From Clostridiales bacterium (GTDB taxonomy: Bacteria > Bacillota > Clostridia > Oscillospirales > Oscillospiraceae): a DNA stretch of 45,363 nt. The first letter of the stretch is position 1, and each line of letters opens with the position of its first letter. Below are positions 1 through 45,363 of the stretch, piece by piece. The translations under genes were made by a program, and so were the position numbers. The notes under the pieces were generated by a model. That model made no database searches, was not told the origin of the DNA, and worked only from the letters and a program-made list of their open reading frames with translations. The stretch spans positions 1 to 45,363 of the forward strand of contig JAJPXY010000107.1 in the NCBI GenBank assembly GCA_021205205.1, read 5' to 3'.

Positions 1-49
1 TTTCCAGCAGGGTGATTTGTGCTTTCAGAAAATCAAGCTGTTCATTCAT
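1..49 (-). CDS. 5' end of an unidentified gene, cut by the window edge
   Basis: Reading leftward, an ATG at 49-47 opens a frame (MNEQLDFLKAQITLLE) that runs off the window. Its start overlaps the stop codon of the preceding 103-residue gene, which is typical of translational coupling in an operon. Only 16 codons are visible, so no function can be read. A neighbour resembling proteins found beside Y-family DNA polymerases makes a DNA-repair or element-encoded gene plausible, but that is inference. Confidence 0.5.
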   Translation of the reverse strand, partial: MNEQLDFLKAQITLLE

Positions 50-353
50 CCTGTTCCACCTCTTTTCCCTCTTTCAGAATTTCCAGCAGGGCAAACCGCG
101 GCGGGTAAGGCGCAGGTTCAAAAAACAGACGTTTTTCCTCTCCCCGGATGACTACGGTGTAGCAGTCGCCGGAATAGGAAGTCCCAGCAGTATGAGCTGG
201 CCGAAAGTCGCGCACTTCTTCGATAGGATAGATACGTCCGTTGGTCCATTCCAATGTTTTCGGATGCATAAAACCGGTGGTGTCGATCTCCGAAGTGACC
301 GTTACATAGACCCTTTCCTTATGCGGATACAATGCTCTGCCAGTCGTACTCAT
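42..353 (-). CDS. Small conserved hypothetical protein of a repressor-linked operon
   Basis: This is a 103-residue soluble protein with no signal peptide or membrane segment. The start at 353 is set by a GGGAGGTGA ribosome binding site seven bases upstream. The body (VYVTVTSEIDTTGFMHP, then IYPIEEVRDFRPA and GDCYTVVIRGEEKRLFFE) looks like a compact beta-rich domain. I recall similar short proteins beside Y-family (UmuC-like) DNA polymerase genes in clostridial mobile elements; that is memory, not a search. It is the third gene of a leftward operon headed by a self-cleaving repressor, which suggests damage-induced expression. The function is unknown. Confidence 0.7.
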   Translation of the reverse strand: MSTTGRALYPHKERVYVTVTSEIDTTGFMHPKTLEWTNGRIYPIEEVRDFRPAHTAGTSYSGDCYTVVIRGEEKRLFFEPAPYPPRFALLEILKEGKEVEQDE

Positions 354-383
354 GCTGCGGTCACCTCCCTGCTAATTCGTCAT

Positions 384-839
384 TTAGGATGCACATTCTG
401 CCGGTTCAAGTCCGACCACCTCGTAGATTTCGTTTTTTGCCGCAGTGTCCAGTCCACAAAGTTCGATTTTCTGGTCGAGCAATTCCTTCGTCCATTTACC
501 ACGAGCATTTTTCGGCGTGTGCTGAATTTGGTTCAAAATCGCATCCCGACAGTAAAGCTCCAGGAGCGAATCCAATACGCCTGCCCAGTCAACACCTTTT
601 GTTCGCATGGGAGAGGGACCCGTGTAAAACTGTTCCATATACTGCTTGAGCCTTCTTGCGGCAGAACGGCAGTCGGCGGCGATCAATCTTCTTTTCGTTT
701 TTTCATATGCCTTTTGGCAATAGGCGGCAAGCTCGCCGCCTTCTGTATCTTCCATGTATTTCGTGCCATTTTCATTCTCGATGCCGGCATTTGGTCCGCC
801 ATGCTCCACAAAGGCCAAAGGTTCCCCTGTATTCATCAT
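384..839 (-). CDS. Hypothetical protein, second gene of the repressor operon
   Basis: This is a soluble, probably helical protein of about 151 residues with no recognisable domain. The ORF track starts it at 854, but a GAGG sequence sits at the right distance only for the internal ATG at 839 (MMNTGEPLAF), so I prefer that start. The C-terminal half carries a basic, lysine-rich stretch (KNARGKWTKELLDQK). It starts a few bases after the repressor stop and precedes the 103-residue gene by about 30 bases, so the three are almost certainly co-transcribed. I do not recognise the family; an element-encoded accessory role is only guilt by association. Confidence 0.65.
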   Translation of the reverse strand: MMNTGEPLAFVEHGGPNAGIENENGTKYMEDTEGGELAAYCQKAYEKTKRRLIAADCRSAARRLKQYMEQFYTGPSPMRTKGVDWAGVLDSLLELYCRDAILNQIQHTPKNARGKWTKELLDQKIELCGLDTAAKNEIYEVVGLEPAECAS

Positions 840-857
840 TTCACACAACCTCATAGT

Positions 858-1730
858 TTAGTTCAGAACACGGCCAACGATTTGAAAACCAAGAGCCGGA
901 TTGATTTCGATGGGTTCATATTCTTTGTTGTGGGAAACCAGAAGGACTTTCGGGTATATTACACCATCGACCAGGTAGTCATTCATCTCCTCCTCGTCAG
1001 GCATAACTTCCTGGTACTCCTTGATGTATCCACAGCCGTCGTAAATGAAAATGCCGATTTCGCCAGGATTAAGTTCCTCGCACTGTTCCACCCAAACGAT
1101 TTGGTTGTCCGTATAGGTTGGCATCATACTGTCTCCACTGACACGCAGGCCAAAGTCCGCTGCCTCGATGGTTGGTGAAGATGGAAATTCCTTCATCTCG
1201 AAGTTATCTTCGTCCAAAAAGTTGCCGGTGCCGGCGGACACGGGGAGCTTGCTCACCGCTTTGCTGATTTTCTGGATCTGCTCAAAATACTTTGTCGTTC
1301 TGCGGCGTTCCTTCGGCACGAACTGGCCGGACGTGATGAGTGCCTCCTTAAAGGATTGCAGGATATTCAATCCCTTCTGGTTCAACTCCGGGGAAAAAGC
1401 AGGAGATTCCGGCACATCTCCAAGAAAATAATTCCTTATATCTGTGATGCCGAAAATGTCACTGAGGGCAAGCAGTTGGAGGGCGCTGGGTATTGATTCG
1501 CCCTTTTCCCACTTACTGATAGCGGCCGGGGTGATGCTGTTTCCGTACTGGCTCAGAATTGCAGGCAATTCCTTCTGGCTCACGTTCTTGCTCTTACGAG
1601 CCTCAGTCAACTTCCTGCCGATCACATTATCATTCCTCATGTCCTGGAACTGAAACGTGATGGTGCTTTTCTTCTTCCGGTCTGTAATCAAAGCGTTCAT
1701 CTTAATCATTTTCGGGCTGTTGTCAGCCAT
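858..1730 (-). CDS. XRE-family repressor with S24 (LexA/CI-like) self-cleavage domain
   Basis: This is a 290-residue transcriptional repressor. An N-terminal helix-turn-helix of the XRE type lies around residues 35-95 (IGRKLTEARKSKNVSQKELPAIL, then ITPAAISKWEKGESIPS). A C-terminal S24 peptidase fold spans about 155-290, with an Ala-Gly cleavage site in PVSAGTG (A166-G167), a nucleophile serine in VSGDSM (S201) and a probable general-base lysine in GYIKEY (K237). Such proteins cut themselves when RecA filaments form and then release their operators. The start at 1730 lies about 26 bases downstream of the likely transcription start. M31 (MRNDNVIG) is an alternative start just before the HTH. 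It probably represses its own operon and the divergent promoter through the inverted repeat at 1768-1818. Confidence 0.9.
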   Translation of the reverse strand: MADNSPKMIKMNALITDRKKKSTITFQFQDMRNDNVIGRKLTEARKSKNVSQKELPAILSQYGNSITPAAISKWEKGESIPSALQLLALSDIFGITDIRNYFLGDVPESPAFSPELNQKGLNILQSFKEALITSGQFVPKERRRTTKYFEQIQKISKAVSKLPVSAGTGNFLDEDNFEMKEFPSSPTIEAADFGLRVSGDSMMPTYTDNQIVWVEQCEELNPGEIGIFIYDGCGYIKEYQEVMPDEEEMNDYLVDGVIYPKVLLVSHNKEYEPIEINPALGFQIVGRVLN

Positions 1731-1762
1731 AGGTCATGCCCACTTGCGTTTTGGTTAAGTCC

Positions 1763-1791
1763 ATTATAAATCAAACTTAATTCTATGTCAA
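1763..1791 (-). promoter_or_regulatory. Consensus sigma-A promoter of the repressor operon
   Basis: Read leftward the sequence gives TTGACA, a 17-base spacer and TATAAT, a perfect match to the vegetative consensus. It sits about 35 bases upstream of the repressor start. Its spacer overlaps one arm of the inverted repeat at 1768-1784, consistent with autoregulation. Confidence 0.85.
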
Positions 1792-1818
1792 CAAAAATAA
1801 AAGAATCTAGTTTGATTT
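1768..1818. promoter_or_regulatory. Inverted-repeat operator between divergent promoters
   Basis: The left arm AAATCAAACTTAATTCT (1768-1784) and the reverse complement of 1802-1818 (AAATCAAACTAGATTCT) agree at 15 of 17 positions. The two arms lie between, and partly inside, the leftward and rightward promoters. This is the arrangement expected for a CI/LexA-like switch controlled by the adjacent S24 repressor. Binding itself is inference. Confidence 0.65.
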
Positions 1819-1822
1819 TTTC

Positions 1823-1851
1823 TTGACAACGTCCATGACAGTGATTATACT
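1823..1851 (+). promoter_or_regulatory. Consensus sigma-A promoter facing the ImmA-recombinase chimera
   Basis: TTGACA at 1823-1828, a 17-base spacer and TATACT at 1846-1851 make a near-perfect rightward promoter. It is divergent from the repressor promoter. The transcript would enter at about 1858, and the first 100-150 bases hold only short or startless frames before the peptidase frame. Confidence 0.8.
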
Positions 1852-2128
1852 GTTCATCATGACCAGAGAGGAGGGCGTGGATCATATCCCGCAACAGCAT
1901 CCTGCTTCACGGGGAGGTAAAAAAAGTATACGGCGGAGGTTTCGCATCTGGATGTGAAGCAGTTGGTGGAACAGTCGCAACCGCAGTCGAGGAGGGAAAA
2001 ATATAATTTTATCACATAGCGACATCGAAAATATAGCCGCAGCCGTAATCTGGGATTTTGACCGGTTCTTTTTCGGTGCAGATGACAGGGAGAAACGACA
2101 ATATGTTCAACCAACTCCGATTGACCAG

Positions 2129-3103
2129 TTGGCCAAAGAATACCTCAACCTCAACGTGACCTTTGCAAATCTGTCACAGGACGGGAGTATTCTGGGGCTG
2201 ACCACCTATGCTGACACACAATTTGAGTTCATACAGACTGGTTGCTCACGCATTCTGCCACTGAAACGCAACCAAATCGTCCTTGATTCGAGCTTTATTC
2301 AACCAGGTAACGTCCGAAGAATGTGCGGGAGACGCAGATTTACTCTTGCTCATGAATGTGCGCACCAGATTTTATTCCAGCTTGAAAAAGACGAGAGTAA
2401 ACCGACCCACAGACGGGCCTATGCTGAACGCAGAGTGCATACGCCAAGATCGCTGAAAACCCATGAAGATTGGAACGAGTGGCAGGCAAACGCCTTGGGC
2501 GCGGCTATCCTTATTGAGGAAACACTGAAAAGACATGAAGCAATTTTGGACAAGATGGCGAACGACAGAGGGTATTGCATTGCGAAAACCTATTATGAGG
2601 TCGTTTCTGGCGAATCTATCGCGGCCAGGCCGGAGATTCAAAAAATGCTGGAGGAGGTGAGCGCCGGGCTATATGCCGGTGTCCTCGTGGTTGACGTGGA
2701 ACGTCTGGCCAGAGGCAACGGCGCAGATCAGGCATACATCAGCCAGGTGTTCCAGTTCTCCGGCCCGAAAATCATCACGCCCACGAAGGTCTATGACCCG
2801 TCCAATGAGTTTGATGAAGAATACTTCGAGTTCGGCCTGTTCATGAGCCGGAGAGAGTACAAAACCATCAACCGACGGCTCATCCGCAGGCGCGACAGCA
2901 GCGCCTCCGAGGGCAAATACCTGGGCAGCATTGCTCTTATGGATACAATCAAAGCCAACCAGGAAAAGAGCCGCTTTTTCTCAACGCTGGCAAACACCTT
3001 CTTTTTCCATAGAAAAAGCGTGCCGGATGCACCGACACGCTTTCCGCGCTCCGTGCGTTACCCGCCGCAGGCGTCCAGCATGGTTTCCGCCAGGATGCCA
3101 TAG
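2129..3103 (+). CDS. Chimeric ORF: ImmA/IrrE-type metallopeptidase joined to a serine recombinase fragment
   Basis: The first ~129 codons belong to an ImmA/IrrE-family zinc peptidase: FTLAHECAHQILF carries the HExxH motif near residue 75, and DWNEWQANALGAAIL is a typical family segment. From about nucleotide 2513 the protein switches abruptly to a large serine recombinase (RHEAILDKMANDRGY, VSGESIAARPEIQ, VVDVERLARG, EEYFEFGLFMSRREYKTINRR). It then leaves that family after GKYLGSIA, where a single missing base destroys the usual APYGY. The peptidase frame is open upstream to 1958 with family-like sequence (SHSDIENIAAAVIWDFDRF) but has no ATG, GTG or TTG before the TTG at 2129. A GGAGGG at 1991 precedes ATA/ATT codons. 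ImmA peptidases normally cleave the repressor beside them. I judge this an in-frame deletion fusion and probably non-functional. Confidence 0.75.
   Translation: MAKEYLNLNVTFANLSQDGSILGLTTYADTQFEFIQTGCSRILPLKRNQIVLDSSFIQPGNVRRMCGRRRFTLAHECAHQILFQLEKDESKPTHRRAYAERRVHTPRSLKTHEDWNEWQANALGAAILIEETLKRHEAILDKMANDRGYCIAKTYYEVVSGESIAARPEIQKMLEEVSAGLYAGVLVVDVERLARGNGADQAYISQVFQFSGPKIITPTKVYDPSNEFDEEYFEFGLFMSRREYKTINRRLIRRRDSSASEGKYLGSIALMDTIKANQEKSRFFSTLANTFFFHRKSVPDAPTRFPRSVRYPPQASSMVSARMP
2513..3012 (+). pseudogene. Truncated, frameshifted large serine recombinase remnant
   Basis: The segment from about 2513 encodes the N-terminal catalytic portion of a large serine (resolvase-type) recombinase, but the first part with the nucleophile serine motif is missing. 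Family motifs LARG, DPSNEFDEEYFEFGLFMSRRE and EGKYLGSIA are visible. At 2935-2938 the sequence reads GCTCTTATGG, where the family APYGY would need GCTCCTTATGG. Moving to frame 1 restores YGY and runs to a TAG at 3010-3012. The zinc-ribbon and coiled-coil C-terminal domains are absent. The remnant ends against the spoIVB terminator, so this is likely one boundary of a former integrated element. Confidence 0.65.
3016..3042 (-). terminator. Intrinsic terminator of spoIVB
   Basis: Reading leftward, AAGCGTG and CACGCTT arms enclose a GC-rich loop that can also pair partly (CGG/CCG), followed by TTTTTC. It lies just beyond the spoIVB stop at 3058 and abuts the end of the recombinase remnant. Confidence 0.75.
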
Positions 3104-4119
3104 CCACGGGTGGGGTCGTTGACGAGAACGTGTGTCACCGCCCCCACCAGCCGTCCATCCTGCAAAATGGGCGAACCGGACATTCCCTGGACGATGCCGC
3201 CGGTGGCGTCCAGCAGGTCGGGGTCCGTCACTTGGAGCAGCAGATTCCGGGTCTCCGAGGCCGCCGCCGGATAAAGCCGCAGAATCTCCACAGAATACTC
3301 CTTGACCTCGTCCCCATCCACGTTGCAGAGGATGGTGGCCTTACCGGTGCTGACCTGGCTCCGTTCCGCCACTGGCAGCGCCTCTCCGTCCAATTCCCCG
3401 CAGAACTGGCCGAACACGCCGCAGTCGGTGTTTTCCGTCAGGCTGCCCAGGTCCTGGGTCAGGTCAAAGGTGCCGTGGAGCTGCCCCGGGTGTCCGCTGC
3501 TCCCCTTCACGGCGCTGGTCACGGTGGCGCTCATAATGCCGCCGGTTTTCAGCGGCATTAACAGGCTGGTATCCACATCGTTGATGCCGTGGCCCAGGGC
3601 GCAGAACCGCCCGGTGGCCGGGTCATACCAGGTGACGGTGCCGATGCCCGCCATGGAGTCCCGCACCCAAGCGCCCAGCTTATAGCTGCCGTCGGCCAGA
3701 CAGGGCGCGGCCTCCGCGGCCACCTCCAGCCGCCGCCCCGCCCGCAGGGCGGTGACGGACAGCGTCTCCCCGCTCTGCTGGCGCAGGATCTCCTCCACCT
3801 GCTCAATGGTGTCCACCTGCTGGCCGTCCAGCTGGGTGATGATGTCCCCCACCTTCAATCCGCTCTCTTTGGCCGGGGAATAACTGCCCTGGGCGGTGCT
3901 GATCTCCTCCAGCCCCACCACCATGACGCCGTGGGAAAACAGCTTGATGCCCACCGTTTTGCCCACCGGCACCAGCATGGTCGGCTCCGCCTGCCCGGAG
4001 CAGCGGACGGCCGGACGCCATCTCCCCCACCCCACGGCGGCCAGCAGGAGCGCCAGCGCCAGAACCATCGCCAGCCCTGCCAGCACGGCGGGGTGCGCCG
4101 TCTGTTTTTCTTCCTTCAT
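3058..4119 (-). CDS. spoIVB: SpoIVB-type sporulation serine peptidase with PDZ domain
   Basis: This is a secreted, membrane-anchored peptidase of family S55. In sporulating Firmicutes it is made in the forespore and triggers SpoIVFB cleavage of pro-sigma-K in the mother cell. The 353-residue reading starts at MKEEKQ (4119), chosen because GGAGGG precedes it; the track start at 4200 has no such site. A single N-terminal membrane helix covers about residues 11-32. A PDZ segment follows (SGLKVGDIITQLDGQQVDT). The peptidase half holds the catalytic histidine in FCALGHGIND and the serine in QGMSGSPILQDG, and it ends VNDPTRGYGIFA-like (VNDPTRGYGILAE), as in the family. Neighbours are unrelated and it appears monocistronic. 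The pro-sigma-K role comes from family knowledge. Confidence 0.93.
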   Translation of the reverse strand: MKEEKQTAHPAVLAGLAMVLALALLLAAVGWGRWRPAVRCSGQAEPTMLVPVGKTVGIKLFSHGVMVVGLEEISTAQGSYSPAKESGLKVGDIITQLDGQQVDTIEQVEEILRQQSGETLSVTALRAGRRLEVAAEAAPCLADGSYKLGAWVRDSMAGIGTVTWYDPATGRFCALGHGINDVDTSLLMPLKTGGIMSATVTSAVKGSSGHPGQLHGTFDLTQDLGSLTENTDCGVFGQFCGELDGEALPVAERSQVSTGKATILCNVDGDEVKEYSVEILRLYPAAASETRNLLLQVTDPDLLDATGGIVQGMSGSPILQDGRLVGAVTHVLVNDPTRGYGILAETMLDACGG

Positions 4120-4391
4120 TCTCCATCCCTCCATCAGCGGCCTGTTTTGTGGAAAAACGCGCCAGTTCAGGGACGTTTTCCCCCTCACAGGCCAAGTCAC
4201 GCTGCCAGATTACTATTTCTCGCAGAGACGAAAAAACCGCGCCGCCGCTGCCAAAGTCGGGCAACGTTGGGCGCGCGGAACGGTGTCGAAGCTGCGCCGC
4301 TGTGAATGGGAGCTTTTCTTTGGGAAAAGCTGCTTTTTTGCGTGAAAGAGAAAAAACCAGAAAAAGGAAAATATTTTTTCCTTTTTTTCGC

Positions 4392-4420
4392 TTGTACTGC
4401 ACCACCACCTGTGATACAAT
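4392..4420 (+). promoter_or_regulatory. Promoter of the DUF1002 gene
   Basis: TTGTAC, a 17-base spacer and TACAAT lie about 35 bases upstream of the start at 4455. The match is moderate and the spacing ideal for sigma-A. Confidence 0.6.
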
Positions 4421-4454
4421 ATCTTCTTACATCAGACAGAAAGGCAGATGCGGA

Positions 4455-5348
4455 ATGAAACGACTGATGGCACTATTTCTGGCGGTCTGTATGGCACTCT
4501 CGGTCAGCGCCCTGGCCCTGGCCGACGGTACCGGCACGGAAAACAAAGGGTATCTTGTCCTGGGCGAGGACCTGACCAGCCAGGAGCTGGAAACCGTACT
4601 GTCCTTCCTCCAGGTGGACGACATGGACGACTACGTGGTCAGCTACACCACCAACGAGCAGGAGCACGAGGCCTTCGACAGCTATCTCAGCGCCTCGGTG
4701 GTGGGCAGCCGCGCCCTGTCCTCCATCCTGCTGGTCCCCGGCGAGGAGGGAGACGGCATCTCCGTCACCTCCTATAATATCACCTACTGCACGGTGGAGA
4801 TGTACCAGAACGCGCTGATCTCCGCCGGAGTGGAGGACGTGGCCATCTACATCGCCGCGCCCTACGCCGTCTCCGGCACCTGCGCCCTGGTCAGCGCCAT
4901 GAACGCCTACTCCACCCTGACCGGGGAGGAGATCGACCAGGCCAGCGCCGACGCCGCCGTGGACGAGCTGGTGACCACCGGCGAGCTGGGCGACGCCATC
5001 GGCAGCAACGACACCGCCGCCGAGCTGATTGCTCTGCTCAAGCAGCAGCTGCTGGAGCAGGACCTGACCGAGGAGGAGCTTTCCGAGGCCATCGACAACG
5101 CCTGTGAGGAAATGGACGTGACCATCGACGACGACCTGAAGCAGCAAATCATCGACCTGCTGCTGAAACTGAAGGAGACGGACATCGACGTGGACGCCCT
5201 ATCCAAGCAGGCCAGCAATCTCTACAGCAAAATCAGCGAAACCATGGATTCCATGGGTATCACCCGGGAATCGGCGCTGAACTTCTTCCAGAAGGCGCTG
5301 CAATTTGTGCAGAACCTGCTTGGCAGCCTGTTCGGCAGCGGCGAATGA
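4455..5348 (+). CDS. DUF1002 family secreted protein
   Basis: This is a 297-residue exported protein. The start is MKRLMALFLAVCMALSVSALALA, a clear Sec signal peptide with probable cleavage after ALA; the longer ORF-track start is a chance extension. The mature part is strongly acidic. The first half (GYLVLGEDLTSQELETVLSFL, VSYTTNEQEHEAFDSYL, VEDVAIYIAAPYAVSGTCALV) matches my recollection of the DUF1002 family common in clostridia. The second half is helical, rich in Glu, Asp and Leu, and ends in a hydrophobic tail (FVQNLLGSLFGSGE). The molecular function of the family is not established. It sits alone behind its own promoter, divergent from spoIVB. Confidence 0.85.
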   Translation: MKRLMALFLAVCMALSVSALALADGTGTENKGYLVLGEDLTSQELETVLSFLQVDDMDDYVVSYTTNEQEHEAFDSYLSASVVGSRALSSILLVPGEEGDGISVTSYNITYCTVEMYQNALISAGVEDVAIYIAAPYAVSGTCALVSAMNAYSTLTGEEIDQASADAAVDELVTTGELGDAIGSNDTAAELIALLKQQLLEQDLTEEELSEAIDNACEEMDVTIDDDLKQQIIDLLLKLKETDIDVDALSKQASNLYSKISETMDSMGITRESALNFFQKALQFVQNLLGSLFGSGE

Positions 5349-5596
5349 GCCTCCGGCGGCAGATGGCTCTCGCCGCCGGACAAAAAAAGACCAGGCGATT
5401 CAACCTCTCGCCGAGTCACTTCTGTTCGTTGTCCAAGGGTCTTTACCTCAACTTTTATCAGGGTTCATTCAGGACTATTCACTGCGCCGTCACTGATGGC
5501 TGTTCTGAATTGTTCTTTGGTCTCAGTCCTTTCTTCCGTCGTCTAAGAAATCTTGAGCACACGCTTCATGTCACGCGCCTCCTCTATAGGCGGAAT

Positions 5597-5805
5597 GTGG
5601 ATAGGGACGAACTTACCTGTACATGGGACCGTACCTCCTGCGTTATTTGATTGCGGCTCTAAAAGCAACCCTCATAACACATCATCCTTTCGGAAACGGG
5701 GGTGGTGGATAGGGACGAACTTACTTGTACATGGGACCGTACCTCCTGTGTTACTGAATAGCTGACCTGAAATCATACCACATAACACATCATCCTCTCA
5801 AACGG
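5597..5805. repeat. Two tandem copies of a ~105-bp element (period 108) in a 670-bp gene-poor gap
   Basis: Copy 1 (5597-5699) and copy 2 (5705-5805) share a 5' block (GTGGATAGGGACGAACTTAC, then TGTACATGGGACCGTACCTC) and a 3' block (CATAACACATCATCCT, then AAACGG). About 30 bases between the blocks have diverged. The offset is exactly 108 bases at both ends. On the opposite strand each copy contains AGGAGG placed before a four-codon ATG..TAA frame, which may be chance. The rest of the 5349-6017 gap shows no convincing gene. The element resembles short dispersed intergenic repeats of clostridia, but its class is unknown. Confidence 0.7.
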
Positions 5806-6017
5806 TCAAGCGGATGGGGCGGAAGGGACATTGCTGCTTGACGGAACAGCTGCCGTTTTCACTGCGTCTTGGGAACCGACCCCTTTCTGTAGTGAAGTTT
5901 GTATCCTCTTTTGGATGAATTAAGAATACCACAGTTCCGCGCATCTGTCAAGTGTTTTGTAAAAAAATTTTATTAAGTTCGATATGGGAACGATTTGCGT
6001 CCCCGGAGGGTTTTTCT

Positions 6018-6620
6018 ATGACAAAAAATATCGTGATGGACATGGGAAATGTGCTGCTGGACTTCGACCCGCAGGTCCCCCTGGACCGGTACTGCTCCAC
6101 CCCGGAAGAAAAGGAGCTGGTGCGCCGGGAGCTGTTTCAGGCTCCGGAGTGGCTGATGGCCGACCAGGGCCTGATCCGGGACTGTGAGCGGTTCGACCAC
6201 ATCAAGGACCGGGTGCCGCGGCAGCACTGGCCCGCGCTGAAAGCCTGCGCGGACAACTGGTGGGTGTGTATGCACAACCCCATCCCCGGCGCGCTGGACT
6301 TCCTCCACGACTGCAAGGCGGCGGGATTCGGGCTGTACATCCTCTCCAACTCCTCCGACCTGTTCTTCACCTACTTCCCGGCCTTCTGCCCCCTGGAGTT
6401 CTTCGACGGGGCGGTGGTCTCCTGCCAGGAGAAGCTGCTGAAACCCGACCCGGAGATCTACCGGCGGCTGCTGGAGCGGTACCGCCTGACGCCGGAGACC
6501 TGTTATTTTGTGGATGACCGACAGGACAACGTGGCGGCGGCTCAGGCCCTGGGCATGGGCGGCCATGTGTTCCGCATGGATTACCCCGCCATCCGCCGGG
6601 AACTGGGGATGCAGCCATGA
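6018..6620 (+). CDS. HAD-family phosphatase
   Basis: This is a 200-residue haloacid-dehalogenase-superfamily hydrolase. The start at 6018 follows GGAGGG with good spacing; the ORF-track start is 22 codons too long. Motif I is MDMGNVLLDFD (nucleophile Asp), motif II is ILSNSSD, a lysine is present in EKLLKPDPEIY, and motif IV is YFVDDRQDN followed by a typical A..LGM segment. This is the pattern of small sugar-phosphate or nucleotide phosphatases of the YihX / epoxide-hydrolase-like group. The stop overlaps the start of the next gene (ATGA), so it is translationally coupled to a pyridoxal-kinase-like gene. A role in releasing phosphate from a B6 vitamer is possible but is inference; the substrate is unknown. 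Confidence 0.85.
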   Translation: MTKNIVMDMGNVLLDFDPQVPLDRYCSTPEEKELVRRELFQAPEWLMADQGLIRDCERFDHIKDRVPRQHWPALKACADNWWVCMHNPIPGALDFLHDCKAAGFGLYILSNSSDLFFTYFPAFCPLEFFDGAVVSCQEKLLKPDPEIYRRLLERYRLTPETCYFVDDRQDNVAAAQALGMGGHVFRMDYPAIRRELGMQP

Positions 6621-7462
6621 AAAAGGCCGCAGTCATCAACGACCTGTCCGGCTTTGGCCGGTGCTCCCTGACTGCTGCCCTGCCGGTGCTGGCCACCCTG
6701 GGGACACAGCCGGTGCCGCTGCCCACGGCGCTGCTCTCCGCCCAGACGGGCTACCCCAGTCACACTTATCTGGACCTGACCGGCCAGATGGACAGCATCC
6801 GCCGTTCGTGGCAGGCTATGGGCGTCCATTTCGACGCCATTTCCACCGGTTTTGTGGCGGAACCGGCCCAATTCGACCAGCTCAACGCCTTTTTGGACGC
6901 CTTTCAGCGGGAGGACACGCTGGTGCTGGTGGACCCGGTGATGGGGGACGGCGGCCGCGCCTTCGGGATGTTCAGCCCCGAACTGCTGGAGGGGATGCGG
7001 GGGCTGTGCCGCCGGGGGACGCTGCTGGTCCCCAACCTGACGGAGTGCTGCCTGCTGACCGGGTGGGACTATGTCGCGCTGACCGCCCACCAGCGGGAGC
7101 AGGATTACATCGAGCGGGTAGCCGCCTGCGGCGAGGCCCTCCGCCGCCCCGGGCAGACGGCGGTCATCACCGGCGTCCAGGCCCCCGGCGCGGACGGCAA
7201 GCCCGCTGTGGGCAACCTGGCCCTGTGGGACGGCGGGACCTTTTTCCTGGCCCAACCCTACAACGGCAAAAGCTACTCCGGCACCGGCGACCTGTTCGCC
7301 GCCGCCCTGCTGGGAGCGCTGCTGCGGGGGGAGACGGTTCCACAGGCTGTGGAACGGGCGGAGCGATTTCTCTCCGCCGCCATCGCCGCCGCTGCCCGGG
7401 AGGGAACGGATCGCAACGACGGCGTTCCCTACGAGGCGTTTTTGGGGATGCTGCTGCCATAA
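6617..7462 (+). CDS. pdxY: Pyridoxal kinase-like protein (PdxY/PdxK family)
   Basis: This is a 281-residue ribokinase-superfamily enzyme. Family features are the start AAVINDLSGFGRCSLTAALPVL, the segment VDPVMGDGGRAFGMFSPEL, the nucleotide-contact region VPNLTECCLLTG and the anion-hole motif YSGTGDLFAAALLGALL with its catalytic aspartate. PdxY-type kinases phosphorylate pyridoxal and related B6 vitamers with ATP in the cytosol. The start overlaps the upstream phosphatase stop by four bases, so the two form one operon. Exact vitamer preference cannot be read from sequence; hydroxymethylpyrimidine kinases are the nearest alternative. Confidence 0.87.
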   Translation: MKKAAVINDLSGFGRCSLTAALPVLATLGTQPVPLPTALLSAQTGYPSHTYLDLTGQMDSIRRSWQAMGVHFDAISTGFVAEPAQFDQLNAFLDAFQREDTLVLVDPVMGDGGRAFGMFSPELLEGMRGLCRRGTLLVPNLTECCLLTGWDYVALTAHQREQDYIERVAACGEALRRPGQTAVITGVQAPGADGKPAVGNLALWDGGTFFLAQPYNGKSYSGTGDLFAAALLGALLRGETVPQAVERAERFLSAAIAAAAREGTDRNDGVPYEAFLGMLLP

Positions 7463-7541
7463 ATGTGCAATGAGCGATGAGCAATGTGTAATGGCTCTGT
7501 TTTCAACCGCACTCGTAAAAAAAGCCGAAACGAAACGCAAA

Positions 7542-7571
7542 ACCGCCCTCTGGACAAACCAGGGGGGCGGT
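7542..7571 (-). terminator. Terminator between convergent pdxY-like and acyl-CoA synthetase genes
   Basis: The arms ACCGCCCTCTGG and CCAGGGGGGCGGT surround a short loop. Read leftward the hairpin is followed by TTTTGCGTTT, which serves the acyl-CoA synthetase gene. It may also stop rightward transcription weakly. Confidence 0.75.
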
Positions 7572-7590
7572 CAATGGTTTTAGTCGCGGT

Positions 7591-9306
7591 TTATTCCTCC
7601 GGTTCCAGGGCCGGAGCCGCGGGGTCGGTGGGCGCGGCGTCCTCCGGCTCCTCCTGTTTGGGGGCGGCCTTGTAGCGCTTGATTTTCCGGGTGGAGGTCT
7701 TTTCAAACTCCTTGTCCCGGATCTTCAGCCGCTGGATGTGCTTGTAGCTGGGCAGAGAGGCGTTGAGCTTGTCGATCTGCTTCTGGATGCGCCGGACCAG
7801 CTCCTTCCGGTTCAGACCGGTCTCCGGGTCGGGGTAGACCTCGGCAGTGATGGCGTTTTCGTCGGCGTAGACCACCACCTCCTGCACCTCGTCGATGCGC
7901 TCCACATACTGCTCGATCTCCTCCGGGGAGACGTTTTCCCCGTTGGAGAGAATGATGACGCTCTTTCTCCGCCCGGTGATGAAGAGAAAACCGTCCTCAT
8001 CCAGATAGCCCAGGTCGCCGGTGTGGAACCAGCCCTCGCTGTCGATGACCTCGGCGGTGGACTTGGGGTCGTTGTAATAGCCCAGCATGACGTTGGGGGC
8101 CTTCACCGCCACCTCGCCCCGGCCCTTGCCGTCCGGGTCCACGATTTTCAACTCTACGCAGGGCAGCAGCTGTCCCACGGAGCCGTCCCGGTGGTAGTTG
8201 TTCCGGTTGGCGGACAGCACCGGGGCGCACTCGGTAATGCCATAGCCATTGATCAGTTCCACGCCCAGGCTGCGGAACTCCTTCACAAAGCGGGGGTCCA
8301 GCGGCGCGCCGCCGCAGATCATGGTGTGCAGCTGGCCGCCAAATTTGTCGTGGACCGAGGCGAACAGCTTGCGGCGGCGGTCGATGCCCAGCCGCAGCAT
8401 GGCGTCGCTGGCGGCCATCCCCCGGCGGAGGGTCTTGGCCTGGCCCTGTTTCTCGGCGGTGCGCCAGATGGTCTTGGAGAAGGTCTCCACAAACAGCGGC
8501 ACCAGTACCAGAATGGTGGGCTTTGCCACCGGTATTTCCCGCATGAAGTTGGACAGGCTGGAGCAGATAAACACCGGCATCTGGCAGAAGAAGGGCACCA
8601 TCAGGCCCACCACCAGGCCGAAGGCGTGGGTGTAGGGCAGCACCGACATGGTGGAACCAGTGGGGTCGAAAATCTGCAGCATCCCGGTGATGTCGGCGGT
8701 GATGTTGCGCTGGGAGAGCATGACCCCCTTGCTGAACCCGGTGGAGCCGGAGGTGAAGAAGATGCAGGACAGGGCTTCCGGGTCCACCGTGACCCGGTCA
8801 TAGTGCTTCTTGCCCTTCTCCAGAGCCTTGTAACCGGCGGCCAGCCACTTGTTCATGTGGCTCATGGAGTAATAGCGGCGTTTGCGGCCATATTTCGTCT
8901 TGCAGAACCGGGCGATGCTCTCGCACGCCTCGCTGGTGACGATGATCTCCGCGTCGCTCTGGAACACCAGGGTGGCCGTCTCCACGTCGGTGGAGTCCTT
9001 GGAAATCAGCACCGCCACGTTGCCGGTGGTGACGATGGCGAAATAGGCCACCAGCCAGTGATAGGAGTTCTCGCTGATAAGGGCGATTTTCCGGCCTACG
9101 GTGTAGTGCTTCAACAGGTAGGTCCCCAGGGCACGGACGTCCCGGTAAAACTGGCCATAGGTGCGCTCCACCATGGCCTTGCGGCTCACCATATAGCGGA
9201 AGGCCGGTTCATCGGGGCAGGCCACGGCCTTTTGCTCCAGCAGTTGGCGCAGGTCGGTCAGCTCCCGCGCCGGATAGAGTGGATAGTCGGCATTTTTCAT
9301 TCGCAA
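7591..9306 (-). CDS. AMP-forming long-chain acyl-CoA synthetase (ANL superfamily)
   Basis: This 571-residue ligase activates a carboxylic acid to an acyl-adenylate and then to acyl-CoA. The adenylate-forming P-loop is FFTSGSTGFSKGVMLSQ near residue 185. The A5 motif is INGYGITECAPVLS, the A7/A8 region GWFHTGDLGYLDEDGFLFITGR, and NGENVSPEEIE leads to a lysine-rich C-terminal subdomain. The overall pattern fits fatty-acyl-CoA ligases of clostridia. The final ~25 residues are an acidic, proline-rich tail. It is monocistronic, with its own promoter and terminator. Substrate chain length cannot be deduced; an acyl-ACP synthetase is possible. Confidence 0.88.
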   Translation of the reverse strand: MRMKNADYPLYPARELTDLRQLLEQKAVACPDEPAFRYMVSRKAMVERTYGQFYRDVRALGTYLLKHYTVGRKIALISENSYHWLVAYFAIVTTGNVAVLISKDSTDVETATLVFQSDAEIIVTSEACESIARFCKTKYGRKRRYYSMSHMNKWLAAGYKALEKGKKHYDRVTVDPEALSCIFFTSGSTGFSKGVMLSQRNITADITGMLQIFDPTGSTMSVLPYTHAFGLVVGLMVPFFCQMPVFICSSLSNFMREIPVAKPTILVLVPLFVETFSKTIWRTAEKQGQAKTLRRGMAASDAMLRLGIDRRRKLFASVHDKFGGQLHTMICGGAPLDPRFVKEFRSLGVELINGYGITECAPVLSANRNNYHRDGSVGQLLPCVELKIVDPDGKGRGEVAVKAPNVMLGYYNDPKSTAEVIDSEGWFHTGDLGYLDEDGFLFITGRRKSVIILSNGENVSPEEIEQYVERIDEVQEVVVYADENAITAEVYPDPETGLNRKELVRRIQKQIDKLNASLPSYKHIQRLKIRDKEFEKTSTRKIKRYKAAPKQEEPEDAAPTDPAAPALEPEE

Positions 9307-9345
9307 TTTCTCCTTATTTAAATAAATCTTTTCATTTCTACAAAT

Positions 9346-9374
9346 ATTTTAAAGGAACCAACTGCAAAATGCAA
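9346..9374 (-). promoter_or_regulatory. Promoter of the acyl-CoA synthetase gene
   Basis: Read leftward: TTGCAT, 17 bases, TAAAAT, about 40 bases before the start at 9306. The palindrome CTGACTTGCAGTCAG (9386-9400) lies about 12 bases upstream of the -35 box and could bind a regulator. Confidence 0.6.
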
Positions 9375-9385
9375 GCACTGTTTTT

Positions 9386-9400
9386 CTGACTTGCAGTCAG
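9386..9400. promoter_or_regulatory. 15-bp perfect palindrome upstream of the acyl-CoA synthetase promoter
   Basis: CTGACT-TGC-AGTCAG is a perfect 6-3-6 inverted repeat in an AT-rich context just upstream of the -35 element. The position suits an activator site, or an upstream repressor site. No regulator can be named. Confidence 0.4.
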
Positions 9401-9487
9401 TTTTTGCAAAGAGGAAACAAAAAGAGATATTTCGCAGAATAGAACTACAAAAAAACAGTAAAACTGCCACAAAATACGCAAAAACAG

Positions 9488-9511
9488 GGCGGGTAAAAAA
9501 ACACCCGCCCC
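9488..9511 (-). terminator. Terminator of the dnaK-like gene
   Basis: GGGCGGGT and ACCCGCCC arms form a perfect stem. Read leftward the hairpin is followed by TGTTTTTG, 25 bases beyond the dnaK-like stop. Confidence 0.85.
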
Positions 9512-9535
9512 GTTTTTGTGTACAATAGCGCCGAT

Positions 9536-11365
<1,830 letters not shown>

Positions 11366-11589
11366 GTAAAAGCCTCCAAAATGTGGAGCAGGGAAGGTCG
11401 GCAGGACGGCGGCTTTCCCCTCCATCGTTCATTCTGGGATTACTATATCACACGAACATGAAGAAACTGTAAAGAATTCAGGAAAAAAGTAAAAATCGCA
11501 AAAATTTTTGTTTTTGAAGCAGAAGGATCCTCATCGACCGTGGCCGACGGCCACTGACTCACCCGCCCCTGCTCCAAATATTCCAAAAA

Positions 11590-11625
11590 AGAAGCTCCCC
11601 GGCCAAAAGCCGGGAAGCCCCTCGT
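11590..11625 (-). terminator. Terminator of the GGGtGRT operon
   Basis: Read leftward, GCTTCCCGGC, a TTTT loop and GCCGGGGAGC form a stem, followed by TTCTTTTTT. It lies about 100 bases beyond the stop at 11725. Confidence 0.8.
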
Positions 11626-11724
11626 GATGAGATTTGAGAACTTTTCAGAACCAAAACCGCTAATCCATTGCATTAACGGCAGTTTTTTGAACTGTCCACG
11701 CGCCCCTACTCTGGTTGGAGCGGT

Positions 11725-12723
11725 TTACTTGAGCGCTTCGGCCACAGCGACGGCCACGGCCACGGTAGCGCCGACCATGGGGTTGTTGCCCATGCCCAGG
11801 AAACCCATCATCTCCACGTGAGCGGGGACGGAGGAGGAACCGGCGAACTGAGCGTCAGAGTGCATACGGCCCATCGTATCGGTCATACCGTAAGAGGCAG
11901 GGCCGGCGGCCATGTTGTCGGGATGCAGGGTACGGCCGGTACCGCCACCGGAGGCGACGGAGAAGTACTTCTTGCCCTGCTGGATGCACTCCTTCTTGTA
12001 GGTGCCGGCAACAGGATGCTGGAAGCGGGTGGGGTTGGTGGAGTTGCCGGTGATGGAGACATCGACGCCCTCCATGTGCATGATAGCCACGCCCTCGCGG
12101 ACGTCGTCCGCGCCGAAGCAGCGGACAGCGGCCCGCTCGCCGTCGGAGTAGGCGGTCTCCTTGACCACGTCCACCTTGCCGGTGTAGTAGTCAAACTTGG
12201 TCTGCACATAGGTAAAGCCGTTGATGCGGGAGATGATCTGGGCGGCGTCCTTGCCCAGGCCGTTCAGGATGACGCGCAGGGGCTCTTTGCGGGCCTTGTT
12301 GGCGTTGCGGGCGATGCCGATGGCGCCCTCAGCGGCGGCGAAGGACTCGTGACCGGCCAGGAAGGCGAAGCACTTGGTCTCGTCCCGGAGGAGCATGGCG
12401 CCCAGGCCGCCGTGGCCGATGCCGACCTTGCGGTCGTCAGCGACGGAGCCGGGGATGCAGAAGGACTGGAGGCCGATGCCGATGGCGTCAGCGGCGTCGG
12501 CGGCGGTCTTCACGCCTTTTTTGATGGCGATGGCCGCGCCCACGCAGTAAGCCCAGCGGGCATTCTCGAAGGAGATGGGCTGGATGCCGGCGACGATCTC
12601 ATAGGGGTCGAAGCCCTTCGCCTGGCAGATCTCCCGGCACTCCTCCACGGAGGAGATGCCATACTCGGCCAGCACAGGCTGGATCTGGCCGATTCTTCTA
12701 TCGTAAGATTCAAACAGTGCCAT
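11725..12723 (-). CDS. GGGtGRT protein (uncharacterised conserved family)
   Basis: This 332-residue protein carries the family signature GGGTGRT (ASGGGTGRTLHPDN). Other conserved-looking stretches are GHGGLGAMLLRDETKCFAFLAGHESF, TYVQTKFDYYTGKVDVVKE and GNSTNPTRFQHPVAGTYKKEC. There is no signal peptide. The alanine/valine-rich C-terminus (NPMVGATVAVAVAVAEALK) looks like a packing helix. The gene starts 11 bases after an IscU/NifU-like scaffold gene, a pairing I know from other anaerobes. No biochemical function is established; an Fe-S or redox-linked role is inferred from the partner. Expression is probably high, given the perfect promoter at 13535-13563. Confidence 0.88.
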   Translation of the reverse strand: MALFESYDRRIGQIQPVLAEYGISSVEECREICQAKGFDPYEIVAGIQPISFENARWAYCVGAAIAIKKGVKTAADAADAIGIGLQSFCIPGSVADDRKVGIGHGGLGAMLLRDETKCFAFLAGHESFAAAEGAIGIARNANKARKEPLRVILNGLGKDAAQIISRINGFTYVQTKFDYYTGKVDVVKETAYSDGERAAVRCFGADDVREGVAIMHMEGVDVSITGNSTNPTRFQHPVAGTYKKECIQQGKKYFSVASGGGTGRTLHPDNMAAGPASYGMTDTMGRMHSDAQFAGSSSVPAHVEMMGFLGMGNNPMVGATVAVAVAVAEALK

Positions 12724-12734
12724 GTTCGTTCACC

Positions 12735-13427
12735 TTATTCCTTTCTGGGGTCGATGTACTTGGCGGCGTTGGCAAACTGGCCGTAAGTACCCTTCGCCTT
12801 CTCCAGGGCCTCGTTCGCGTCTACGCCATTCTTGATGGACTCCATCATCTTTCCAAGGTGGACGAACTCATAGCCACAGATCTCGGAATTGTCATCCAGA
12901 GCCAGACGGGTGATGTAACCCTCGGTCAGGGAGAGATAACGGGGGCCCTTGGCCTTGGTGGCAAAGATGGTGCCCACCTGACCGCACAGGCCCTTGCCCA
13001 GATCCTCCAGGGAGGTGCCGATAGGCAGGCCGCCCTCGGAGAACGCGGTCTGGGTACGGCCATAGACGATCTGCAGGAACAGTTCACGCATAGCGGTGTT
13101 GATGGCGTCGCACACCAAATCGGTGTTCAGCGCCTCCAGGATGGTCTTGCCAATGAGGATCTCACCGGCCATAGCGGCAGAGTGGGTCATGCCGGTGCAG
13201 CCGATGGTCTCGACCAGAGCTTCCTCAATGATGCCGTCTTTGACGTTCAGGGATAGCTTGCAGGCACCCTGCTGAGGGGCGCACCAGCCAATGCCGTGGG
13301 TGAAGCCGGAGATGTCCTTGATCTCCATGGCCTGGACCCACTTGCCCTCCTCGGGGATGGGAGCGGGACCGTGATAGGCGCCCTTGGTAACGGAGCACAT
13401 GTTTTGCACTTCTGCGGAGTAAATCAT
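12735..13427 (-). CDS. NifU/IscU-like iron-sulfur scaffold domain protein paired with GGGtGRT
   Basis: This is a 230-residue protein starting at MIYSAEVQNM (13427), where AAGGAAC lies upstream; the track start is 11 codons longer. Its central segment (GWCAPQQGACKLSLNVKDGIIEEALVETIGCTGMTHSAAMAGEIL) resembles the IscU/NifU N-terminal fold, with cysteines at the expected turns and a further one in TDLVCDAIN. A C-terminal extension (SLTEGYITRLALDDNSEICGYEFVHLGKM) is not part of ordinary IscU. It is the first gene of a two-gene operon with the GGGtGRT protein. Cluster binding is plausible from the cysteines, but general scaffold function is doubtful because a separate nifU-iscS pair exists at 42296-44061. 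Confidence 0.82.
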   Translation of the reverse strand: MIYSAEVQNMCSVTKGAYHGPAPIPEEGKWVQAMEIKDISGFTHGIGWCAPQQGACKLSLNVKDGIIEEALVETIGCTGMTHSAAMAGEILIGKTILEALNTDLVCDAINTAMRELFLQIVYGRTQTAFSEGGLPIGTSLEDLGKGLCGQVGTIFATKAKGPRYLSLTEGYITRLALDDNSEICGYEFVHLGKMMESIKNGVDANEALEKAKGTYGQFANAAKYIDPRKE

Positions 13428-13534
13428 GAGATGTTCCTTCCTTTCTTGAAATACAGCCAACGGACCCAGTCAACAAATCCGCATGGCAACGCAGGTGGTG
13501 GACAGTTCCTTAAAGAAATCTCACTTCTAAAAGA

Positions 13535-13563
13535 ATTATAGGACAAAATGCGGGGCTTGTCAA
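13535..13563 (-). promoter_or_regulatory. Perfect sigma-A promoter of the scaffold/GGGtGRT operon
   Basis: Read leftward: TTGACA, 17 bases, TATAAT. It lies about 110 bases upstream of the scaffold start, leaving a ~100-base leader. Confidence 0.85.
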
Positions 13564-13698
13564 TACGAAACAAGCTATGAGCTGTGAGCTTTTGGCGGTT
13601 CTTCGACGCGGTGCGCGGCGAACGGCTGACCGCCTGAACGGCCCTCGGTTTCCACAAAAAAATTGACTCCGGGTTTTCCTCTTTTTCTTGAATAACCC

Positions 13699-13727
13699 TT
13701 GACAGCTCCAAAGAGACTGTGTAATAT
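13699..13727 (+). promoter_or_regulatory. Promoter of the thiolase operon
   Basis: TTGACA, 17 bases, TAATAT, about 60 bases before the thiolase start, with GGAGG immediately upstream of the gene. It diverges from the GGGtGRT promoter. Confidence 0.8.
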
Positions 13728-13786
13728 AGTATCGAAAACTAGATTCTTTAATTTGGAATTTTATATCTCTTTTGGAGGTCCTGTTT

Positions 13787-14980
13787 ATGGATGAAATTGT
13801 CATCGTCAGCGCCGCCCGCACGCCTTTTGGCAAGTTCGGCGGCAGTCTTGCTTCTTTCTCCGCTCCCCAACTGGGCGGTCTGGCTATCAAAGAGGCCCTG
13901 CGCCGGGCCAACCTCTCCGGCGACCAGGTAGACGAGGCCATTATGGGCATCGTGGTCCCCGCTGGGGTGGGGCAGGTCCCCGCCCGGCAGGCGGCTGTGG
14001 CCGGGGGCATTCCCCACAACGTCCCCTCTTTTACCTTAAATAAAGTCTGCGGCAGCGCCTTGAAGGCCGTCACACTGGGGACGCAGATCATCAAGGCGGG
14101 CGACGCCGACACCATCGTGGCCGGCGGCATGGAGAGCATGAGCAACGCCCCCTATCTGGTGCCTGGCGCGCGCTGGGGCCAGCGGATGTTCGATGGCAAG
14201 CTGGTGGACGCCATGGTCAAAGACGGCCTGTGGTGCCCGGATGACGACGTTCACATGGCGGTCATCGGCGGCCAGGTGGCCCTGGAATCCGGTGTGACCC
14301 GGGAGATGCAGGACCGCTGGGCGCAGCGGAGCCAGGAGCGGTGGGCCGCAGGCGAGGCCAAGGGCGCTTTCGACCAGGAGCGGTTCCCTGTGGAAGTCAA
14401 ATCCAAGCGCAAGAGCTTCACCCTGGAGAAGGATGAAGGCCCCCACCCCACCTCCACCCTGGAGGGCCTGCAAAAGCTCAAGCCCCTGTTCGTCCCCGAC
14501 GGCTGCGTCACCGCGGGCAACGCCCCCGGCGTCAACGACGGCGCGGCGGCGGTGGTCATCATGCGCCGCAGCCACGCCGAGGCGGTGGGCGCGCCCATTC
14601 TGGCTACCATCAAGGGCTACGCCCAGGTCTCCCGGGAGTCCCGGTATATCTCCACCGCGCCGGGGTTCTCCATCCAGGCGCTGATGGAAAAGTACGGCCG
14701 GACGCTGGCTGACTTCGACATCATTGAAATCAACGAGGCTTTCGCCGCCGTGCCTCTGGTATCCTGCCTGAAAATTTTGGGCATGAGCTGGGAGGAGATG
14801 GACGAGAAGGTCAACGTCAACGGCAGCGCCGTGGCGGTGGGCCACCCCATCGGGGCCAGCGGCGCCCGCATCCTGATGACCATGATCTGGGAGCTGAAAC
14901 GCCGGGGCCAGAAGAACGGCGTCTGCGCCATCTGCTCCGGCATGGGCCAGGGCGACGCGGTCTGGATCGAAGTGGAGTAA
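13787..14980 (+). CDS. thlA: Acetyl-CoA acetyltransferase (thiolase II)
   Basis: This 397-residue thiolase condenses two acetyl-CoA to acetoacetyl-CoA or catalyses the reverse. The start MDEIVIVSAARTPFG follows GGAGG. The acylated cysteine lies in LNKVCGSALKAV (about C88). The histidine motif is GHPIGASGARI (about residue 351), and the second catalytic cysteine is in CAICSGMGQGDA (about residue 382). Length and motifs fit biosynthetic thiolases of butyrate-forming clostridia. It heads a rightward operon with 3-hydroxyacyl-CoA dehydrogenase and acyl-CoA dehydrogenase. Confidence 0.93.
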   Translation: MDEIVIVSAARTPFGKFGGSLASFSAPQLGGLAIKEALRRANLSGDQVDEAIMGIVVPAGVGQVPARQAAVAGGIPHNVPSFTLNKVCGSALKAVTLGTQIIKAGDADTIVAGGMESMSNAPYLVPGARWGQRMFDGKLVDAMVKDGLWCPDDDVHMAVIGGQVALESGVTREMQDRWAQRSQERWAAGEAKGAFDQERFPVEVKSKRKSFTLEKDEGPHPTSTLEGLQKLKPLFVPDGCVTAGNAPGVNDGAAAVVIMRRSHAEAVGAPILATIKGYAQVSRESRYISTAPGFSIQALMEKYGRTLADFDIIEINEAFAAVPLVSCLKILGMSWEEMDEKVNVNGSAVAVGHPIGASGARILMTMIWELKRRGQKNGVCAICSGMGQGDAVWIEVE

Positions 14981-14998
14981 AACGAGGGGGTATTTGCA

Positions 14999-15856
14999 AT
15001 GAAAATCATGGTCGTTGGAGCCGGACAGATGGGCCTGGGCATCGCCCAGGTCATGGCGGACGCCGGTCATATCACGCTGCTGAACAATCTGGACCACACG
15101 CCCCCGGAGCAGGGCATCCGCCAGGTGGCGGAGCGGCTGGCCCGGGCGGTGGTCAAGGGTCGCACCCAGGAGTCGGTGGACGCCGCCCTCTCCGGATTCA
15201 CTCCCTCCCACAGCCTGAAAGACGCGGCGGACTGCGACATGGTCTTTGAGGCCCTGGCCGAGGATCAGGACGTAAAGGAATACGCCCTCCGGGAACTGGA
15301 CAAGGTCTGCAAGCCGGAGTGCATTTTTGCCACCAACACCTCCTCCCTGCCCATCACCAAGCTGGCCAGCTTCACCAACCGCCCGGATAAAGTGGTGGGG
15401 ATGCACTTCATGAACCCCGTCCCCGTGATGAAGCTGGTGGAGGTCATCCCCGGCCTCGCCACCAGCAAGGACACCCTTCAGAAGGTCCACCTGCTGGCAA
15501 AAGAGTTGGGCAAGACCCCCGTGGAGGTCCGGGACGTGCCGGGCTTCGTCTCCAACCGGGTGCTGCAAGCCCTCATCAACGAGGCGGTGTGGTGCGTCTA
15601 CGAGGGCGTGGGGACCCCCGAGGCGGTGGACACCATCATGCGCCTGGGCATGAACCACCCCATGGGGCCGCTTGAGACCGCCGACCTGATCGGGCTGGAC
15701 ACGGTGCTCTCCATCCAGCAGACCATGTACGAGGGCTACGGCCAGGAGAAGTACCACCCCTGTCCCCTGCTCCAGCAGTACGTCAACGCCGGGTGGCTGG
15801 GCAAAAAGTCCGGCCGGGGCTTTTACGAGTATGAAAACGGCAGAAAGAAGTCCTGA
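14999..15856 (+). CDS. hbd: 3-hydroxybutyryl-CoA dehydrogenase
   Basis: This 285-residue NAD(P)-dependent enzyme reduces acetoacetyl-CoA to 3-hydroxybutyryl-CoA. The N-terminal Rossmann motif is VVGAGQMGLGIAQVMADAGH. The catalytic histidine is in VGMHFMNPVPVMKLVEVI, with the serine in FATNTSSLPI and the asparagine in VSNRVLQALINEA. The C-terminal domain has MGPLETADLIGLDTVLSI and ends GKKSGRGFYEY, as in the family. It begins 18 bases after the thiolase stop, with GAGGGGG as ribosome binding site, and ends three bases before the acyl-CoA dehydrogenase. Cofactor preference cannot be settled by reading. Confidence 0.93.
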   Translation: MKIMVVGAGQMGLGIAQVMADAGHITLLNNLDHTPPEQGIRQVAERLARAVVKGRTQESVDAALSGFTPSHSLKDAADCDMVFEALAEDQDVKEYALRELDKVCKPECIFATNTSSLPITKLASFTNRPDKVVGMHFMNPVPVMKLVEVIPGLATSKDTLQKVHLLAKELGKTPVEVRDVPGFVSNRVLQALINEAVWCVYEGVGTPEAVDTIMRLGMNHPMGPLETADLIGLDTVLSIQQTMYEGYGQEKYHPCPLLQQYVNAGWLGKKSGRGFYEYENGRKKS

Positions 15857-15859
15857 GCC

Positions 15860-16996
15860 ATGTTTGAACTGAAACCGGAATACCTGCTCATCCAGAAAAT
15901 GGCCCGGGAGTTCGCCCAGAACGAGGTCAAGCCCCTGGCGGCGGAGATCGACAAAACCGAGCGTTTCCCCACCGAGACGGTGGAGAAGCTGTTCCGCACC
16001 GGGCTGTTCGGCACCACCTGCCCCAAGGAGTACGACGGACAGGGGGGCGACACCATGGCCTATGTGCTGGCCCTGGAGGAAGTGGCCAAGTGCTGCGCCA
16101 CCACGGCGGTCATCTGGTCGGTCCACGGGGGACTGTGTATGTACCTGCTGAACCGCTACGGCACCGAGGCCCAGAAGCGCCGGTGGCTCCCCAAAATGAA
16201 CCGGGACACCCTCTGCGCCTTCGCCCTGACCGAGCCGGACGCGGGCACCGACGCCTCCACCGTCTCCACCGTGGCGGTGCGGGACGGGGACGACTATATC
16301 CTCAACGGCACCAAGACCTTCATCACCAACGCGGGACAGGCGGGGCTGTATATCATCCTGGCCAGCACCGACCGCAGCAAAAAGACCCGGGGCATCACCG
16401 CCTTTCTGGTCTCGGCGGACAACCCCGGCCTGACCGTGGGGCCGCCGGAGGACAAAATGGGCATCCGGGCCAGCGCCACCTGCGAGGTGGTGCTGACCGA
16501 CTGCCGGGTGCCCGCGGCGGACATTCTGGGCGTCGAGGGGCAGGGCTTTAAGCTGGCGCTCGCCGGGCTGGATTGCGGGCGCATCGGAATCGGCACCCAG
16601 GCGGTGGGCATCGCCCAGGGGGCCATCGACGAGACCATCGCCTACGTCAACACCCGCGTCCAGTTCGGCCAGCGGCTGAGCCAGATGCAGAACACCCAGT
16701 TCGTGCTGGCGGGGCTGCAAACCAAGGTGGACGCCGCCCGGCTGCTGGTGTGGCGGGCCGCAGAGCTGCGGGACGGGGGTCAGCCCTTCGGCAAGGAGGC
16801 GGCCATGGCGAAGCTGTTCGCCAGCGAGACCGCCAACGAAGTGACCCGGGCCTGCGTCCAGCTGTTCGGAGGCTATGGCTACACCCGCGCCTATCCCATC
16901 GAGCGGATGATGCGGGACGCCAAAATCACGGAGATCTATGAGGGCACCAGCGAGGCCCAGAAGATCGTTATCTCCCGGGCCATCGGGGTGAAATAG
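15860..16996 (+). CDS. bcd: Short-chain acyl-CoA dehydrogenase (butyryl-CoA dehydrogenase-like)
   Basis: This 378-residue FAD enzyme interconverts crotonyl-CoA or another short enoyl-CoA with the saturated acyl-CoA. Signatures are FALTEPDAGTDAS, GTKTFITNAGQAGLY, the DKMGIRAS segment and the C-terminal QLFGGYGYTRAYPIERMMRDAKITEIYEGTSEAQ with the catalytic glutamate (about E361). It is the third gene of the operon. In many clostridia the bcd gene is followed by etfB and etfA; here a terminator follows instead, so the electron-transfer flavoprotein must be encoded elsewhere. Butyryl-CoA is the likely product, but branched- or aryl-chain substrates are possible. Confidence 0.9.
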   Translation: MFELKPEYLLIQKMAREFAQNEVKPLAAEIDKTERFPTETVEKLFRTGLFGTTCPKEYDGQGGDTMAYVLALEEVAKCCATTAVIWSVHGGLCMYLLNRYGTEAQKRRWLPKMNRDTLCAFALTEPDAGTDASTVSTVAVRDGDDYILNGTKTFITNAGQAGLYIILASTDRSKKTRGITAFLVSADNPGLTVGPPEDKMGIRASATCEVVLTDCRVPAADILGVEGQGFKLALAGLDCGRIGIGTQAVGIAQGAIDETIAYVNTRVQFGQRLSQMQNTQFVLAGLQTKVDAARLLVWRAAELRDGGQPFGKEAAMAKLFASETANEVTRACVQLFGGYGYTRAYPIERMMRDAKITEIYEGTSEAQKIVISRAIGVK

Positions 16997-17016
16997 CTAT
17001 TCGCTATCAGAAATAA

Positions 17017-17051
17017 AACGGGCCTCTCCTCTGCGGGGAGGCTCGTTTTCG
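17017..17051 (+). terminator. Terminator of the thiolase operon
   Basis: GGGCCTCTCC and GGGGAGGCTCG arms enclose a TCTGC loop and are followed by TTTTC, about 20 bases after the acyl-CoA dehydrogenase stop. Confidence 0.8.
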
Positions 17052-17077
17052 CTGTGAAATTAAAATGTTACAGAAGA

Positions 17078-17106
17078 AAAACCGCTGACCGTCCGGCCAG
17101 CGGTTT
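17078..17106 (-). terminator. Terminator of the Na/Pi cotransporter gene
   Basis: AAACCGCTG and CAGCGGTTT arms form a perfect stem. Read leftward the hairpin continues into TTCTTCTG. It faces the terminator of the convergent thiolase operon. Confidence 0.75.
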
Positions 17107-17142
17107 GCGCGCTTATTTGTTGCCTGTATTTTCGGGGACGGT

Positions 17143-18786
17143 TCACACTTCCTCATCGTCCTCGTCCCGACCGCTGAGGGAGTAGGCCACGTTGTAGGCG
17201 TGGTCGGCACAGCGTTCCAGGTCGGTGATGAAGTCGGAATAGATGACGCCACCAAAAGCTTCGCACTGGCGGTTCATCAACCGCTCCACATGGCGGGAGG
17301 TACAGGAATCCTGGAGGTGGTCCACCTTCTGCTCCAGCTCGTCCACCAGATCCAGGTTCTCGTAGCTGTCCATAGAGAACACCTCCAGGCTGCACTGGAC
17401 GCTGTCCAGCGTGGCCTTTGCCATCAGCTGCAAGTCGTCCAACCCCTCCTGAGAGATCGTCCCCTTCCGGTCCCGGAGCTTTTCCGCGTACTCGGTCAGA
17501 TTCACCGCGTAGTCGCTGATGCGCTCAATGTCAGCCACGTCCAGCAGCAGCTTGGTCAGGCGGGTGCGGTCCTTATCGGACAGGCGGTAGGAGCGCAGCT
17601 CCACCAGGGCCATGGTGATGTTGTGGTCCAGGTAGTCCACGGTGTCCTCCCCGTCGATGACCTCCTGGAGCCGGTCATAGTCGTCCGCAAAGAAGCACTT
17701 GATGGCGGTGGTCAGGTTTTGCAGGGCGAAGTGGCCCATGCGGACGATCTCCAGCTTGGCGTTGGACAGGGCCACCGCCGCCGGGATGCTGGTGAAGTGG
17801 TTGATGTAGATGAGCTGCTGTTCCCGGGCCTTCCGGGTCTCCTCCGGCAGGACGGGGATGATGGTCTGGGCCAGCTTGACGATCATGGGGGCAAACCAGA
17901 ACTCCACCGCCACGGCGATGATGGCGAAAATCGTGTGGGTGTTGGCGATCTGCCGCCCCACGTTGTCGGGGGAAAGGGACTGGATGGCCGTCAAAATCTG
18001 GGGGAAGATGGTGATCAGCGCGGTCAGCAGGACGGCGCGAATCAGGTTAAAGACCAGGTTCAGGATGGCGGTGCGCTTACCGTTGCGGTTAGCGGTCAGG
18101 GAGGCCAGCAGGTTGGGGGTGACGGACCCCACCGCTGCGCCGATGACCAGATAGACGGCCGTCTGGTAGTCCAAAACCCCCTGCACGGCGAACGCCTGGA
18201 AGATGACCGTGGAGGAGGAGGAGCTTTGCAGCAGGGCGGTGAACGCCACGCCGAACAAAATCGCCAGGAAGGGGTTGTGCAGATTGGACATCAGGTCGAT
18301 AAACGCCTCCGACTCCGACAGAGGGGCGATGGCGCTTTTCATAATGGAGATGCCCACGAACAGCATACCAAAGCCCAGGATGATGGACCCCACATCCCGG
18401 ACGAAGGTCTTGGAAAAGAACAGGTACATGACGGCGCCCACAAAGAGGATCAGCGGAGCGTACGCGCTCAGGTTGAATGCGGTCAGCTGGGCGGTGATTG
18501 TGGTGCCGATGTTGGCGCCCATGATGACGCCGATGGCCTGGGACAGCGTCATCAGCCCGGAGTTGACGAAGCCGATGACCATCACATCGGTGGCGGAGGA
18601 GCTTTGAATCATCAGGGTGACAAGAATACCCACCAGCACCGCCATGACCCGGTTGCTGGTGGCCCTTTCCAAAATCAATCTCAGTCTGTCGCCGGCGGCG
18701 TTGCGCAGGCCGGCTGACATCAGCGTCATGCCGTAGAGAAAAAGCCCCACTCCGCCCAGCAGGGAAAAAGTGTCTAAAACGGTCAT
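17143..18786 (-). CDS. Na/Pi cotransporter family protein with PhoU-like C-terminus
   Basis: This is a 547-residue membrane protein. The first ~310 residues hold about eight hydrophobic segments and the two inverted QSSS repeats typical of NaPi-II carriers (VTLMIQSSSATDVMVIG and FTALLQSSSSSTVIFQ). The C-terminal ~220 residues are soluble and helical, in the manner of PhoU (MGHFALQNLTTAIKCFF, LLDVADIERISDYAVNLTEYAEKL, ITDLERCADHAYNVAYSL). The likely role is sodium-coupled phosphate uptake across the cytoplasmic membrane, with the PhoU-like part as regulator. It is monocistronic, with its own promoter at 18842-18870. Transport of another anion cannot be excluded. Confidence 0.9.
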   Translation of the reverse strand: MTVLDTFSLLGGVGLFLYGMTLMSAGLRNAAGDRLRLILERATSNRVMAVLVGILVTLMIQSSSATDVMVIGFVNSGLMTLSQAIGVIMGANIGTTITAQLTAFNLSAYAPLILFVGAVMYLFFSKTFVRDVGSIILGFGMLFVGISIMKSAIAPLSESEAFIDLMSNLHNPFLAILFGVAFTALLQSSSSSTVIFQAFAVQGVLDYQTAVYLVIGAAVGSVTPNLLASLTANRNGKRTAILNLVFNLIRAVLLTALITIFPQILTAIQSLSPDNVGRQIANTHTIFAIIAVAVEFWFAPMIVKLAQTIIPVLPEETRKAREQQLIYINHFTSIPAAVALSNAKLEIVRMGHFALQNLTTAIKCFFADDYDRLQEVIDGEDTVDYLDHNITMALVELRSYRLSDKDRTRLTKLLLDVADIERISDYAVNLTEYAEKLRDRKGTISQEGLDDLQLMAKATLDSVQCSLEVFSMDSYENLDLVDELEQKVDHLQDSCTSRHVERLMNRQCEAFGGVIYSDFITDLERCADHAYNVAYSLSGRDEDDEEV

Positions 18787-18841
18787 ACTCGTTACCTTCC
18801 AAAAGCATACATAAAATTTGCAAACTGTTTAATTGCACTTT

Positions 18842-18870
18842 ACTATATCATATTTGCGCCGTCGATGCAA
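18842..18870 (-). promoter_or_regulatory. Promoter of the Na/Pi cotransporter gene
   Basis: Read leftward: TTGCAT, 17 bases, TATAGT, about 55 bases before the start. The rest of the 18787-19138 gap holds no gene I can support. Confidence 0.6.
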
Positions 18871-19138
18871 GGGGAATTGCGAAAAAATGACGAAACAAGC
18901 GGAATATAGCGAAAAAAGGAAACAATATGACCGAAATAATGCAAAATAAATATCTAAAAAGCACCTTTTTTTCATTTTTGCGCAGCGTTGGACGGAGAGG
19001 CGGCGAACCCGTGCGGAGGGCGGAGGGCAAAGGGAATTTTGCCCAAGCGTCAGACCGTAAAGGAGGTTCAGCGGAGGGACAGTCCTCCTCGCGTTAGCCA
19101 CCCGGTTCCCCTTCCGCCCTTTAAAACAGCCAAAGGTG

Positions 19139-19175
19139 CAAAAAGAAAGCCCGTAACGAAACCGTTACAGGCTTT
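19139..19175 (-). terminator. Terminator of the tRNA-Pro gene
   Basis: Read leftward, AAGCCTGTAACG, a GTTT loop and CGTTACGGGCTT form a 12-bp stem with one wobble, followed by TCTTTTTG. It lies directly beyond the tRNA 3' end. Confidence 0.85.
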
Positions 19176-19180
19176 TCTCC

Positions 19181-19257
19181 TGGTCCGAGTGTTGAGATTC
19201 GAACTCAAGGCCTCTTGAACCCCATTCAAGCGCGATACCAAACTTCGCCACACCCGG
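19181..19257 (-). tRNA. tRNA-Pro(GGG)
   Basis: Read leftward the 77-base sequence folds as a tRNA. The acceptor arms CCGGGTG / CACTCGG pair. The anticodon stem CTTGA/TCAAG carries the loop ATGGGGT, giving anticodon GGG. The T-arm is TTGAG-TTCGAAT-CTCAA, and the 3' CCA is encoded after discriminator A. It would read proline codons CCC and CCU. A promoter (TTGCTT-N17-TATTAT) and a strong terminator flank it, so it is transcribed alone. Confidence 0.95.
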
Positions 19258-19285
19258 ATGTCTGTCATCTCCTGACGACTTGTAT

Positions 19286-19314
19286 ATAATAGCACGGCCC
19301 GCAGAAAAAAGCAA
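19286..19314 (-). promoter_or_regulatory. Promoter of tRNA-Pro
   Basis: Read leftward: TTGCTT, 17 bases, TATTAT, about 30 bases before the mature tRNA 5' end. Confidence 0.6.
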
Positions 19315-19487
19315 GAGCAAATTTTGAAAAAGAACGAATAAATTTCGGGGTCGGAAAGGCGGAAAAATCGACGACTTTGCCAGAGCCAATGTTTAGAACT
19401 GGAAAAAAGGGAACAGAATAACAGGCAGCGGCAGCGGGCAGACAGGGTCTCCCGCCGCCCAACTGGAATCACAAGGAGCGAATCAGG

Positions 19488-21962
19488 ATGAACTGCGAAT
19501 CGGGAACCGGGACGGGCCTGACCAAATGCGCCCAAAACGCCCTGCGACTGGCCCGGAACGAGGCCAGAGGGCTGGGCCACAACTATGTGGGCAGCGAACA
19601 TCTGCTGCTGGGCCTGGCGGAGGAGTCGGAGGGACGGGCCGCCCGGCTGCTCCGCGCCTCCGGGCTGGAACCGGACGGCCTGCGGGAGACCGTGGCGAAG
19701 CTGGTGGGCGTGGGGGCCGCGGGCTGTGCGCCCATGCAGGTGCTGACCCCCCGGTGCCGGAAAATCGTCGAGCTGGCCGCCGCCGAGAGCCGCCGGATGC
19801 AGAGCGGCGGCGCGGGGACGGAACACCTGCTGGTGGGCATTCTCCGGGAAGGAGAGGGCGCCGCCGCCCGTATCCTCAGCAGCGGCGGCGTAGAACTGCG
19901 GACGCTGTACAGCACCCTTTTCGCCTCTATGGGCGAGAGCGGCGGCGCGGTCTTTTGGGAGCGAAAGGGCCGGGAGGGGGAACCGGCGCGGGAGTCCAAG
20001 CTGCTGGACCAGTTCGCCCGGGACATGACCCGGCTGGCGGAAACAAAACGTCTGGACCCGGTAACAGGCCGGGAACCGGAGTTGAACCGGGTCATCCAAA
20101 TCCTCTGCCGCAGGACCAAGAACAACCCCGTTCTGCTGGGAGAGCCGGGGGTGGGCAAGACGGCGGTGGCCGAGGGGCTGGCCCAGCGGCTGGCCGCCGG
20201 GGAGGTGCCGGAGGCCCTGCGGGGCAAGCGGCTGCTGTCCATGGACCTGTCCGCCACCGTGGCGGGCACCAAGTACCGGGGCGAGTTCGAGGAACGGGTC
20301 AAGCGGCTCATCCGGGAGGTCCAGCGGGTGGGCAACGTCATCCTCTTTCTGGATGAGCTTCACACCATCGTAGGGGCAGGCAGCGCGGAGGGGTCCATCG
20401 ACGCGGCCAACATCCTCAAGCCCGCCCTGTCCCGGGGAGAAATTCAGGTGCTGGGGGCCACCACTCAGGAGGAATACCGCCGCTATATCCGTAAGGACGC
20501 CGCGCTGGAGCGGCGGTTCCAGCCGGTGATGGTGGAGCCGCCCAGCCGGGAGCAGGCGGTAGAGATTTTGCAGAATCTGCGCAGCCGCTATGAGGCGCAC
20601 CACCGGCTGACCATCGACTCCGACGCCATCGAGGCGGCGGTGGAACTGAGCGTCCGCTATCTGCCCGATCGCTACCTGCCCGACAAGGCGGTGGACCTGA
20701 TGGACGAGGCGGCGGCCCGGGCCAAAATCGCCGCCGAGCTGCCACCGGAGTCCCTCCGCGCCCTGGAGAACAAGCGGCAGGAGGCGGTGGCCGCCCTGGA
20801 GAATGCCATCCGGGGCCAGGACTACGAAAAGGCCGCCCTGTTCCGGGACGCGGAGCAGAGCTACCGCCGCCAGATGGAGGAGGCCCGACGGGCGTGGTAC
20901 CGCTCCCCCCAGCGGCAGGCGGTGACGGTCCGCCGGGAGGACGTGGCCGCGGTGCTGGCCGACTGGACGGGCATCCCCGTGGCCTCTATCACCGAGGACG
21001 AGAGCCGCAGGCTGCTGGCCCTGGAGGACACCCTTCACCGCCGGGTGGTGGGCCAACAGCAGGCGGTGGCCGCCGTGGCCCGGTGCATCCGCCGCAGCCG
21101 CTCCGGCTTAAAGGAAGAAAGTCGGCCCGTCGGCTCCTTCCTGTTCGCGGGGCCATCCGGCGTGGGCAAAACCGAGTTGTGCCGCGCTCTGGCCCAGGCC
21201 CTCTTTGGCACGGACGAGGCGCTGTTGCGGCTGGATATGTCGGAGTATATGGAGGCCCAGTCCGCCTCCCGGCTCATCGGCTCCCCTCCCGGCTATGTGG
21301 GCTACGAGGAGGGCGGACGGCTGACCGAGGCCGTCCGCAAGCGGCCCTACCGGGTGATTCTGTTTGACGAGCTGGAAAAGGCCCACCCGGAGGTGTGGAA
21401 TCTGCTGCTGCAGATCCTGGAGGACGGCGCTCTCACCGACAGCCAGGGCCAGAAGGCGGACTTCCGCAACGCGGTCATCGTCATGACCACCAACGCGGGG
21501 GCGGACGCCCTTTCCGCCCAGGAACGCCCCCTGGGCTTCGGCAGTCGGGGGGAGGAGAGCCGCCAGAGCGCCGTCCGGTGCGCGCTGAAAAAGCTGTTCC
21601 GCCCGGAGTTTTTGAACCGCATCGACGAGATCATCTGCTTCCAAAAGCTGACCGGGGACGAGGTGCAGGAGATCGCCCGGCTGATGCTCCAACAGTCCGG
21701 CCAGCGGCTGGCCGCCCAGGGCGTCCGGCTGGAGGCCGACGACGGGGCGGCGGAGTTGATTGCCCGGGAGGGGCAGGACCCCACCATGGGGGTGCGCCCC
21801 CTGCGGCGGTATATCCGCGCCCACCTGGAGGACCCGGCGGCGGAGCTGCTGCTGTCCGGTAAGCTGAACCGGGGAGACGTACTCCATGTGTCGGCGGAGG
21901 GACAGGAGCTGGCGCTGACTGTTCAGCGACCAGACACGTCCCCGGCGGGGGAGAGAGCGTGA
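19488..21962 (+). CDS. clpC: ClpC-type AAA+ unfoldase
   Basis: This 824-residue Hsp100 chaperone feeds substrates to ClpP. Two N-terminal Clp repeats (ARNEARGLGHNYVGSEHLLLGL and AAAESRRMQSGGAGTEHLLVGIL) span about residues 1-150. The first AAA module has Walker A GEPGVGKTAVAEG (about residue 218) and Walker B ILFLDELHTIVGAG. A UVR-like segment in the linker (ALENAIRGQDYEKAALFRDAEQ) marks ClpC rather than ClpB. The second AAA module has GPSGVGKTELCRAL (about residue 555) and VILFDELEKAHPEVW. AAGGAG precedes the ATG. The usual ctsR-mcsA-mcsB neighbours are absent, so regulation differs from the Bacillus arrangement. A ClpP-binding loop was not verified. Confidence 0.93.
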   Translation: MNCESGTGTGLTKCAQNALRLARNEARGLGHNYVGSEHLLLGLAEESEGRAARLLRASGLEPDGLRETVAKLVGVGAAGCAPMQVLTPRCRKIVELAAAESRRMQSGGAGTEHLLVGILREGEGAAARILSSGGVELRTLYSTLFASMGESGGAVFWERKGREGEPARESKLLDQFARDMTRLAETKRLDPVTGREPELNRVIQILCRRTKNNPVLLGEPGVGKTAVAEGLAQRLAAGEVPEALRGKRLLSMDLSATVAGTKYRGEFEERVKRLIREVQRVGNVILFLDELHTIVGAGSAEGSIDAANILKPALSRGEIQVLGATTQEEYRRYIRKDAALERRFQPVMVEPPSREQAVEILQNLRSRYEAHHRLTIDSDAIEAAVELSVRYLPDRYLPDKAVDLMDEAAARAKIAAELPPESLRALENKRQEAVAALENAIRGQDYEKAALFRDAEQSYRRQMEEARRAWYRSPQRQAVTVRREDVAAVLADWTGIPVASITEDESRRLLALEDTLHRRVVGQQQAVAAVARCIRRSRSGLKEESRPVGSFLFAGPSGVGKTELCRALAQALFGTDEALLRLDMSEYMEAQSASRLIGSPPGYVGYEEGGRLTEAVRKRPYRVILFDELEKAHPEVWNLLLQILEDGALTDSQGQKADFRNAVIVMTTNAGADALSAQERPLGFGSRGEESRQSAVRCALKKLFRPEFLNRIDEIICFQKLTGDEVQEIARLMLQQSGQRLAAQGVRLEADDGAAELIAREGQDPTMGVRPLRRYIRAHLEDPAAELLLSGKLNRGDVLHVSAEGQELALTVQRPDTSPAGERA

Positions 21963-21975
21963 GAGCTGCCAGTTC

Positions 21976-22044
21976 AAACCCCTCCGCCACCGCCGAAAGG
22001 CGGCGGCCCTCCTCCCCTGTCAGGGGGGGGGGCAAGAGGGGTGG
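21976..22044. repeat. REP-like GC-rich double-hairpin repeat, copy A
   Basis: This ~65-bp sequence (CCTCCGCCACCGCCGAAAGG, CGGCGGCCCTCCTCCCCTG, then GCAAGAGGGGTGG) recurs almost identically and inverted at 34121-34186. It contains two short hairpins (around CCGCC-GAAA-GGCGG and CCCCT-GTC-AGGGG). Here it follows clpC and could aid termination. It is probably one member of a dispersed intergenic family. Confidence 0.75.
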
Positions 22045-22199
22045 CCTATTGAAAAATGTAGGTTGTAAAATGGGATTTCTATGCGAAATTTGAGTAAAAT
22101 AGATAACCCAAATCTCCCTCTCTGCTCTGGCGTTTTGCCTCCCAACGTGTTATACTCTCGTAAGAAAATCTCCTAAAAGAAAAGAGATGGAGCTAAACC

Positions 22200-23561
22200 A
22201 TGTGGGAGAAAATCAAGGACGCACTGACGGAAGTCCTCATTGAAATACTGGAGCTGTGGGCCAGATTCCAGGTCTACGCCGAGCGGGAGTGGGTGGCCTT
22301 TTTTCAAGTGGTGCGGCTTTTCCATCGTGGTGGGCGTCGTAGTGGGCGTCGTAGGCGCGGCCTTCCACCACGCGGTGGAATGGGCCACCGCCACCCGGAT
22401 GGCTTACCCCTGGCTGCTCTACCTGCTGCCGGTGGCGGGCCTGGCCATCGCGGGGCTGTACCACCTGTTCAAAATGGACAACGACGCCGGGACGGAGTTC
22501 GTGCTGGCCTCGGTCCGGGACGCCAGGGTCCTGCGCATCAGCATGGTGCCGCTGATTTTCATCTCCACGGTGCTGACTCACCTGTGCGGCGGCTCCGCCG
22601 GACGGGAGGGGGCCGCCCTCAAAATCGGCGGCGGCATCTCCGCCTGGCTTGGGCGGCTGCTCCACCTGGACAACCGGGACCGGCGCATCACTACCATGGC
22701 GGGCATGGCGGCGGGGTTCTCCGCCCTGTTCGGCACGCCGCTGGCGGCGGCAGTCTTTGCCATGGAGGTGGAGAGCGTTGGCGTCATGTACTACGCCGCC
22801 ATCGTCCCCTGCTTCCTCTCCGCGCTGCTGGCCAGCATTGTGGCCGGGCTTTGCGGCGGGGAGGCCACCAGCTTCGTGGTCTTTAACGCGCCGGACCTGA
22901 CGGTGCTCTCCATGGCACAGATCATCGTGCTGGGGGCGCTGTGCGGGATGTTGGCCAACATCTTCTGCCGGGTCATGCGGGGCGTCAGCAAGGCGTACCG
23001 CCACTTTTTCCACAAGCCCTGGCAAAAGGCGCTGGTGGGCGGCTGCCTGGTGATTTTGCTGACGCTGGTCTTTGGCCGGGACTACAACGGGGCGGGCATG
23101 AGCGTGATCTCCGCCGCCCTGGGCGGCAGCGCGGACACCTGGGCCTTCCTGCTGAAAATTCTCTTTACCGCCGTCACCTGGGGGCGGGGTTCAAGGGCGG
23201 CGAGATCGTCCCCTCCTTCTTCGTGGGGGCCACCTTCGGCTGTGTCGTCGCGCCGCTGCTGGGCCTGTCGGCCAGCTTTGGCGCGGCGGTGGGCATGGTC
23301 TCCGTGTTCTGCGGCGTGACCAACTCCCCCATGACCTCCATCCTGCTGGGCTATGAGCTGTTCGCCGGGGTGGGCGTGGCCCCGCTGGCCCTGGCGGTGG
23401 CGGTCAGCTATATGCTCTCCGGCTACACCGGCCTGTACCACGAGCAAAAAATCGTCTATTCCAAAACCAAGGCCGTTTACATCAATAAGAAGGGCGACCA
23501 GGAGTATTTCAGCCGGGAACACGACCTGGACGACGCCGACACGGGGAAAAAGGACTCGTGA
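22200..23561 (+). pseudogene. ClC-family anion channel/transporter, interrupted by two frameshifts
   Basis: Three overlapping frames together encode one ClC protein of about 450 residues. The start is MWEKIKDALTEVLIEILELW. At the T6 run near 22295 the frame shifts (one T too many) into FFKWCGFSIVVGVVVGVVG, continuing through GGSAGREGAALKIGGG, LFGTPLAAAVFAMEVE and FGRDYNGAGMSVI. At the G5 run near 23181 (one G too few) it returns to the first frame as GAGFKGGEIVPSFFVGATFG, ending DADTGKKDS. GREGAALKIG corresponds to the gating-glutamate loop, and GGEIVP replaces the commoner GGIFAP. The shifts cancel and both lie in homopolymers, so sequencing error or phase variation are real alternatives to decay. 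The substrate (chloride or fluoride) is uncertain. Confidence 0.85.
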
Positions 23562-23789
23562 CCGGCAGGGCGGGCGGTCTCCCGTCCAAGGCACAACAGA
23601 CATTATAATATGGGAACATAATATAGCAACGCTGCGGAAGCCTCCAGAGAGATCCCTGATTCTGGATGCTTCTGTCTTTTTTTGTTTGAAACAGGCGGGT
23701 CAGCGGAATTTTTTTGCCGAAAGGCACAAAACAGGTGTGTAAAATTTTCACATGTTTGGTGAAAATCTTCCCCTGTTTCTTGATGAAAC

Positions 23790-23818
23790 TTGACAAAGGG
23801 AGGAATCTGTACTATTCT
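23790..23818 (+). promoter_or_regulatory. Promoter of the hexuronate operon
   Basis: TTGACA, 17 bases, TATTCT, 60 bases upstream of uxuA, which is preceded by GAGGAGG. The remainder of the 23562-23877 gap shows no gene; no operator palindrome is obvious. Confidence 0.7.
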
Positions 23819-23877
23819 AATTTTGAAGCAACTTATGCAATTCTAATTCTAAAACTTAGGTGAGGAGGAATCAGACT

Positions 23878-24927
23878 ATGAAAAGCTCTTTCCGTTGGTA
23901 CGGTGACAGCGACCCGGTCACGCTGGACGAGATCCGCCAGATCCCCGGTATGCGCTCCATCGTCTCCGCCGTCTATGACGTCAAACCCGGTGAGGTCTGG
24001 CCGGAGGAAAGCATCAAGAAAATGGTGGACGAGTGCGCCGCCAAGGGCCTGGTGTTCGACGTGGTGGAGTCTATCCCGGTCCCCGAGGAGATCAAGCTGG
24101 GCCGCCCCGAGCGGGACCAGATGATTGAGAACTACTGCGAATCCATCCGCCGCTGCGCCAAGTACGGCATCAAGTGCGTGACCTACAACTTCATGCCCGT
24201 CTTTGACTGGACCCGCACCCAGCTGGATAAGGAAGCCCCCGACGGCTCCACCAGCCTGGTCATGTATTGGGACCAGATGCGGGGCCTGGACCCCCTGAAG
24301 GACGACATCCACCTGCCCGGCTGGGACTCCAGCTACACCCAGGAGGAAGTCCGCGACCTGATCACCGCCTACGGCGAGATCGGCGAGGAGGGCCTGTGGG
24401 CCAACCTGGAGTACTTCCTCAAGCGGGTCATCCCCGTGGCGGAGGAGTGCGGCGTAGTTATGGCCATTCATCCCGACGATCCCCCCTACCCCATTTTCGG
24501 CCTGCCCCGCATCATCACCTGCGAGGAGAACCTGGACCGGTTTCTGGCCCTGGTGGACAGCCCCGCCAACTCCCTGTGCCTCTGCACCGGCTCCCTGGGC
24601 TGCTCCCCCAAGAACGACATCCCCGCCATGGTGCGCAAGTATTCCGCCATGGGCCGTATCGGCTTTATGCACCTGCGCAACGTCAAGATCCTGCCCGACA
24701 CCTCCTTCGAGGAGTCCGGCCACCTGTCCCAGAAGGGCAGCCTGGACATGAACGCCATTGTCAAGGCCCTGGTGGAGACCGGGTTCGACGGATACTTCCG
24801 TCCTGACCACGGCCGCATGATTTGGGGCGAGACCGGCAAGCCCGGCTATGGCCTGTATGACCGCGCCCTGGGCAGCGCCTACCTCAACGGCCTGATCGAG
24901 GCCAACGGCGGCGTCATCGAGGAATAA
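23878..24927 (+). CDS. uxuA: Mannonate dehydratase
   Basis: This 349-residue enzyme dehydrates D-mannonate to 2-keto-3-deoxy-D-gluconate (KDG) in hexuronate catabolism. The start [24 protein letters not shown] follows GAGGAGG; the track start is six codons upstream. Family landmarks are [50 protein letters not shown] with metal-ligand histidine and aspartate, CLCTGSLG and [12 protein letters not shown] near the C-terminus. Length and order match the short UxuA form of Firmicutes. It is the first gene of an operon that continues with the oxidoreductase supplying mannonate. Confidence 0.95.
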
Positions 24928-24949
24928 GTACATCTATTTGTCACAAAAC

Positions 24950-24970
24950 GGGGCGGCAGTCCGCCGCCCC
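24950..24970 (+). terminator. Intercistronic GC hairpin after uxuA
   Basis: GGGGCGGC-AGTCC-GCCGCCCC is a perfect 8-bp stem, followed not by a T-run but by GGTGAAAAAATATTTTT. It sits between two genes of one operon, so partial termination or 3'-end protection of the uxuA message is more likely than full stop. Confidence 0.5.
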
Positions 24971-25011
24971 GGTGAAAAAATATTTTTATCACGAAAAGGA
25001 GCTTAACTATC

Positions 25012-25857
25012 ATGATGGATCTGCCTTATAATGTTGATTTTTCCGGTAAAGTCGTCGTCGTCACCGGCGCGGGCGGCGTGCTGTGCGGCACCATGGCCCG
25101 CGCGTTCGCCCAGGCTGGCGCCAAGGTCGCCGCTCTGGACCTGAACGAGGACGCGGTCAAGAAGCTGGCCGACGAGTGCAAGGCCGAGGGCTTCATCTGC
25201 GAGGGCTACAAGGCCAACGTGCTGGACGCCGAGGTGTTGGAGAGCGTTCATCAGCAGGTTCTGGCCGACCTGGGTCCCTGCGACATCCTGGTCAACGGCG
25301 CAGGCGGCAACAACGCCCGTGCGCAGACCGACAACGAGTATCAGCATGAGGCCAAAGAGGGCCAGAAGACCTTCTTCGACCTGGACCAGGGCGGCGTGGA
25401 CTTCGTGTTCAAGCTGAACTTCCAGGGCACCCTGCTGCCCACCCAGGCTTTCGCCAAGGACATGGTGGAGCGCAAGTCCGGCTGCATCCTGAACATCTCC
25501 TCCATGAACGCCTACACCCCGCTGACCAAGATCCCCGCCTACTCCGGCGCGAAGGCCGCTGTCTCCAACTTCACCCAGTGGCTGGCCACCCACTTCGCCG
25601 GCACCGGCATCCGCTGCAACGCCATCGCCCCCGGCTTCCTGGTCTCCAACCAGAACCGCGCTCTGCTGTTCAATGAGGACGGCACCCCCACCGCCCGCTC
25701 CGGCAAAATCCTGGCCGGGACTCCCACCGGCCGCTTCGTGGAGAGCGAAGAGCTGCTGGGCGGCGTGTTCTTCCTGTGCGACGACAAGGCGGCCAGCGCC
25801 ATCACCGGCGTCATCCTTCCCATCGACGCGGGCTTCTCTGCTTACTCCGGAGTGTGA
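25012..25857 (+). CDS. uxuB: SDR-type D-mannonate oxidoreductase (fructuronate reductase)
   Basis: This 281-residue short-chain dehydrogenase has the Rossmann motif VVTGAGGVLCGTMARAFAQAG, an acidic NAD-type D after the second strand (ALDLNED), NGAGGNN, the catalytic serine in LNISSMNAYTPL and YSGAKAA with the Tyr-Lys pair. The insert with QKTFFDLDQGGVDFVFKLNFQGTLLP is characteristic of SDR mannonate oxidoreductases of the Bacillus YjmF type, which interconvert D-fructuronate and D-mannonate. Position between uxuA and the KDG genes agrees. AAAGGAG precedes the tandem ATG-ATG start. Classical UxuB belongs to a different family, so the symbol is by function. Confidence 0.88.
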   Translation: MMDLPYNVDFSGKVVVVTGAGGVLCGTMARAFAQAGAKVAALDLNEDAVKKLADECKAEGFICEGYKANVLDAEVLESVHQQVLADLGPCDILVNGAGGNNARAQTDNEYQHEAKEGQKTFFDLDQGGVDFVFKLNFQGTLLPTQAFAKDMVERKSGCILNISSMNAYTPLTKIPAYSGAKAAVSNFTQWLATHFAGTGIRCNAIAPGFLVSNQNRALLFNEDGTPTARSGKILAGTPTGRFVESEELLGGVFFLCDDKAASAITGVILPIDAGFSAYSGV

Positions 25858-25863
25858 TTTTAA

Positions 25864-27162
25864 ATGGCTTTGCACGTAATGGAAGAGGCCAACCGTTGCC
25901 TGGGCTGTAAAAACCCACGCTGCCAGGCTGGATGTCCTATCCATACCAACATTCCCGAGGTGATTCGCCTGCTCAAGGCGGGCAAGCTGGACGAGGCAGG
26001 ATGGATGCTGTTTGAGAACAATCCGCTGACCACCGTTTGCAGCCTGGTGTGCAACCACGAGGGACAGTGCGAAGGCCATTGTGTCCGGGGCATCAAGGGA
26101 GCGCCGGTCCACTTTTCCATCATTGAGAACTATATTTCCACCACCTATGCCAACAAAATGGTCAAGGGTCCCGTCCCCTCCAACGGCCGCCGCGCGGCGG
26201 TCATTGGGGCGGGTCCCGCCGGGCTGACCATCGCCATTATCCTGGCCCGCTACGGCTACCAGATGACCATCTTCGACAGCAAGGACAAAATCGGCGGCGT
26301 TTTGCGCTACGGTATCCCGGAATTCCGTCTGCCCGATGACGTGCTGGACGACATCGCCTACCGCCATCTGGAGCTGAAGGGCATCCAGTTCCGGCCCAAC
26401 ACCTACATCGGCAGCGCCCTGACCATCGACGACCTGTTCCGGGACGGCTACCAGAGCATTTTCGTCGGCTCCGGCCTGTGGAAACCCAACAAGCTCCACG
26501 TCCGGGGTGAGAGCCTGGGCAACGTCAGCTACGCCATCAACTACCTGGCCAACCCCGACGCCTTCCGCCTGGTGGAACGGGTGATGATCATCGGCACGGG
26601 CAACTCCGCCATGGACTGCGCACGCACCGCCGTGCGCAAGGGCGTGCGGTACGTCACCTGCGTCAACCGGACGGATGAGCTCACCGCCAGCCAGTACGAG
26701 TCCAGCTACGCCAAGCTGGAGGGCGTGGACTTCCTGATGAACAAATGCACCCTGGAGATTCAGGACGGCGGCGTCATCCTGTCGGACAGCAACGTCACCG
26801 AGGACGGCAAGACCGAATCCATCCCCGGCACCGAGAAGCTGTACCCCTGCGACTTCGTCATCATCGCGGTCAGCCAGGGGGCCGAGAGCAACCTGATTGC
26901 CAGCACCAAGGGCATCGACACCCAGCGGGGTCTGTTGACGGCGGACACCGACGGCCACACCAGCCGCCCCGGCGTGTTCGCGGCGGGCGACGCGGTGAAC
27001 GGCGCGCGGACTGTGGTGGAGGCTGTGGCCAATGGCAAGAAGGTGGCCGAAGCCATGCACCAGTATATGCAGAGCCTGCCCATGCCCGTTTTGACCGACT
27101 ACCCGGAGGCCCCTGTGGTGGAGGACATCGCCGCCGCAGCCCAGGCCGAACAAATCATTTAA
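25864..27162 (+). CDS. GltD-like NAD(P)H-dependent Fe-S flavoprotein oxidoreductase
   Basis: This 432-residue protein resembles the small subunit of glutamate synthase and related electron-transfer subunits. The N-terminal domain carries two 4Fe-4S cysteine sets (CLGCKNPRCQAGCP and CSLVCNHEGQCEGHC). An FAD Rossmann motif follows (AAVIGAGPAGLTIAIILARYGY), then GGVLRYGIPEFRLP, an NADPH motif (VMIIGTGNSAMDCARTAVRKG) and the FAD-ribityl contact RPGVFAAGDAVNGARTVVEAV. The gene starts six bases after the mannonate oxidoreductase stop. No GltA-like large subunit or other partner is adjacent. Its role in uronate degradation is unclear: it could recycle NAD(P)H or pass electrons to an unseen partner. 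Confidence 0.88.
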   Translation: MALHVMEEANRCLGCKNPRCQAGCPIHTNIPEVIRLLKAGKLDEAGWMLFENNPLTTVCSLVCNHEGQCEGHCVRGIKGAPVHFSIIENYISTTYANKMVKGPVPSNGRRAAVIGAGPAGLTIAIILARYGYQMTIFDSKDKIGGVLRYGIPEFRLPDDVLDDIAYRHLELKGIQFRPNTYIGSALTIDDLFRDGYQSIFVGSGLWKPNKLHVRGESLGNVSYAINYLANPDAFRLVERVMIIGTGNSAMDCARTAVRKGVRYVTCVNRTDELTASQYESSYAKLEGVDFLMNKCTLEIQDGGVILSDSNVTEDGKTESIPGTEKLYPCDFVIIAVSQGAESNLIASTKGIDTQRGLLTADTDGHTSRPGVFAAGDAVNGARTVVEAVANGKKVAEAMHQYMQSLPMPVLTDYPEAPVVEDIAAAAQAEQII

Positions 27163-27171
27163 GGCAACACC

Positions 27172-27202
27172 GCACGATTCGTTTTCCGAGTCATGCGGCG
27201 CC
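27172..27202 (+). repeat. Imperfect hairpin between the flavoprotein gene and eda
   Basis: CCGCACGATTCG-TTTTC-CGAGTCATGCGG pairs with one wobble and one mismatch inside a 73-base intergenic gap. It may belong to a short dispersed repeat family; an mRNA-processing or stability role is inference. Confidence 0.4.
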
Positions 27203-27235
27203 GCCCTGCGTATTTTAATAAAGGAGCCAATTTGT

Positions 27236-27880
27236 ATGAACGCATTGAATGAAGCCATCTCCAAAATTGGCGTTGTTCCCGTCATTAAGCTCACCAACCC
27301 CGAGCGGGATGCCGCTCCTCTGGCCAAGGCCCTCTGCGCTGGCGACGTGCCGGTGGCCGAGGTCACCTTCCGTGCGGCCGGTGCGGACAAGGCCATCGCC
27401 CTGATGAAGGAAGCCTGCCCCGACATGATCGTGGGCGCGGGCACCGTCACCAACACCGACCAAATCGACGCCACCATCGCCGCTGGCGGTCAGTTCATCG
27501 TTACCCCCGGCTTCGATGCCGAGCTGGTGGCCTATGCCCAGTCCAAGGACATTCCCATCTATCCCGGCTGCACCACCCCCACCGACTACCATGCGGCGTT
27601 GAAATTCGGCCTGGAGCTGATCAAGTTCTTCCCCGCGGAGCAGTCCGGCGGCCTGGCTAAAATCAAGTCCATGAGCGCCCCCTTCCCCATGTTCAAGGTC
27701 ATGCCCACCGGCGGCATCTCCCTGAAGAACCTGGCCGAGTACCTGAAGAGCCCGGTCATCGCGGCCTGCGGCGGCTCCTATATGGTCACCGCCGACCTGA
27801 TCGAGAACCAGAAGTGGGACGAGATCACCGCTCTGTGCGTTCAGTCCCGGGACATCGTGAAGGAAGTCCGCAATGGCTGA
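27236..27880 (+). CDS. eda: KDPG aldolase (2-dehydro-3-deoxy-phosphogluconate aldolase)
   Basis: This 214-residue class I aldolase cleaves KDPG to pyruvate and glyceraldehyde-3-phosphate. The general-acid glutamate is in VAEVTFR (E42) and the Schiff-base lysine in LELIKFFPAE (K130). The phosphate-binding glycine motif is MPTGGIS, with ACGGSYMV near the C-terminus. AAAGGAG precedes the ATG. It completes the hexuronate pathway together with the KDG kinase two genes downstream. It overlaps the next gene by eight bases. 4-hydroxy-2-oxoglutarate aldolase activity is a common second activity in the family. Confidence 0.94.
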   Translation: MNALNEAISKIGVVPVIKLTNPERDAAPLAKALCAGDVPVAEVTFRAAGADKAIALMKEACPDMIVGAGTVTNTDQIDATIAAGGQFIVTPGFDAELVAYAQSKDIPIYPGCTTPTDYHAALKFGLELIKFFPAEQSGGLAKIKSMSAPFPMFKVMPTGGISLKNLAEYLKSPVIAACGGSYMVTADLIENQKWDEITALCVQSRDIVKEVRNG

Positions 27881-28217
27881 TTACACTCTGGCCCATGTGG
27901 GCCTGAACGCCGCCAACCGGGAGGAGGCCAAACAGGCCGCCGAGATGTTTGAGCTGCTCTTTGGCTTGAAGGTGGAGGAGGGCAACAGTTCCTTCTTCGC
28001 CGGTGGGGTCATCGAAACCATGAAGGAGCCGTACAAGGGCACCCACGGCCACATCGCCATCGGCACATCGGACGTTCCCGCCGCCAAGGCCGAGCTGGAA
28101 GCCCGAGGCTTCACCTTCGACCCCTCCACTGCCAAGTACCGGAAGGACGGCGTGCTCAACGCGATCTACCTCTCAGAGGAGATTTTGGGCTTCGCCGTCC
28201 ACCTGGTGGGCAAATAA
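27873..28217 (+). CDS. VOC (glyoxalase/bleomycin-resistance fold) protein coupled to eda
   Basis: This single-domain protein of 114 residues begins with the VOC pattern LAHVGLNAANREEAKQAAEMFELLFGL. HIAIGTSDVPAAKAELEARGFTF follows as the second beta-alpha unit, and it ends LSEEILGFAVHLVGK. The start codon lies inside the end of eda (eight-base overlap), so translation is tightly coupled. VOC proteins use a paired beta-alpha fold, often with a metal, for isomerase, lyase or dioxygenase chemistry. The coupling suggests it acts on a 2-keto-3-deoxy sugar acid or protects against methylglyoxal-type by-products. Neither is shown by the sequence. Confidence 0.85.
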   Translation: MADYTLAHVGLNAANREEAKQAAEMFELLFGLKVEEGNSSFFAGGVIETMKEPYKGTHGHIAIGTSDVPAAKAELEARGFTFDPSTAKYRKDGVLNAIYLSEEILGFAVHLVGK

Positions 28218-28256
28218 GCAAATTATAGCGTTAAAACAAGTTAGGAGACTGTATAC

Positions 28257-29279
28257 ATGGCGAAAATTGTAACATTTGGCGAAATTATGCTGCGCCTCGC
28301 CCCCAACGGGTATTACCGCTTCTTCCAGAACGACCAGATGCAGGCCACCTTCGGCGGCGGCGAGGCCAACGTGGCCGTCTCCCTGGCCAACTATGGCATG
28401 GACGTTTCCTTTGTCACCAAGCTGCCCACCCACGCCATCGGCCAGGCCGCTGTCAACTCTCTGCGCTACTTCGGCGTGGACACCAGCGACATCGTCCGGG
28501 GCGGCGACCGCGTGGGCATCTACTACCTGGAGAAGGGCGCTTCCCAGCGCGGCTCCGTGTGCATCTATGACCGCGCCCACTCCGCCATCCAGGAAGCCGC
28601 TCCCTCCGACTTCGACTGGGACAAGATTTTCGACGGCGCTGAGTGGTTCCACTTCACCGGCATCACTCCGGCCCTCGGCCCCAACGTGGTGGAGATCTGC
28701 CGGGACGCCTGCAAGGCCGCCAAGGCCCACGGCGTCAAGATCTCCTGCGACCTGAACTACCGCGGCAAGCTGTGGACCCGCGCCGAGGCCCGGGCGGCCA
28801 TGACCGACCTGTGCCAGTATGTGGACGTCTGCATCTCCAACGAGGAGGACGCCAAGGGCGTGTTCGGCATCGAGGCCGAGAACACCGACATCTACGGCGG
28901 CAAGCTGAACAAAGAGGGCTACAAGTCCGTGGCCAAGCAACTGGCCGACAAGTTTGGCTTCGAAAAGGTCGCCATCACCCTGCGTACCTCCATCTCCGCC
29001 AGCGACAACGACTGGGCTGCCATGCTCTATGACGGCACCGACTACTGCTTCTCCAAGGAGTATCACCTGCGCATCACCGACCGCGTGGGCGGCGGCGACA
29101 GCTTCGGCGGCGGCCTGATTTACGCTCTGATGAACGGCAAGTCCACCCAGGACGCCGTGGAGTTCGCTGTAGCGGCTTCCGCCTTGAAGCACTCCGTCGA
29201 GGGTGACTACAACCGTGTTACCGTCTCCGAGGTGGAGAAGCTCTCCGGCGGCGACGGCTCCGGCCGCGTCCAGAGATAA
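28257..29279 (+). CDS. kdgK: 2-keto-3-deoxygluconate kinase (PfkB family)
   Basis: This 340-residue sugar kinase phosphorylates KDG to KDPG. It begins MAKIVTFGEIMLRLAPNGYYRFFQ with the substrate-side motif FGGGEANVAVSLANYG. PfkB signature 2 with the catalytic aspartate is DRVGGGDSFGGGLIYAL. CDLNYRGKLW and VCISNEEDAKGVFG are typical of KdgK-like members. It is the last gene of the hexuronate operon and is followed by a strong terminator. Fructokinase or ribokinase activity cannot be excluded from sequence alone, but the neighbours make KDG by far the likeliest substrate. Confidence 0.9.
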   Translation: MAKIVTFGEIMLRLAPNGYYRFFQNDQMQATFGGGEANVAVSLANYGMDVSFVTKLPTHAIGQAAVNSLRYFGVDTSDIVRGGDRVGIYYLEKGASQRGSVCIYDRAHSAIQEAAPSDFDWDKIFDGAEWFHFTGITPALGPNVVEICRDACKAAKAHGVKISCDLNYRGKLWTRAEARAAMTDLCQYVDVCISNEEDAKGVFGIEAENTDIYGGKLNKEGYKSVAKQLADKFGFEKVAITLRTSISASDNDWAAMLYDGTDYCFSKEYHLRITDRVGGGDSFGGGLIYALMNGKSTQDAVEFAVAASALKHSVEGDYNRVTVSEVEKLSGGDGSGRVQR

Positions 29280-29396
29280 CGAGGGGCTTTGCCCATTCCC
29301 CAAGCCAGTCCGTAAGGTCTGACCTTCCTTTCCAGCAGACAGAGCGGGGCGGCGGCGCTGCCATTGTCCCGTTTTGTCTGCACCTTTTGACGACAA

Positions 29397-29435
29397 ACTC
29401 CCTCTGCGGCCCAACACCGCAGAGGGAGTCTTTTT
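29397..29435 (+). terminator. Strong terminator of the hexuronate operon
   Basis: ACTCCCTCTGCGG and CCGCAGAGGGAGT form a perfect 13-bp stem followed by CTTTTTG. It lies between convergent kdgK and rpe and may serve both. Confidence 0.9.
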
Positions 29436-29452
29436 GCACCTATTTAAGCTAT

Positions 29453-30106
29453 TTACAGCGCCTTGAACGCCTGTACTGCCGCCGCCTTGTCCTCTGCGCA
29501 AAAAACTGCGCTGCCAGCCACCAGCATGGTGGCCCCGGCCTCCACGCACTGGGGGCCGGTGGTGTCGGCTTTGACGCCGCCGTCCACAGAGAGGATGGGG
29601 TTCAGGCCCCGGCGCTGGCACTCTGCCCGGAGCTTGCGCAGCTTGTCCAGCGCGCTGGTCTGGAAGGGCTGCCCGCCGTGGCCCGGGGTCACGCCCATCA
29701 CCAGCACCAGGGAGAGGCCGTCCAGGTAGGGGAACACCGTCTCGGCAGGGGTGTTGGGGTTGATGGCCAGCCCCACCCCGCAGCCAAACGCCCGGACCGC
29801 GGCAATGGTGGCCCGGATGTTGTCGCTGGCCTCGATGTGGAAGGTGATGCAGTTGGCTCCTGCATCCACGAACTCCTTGACATAGGCCAGAGGGTTGGTG
29901 ATCATCAGATGTACGTCAAAATAGGCGTCGGGCAGGGCCTTCCGCAGGCCCTCCAGCACCGGCAGGCCGAAACTCAGGTTGTCCACGAAGTGGCCGTCCA
30001 TCACGTCGAAGTGGATCATGTCCGCACCGGCGTCCAGCACCTCTTTGCAGTCCGCGCCCAGCCGGGCGAAGTCCGCCGACAGGACGGAAGGGCTAACTTT
30101 TGTCAT
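29453..30106 (-). CDS. rpe: Ribulose-phosphate 3-epimerase family protein
   Basis: This 217-residue TIM-barrel enzyme starts at MTKVSPSVLSADF (30106) after GGAGGAGG; the track start is 71 codons too long. Family motifs are MIHFDVMDGHFVDNLSFG with a metal-ligand His and Asp, FDVHLMITNP, MGVTPGHGGQPF and SVDGGVKADT. RPE interconverts ribulose-5-phosphate and xylulose-5-phosphate. It ends the leftward ascorbate/pentulose cluster. Ascorbate decarboxylase UlaD shares the same barrel superfamily, but the motifs here are those of RPE. A specialised pentulose epimerase is possible because a housekeeping copy may exist elsewhere. Confidence 0.88.
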   Translation of the reverse strand: MTKVSPSVLSADFARLGADCKEVLDAGADMIHFDVMDGHFVDNLSFGLPVLEGLRKALPDAYFDVHLMITNPLAYVKEFVDAGANCITFHIEASDNIRATIAAVRAFGCGVGLAINPNTPAETVFPYLDGLSLVLVMGVTPGHGGQPFQTSALDKLRKLRAECQRRGLNPILSVDGGVKADTTGPQCVEAGATMLVAGSAVFCAEDKAAAVQAFKAL

Positions 30107-30127
30107 GGGGAGCCTCCTCCTCTTTTG

Positions 30128-30165
30128 AAAAATATCCCCCTCCCCGGAGACGGCGGAGGGGGATG
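30128..30165 (-). terminator. Hairpin between transketolase and rpe
   Basis: Read leftward, ATCCCCCTCC and GGAGGGGGAT arms flank a GC-rich loop and are followed by ATTTTTC. It would reduce read-through into rpe, so rpe may be expressed at a lower level than the transketolase genes. Confidence 0.65.
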
Positions 30166-30183
30166 GTTGAATATTACGGGAGA

Positions 30184-31125
30184 TTATTTGCCCAGCATGG
30201 CCTTGGCCTGAGCCACGATGCTGTCCGCGCAGAGGCCGAAGGCTTTCAGCAGAGCGGCGGCGGGGCCGGAGTGACCGAACTCGTCGTTGACGCCGATGCG
30301 CTTGACGGGGGTGGGGCACTGCTCAGAGAGCACGCCGCACACGGCCTCGCCCAGGCCGCCGATGATGCTGTGCTCCTCGACGGCGACGATCTTGCCGCAC
30401 TCCTTGGCGGCGGCCAGCACACAGGCCTCATCCAGGGGCTTGATGGTGGCCATGTTGATGACCCGGGCGGAAATGCCCTCGGCAGCCAGGGCCTTGCCAG
30501 CCTCGATGGCCTCGGGGACCATGATGCCGGTGGCGATGATGGCTACGTCGGTGCCGTCCTGGAGGACTTCGGCCTTGCCGATCTGGAACTCGTAGCCTTC
30601 CTCGTGGAACACGGGGGTGGCAGCGCGGCCAAAGCGCATATAGACGGGGCCGGTCATCTCATAGGCAGCCTTGACCATGGCGCGGGCCTCCACGTCGTCG
30701 GAGGGGCACATAACGGTCATGCCGGGGATGGTGCGCATGAGGGCAAAGTCCTCGCAGCACTGGTGGGACGCACCGTCCTCGCCCACGGAGATGCCGCCGT
30801 GGGTGGCGCCGATCTTCGCGTTCAGGTGGGGATAGCCGATGGTGTTGCGAACCTGCTCATAGGCCCGGCCGGCGGCGAACATGGCGAAGGTGGAGGCAAA
30901 GGGGACCAGACCCATGGTGGACAGGCCCGCGGCCACGTCGATCATGTTGGCCTCGGCAATGCCACAGTCAAAATGGCGGTCGGGATAGGCTTTCTGGAAG
31001 ATACCGGTCTTGGTAGCACCGGCCAGGTCGGCGTCCAGCACGACCAGGTTCTCAGCGGTAGCGCCCAGCTCTTTCAGGGCGTTGCCGTAGCTGTCACGGG
31101 TAGCGACTTTCTTGATTTCAGCCAT
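30184..31125 (-). CDS. Transketolase, C-terminal subunit
   Basis: This 313-residue protein corresponds to the pyrimidine-binding and C-terminal domains of transketolase. Landmarks are VLDADLAGATKTGIFQ, DCGIAEANMIDVAAGLSTMG with the TPP-activating glutamate, THGGISVGEDGASHQCCEDFALMRTIPGM and EEHSIIGGLGEAVC. Together with the N-terminal subunit encoded three bases upstream it forms a split transketolase that moves two-carbon units between pentose phosphates. The split form is widespread in Firmicutes and archaea. Location in the ascorbate cluster suggests it processes xylulose-5-phosphate. Confidence 0.93.
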   Translation of the reverse strand: MAEIKKVATRDSYGNALKELGATAENLVVLDADLAGATKTGIFQKAYPDRHFDCGIAEANMIDVAAGLSTMGLVPFASTFAMFAAGRAYEQVRNTIGYPHLNAKIGATHGGISVGEDGASHQCCEDFALMRTIPGMTVMCPSDDVEARAMVKAAYEMTGPVYMRFGRAATPVFHEEGYEFQIGKAEVLQDGTDVAIIATGIMVPEAIEAGKALAAEGISARVINMATIKPLDEACVLAAAKECGKIVAVEEHSIIGGLGEAVCGVLSEQCPTPVKRIGVNDEFGHSGPAAALLKAFGLCADSIVAQAKAMLGK

Positions 31126-31128
31126 GAT

Positions 31129-31980
31129 TTACGCCTCCTCGATTTCCTTGCGGGCGGCCTCCAGTTCGGCCATGCCCTGTGCGTACTCTGCGTCGTTGGG
31201 GGCCTTGCCGTGCCAGCCGGCCTTGTCCTCCATATAGGAGACGCCCTTGCCCTTGGTGGTCTTCATCAGGATCGCGGTGGGCTTGCCGGAACCCTTGTTG
31301 GCGTGGAACTGTTCAAAGGCGCGCTCGATGTCATCGAAGCAGTGGCCGTTGATCTGCACCACATCGCAGCCGAAGGAGGCGAACTTCTCGTCCACGGGGG
31401 CGGTGTTCATAACGTCGCAGGTGCGGCCGTCGATTTGCAGCCCGTTCAGGTCCACGATGATGCACAGGTTGTCCAGCTTATAGTGGGCGGCAAACATGGT
31501 AGCCTCCCAGATCTGGCCCTCGGCCAGCTCGCCGTCACCCAGCAGGGAATAGACGTTGATGTCCTTGCCCAGGTACTTAGCGCCCTTGGCCATGCCCGCG
31601 GCGGCGGAGAGGCCCTGGCCCAGAGAGCCGGTGGACATATCCACGCCGGGGACGGTGTTCATGTTGGGGTGGCCCTGGAGGTAGGAGTCGATGTGCCGCA
31701 GGGTGGGCAGGTCCTCCACGGGGAAGTAGCCCCGCAGCGCCAGCGCGCTATACAGGCCGGGGGCGGTGTGACCCTTGGAGAGGACGAAGCGGTCCCGGTC
31801 CGGGTTCTTGGGGTCCTTGGGGTCGATGCGCATTTCCTTGAAATACAGATAGGTGAACATATCGGCGGCGGAGAGGCTGCCGCCGGGGTGACCGGCCTTG
31901 GCGCCGTGGGTGCTGGTGAGAACACCTTCCCGCACGCTGACGGCAGTCAGCTTCAGGGCTTTCTTTTCAGCAGAAGTCAT
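31129..31980 (-). CDS. Transketolase, N-terminal (TPP-binding) subunit
   Basis: This 283-residue protein holds the thiamine-diphosphate pyrophosphate-binding domain: AGHPGGSLSAADMFTYLY, LSKGHTAPGLYSALALRG, TGSLGQGLSAAAGMAKGAKYLG and the metal-binding GDGELAEGQIWEATMFAA ending in the DLNGLQIDG segment. A start with AAGGAGG nearby is clear. It lies 15 bases downstream of the ulaF/araD gene and is followed at once by the C-terminal subunit, so all three are one transcript. Substrate specificity resides partly in the other subunit. Confidence 0.93.
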   Translation of the reverse strand: MTSAEKKALKLTAVSVREGVLTSTHGAKAGHPGGSLSAADMFTYLYFKEMRIDPKDPKNPDRDRFVLSKGHTAPGLYSALALRGYFPVEDLPTLRHIDSYLQGHPNMNTVPGVDMSTGSLGQGLSAAAGMAKGAKYLGKDINVYSLLGDGELAEGQIWEATMFAAHYKLDNLCIIVDLNGLQIDGRTCDVMNTAPVDEKFASFGCDVVQINGHCFDDIERAFEQFHANKGSGKPTAILMKTTKGKGVSYMEDKAGWHGKAPNDAEYAQGMAELEAARKEIEEA

Positions 31981-31995
31981 GTTGGGTGAACCTCC

Positions 31996-32697
31996 TTATT
32001 TCTTAGCCTGGCCGTAATAGGCGTTGGGGCCATGCTTACGCATAAAGTGCTTGTCCTGGATGCACTGAGGGGCGGGACCCACCTTGGGGTTGATCATCTC
32101 AGTGAACATACTCATCTTGGCCACTTCCTCCAGCACCACGGAGTGATAGACGGCCTGGGCGGCGTCCTTGCCCCAGGTGAAGGGGCCGTGGTTGCGGCAG
32201 ATGACCGCCGGGACATAGGCTGGGTTGATGTTGCGGGCGCGGAAGGTCTCCACAATGACGTTGCCGGTGTTGGTTTCGTAGTCCTCCTCGATCTCCTCGG
32301 GGGTCAGGTTCCGGGCGCAGGGGATGGGGCCGTAGAAGTAGTCGGCGTGGGTGGTGCCGTAGGCGGGGATGTCCCGGCCGGCCTGTGCCCAGGCCACGGC
32401 GTGGGGGCTGTGGGTGTGGACAATGCCGCCGATCTCCGGGAAGGCATTGTAGAGGATCAGGTGGGTCTTGGTGTCGGAGGAGGGGTTCATCTCGCCCTCC
32501 ACCTTGTTGCCCTGGAGGTCCATGACCACCAGGTCCTCCGGCTTCAGCTCGTCATACTCCACGCCGGAGGGCTTGATGACAAACAGGCCCTTCTCCCGGT
32601 CGATGCCGCTGACGTTGCCCCAGGTATAGGTGACCAGGTTGCGCCTGGGCAGCTCCATGTTGGCTTCGTAAACTTGGACTTTCAATTCTTCCAGCAT
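31996..32697 (-). CDS. ulaF: L-ribulose-5-phosphate 4-epimerase
   Basis: This 233-residue class II aldolase-fold enzyme converts L-ribulose-5-phosphate to D-xylulose-5-phosphate. The start [21 protein letters not shown] follows AGGAGGAG; the track start adds 15 codons. Motifs are [22 protein letters not shown], the zinc ligands in [26 protein letters not shown] and [10 protein letters not shown]. AraD (arabinose) and UlaF/SgaE (ascorbate) are the same family and cannot be told apart by motif. The ulaE, ulaG and PTS genes nearby favour UlaF, and no araA or araB is visible. Confidence 0.92.
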
Positions 32698-32764
32698 AAA
32701 TTTACTCCTCCTGTCAATCGTTCGGTAACGGGAGCGCCCCAACGCCCCCTTTGCTCCTATTTGT

Positions 32765-32793
32765 AGTTTAACAAAATGCCGCTCTTAAATCAA
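32765..32793 (-). promoter_or_regulatory. Probable promoter of the ulaF-transketolase-rpe transcript
   Basis: Read leftward: TTGATT, 17 bases, TAAACT, about 70 bases before the start at 32697. It is a moderate match. Read-through from the upstream genes is also possible. Confidence 0.45.
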
Positions 32794-32914
32794 CAGCTAC
32801 TTTTGAAATGTCCGCATTTTTAGAGGTTGCCACAAGACCAATTTGGAACAAGCCATGGAAAAATCGGACAAATCAAGGGCACAAATCCGGGACAGCGCAA
32901 GAGAATTGTCCGTC

Positions 32915-33979
32915 TCACTCCGTGACCGTGTACAGAGCCACCTCGTTGATCTCCCGGTTGGTACCGACGATCACGTCCTGCCCCGCGGAGTTGACAAAGT
33001 GCATGGCGTTGGCGCAGCCGGTGTTGCGGTCGATGAACTCGGTCTTATAGGTGCCGGCCTCGGCGTCCCAGGTGATGGCAATGGTGTCCTTGGTGCCCTT
33101 GCGCCAGCCGACGATCCAGGTGGGCTTGCCCAGAATGGTGTCGGCCCAGGTGGCGTGGAGCATTTCGGTGTCGGCCTCCGGCGCGGGATATTTCCACTGG
33201 GGGATGTAGTGGTCGTGCTCATTCAGGTGGTAGATGGTCAGGCTGTTGCCGTGGAAACCGCTGATAACGCCCAGCTCCGGCTTGCCGTCGCCGTCGAAAT
33301 CCACCAGCACGGAGTCGCTGGTGGGGATGTCCAACACCTTGGTAATGACCCAGTCGCCGCCGGGGACCATGGGGGGATCGAAGATAAAGGTGCCTTCCTC
33401 GCAGCCAACCAGCGCCGCGTCGTGACCGCCGTGCTGGAACACGCAGAAGCCGTGGTTCTTCAACATATCGTCCTGGAGCAGGGTCATCTCCAGCTGGTTG
33501 TCGTCGTTAAAGGCGGAGAGGTCCTTGGGCAGCACCGCGCCGTAGACCTCACCGGGGAAGCGGAAGTCGTTCTTGTACTCATGGCCGGATTTCAGGCAGC
33601 AGGCAATGAGGTAGTTGACGCCGCCCCGGTTCAGGATGCCGAACCGATGGACAAAGGGAATGTGGAGCAGGGTGCGGATCTCCCAGTCGTTCTCCGCCTT
33701 GGGAGTGGCGATGACGATGCTGGCGTCCGCGCCGTCGTTGGGACCGTAGAACTTGCGGGTGGACAGGAACTGTCCGTCGGAGCCGGGAACCTGGAGCATG
33801 GTCATGACGCCGCCAGGGCCTTCCCAGACGGTCTCCAGTTTAGTGCCGTCCTCAGAGAACAGATAGCAGGGGTCCTGCTTTTCGGCGGCCACCAGGAAGC
33901 AGGGCTTGCCGTGGTAGTTCAGGCGGGTGGTGGCGTAGCATTTGGTCAGGTTGGCAATGACTTTTTTCTCGACCTTCAT
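32915..33979 (-). CDS. Unrecognised cytoplasmic protein, probable beta-propeller
   Basis: This 354-residue protein has no signal peptide and no membrane helix, and I cannot assign it to a named family. It shows repeating blade-like stretches: CFLVAAEKQDPCYLF, VMTMLQVPGSDGQFLSTRKF, RFGILNRGGVNYLIACC, SVLVDFDGDGKPELGVISG and TWIVGWRKGTKDTIAITW. DFDGDGKPELG has the DxDGDG calcium-loop form of FG-GAP/VCBS propellers. The start follows AGGAGG. It lies between ulaE and ulaF on the same strand, exactly where a missing ascorbate-pathway enzyme would fit. A lactonase-, epimerase- or sensor-like sugar-acid role is inference only. Confidence 0.75.
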   Translation of the reverse strand: MKVEKKVIANLTKCYATTRLNYHGKPCFLVAAEKQDPCYLFSEDGTKLETVWEGPGGVMTMLQVPGSDGQFLSTRKFYGPNDGADASIVIATPKAENDWEIRTLLHIPFVHRFGILNRGGVNYLIACCLKSGHEYKNDFRFPGEVYGAVLPKDLSAFNDDNQLEMTLLQDDMLKNHGFCVFQHGGHDAALVGCEEGTFIFDPPMVPGGDWVITKVLDIPTSDSVLVDFDGDGKPELGVISGFHGNSLTIYHLNEHDHYIPQWKYPAPEADTEMLHATWADTILGKPTWIVGWRKGTKDTIAITWDAEAGTYKTEFIDRNTGCANAMHFVNSAGQDVIVGTNREINEVALYTVTE

Positions 33980-33996
33980 AATGTACCTCCTGTAAT

Positions 33997-34053
33997 GATG
34001 AAGCTGTTAGCTGTTAGCCAGGTGCTGCAAGCAAGAAACAAAGTGCTAAAATG
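33997..34053. repeat. AT-rich dispersed repeat (AGCTGTTAGC type), copy 1
   Basis: AAGCTGTTAGCTGTTAGCCA followed by GGTGCTGC and CAAAGTGCTAAAA recurs with small changes at 42757-42817, with a partial copy at 42842-42886. It lies upstream of the unknown propeller gene. The function is unknown. Confidence 0.6.
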
Positions 34054-34120
34054 AATATGGTTGCCCCTTTTGCTCAGAAAAGTACAAGTTTCCTATGGAG
34101 AATTACTGTTCGGAGATTGA

Positions 34121-34186
34121 CCACCCCTCTTGCCTCCCCTGAAAGGGGAGGAGGGCCGCCGCCTTTAGGCGGTGGCGGAGGGGTTT
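34121..34186. repeat. REP-like GC-rich double-hairpin repeat, copy B (inverted relative to copy A)
   Basis: This is nearly the exact reverse complement of 21976-22044: CCACCCCTCTTGCC, CCCCTGAAAGGGG and GCCGCCGCCTTTAGGCGGTG are shared. It lies downstream of ulaE (leftward) and could act as a terminator or mRNA 3' end there. Confidence 0.75.
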
Positions 34187-34249
34187 CAGCACATAACTGA
34201 ATAAAAGGGAAAGCCAATATAACTAATTACATACCGTCAGGATTGTTTA

Positions 34250-35092
34250 TTAGGATTGTTTATCCAGGATGGCGCTCATGCTGGAGCAGGCGAACTTGAT
34301 GTCGTCCTTCCAGGCGGGGCTGCCCACGTCCCACATCTCGGTGACGTAGCGGCGGATGCCCATGCTCCACGCCTTGGCGATGACCGCCTCGAAATCCACA
34401 TGACCGGTCAGGAAGGGGATCTCCCGGAACTTGCCGGGGACCGTCTCTTTGAGGTGCAGGGCCACGATGTGGTCCCGGCCGGTCTCCAGGTCGTCCAGCA
34501 CGCTGGTCCCGTAGGTTTTGGCGGCGTTGGTCAGGTTGCCGGAGTCGGGGTAGACACCCAGATAGGGGTTGTCGATAAGGTTGACGTACTTCATGGCCTT
34601 CTCAGTGGTGTTCATGAACGGGGTCTCCATGGTCTCGAAGCCCAGCAGGATGCCCTTGGCGGAGGCCATCAGCGTGGCTTTGGCCAGGTTCTCCCGGAAC
34701 AGCCGCTCGCTTTCGGCGGTGCCTTCCTCATAATAGACGTCGTAACCGGCCAGCTGGATGGTGCGGATGCCCAGGTCGTCGGCCAGCTGGATGGCCTTCT
34801 CCATGATGTCCATGCTCCTGGCCCGGACAGCGGGGTCGGCGGAGCCGAAGGGGTACTTCCGATGGCCGGAGAGGCACATGCTGCGGATGGGAATGCCCAC
34901 TTCGTACATGGTCCTGACCAGGTCCAGCCGCTCCTGGGCGGTCCACTCCAGCCGGGCCAGCTTGTCGTCGGTCTCGTCGATGCTGATCTCGACGAAATCG
35001 TAGCCGCACTCTTTGGCGCACTCCAGCTTGGCGCGCCAGTCCATGGTCTTGGGCATGGCCTTCTCGTACAGTCCGATAGCGTATGGTTTCAT
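34250..35092 (-). CDS. ulaE: L-ribulose-5-phosphate 3-epimerase (UlaE/SgaU)
   Basis: This 280-residue AP-endonuclease-2-fold (xylose isomerase-like TIM barrel) enzyme converts L-xylulose-5-phosphate to L-ribulose-5-phosphate. Family sequence is clear: YAIGLYEKAMPKTMDW, DFVEISIDETDDKLARLEW, SMCLSGHRKYPFGS, TIQLAGYDVYYE, GFETMETPFMNT with a metal-ligand glutamate, GVYPDSGNLTNA with an aspartate and VALHLKETVPGKFRE. It is the first leftward gene of the divergent ula cluster. Three 12-bp-spaced GTTCG repeats lie just downstream of its promoter and upstream of its start. Confidence 0.94.
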   Translation of the reverse strand: MKPYAIGLYEKAMPKTMDWRAKLECAKECGYDFVEISIDETDDKLARLEWTAQERLDLVRTMYEVGIPIRSMCLSGHRKYPFGSADPAVRARSMDIMEKAIQLADDLGIRTIQLAGYDVYYEEGTAESERLFRENLAKATLMASAKGILLGFETMETPFMNTTEKAMKYVNLIDNPYLGVYPDSGNLTNAAKTYGTSVLDDLETGRDHIVALHLKETVPGKFREIPFLTGHVDFEAVIAKAWSMGIRRYVTEMWDVGSPAWKDDIKFACSSMSAILDKQS

Positions 35093-35237
35093 AAGCGGTC
35101 ATCCTTCCTTCTCGTCATTTTGTCCTGATGTTTGGGCCGGTAAAAGTGACATTATTGCGGTTTAAAGTTGCAGAAAAGCCGGAGAAACCGGGGTTTTAAT
35201 CGGTTTTGGTCATTTTAACGAAAAGCGCACATAAAAT

Positions 35238-35266
35238 CGAACAATTAAACGAACGTTAAAACGAAC
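35238..35266. promoter_or_regulatory. Three direct CGAAC repeats (12-bp period), probable DeoR operator for ulaE
   Basis: CGAAC occurs at 35238, 35250 and 35262, each preceded by A/T-rich bases. In the direction of ulaE transcription this reads GTTCG three times, beginning about 30 bases after the predicted transcription start. Known DeoR-family operators, such as that of GlpR, contain TTCG/CGAA half-sites, and a DeoR gene lies in the divergent operon. The same GTTCG motif precedes ulaG (35622-35636). Confidence 0.6.
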
Positions 35267-35302
35267 ACAAAAAGCGACGGATTTTCTGCGCCAGCTATTT
35301 GT

Positions 35303-35331
35303 ATTATATACGGTCATATTTGCAATTTCAA
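35303..35331 (-). promoter_or_regulatory. Promoter of ulaE
   Basis: Read leftward: TTGAAA, 17 bases, TATAAT. It leaves a ~200-base leader before ulaE that contains the CGAAC repeats. Confidence 0.75.
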
Positions 35332-35566
35332 GGGCTTTTTTCGTTTTTTCTCATTTCTTTCTTGAAAATGGCGTCATAAAATTTCGTCGTTTTGCCAAAC
35401 GCAGAACAGCTTAAATCAAAAATAAAACATATAAAAGTTAGAAATTAGACGTTATATGGTCTTATTTTTATTCTAATTTGTAAAAATGTTTTCGTCAAAT
35501 TCCTGAATCTCGGCCTCAAAAGTCCATTTTGGTGCTGAGATTCAAAAAATTTGAACCATAAAACAC

Positions 35567-35595
35567 TTGCAATTTGAGCGATTTTACGTTATAGT
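35567..35595 (+). promoter_or_regulatory. Promoter of the ulaG-PTS operon
   Basis: TTGCAA, 17 bases, TATAGT, about 60 bases upstream of ulaG. The AT-rich stretch 35340-35560 between the two divergent promoters contains no gene and may hold further regulatory sites that I could not define. Confidence 0.7.
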
Positions 35596-35621
35596 TTGAT
35601 TCACGGAAGCAAAAACATATA

Positions 35622-35636
35622 TTCGTCATCTGTTCG
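35622..35636 (+). promoter_or_regulatory. Two GTTCG-like repeats in the ulaG leader, probable DeoR operator
   Basis: ATTCGTCATCTGTTCG places two TTCG motifs 11 bases apart, about 20 bases after the predicted start of transcription and just before the AAAGGAGGAG ribosome binding site. Orientation relative to transcription is the same as for the ulaE repeats. Confidence 0.45.
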
Positions 35637-35655
35637 CATCAAAAGGAGGAGCATT

Positions 35656-36759
35656 ATGAGCAAAGTATCTGAAATGTCCCGCGAAAAATGGATCATGAGC
35701 ACCTTCCCCGAGTGGGGGACCTGGCTGGTGGAGGACATCGAGAACGAAGTCGTCCAGCCGGGTAACGTGGCCATGTGGTGGCTTGGCTGCACCGGCATCT
35801 GGTTCAAGACCCCCGGCGGCGCCAACATCAGCATCGACCTGTGGTGCGGCAACGGCAAGCGCACCCACGGCGACGGCAAGATGAAGGTGGGCCACCAGAT
35901 GGCCAACATGTGCGGCGGCCGCGCCATGCAGCCCAACCTGCGCAACGTCCCCTTCGTCATCGACCCCTTCGCCTTCAAGCAGGTGGACGCCGTTCTGGCC
36001 ACCCACTACCATCAGGACCATATGTCCGCCGAGTGGGCCGCCCATGTGCTCCAGAGCGGCATGACCACCACCGACGACAAGGGCAACGTGATCCCCGTCC
36101 CCTTCATCGGCCCCAAGAAGTCCGTGGAGACCTGGATCAAATGGGGTGTCCCGGCAGACCGTTGCATCACCGTCAAGCCCGGCGACAGCATCAAGATTAA
36201 GGACATCGAGATCATCGCCCTGGACAGCTTTGACCGCACCTGCATCGTCACCACCGATTCCACCGGCCCCGACCGGGAGGAGCTGACCGGCGTCTGCCCC
36301 ACCGATATGGACGACAAGGCCGTCAACTACCTGGTCAAGACCCCCGGCGGCAACATCTATCACTCCGGCGACTCCCACTTCTCCATCTACTTCGCCAAGC
36401 ACGGCAAGGACTACGACATCGACGTGGCCTTCGGCTCCTTCGGCGAGAACCCCATCGGTATGCAGGACAAGATGACCTCCATCGACGTGCTGCGTATGGC
36501 CGAGAACCTCCAGTGCAAGGTGGTCATTCCCATCCACTGGGATGTGTGGACCAACTTCCAGGCCGACTGCGAGGAGATCAAGCTGCTCTACGACTTCAAG
36601 AAGGACCGCAACGAGTACAAGTTCCATCCCTTCTTCTGGCAGGTGGGCGGCAAGTACGTCTATCCCCAGGATAAGGACAAGATCTATTACCACCATCGCC
36701 GCGGCTTCGAGGACTGCTTCGAGGCGCCCCAGAACATCCCCTATCGTTCCTGCCTGTAA
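35656..36759 (+). CDS. ulaG: L-ascorbate-6-phosphate lactonase
   Basis: This 367-residue metallo-beta-lactamase-fold enzyme hydrolyses L-ascorbate-6-phosphate to 3-keto-L-gulonate-6-phosphate in the cytosol. The start [24 protein letters not shown] follows AAAGGAGGAG; the track start is 20 codons upstream. The metal motif is [13 protein letters not shown], with further ligands in [11 protein letters not shown] and [28 protein letters not shown] and [12 protein letters not shown] are typical UlaG stretches. It heads the operon with the ascorbate PTS, matching the enteric gene order. Confidence 0.96.
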
Positions 36760-36780
36760 TGGGGAAAGGAGACAGTTACT

Positions 36781-37260
36781 ATGGCCACTGTTTTACAGAC
36801 GATCGTTGAGAAGAAGCACTACAAGTTCATCGACGAGCCTGTCACCTGGCAGGAGGCGGTCCGCCTGAGCACCGAGTCCCTGGTCGCCGACGGCAGCGTG
36901 GACGCCGACTACTATCAGCAGATCGTGGACTGCATCACCAAGTACGGCCCCTACGTGGTCTTTGACCACTACGTGGCCATGCCCCACTCCCAGGAGAACG
37001 CCGCCGGTGTCCACAAAACCGGCATCGGCTTCATGGTGTCCAAGCAGGTCGTGGACTTCGGCGAGGACGAGGACGGCGAGAAGAAGGAAGCCAAGCTGTT
37101 CTTCACCCTGGCCGCCTGCAACCCCGACGAGCACCTGAACAACATCCAGCAGCTGATGGGCGTGTTCACCAACGAGGAGCTGCTGGACGCCCTGATGGAG
37201 GCCAACACCCCCGAGGACATCCTGGCCGCCGAAGCCAAGTATCCCTGCGAAGAGATGTAA
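36781..37260 (+). CDS. ulaC: PTS ascorbate-type IIA component
   Basis: This 159-residue cytoplasmic phosphocarrier of the mannitol/fructose-like IIA fold has its phosphorylated histidine in YVAMPHSQEN (about H68). The surrounding WQEAVRLSTESLVADGSVDADYYQQIVDCI and LFFTLAACNPDEHLNNIQQLMGVF are typical. It receives phosphate from HPr and passes it to the IIB cysteine. It lies 21 bases after ulaG and 42 bases before the IIC gene. The ascorbate class is assigned from ulaG and IIC next door. Confidence 0.93.
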   Translation: MATVLQTIVEKKHYKFIDEPVTWQEAVRLSTESLVADGSVDADYYQQIVDCITKYGPYVVFDHYVAMPHSQENAAGVHKTGIGFMVSKQVVDFGEDEDGEKKEAKLFFTLAACNPDEHLNNIQQLMGVFTNEELLDALMEANTPEDILAAEAKYPCEEM

Positions 37261-37302
37261 AATGTACATCGAACCCTTTAAATTTGAAAGAGAGGATAAG
37301 TC

Positions 37303-38814
37303 ATGATCGTTCTTAATGTCCTGAGCGCGATTTGGACCTTCTTTGCCACCTACGTGTTGCAGAAGGCCCCCTACATGGTCGGTTTCCTGACCTTGCTGGG
37401 CTACTGCCTGATGGGCAAGCCCTGGTACGACACCCTGGGCGGCACCCTGAAAGCCATCATCGGTATGCTGATCCTGAACGCCGGTTCCTCCGGTCTGACC
37501 AGCACCTTCCGTCCCATCCTGGCCGGTTTGAAGGACCGCTTCAATCTGACCGCCGCCGTCATTGACCCCTACTATGGTCAGAACGCCGTCACCGCCGGTG
37601 TGGAGGAGGTCTTTGGCAAGGGCTTCTCCCAGGCGATGACCCTGCTGCTCATCGCATTTATCGTCAACATCCTTTTGGTCCGCTTCAATAAAATCACCAA
37701 GTGCCGCGCGCTGTTCACCACCGGTCACGTCCAGGTGCAGCAGGCTGCCACCGCTTACTGGCTGATCATGTTCGCCCTGCCCGGCCTGCTGGACAACAAC
37801 ACCGCGCTGCTCATCGTCATGTCCGTCGTCCTGGGCGCTTACTGGGCTGTCGGTGCCAACCTGACCATCAAGCCCATGCAGGAGCTGTCCGGGGGCGCTG
37901 GCTTCGCCATCGCTCACCAGCAGATGTTCGGCATCCGCCTGAGCGCGTTCCTGGCCGATAAGTTCTTCGGCAAGGACGGCGGCAAGCATGAAGAGCGCGA
38001 GATCAAGAAGGTCGGTGAGCTGGAAATGCCCGGTTTCTTCTCCATCTTCAACGAGAACATGGTTTGTACCGCCATCCTGATGACCGTCTTCTTCGGCGCC
38101 ATCATGGCCATCATCGGCAAGCCCTACTTCGTCGGCACCGGCGATATCGAAGAGAGCACCAACTTCGTGTGGTACTGCTTCGACACCTCCCTGAACTTCG
38201 CCGTCTACCTGGCCATCCTCCAGCTGGGCGTCCGTACCTTCGTTACTGAGCTGACCGCTTCCTTCCAGGGCATCGCGGACAAGTTGCTGCCCTCCTCCGT
38301 CCCCGGTGTGGACTGCGCGGTCTGCTTCGGTTTCGGCGACGCCAACGCTGTCACCTTCGGCTTCCTGGCCGGTCTGGTGGGCCAGATCATCGCTATCCTG
38401 GTCTTGATTTTCGCCGGTTCCCCTGTTATTATTATTTGTGGTTTCGTGCCCGTGTTCTTCGACAACGCCACCATGGGTCTGGTCGCCAACGACAAGGGCG
38501 GCTTGAAGGCCTGCCTCATCATCCCCTTCATCGCCGGACTTGTTGAGGTCTTTGGCGCAGCCATCATCGCCGGTTGGTGCGGTCTGGCTGACTACGGCGG
38601 ATACCTGGGTATGTTCGACTGGGATACCGTCTGGCCTGTGTTCACCTTCCTGATGAGATACCTGGGCTACATCGGCGTGGCGCTGGTGGTTATCATCCTG
38701 CTGGCCATCCCGCAGATCGAGTACCGCATGGACCCCGAGGGCTACTTCCTCATCACCGAGGACTACGACGCCTATCTGGAGCACGTAGAAGCGAAAAAGG
38801 CTGCCAGAAAGTGA
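37303..38814 (+). CDS. ulaA: PTS ascorbate transporter IIC component
   Basis: This 503-residue integral membrane permease has about ten or more hydrophobic segments. Family landmarks are APYMVGFLTLLGYCLMGKPW, GMLILNAGSSGLTSTFRPIL, YYGQNAVTA and GLVGQIIAILVLIF. It imports L-ascorbate coupled to phosphorylation. GAGAGG precedes the ATG. It is slightly longer than the enteric protein, with a hydrophilic C-terminal tail (YLEHVEAKKAARK). The IIB gene follows only after a 221-base gap containing a large hairpin, unusual for subunits of one transporter. Confidence 0.93.
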   Translation: MIVLNVLSAIWTFFATYVLQKAPYMVGFLTLLGYCLMGKPWYDTLGGTLKAIIGMLILNAGSSGLTSTFRPILAGLKDRFNLTAAVIDPYYGQNAVTAGVEEVFGKGFSQAMTLLLIAFIVNILLVRFNKITKCRALFTTGHVQVQQAATAYWLIMFALPGLLDNNTALLIVMSVVLGAYWAVGANLTIKPMQELSGGAGFAIAHQQMFGIRLSAFLADKFFGKDGGKHEEREIKKVGELEMPGFFSIFNENMVCTAILMTVFFGAIMAIIGKPYFVGTGDIEESTNFVWYCFDTSLNFAVYLAILQLGVRTFVTELTASFQGIADKLLPSSVPGVDCAVCFGFGDANAVTFGFLAGLVGQIIAILVLIFAGSPVIIICGFVPVFFDNATMGLVANDKGGLKACLIIPFIAGLVEVFGAAIIAGWCGLADYGGYLGMFDWDTVWPVFTFLMRYLGYIGVALVVIILLAIPQIEYRMDPEGYFLITEDYDAYLEHVEAKKAARK

Positions 38815-38892
38815 CCGGAAGCAGGCGGTTGTTTCCCCCTCCTTTCCTGTATAACCTCCCTCCATCCAAGTGCTTGTTCCCGGTTTCCATCT

Positions 38893-38954
38893 GGAAAGCT
38901 CCTTATAAACGCGGCGTTTGGCCGACGGGCCAGACGCCGTAGGGGGAGCTTTCC
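38893..38954 (+). other. 62-nt two-tier RNA hairpin between PTS IIC and IIB genes
   Basis: Outer arms GGAAAGCTCC (38893-38902) and GGAGCTTTCC (38945-38954) pair perfectly. Inner arms CGGCGTTTGGCC and GGCCAGACGCCG pair with one wobble around a GACG loop. No T-run follows, so it is not a standard terminator. It may set the ratio of IIC to IIB message by processing or 3'-end protection, or host a regulator. Confidence 0.6.
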
Positions 38955-39035
38955 CGAGAGCAAGTCCCCGTCCCGTCCCTGTCCGGGCAAAACCCGGCGT
39001 AATATATCTATCTATTTATAAAGGAGTTTTTTATC

Positions 39036-39344
39036 ATGGCAAAACTGGACAACAAGAAACTGATGGTCTGCTGCGCCAACGGCGCCGGTTCCTCCCTGAT
39101 GATGAAGATGGCCGTGCAGAAGGTCATGGACAAGTACAAGATCAAGCCCGCCGACCTGCACCACTGCGCCGTCTCCGATGGCAAGACCGCCGCGATGAAC
39201 TACGACGTGGTTTTCTGCGCCCGCAACTTCGCAAAGACCTTCGCCGATGCCGAGAAGAAGGGCGTCACCGTCATTCCTCTGCGCAACGTCATGTCCAACG
39301 TGGAGATCGAGAAGGCTCTGAAAGAGCGGGATCTGCTGGACTGA
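39036..39344 (+). CDS. ulaB: PTS ascorbate-type IIB component
   Basis: This 102-residue cytoplasmic domain begins MAKLDNKKLMVCCANGAGSSLMMKM. The phosphorylated cysteine is C13 of the CANGAGSS P-loop, which transfers phosphate to ascorbate on IIC. VFCARNFAKTF and VTVIPLRNVMSNVEIEKAL are typical of the lactose/ascorbate IIB group. AAAGGAG lies upstream. It is separated from IIC by a structured gap but is followed by the operon terminator, so it is likely expressed from the same or a processed transcript. Confidence 0.93.
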   Translation: MAKLDNKKLMVCCANGAGSSLMMKMAVQKVMDKYKIKPADLHHCAVSDGKTAAMNYDVVFCARNFAKTFADAEKKGVTVIPLRNVMSNVEIEKALKERDLLD

Positions 39345-39402
39345 TTCACCAGTGCCGTGATTGGCGGTTCCCCGCCGGTCACGGACAGTAAAGCATAAAA
39401 CC

Positions 39403-39442
39403 AAAAAGGTTCTGGGTGCAGCAGTGCGCTCAGAACCTTTTT
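39403..39442 (+). terminator. Terminator of the ulaG-PTS operon
   Basis: AAAAAGGTTCTG and CAGAACCTTTTT form a perfect 12-bp stem ending in a T-run, about 60 bases after the IIB stop. Confidence 0.9.
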
Positions 39443-39519
39443 CAAAAACGGAGAACATTTCGCAAAAACAGATATGGCAGCGAGAAACCTTCTTGCGAAA
39501 AAGGACGGACTGTGTTATT

Positions 39520-40224
39520 ATGATAAAAGTAATCATTTTCGATATTGATAACACGCTGTATAGCTTTGACACCGCCCACCAGGTCGCCTTTGGCGCGTTG
39601 CTAGACTACGCGCAGCGGGAGCTGGGCGTCGCTCCCGACGAGCTCCGGCGGCTCCACAGGGAGATGAACCAGGAGCTGAAGGGGCGCATGGGCAGCTGCG
39701 CCGCCATCCACAACCGGCTCATCCGCTACCAGAACATTCTGGAGCGGCTGGGCAAGCCCCTCGGCCACGCCCTGCGGATGTCCGACCTGTATTGGAACAC
39801 CCTCCTGGACGCGATGGAGCCATCTCCCGGGGCGGCGGAGACAGTGCGGCAGCTGAAAGCACAAGGGCTGAAAATCGGCGTGGGGACAGATATGACCGCC
39901 CGAATGCAGTTTATCAAGCTGGAGCGGCTGGGTCTGCTGCCCTATATCGACTTTCTGGTCTCCAGCGAGGAGGCCCAGGCGGAGAAGCCCGCTCCGGCCC
40001 TGTTCGCCCGCTGCGTGGAAAAGGCGGGCGTCCGCCCGGCGGAGTGCCTTTTCGTGGGGGACAATCTGGAAAAAGACGTACACGGCGCACAGGCGGCGGG
40101 GCTGTACGCCCTGTGGTATCGGCCCCAGGGCGCGGCGGAGGAAACGGCAGAGCCGTTTGTCACCACCCTGCGCCAGCTGCCCGGCCTCCTGGCCGCCGAC
40201 GGAGAGATTGAGAGAAGGAGCTGA
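39520..40224 (+). CDS. HAD-family hydrolase next to the DeoR regulator
   Basis: This 234-residue HAD phosphatase begins MIKVIIFDIDNTLYSFD (motif I DIDNT). Motif II is GVGTDMTARMQ, the lysine is in EEAQAEKPAPALFARC, and motif IV is CLFVGDNLEKDVHGAQAAGL. A helical cap lies at about residues 15-85. The track start is 53 codons too long and runs through the upstream terminator. It ends four bases before the deoR start, so the two are co-transcribed. It may dephosphorylate a sugar phosphate that accumulates during ascorbate or pentulose use; that is inference from position. Confidence 0.87.
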   Translation: MIKVIIFDIDNTLYSFDTAHQVAFGALLDYAQRELGVAPDELRRLHREMNQELKGRMGSCAAIHNRLIRYQNILERLGKPLGHALRMSDLYWNTLLDAMEPSPGAAETVRQLKAQGLKIGVGTDMTARMQFIKLERLGLLPYIDFLVSSEEAQAEKPAPALFARCVEKAGVRPAECLFVGDNLEKDVHGAQAAGLYALWYRPQGAAEETAEPFVTTLRQLPGLLAADGEIERRS

Positions 40225-40228
40225 GAAC

Positions 40229-41026
40229 ATGAAACGAGATCGCAAGTCCGTGGACGAGCGGCAGAACCGCATCCTCCAGATGATCCGGGAACAGGGCGAG
40301 GTCAATGTGGAGGATCTGGCAAAGACGTTCGACATTTCCCTGATGACCGTCCGTCGGGACCTGCAACATTTGGAGGAGCAGAAGCTCATCAGCCGCTTCT
40401 ACGGCGGCGCCACTGTGGTCAACCAGCGCCATGTGATGACCCGGGAAGAGGAGATCTCCATGTATCGGGACCTGATCTCCAAGTACGCGGCCCAGTTCGT
40501 GGAGGACGGGGACCATCTGTTCATTAACGGCAGCCGCACGGCGCTGAATATGCTGGAATATGTGGAGCGGCAGCACGTCTCTGTCATGACCAACAACGGC
40601 TGGGCCGTTGGGAAGCAGTTCCCCAAGGGCGTGAACGTGACCCTGACCGGCGGCGAGGTGCGCAGCCACATCATGATTGGCGACTACGTCATGCGCAACC
40701 TGTTGAACATCACGGCGGACAAGACCTTCCTGGGCTGCTCCGCCGTCTACGAGAACGGGGAGTTCCGCTACGACATCCCCACGGAGATCGGAATCAACGA
40801 GGCCATGATCACCCGCACCACCAAGGAGCTGTATATCCTGGCGGACCACACCAAAATCATGAGCGGCAGCGCCCACCAGAACGAGTATGGCAGCTGCACC
40901 TACGAGGGGTCCTGGACTCTCATCACCGACGAGCTGGCCAACGCCACCACCATAGAGCGTCTCCGCCAGACCGGGCGAAAGGTGATTCAGGTCCACGCGG
41001 AGCGGTCAGAGGAGGAGGCAGGCTGA
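40229..41026 (+). CDS. DeoR/GlpR-family transcriptional regulator
   Basis: This 265-residue sugar-sensing repressor has the N-terminal DeoR helix-turn-helix: RQNRILQMIREQGEVNVEDLAKTFDISLMTVRRDLQHLEEQKLI followed by SRFYGGATV. The C-terminal sensor domain (about residues 80-250) includes LFINGSRTALNMLEYV, LTGGEVRSH, DKTFLGCSAVYENGEF and ELYILADHTKIM, as in phosphosugar-binding DeoR proteins. The start MKRDRK is set by GAAGGAG upstream. The nearest plausible targets are the divergent ulaE/ulaG promoters with their GTTCG repeats. The effector could be ascorbate-6-phosphate or a pentulose phosphate, by analogy with UlaR. Confidence 0.9.
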   Translation: MKRDRKSVDERQNRILQMIREQGEVNVEDLAKTFDISLMTVRRDLQHLEEQKLISRFYGGATVVNQRHVMTREEEISMYRDLISKYAAQFVEDGDHLFINGSRTALNMLEYVERQHVSVMTNNGWAVGKQFPKGVNVTLTGGEVRSHIMIGDYVMRNLLNITADKTFLGCSAVYENGEFRYDIPTEIGINEAMITRTTKELYILADHTKIMSGSAHQNEYGSCTYEGSWTLITDELANATTIERLRQTGRKVIQVHAERSEEEAG

Positions 41027-41127
41027 GCATTTTCCGGACGTTCGCCTCTGTTTTTTCTCGGAACGATTTTATTCTGTCATAACTGTTGTTCGTTGTTTTT
41101 TCTCCCCCCACTCTCGATATAGAACCG

Positions 41128-41160
41128 AAAACCCGGCTCCGCAGTTCGGAGCCGGGTTTT
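41128..41160 (+). terminator. Bidirectional terminator between deoR and mnmA
   Basis: AAAACCCGGCTCCG and CGGAGCCGGGTTTT form a perfect 14-bp stem with a CAGTT loop and T-runs on both strands. It can end both the rightward deoR and leftward mnmA transcripts. Confidence 0.9.
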
Positions 41161-41232
41161 AAAGTGCCCAAAAATAGTTGCTGTTCGCTGTCGGTTTGCC
41201 ATTCCCGGCGAGCAGCGGATGCTGAGCCAAAT

Positions 41233-42327
41233 TCACACGATCACGCCGCCGCCCACTACGTAATCCCCGTCGTACAAGACCAGAGACTGCCCCGGGGCGA
41301 CAGCCCGCTGGGGCTGGTCGAAGGTGACGTGGACGCTGTCCGGGCCGGTCTGCTCCACCCAGGCAGGCTGTTCCCGGTGGTGGTAACGAATCTTGGCGTT
41401 CAAGCGGACGGGCTGGTCCAGCCGTTCCAGGGCGGTCAGGTTCAGCCGCACCGCGTCCAACTCCCGCCGGTAGAGGCGGGATTCCTCCGCCAGGGTGACG
41501 GTGTTGGCGGCGGGATCCTTATCGCAGACATAGAGCCGATGGGAGGCGGAGACCCCCAGCCCCCGGCGCTGTCCGATGGTGTAGCAAAGCTGCCCCCGGT
41601 GGGTGCCCAGCACCTGGCCCTCCGGGTCCACGAAAGGCCCCGGCTCCGGCGTCCGGCCGGTGTGCCGTCGGAGGAACGCCGTATAGTCCCCGTCGGGGAC
41701 AAAACAGATGTCCTGGCTGTCTGGCTTGGCGGCGGAGGTCAGCCCCCGCTCCTGGGCCAGACGGCGCACCTCGTCCTTGGTCAGTCCGCCCAGCGGGAAC
41801 ACCGTGTGGGCCAGCTGGGTCTGTGTCAGGGTGTAGAGCATATAGCTCTGGTCCTTGGCGGCGTCTTTCCCCTTTTTCAGCAGATACCGGTCCCCGCTGC
41901 GCTCCACCTGGGCATAATGCCCCGTGGCGATGACGCTGCCCCCCAGCGTCTCCATGGTCTGGTACAGGGCGGGAAACTTGACCGAGCGGTTGCAGTCGAT
42001 GCAGGGGTTTGGGGTGCGGCCCTCCTCGTAGGTCTCCACAAAGGGGTCGATGACCTCCCGCAGGAACAGATCCTTCCGGTTCAGGGTGTAGTGGGGGCAG
42101 TCCAGCCGCCAGCAGGTGCGGCGGGCATCCTCCACGTCCTCCAGAGAGCAGCAGGTGCGCCCCGGCCCCAGCCCGGCGGTCTCATTGTCGTAGAGGTGGA
42201 GGGTGACGCCCACCACCTGCCAGCCCTGTTCCCGCAAAAGCAAGGCGGCGGCGGAGCTGTCCACTCCGCCGCTCATCCCCACGACAGCCAGCCGGTCAGA
42301 TGCCGCAGGCTTCACAGTTGTGGTCAC
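41233..42327 (-). CDS. mnmA: tRNA-specific 2-thiouridylase
   Basis: This 364-residue enzyme installs 2-thiouridine at U34 of Lys, Glu and Gln tRNAs. The PP-loop is VVGMSGGVDSSAAALLL. Catalytic cysteines are in NPCIDCNRSVKF and SQDICFVPDGDY. GQRRGLGVSASHRLYV marks the central domain, and the C-terminal barrel ends VLYDGDYVVGGGVI. The start codon is GTG (42327) and lies inside the end of nifU (32-base overlap). A second in-frame GTG at 42315 would shorten the overlap. Coupling to nifU and iscS is functionally sensible because IscS supplies the sulfur. Confidence 0.94.
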   Translation of the reverse strand: MTTTVKPAASDRLAVVGMSGGVDSSAAALLLREQGWQVVGVTLHLYDNETAGLGPGRTCCSLEDVEDARRTCWRLDCPHYTLNRKDLFLREVIDPFVETYEEGRTPNPCIDCNRSVKFPALYQTMETLGGSVIATGHYAQVERSGDRYLLKKGKDAAKDQSYMLYTLTQTQLAHTVFPLGGLTKDEVRRLAQERGLTSAAKPDSQDICFVPDGDYTAFLRRHTGRTPEPGPFVDPEGQVLGTHRGQLCYTIGQRRGLGVSASHRLYVCDKDPAANTVTLAEESRLYRRELDAVRLNLTALERLDQPVRLNAKIRYHHREQPAWVEQTGPDSVHVTFDQPQRAVAPGQSLVLYDGDYVVGGGVIV

Positions 42328-42733
42328 AGGCGGCCTGACATTCCTCCGGCACCGGCAGGCCCTGCTTGGTGTAGTAGTCGGCCAGAGCCGCTTTCACCGC
42401 CTCCTCCGCCAGAACGGAGCAGTGCAGCTTGACGGGGGGCAAACCGTCCAGGGCCTCCACAACGGCCTTGTTGGTCAACTGGAGGGCCTCGTCCACGGAC
42501 TTGCCCTTGATCATCTCAGTGGCCATGGAGCTGGTGGCGATGGCTGCGCCACAGCCAAAGGTGTTGAACTTCACGTCGGTGATGACGTTGTCCTCGATTT
42601 TCAGGTACATCTTCATGATGTCGCCGCAGACGGCGTTGCCGACCTCGCCCACGCCGCTGGCGTCCTCAATTTTGCCCACGTTGCGGGGATTGGCGAAGTG
42701 ATCGCGCACTTTGTCGCTGTATGCCATTGCCAT
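42296..42733 (-). CDS. nifU: NifU/IscU-type Fe-S cluster scaffold
   Basis: This 145-residue scaffold on which IscS assembles Fe-S clusters has the three cluster cysteines in GNAVCGDIMKMYL, FNTFGCGAAIATSSM and VKLHCSVLAEEAV, with the aspartate of CGD next to the first. A short C-terminal cysteine-rich tail (EECQAACDHNCEACGI) is added to the IscU core, as seen in several clostridial NifU proteins. The start MAMAYSDKVRDHFANPRNVG follows AAAGGAC. It lies between iscS and mnmA on the same strand. Confidence 0.93.
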   Translation of the reverse strand: MAMAYSDKVRDHFANPRNVGKIEDASGVGEVGNAVCGDIMKMYLKIEDNVITDVKFNTFGCGAAIATSSMATEMIKGKSVDEALQLTNKAVVEALDGLPPVKLHCSVLAEEAVKAALADYYTKQGLPVPEECQAACDHNCEACGI

Positions 42734-42756
42734 AATATCAAAGTCCTTTCATTTTT

Positions 42757-42885
42757 ATGAGCTTTTAGCCGTTAGCTGTTAGTCAGGCGCTGCCAGCCAA
42801 AAGCAAAGTGCTAAAAACCAAGCGTTTCTGTTAAGAGGTAGGCGCTGTTAGTCAAGCATTACAAAGCCAAAAGCTAACAGCTATT

Positions 42886-42886
<1 letters not shown>
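42757..42886. repeat. AT-rich dispersed repeats (AGCTGTTAGC type), copies 2 and 3
   Basis: GAGCTTTTAGCCGTTAGCTG, then CAGGCGCTGCCAGCCAAAAGC and CAAAGTGCTAAAA (42757-42817) repeats the unit seen at 33997-34053. A second partial unit GCTGTTAGTCAAGC...AAAGCTAACAGC (42842-42886) also forms an inverted repeat with itself. Together they fill the gap between iscS and nifU. Confidence 0.55.
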
Positions 42887-44061
<1,175 letters not shown>

Positions 44062-44147
44062 CAGGGAACCTTCTTTCTGTTATGGAACCTTTTGGAACCG
44101 AGCCGCCGAAAAGGGGATTTTTGCGGCCCGTCTCCAATCTACTAAAG

Positions 44148-44176
44148 GGTATATCATATCAATTCCTATTTGTCAA
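44148..44176 (-). promoter_or_regulatory. Promoter of the iscS-nifU-mnmA operon
   Basis: Read leftward: TTGACA, 17 bases, TATACC, about 90 bases before iscS. The surrounding CCTACTTGACAAATAGGA could also host an Rrf2/IscR-type site, but no clear consensus is evident. Confidence 0.65.
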
Positions 44177-44220
44177 GTAGGAAATGAGAAATATGCGCCG
44201 CCGCGCCGGATGTTTTCCTC

Positions 44221-44249
44221 TTGCAAGGCGGGGCCAACTCTTTTATAAT
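44221..44249 (+). promoter_or_regulatory. Promoter of hydE
   Basis: TTGCAA, 17 bases, TATAAT, about 40 bases before the hydE start and divergent from the iscS promoter. Confidence 0.75.
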
Positions 44250-44289
44250 GTCCCTGTACGCGAAAAGTCATTCCCGAAGGAGGCGCGAC

Positions 44290-45345
44290 ATGAACGAGAG
44301 CATTGCCAGGCTGACCCGAACCAGAGATTTGCCGGACGGGGAGCTGCTGACTCTGATTTCTGACCCCATGGGAGAATCTGAGCTGGCACAGGCAGCGGAC
44401 GCCCAGCGCCGGAACTGGTACGGCACGGAGGTCTACGTCCGGGGCCTCATCGAGTTCACCAACTACTGCAAAAACGACTGCTATTACTGCGGCATCCGCA
44501 GGAGCAACGGCAAAGCCGACCGCTACCGGCTGACGGATAGGCAGATTTTGAACTGCTGCCGCCAGGGGTGGGCGCTGGGGTTCCGCACCTTCGTCTTGCA
44601 AGGGGGCGAGGACCATTGGTACACCGATGAGCGCATCTGCCACATCGTCCTGGCCATCAAGGGAGAATTTCCCGGCTGCGCCGTCACCCTCTCCATCGGG
44701 GAGAAGGAGCGGGAGAGCTACGCCGCCTACCGGGTGGCGGGGGCGGATCGCTACCTGCTGCGCCACGAGACGGCCAGCGACGACCACTATCAGATGTTGC
44801 ACCCGTCCTCTCTCTCCCTGGCGCACCGGAAGAACTGCCTGTTCACCCTGAAAGAGCTGGGGTATCAGGTGGGGTCCGGGTTTATGGTGGGGTCCCCCGA
44901 CCAAAGACCGGAACATCTGCTGGCAGACCTGCGGTTTTTGCAGCGGCTCCAGCCCGCCATGATCGGCATCGGCCCCTACATCACCCACCCGGACACGCCC
45001 TTTCATGACCAGCCCAGCGGCGACCTGCACCTGACCCTGCGGATGGTGTCTATTCTGCGGCTGATGTTCCCCTACGCCCTCATCCCCGCCACCACCGCGT
45101 TGGGGACCATCCACCCCAGAGGGCGGGAGCTGGGCTTGCAGGCCGGGGCCAACGTGGTCATGCCCAACCTCTCCCCTGTCGGCGTGCGGGAAAAGTATGC
45201 GCTGTACGAGAATAAAATCTGCACCGGCGAGGAGGCGGCAGAGTGCCGCTCCTGTCTGGAGGGCCGGGTGCGGCTGGCGGGCTACGAAATCGTCACCGCC
45301 CGCGGCGACGTGAAGCCTGCAAATAAAAAGTCAAGCCCAAAATGA
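44290..45345 (+). CDS. hydE: [FeFe]-hydrogenase maturase, radical SAM HydE
   Basis: This 351-residue radical S-adenosylmethionine enzyme acts in assembly of the hydrogenase H-cluster dithiolate ligand. The start MNESIARLTRTRDLPDGEL follows GAAGGAGG. The cluster motif CxxxCxxC is EFTNYCKNDCYYCGIRR, preceded by YVRGLI. Further typical stretches are FVLQGGEDHWYTD, LSIGEKERESYAAYRVAGADRYLLRHE, GSGFMVGSPDQ and GIGPYITHPDTPF. BioB is the nearest alternative, but this order and the context of Fe-S assembly favour HydE. Partner genes hydF and hydG and the hydrogenase are not in the window. Confidence 0.93.
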   Translation: MNESIARLTRTRDLPDGELLTLISDPMGESELAQAADAQRRNWYGTEVYVRGLIEFTNYCKNDCYYCGIRRSNGKADRYRLTDRQILNCCRQGWALGFRTFVLQGGEDHWYTDERICHIVLAIKGEFPGCAVTLSIGEKERESYAAYRVAGADRYLLRHETASDDHYQMLHPSSLSLAHRKNCLFTLKELGYQVGSGFMVGSPDQRPEHLLADLRFLQRLQPAMIGIGPYITHPDTPFHDQPSGDLHLTLRMVSILRLMFPYALIPATTALGTIHPRGRELGLQAGANVVMPNLSPVGVREKYALYENKICTGEEAAECRSCLEGRVRLAGYEIVTARGDVKPANKKSSPK

Positions 45346-45352
45346 GCTTGAC
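45330..45352 (-). terminator. Hairpin overlapping the hydE stop, probable terminator of a leftward gene beyond the edge
   Basis: GTCAAGC and GCTTGAC arms overlap the last hydE codons and stop. Read leftward the stem is followed by TTTTTATT, so it would terminate a convergent gene outside the window. Read rightward no T-run follows within the window. Confidence 0.55.
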
Positions 45353-45363
45353 GAAAAAATATT

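Follow-up and report, generated by a model that had tools for sequence, protein, structure and literature searches.

The window, i.e. the whole stretch of 45,363 nucleotides analysed here, encodes among genes for ascorbate utilisation (ula) a protein of 354 residues (P0002) that is probably a cytoplasmic seven-bladed β-propeller enzyme replacing UlaD in anaerobic vitamin-C catabolism and that, as deduced from its context, would decarboxylate 3-keto-L-gulonate 6-phosphate. The protein is uncharacterised, enzyme-like and tightly linked to the ula genes; the genomic evidence is strong and the activity a prediction, and replacement of UlaD is its most likely role. What the analysis shows is the predicted fold, the lack of UlaD, the one-to-one co-occurrence with UlaG, the exchange of the two genes in one operon slot, and the conserved His, Arg, Glu, Asn and Tyr residues on one face of the propeller. 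On balance, a β-propeller decarboxylase seems to have displaced the (β/α)8-barrel UlaD in the sampled ascorbate-using Clostridia, the two having been exchanged more than once.

The features of the locus are the following:

32915–33979, minus strand: propeller protein P0002, 354 aa, predicted non-orthologous UlaD replacement (from ORF, fold and co-occurrence)
33980–33994, minus strand: Shine–Dalgarno region, AGGAGG, just 5' of the propeller ATG
33284–33301, minus strand: DFDGDG calcium-type loop, codons 227–232, A–B loop of blade 5
34250–35092, minus strand: ulaE, L-ribulose-5-phosphate 3-epimerase family by the best curated model, 46% identity to E. coli UlaE
31996–32697, minus strand: ulaF, L-ribulose-5-phosphate 4-epimerase (4.7e-121), 61% identity to E. 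coli UlaF
31129–31980, minus strand: transketolase N-terminal half (sequence reading), kept beside ulaF in many loci
30184–31125, minus strand: transketolase C-terminal half (sequence reading and locus comparison)
29453–30160, minus strand: rpe-like ribulose-phosphate 3-epimerase (sequence reading and locus comparison)
35093–35655, no strand: AT-rich spacer separating the divergent ulaE and ulaG, probably regulatory (judged by its letters only)
35656–36759, plus strand: ulaG, L-ascorbate-6-phosphate lactonase (NCBIfam equivalog, E 1.7e-181, 603 bits against a cut-off of 306)
36781–37260, plus strand: ascorbate-type PTS IIA, ulaC-like
37303–38814, plus strand: ascorbate-type PTS IIC, ulaA-like
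39036–39344, plus strand: PTS IIB, ulaB-like
40157–41026, plus strand: DeoR-family regulator, possible local regulator (AgaR model best; UlaR model 71 bits against a cut-off of 244)

On the minus strand, ulaE lies upstream of the propeller gene, with ulaF, the two transketolase halves and the rpe-like gene downstream; running divergently are ulaG, PTS IIA, IIC and IIB, a HAD phosphatase and the DeoR-type regulator. Beside the ula genes, positions 27236–29279 read as a KDPG aldolase, a glyoxalase-like protein and a KDG kinase, pointing to sugar-acid catabolism. The propeller ORF starts with ATG behind a strong ribosome-binding site (ACAGGAGGTACATT-ATG); together with the matches of the flanking genes, this agrees with the soluble 354-residue protein that had been placed between ulaE and ulaF by the sequence-only reading.

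Concerning the relatives, a single search of GTDB representatives returned at least 79 further loci encoding proteins with 49–97% identity, mostly in metagenome-assembled genomes of Oscillospiraceae and Lachnospiraceae, many of them from gut or rumen samples; no plasmid-borne relative was found. Since these relatives share the same N-terminus, the propeller gene may be taken as a real one. The retrieved piece carries at least one ula or linked gene in 73 of the 79 loci, usually ulaG, the PTS genes, ulaE and ulaF; on the pieces of the other six (L022, L024, L039, L043, L055 and L076), some of them short, the propeller is without any ula gene. Most propeller loci retain both ulaE and ulaF, and frequently transketolase as well; a DeoR-type regulator is already present in most of them, and the only recurrent gene without an assigned role across the compared loci is the propeller itself. 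The neighbourhoods are not random, contrary to what would have refuted the first interpretation.

It should be noted that the uptake genes vary. The PTS is absent from L118 (L118:9403-12914), which has a ribose-type ABC transporter instead, as well as from L124 (L124:10231-13619), where three genes read as a tripartite tricarboxylate (TTT) transporter; in both, the propeller is still found beside or near ulaG, so that it appears to belong to the core pathway and not to uptake. An FGGY kinase is present in two further propeller loci (L119:3420-4895 and L120:4791-6272). These non-PTS or FGGY-kinase loci suggest uptake of unphosphorylated ascorbate or of a different lactone. An epimerase closest to IolO (5-keto-L-gluconate epimerase) apparently replaces ulaE at L124:7599-8417, and the substrate of that locus, the UlaG of which is on a long branch, may differ. 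A large OYE-type flavoenzyme occurs in or beside the ula operon at L118:4157-6154 and L143:2690-4738, the former matching BaiCD/bilirubin-reductase models below the cut-off and the latter resembling the former by its N-terminus only. Inspection of the sequences also indicated PTS Enzyme I- and HPr-like genes in or beside ula operons (L126:12310-14309, L125:6466-6741 and L146:1190-2944), which look like a dedicated phosphotransfer chain in some of the operons. Finally, two loci outside the window's class, L144 and L145 (genomes G442 and G743), have ulaG up to 89% identical to that of the window, which suggests that the propeller-type ula operon was recently acquired there by horizontal transfer.

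The AlphaFold2 model (30-row alignment; pLDDT 92.8, pTM 0.91) contains 28 strands in seven four-stranded blades, as assigned by inspection, the N-terminal strand completing the last blade. Residues 2–9 already form this closing strand, in accordance with the lack of an export signal read from the sequence alone. The blades proposed at that stage are present in the predicted structure, but the repeated sequence motifs are not, FG-GAP being recognisable in one blade only and below the Pfam gathering score: the matches reach 19.2 bits against 26.9 (FG-GAP_3) and 14.9 against 22.1, i.e. both models tested, PF13517 and PF01839, stay below their cut-offs, which none of the ten family members compared exceeded. 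The calcium-like DxDGDG loop was borne out as DFDGDG at residues 227–232, kept in relatives down to ~30% identity and followed shortly by an invariant E235. As in FG-GAP/VCBS propellers, the predicted seven-bladed fold carries a DxDxDG loop between strands A and B, in blade 5 only. Beyond the weak FG-GAP matches, no curated-family match was obtained in Pfam, NCBIfam or, by sequence, the PDB; the UlaD/OMPDC models NF009832 and PF00215 did not match the sequence, and no (β/α)8 barrel is seen in the all-β prediction. A secreted or surface FG-GAP adhesin was ruled out by the missing signal sequence, the single domain and the conserved metabolic operon context.

With regard to the fold search, Foldseek against the PDB placed the LGI1 EPTP propellers at the top by E-value, while the highest query-normalised TM-score (0.78–0.79, at ~10% identity) belonged to aldos-2-ulose dehydratase (AUDH; 4a7k/4a7z). 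The outcome is a confident propeller with no confident match to a family of unrelated role. One family member (L068) weakly matched the AUDH-propeller profile PF22301 (E 0.016, 15.4 bits against a cut-off of 27). Conservation was mapped for residues kept to ~30% identity, placed by strand order as a topological assignment rather than by coordinates. On this map, a charged, His or amide residue is conserved at 18 positions in at least 90% of the rows. Thirteen of these map to the top side (E33, H111, R112, D138, N175, H176, D222, H243, H275, R293, N324, N341 and E346), and the bottom has the other five, namely the four of the calcium-type loop D227-D229-D231-E235 and a lysine. The conserved His, Arg, Glu and Asn residues gathered on one face resemble an active site, and the DxDGDG loop on the opposite face probably binds a structural Ca2+.

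The route from ascorbate 6-phosphate in E. coli comprises UlaG, UlaD, UlaE and UlaF (PMC3219644). The window's genome, which is 100% complete, has ulaG, the PTS, ulaE and ulaF, and its only OMPDC-superfamily gene is, judged by sequence, pyrF, encoding orotidine-5'-phosphate decarboxylase. The E. coli UlaD used as a query matched nothing in any of the 80 loci. Among 24 further propeller genomes, 19 have a single OMPDC-superfamily match, mostly of a size or profile coverage fitting pyrF, and five genomes have several. A hidden UlaD was considered for the extra matches in G005 and G009; the two that were typed, L088 and L090, are 3-hexulose-6-phosphate synthase, and further matches occur in G005, G009, G010, G012 and G015. 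It is also conceivable that the step is done by a decarboxylase from a third family whose gene lies elsewhere in the genome. The literature searched yielded no paper on the propeller protein or on a UlaD-less ula operon.

Of 391 Clostridia genomes drawn evenly, 13 have UlaG, and the propeller profile finds exactly these 13, so that presence agrees in 13/13 and absence in 378/378; one genome with two UlaGs has a pair of propellers as well. No UlaD match at E ≤ 0.001 occurs in any of the 13. The chance of two identical 13-genome sets is ~1.5e-24 if the genomes were independent, which they are not, phylogeny being ignored. Taken with the 73 linked loci, this one-to-one relation sustains the view that the propeller, cytoplasmic and of an unrecognised family, truly belongs to an ascorbate operon. 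The phylum-wide draw added six UlaG genomes outside the class Clostridia: four with the propeller and without a full-length UlaD, two of these showing a fragmentary UlaD match (1e-4 to 3e-5), and two with a full UlaD (>300 bits) and without the propeller. One propeller genome (G533) and one UlaD genome (G661) belong to a single family. A draw of 400 genomes from the class of G653 contained UlaG in 17.

When 35 ulaG regions were read directly, 17 had the propeller, 16 had ulaD, two had neither and none had both (p ~4e-8 for the exclusion if the regions were independent, phylogeny being ignored); all 17 of the propeller genomes or regions surveyed for it were without a full-length UlaD. The two regions with neither gene (L164 and L169) are Streptococcus-like and apparently have no DEF genes near ulaG. 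A genome-wide check of 18 genomes, comprising the 16 in which ulaD lies next to ulaG and the two with neither gene, revealed a single exception, the Streptococcus-like G821, where ulaD is in the ula locus and a solitary propeller gene lies at another site. This orphan (L181:9256-10332; G821:C14:28764-29774) has no ula gene nearby and may either serve some other purpose or have been acquired recently. The presence of both proteins in G821 and the six loci without a ula gene on the retrieved piece count against a replacement of UlaD.

The exchange can be followed in the gene orders. One locus (L142) reads ulaG-IIA-IIC-IIB-ulaD-ulaE-ulaF and another (L121) ulaG-IIA-IIC-IIB-propeller-ulaF-ulaE. 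Two loci of the same family both encode a protein of ~700 residues, which in L141 has an ulaC-like part and is followed by ulaD, ulaE and ulaF, and in L143 is followed by IIB, IIC, ulaG, the propeller, ulaE and ulaF. The propeller can thus occupy the slot of ulaD, and often does. When the propeller and ulaD labels were mapped on a rapid tree built from 37 UlaG sequences, four switches were required, of which well-supported branches impose at least two; the long branches of some rows make the exact figure uncertain. The lack of UlaD and its one-for-one substitution in the operon together point to the decarboxylation of 3-keto-L-gulonate 6-phosphate, the step after opening of the lactone. Of the initial proposal of an enzyme or sensor specific to ascorbate or a related lactone, the role in the ascorbate pathway holds, but the wording was too vague, and the evidence favours decarboxylation past the lactone over lactone binding or sensing.

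Such an enzyme would take the product of UlaG, 3-keto-L-gulonate 6-phosphate, which is a β-keto acid, and, probably with the help of a metal, would release CO2 and L-xylulose 5-phosphate, the substrate of UlaE. The candidate site on the top face would comprise Y15, E33, H111, R112, H176, D222, H243, H275, R293, N324 and N341; more tentatively, a metal or a His/Arg site there might polarise the C3 ketone, and conserved Arg residues could hold the phosphate. Loss of CO2 would give the enediolate of L-xylulose 5-phosphate, to be then reprotonated. In AUDH, a catalytic zinc in the propeller reportedly polarises a ketone, which served only as a lead; the invariant His residues of P0002 are no more than suggestive of such a zinc site. 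We know of no β-propeller decarboxylase.

β-Keto acids can lose CO2 without an enzyme. The propeller might bind a pathway metabolite and act in the ula pathway as sensor, regulator or scaffold, with the decarboxylation spontaneous, as general chemistry would allow, or catalysed by an unlinked and unrelated enzyme. VCBS-type propellers often serve as binding modules (PMC8023676), and the six loci and the G821 orphan away from ula genes would fit such a role. We nevertheless regard it as rather unlikely: a regulator need not exclude UlaD, yet no ulaG region of the 35 has both and the 17 propeller genomes or regions are all without a full-length UlaD; moreover, most loci already have their DeoR-type regulator, and the conserved set on one face has the look of an active site.

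The fold match raises the question whether the propeller carries out another reaction on the UlaG product, such as an AUDH-like dehydration or isomerisation, in an ascorbate route different from that of E. coli. AUDH is a dehydratase/isomerase, its top query-normalised TM-score is joined by the weak sub-threshold profile match of one member, and some loci have extra enzymes, e.g. the OYE-type flavoenzyme or the FGGY kinase. A dehydrated product, however, would not feed UlaE (acting on L-xylulose 5-phosphate) and UlaF (acting on L-ribulose 5-phosphate), both kept in most propeller loci, and it is exactly ulaD that the propeller replaces, which renders this reading improbable. The propeller might further assist UlaG or some different early step, e.g. 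as a ketone/enol isomerase acting before a hidden decarboxylase. This is very improbable despite the perfect pairing with UlaG in Clostridia and the direct adjacency to ulaG in several loci (L118, L123 and L143): in E. coli and in 16 further ulaG regions, ulaG is accompanied by UlaD without a propeller next to it, so that UlaG generally needs none, and the propeller loci share no second gene that lacks an explanation.

If the propeller indeed replaces UlaD, a hole would be filled in the degradation of vitamin C by gut and rumen Clostridia, the pathway of which would be called incomplete by an annotation that finds no UlaD. A family without a curated model would gain a function and the propellers a new catalytic activity, two unrelated folds being exchanged for one decarboxylation.

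In comparison with the known systems, P0002 shares with UlaD the operon slot, the co-occurrence with UlaG, UlaE and UlaF, and probably the reaction; there is, however, no sequence relationship, UlaD being a (β/α)8 barrel and P0002 a seven-bladed propeller. The propeller domain of AUDH (4a7k/4a7z, PF22301) is its best query-normalised fold match and AUDH acts on keto-sugars, but the identity is ~10%, P0002 has neither cupin nor lectin domains, and AUDH eliminates water, not CO2. With the FG-GAP/VCBS propellers (PF13517, PF01839) it has in common one DxDGDG calcium-type loop and weak profile matches, whereas it falls below the curated cut-offs, has no signal peptide, consists of a single domain and carries the motif in one blade. 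As for the E. coli ula regulon, the window has homologues of ulaG, ulaABC, ulaE and ulaF, and differs in having the propeller for ulaD, an added transketolase and another gene order.
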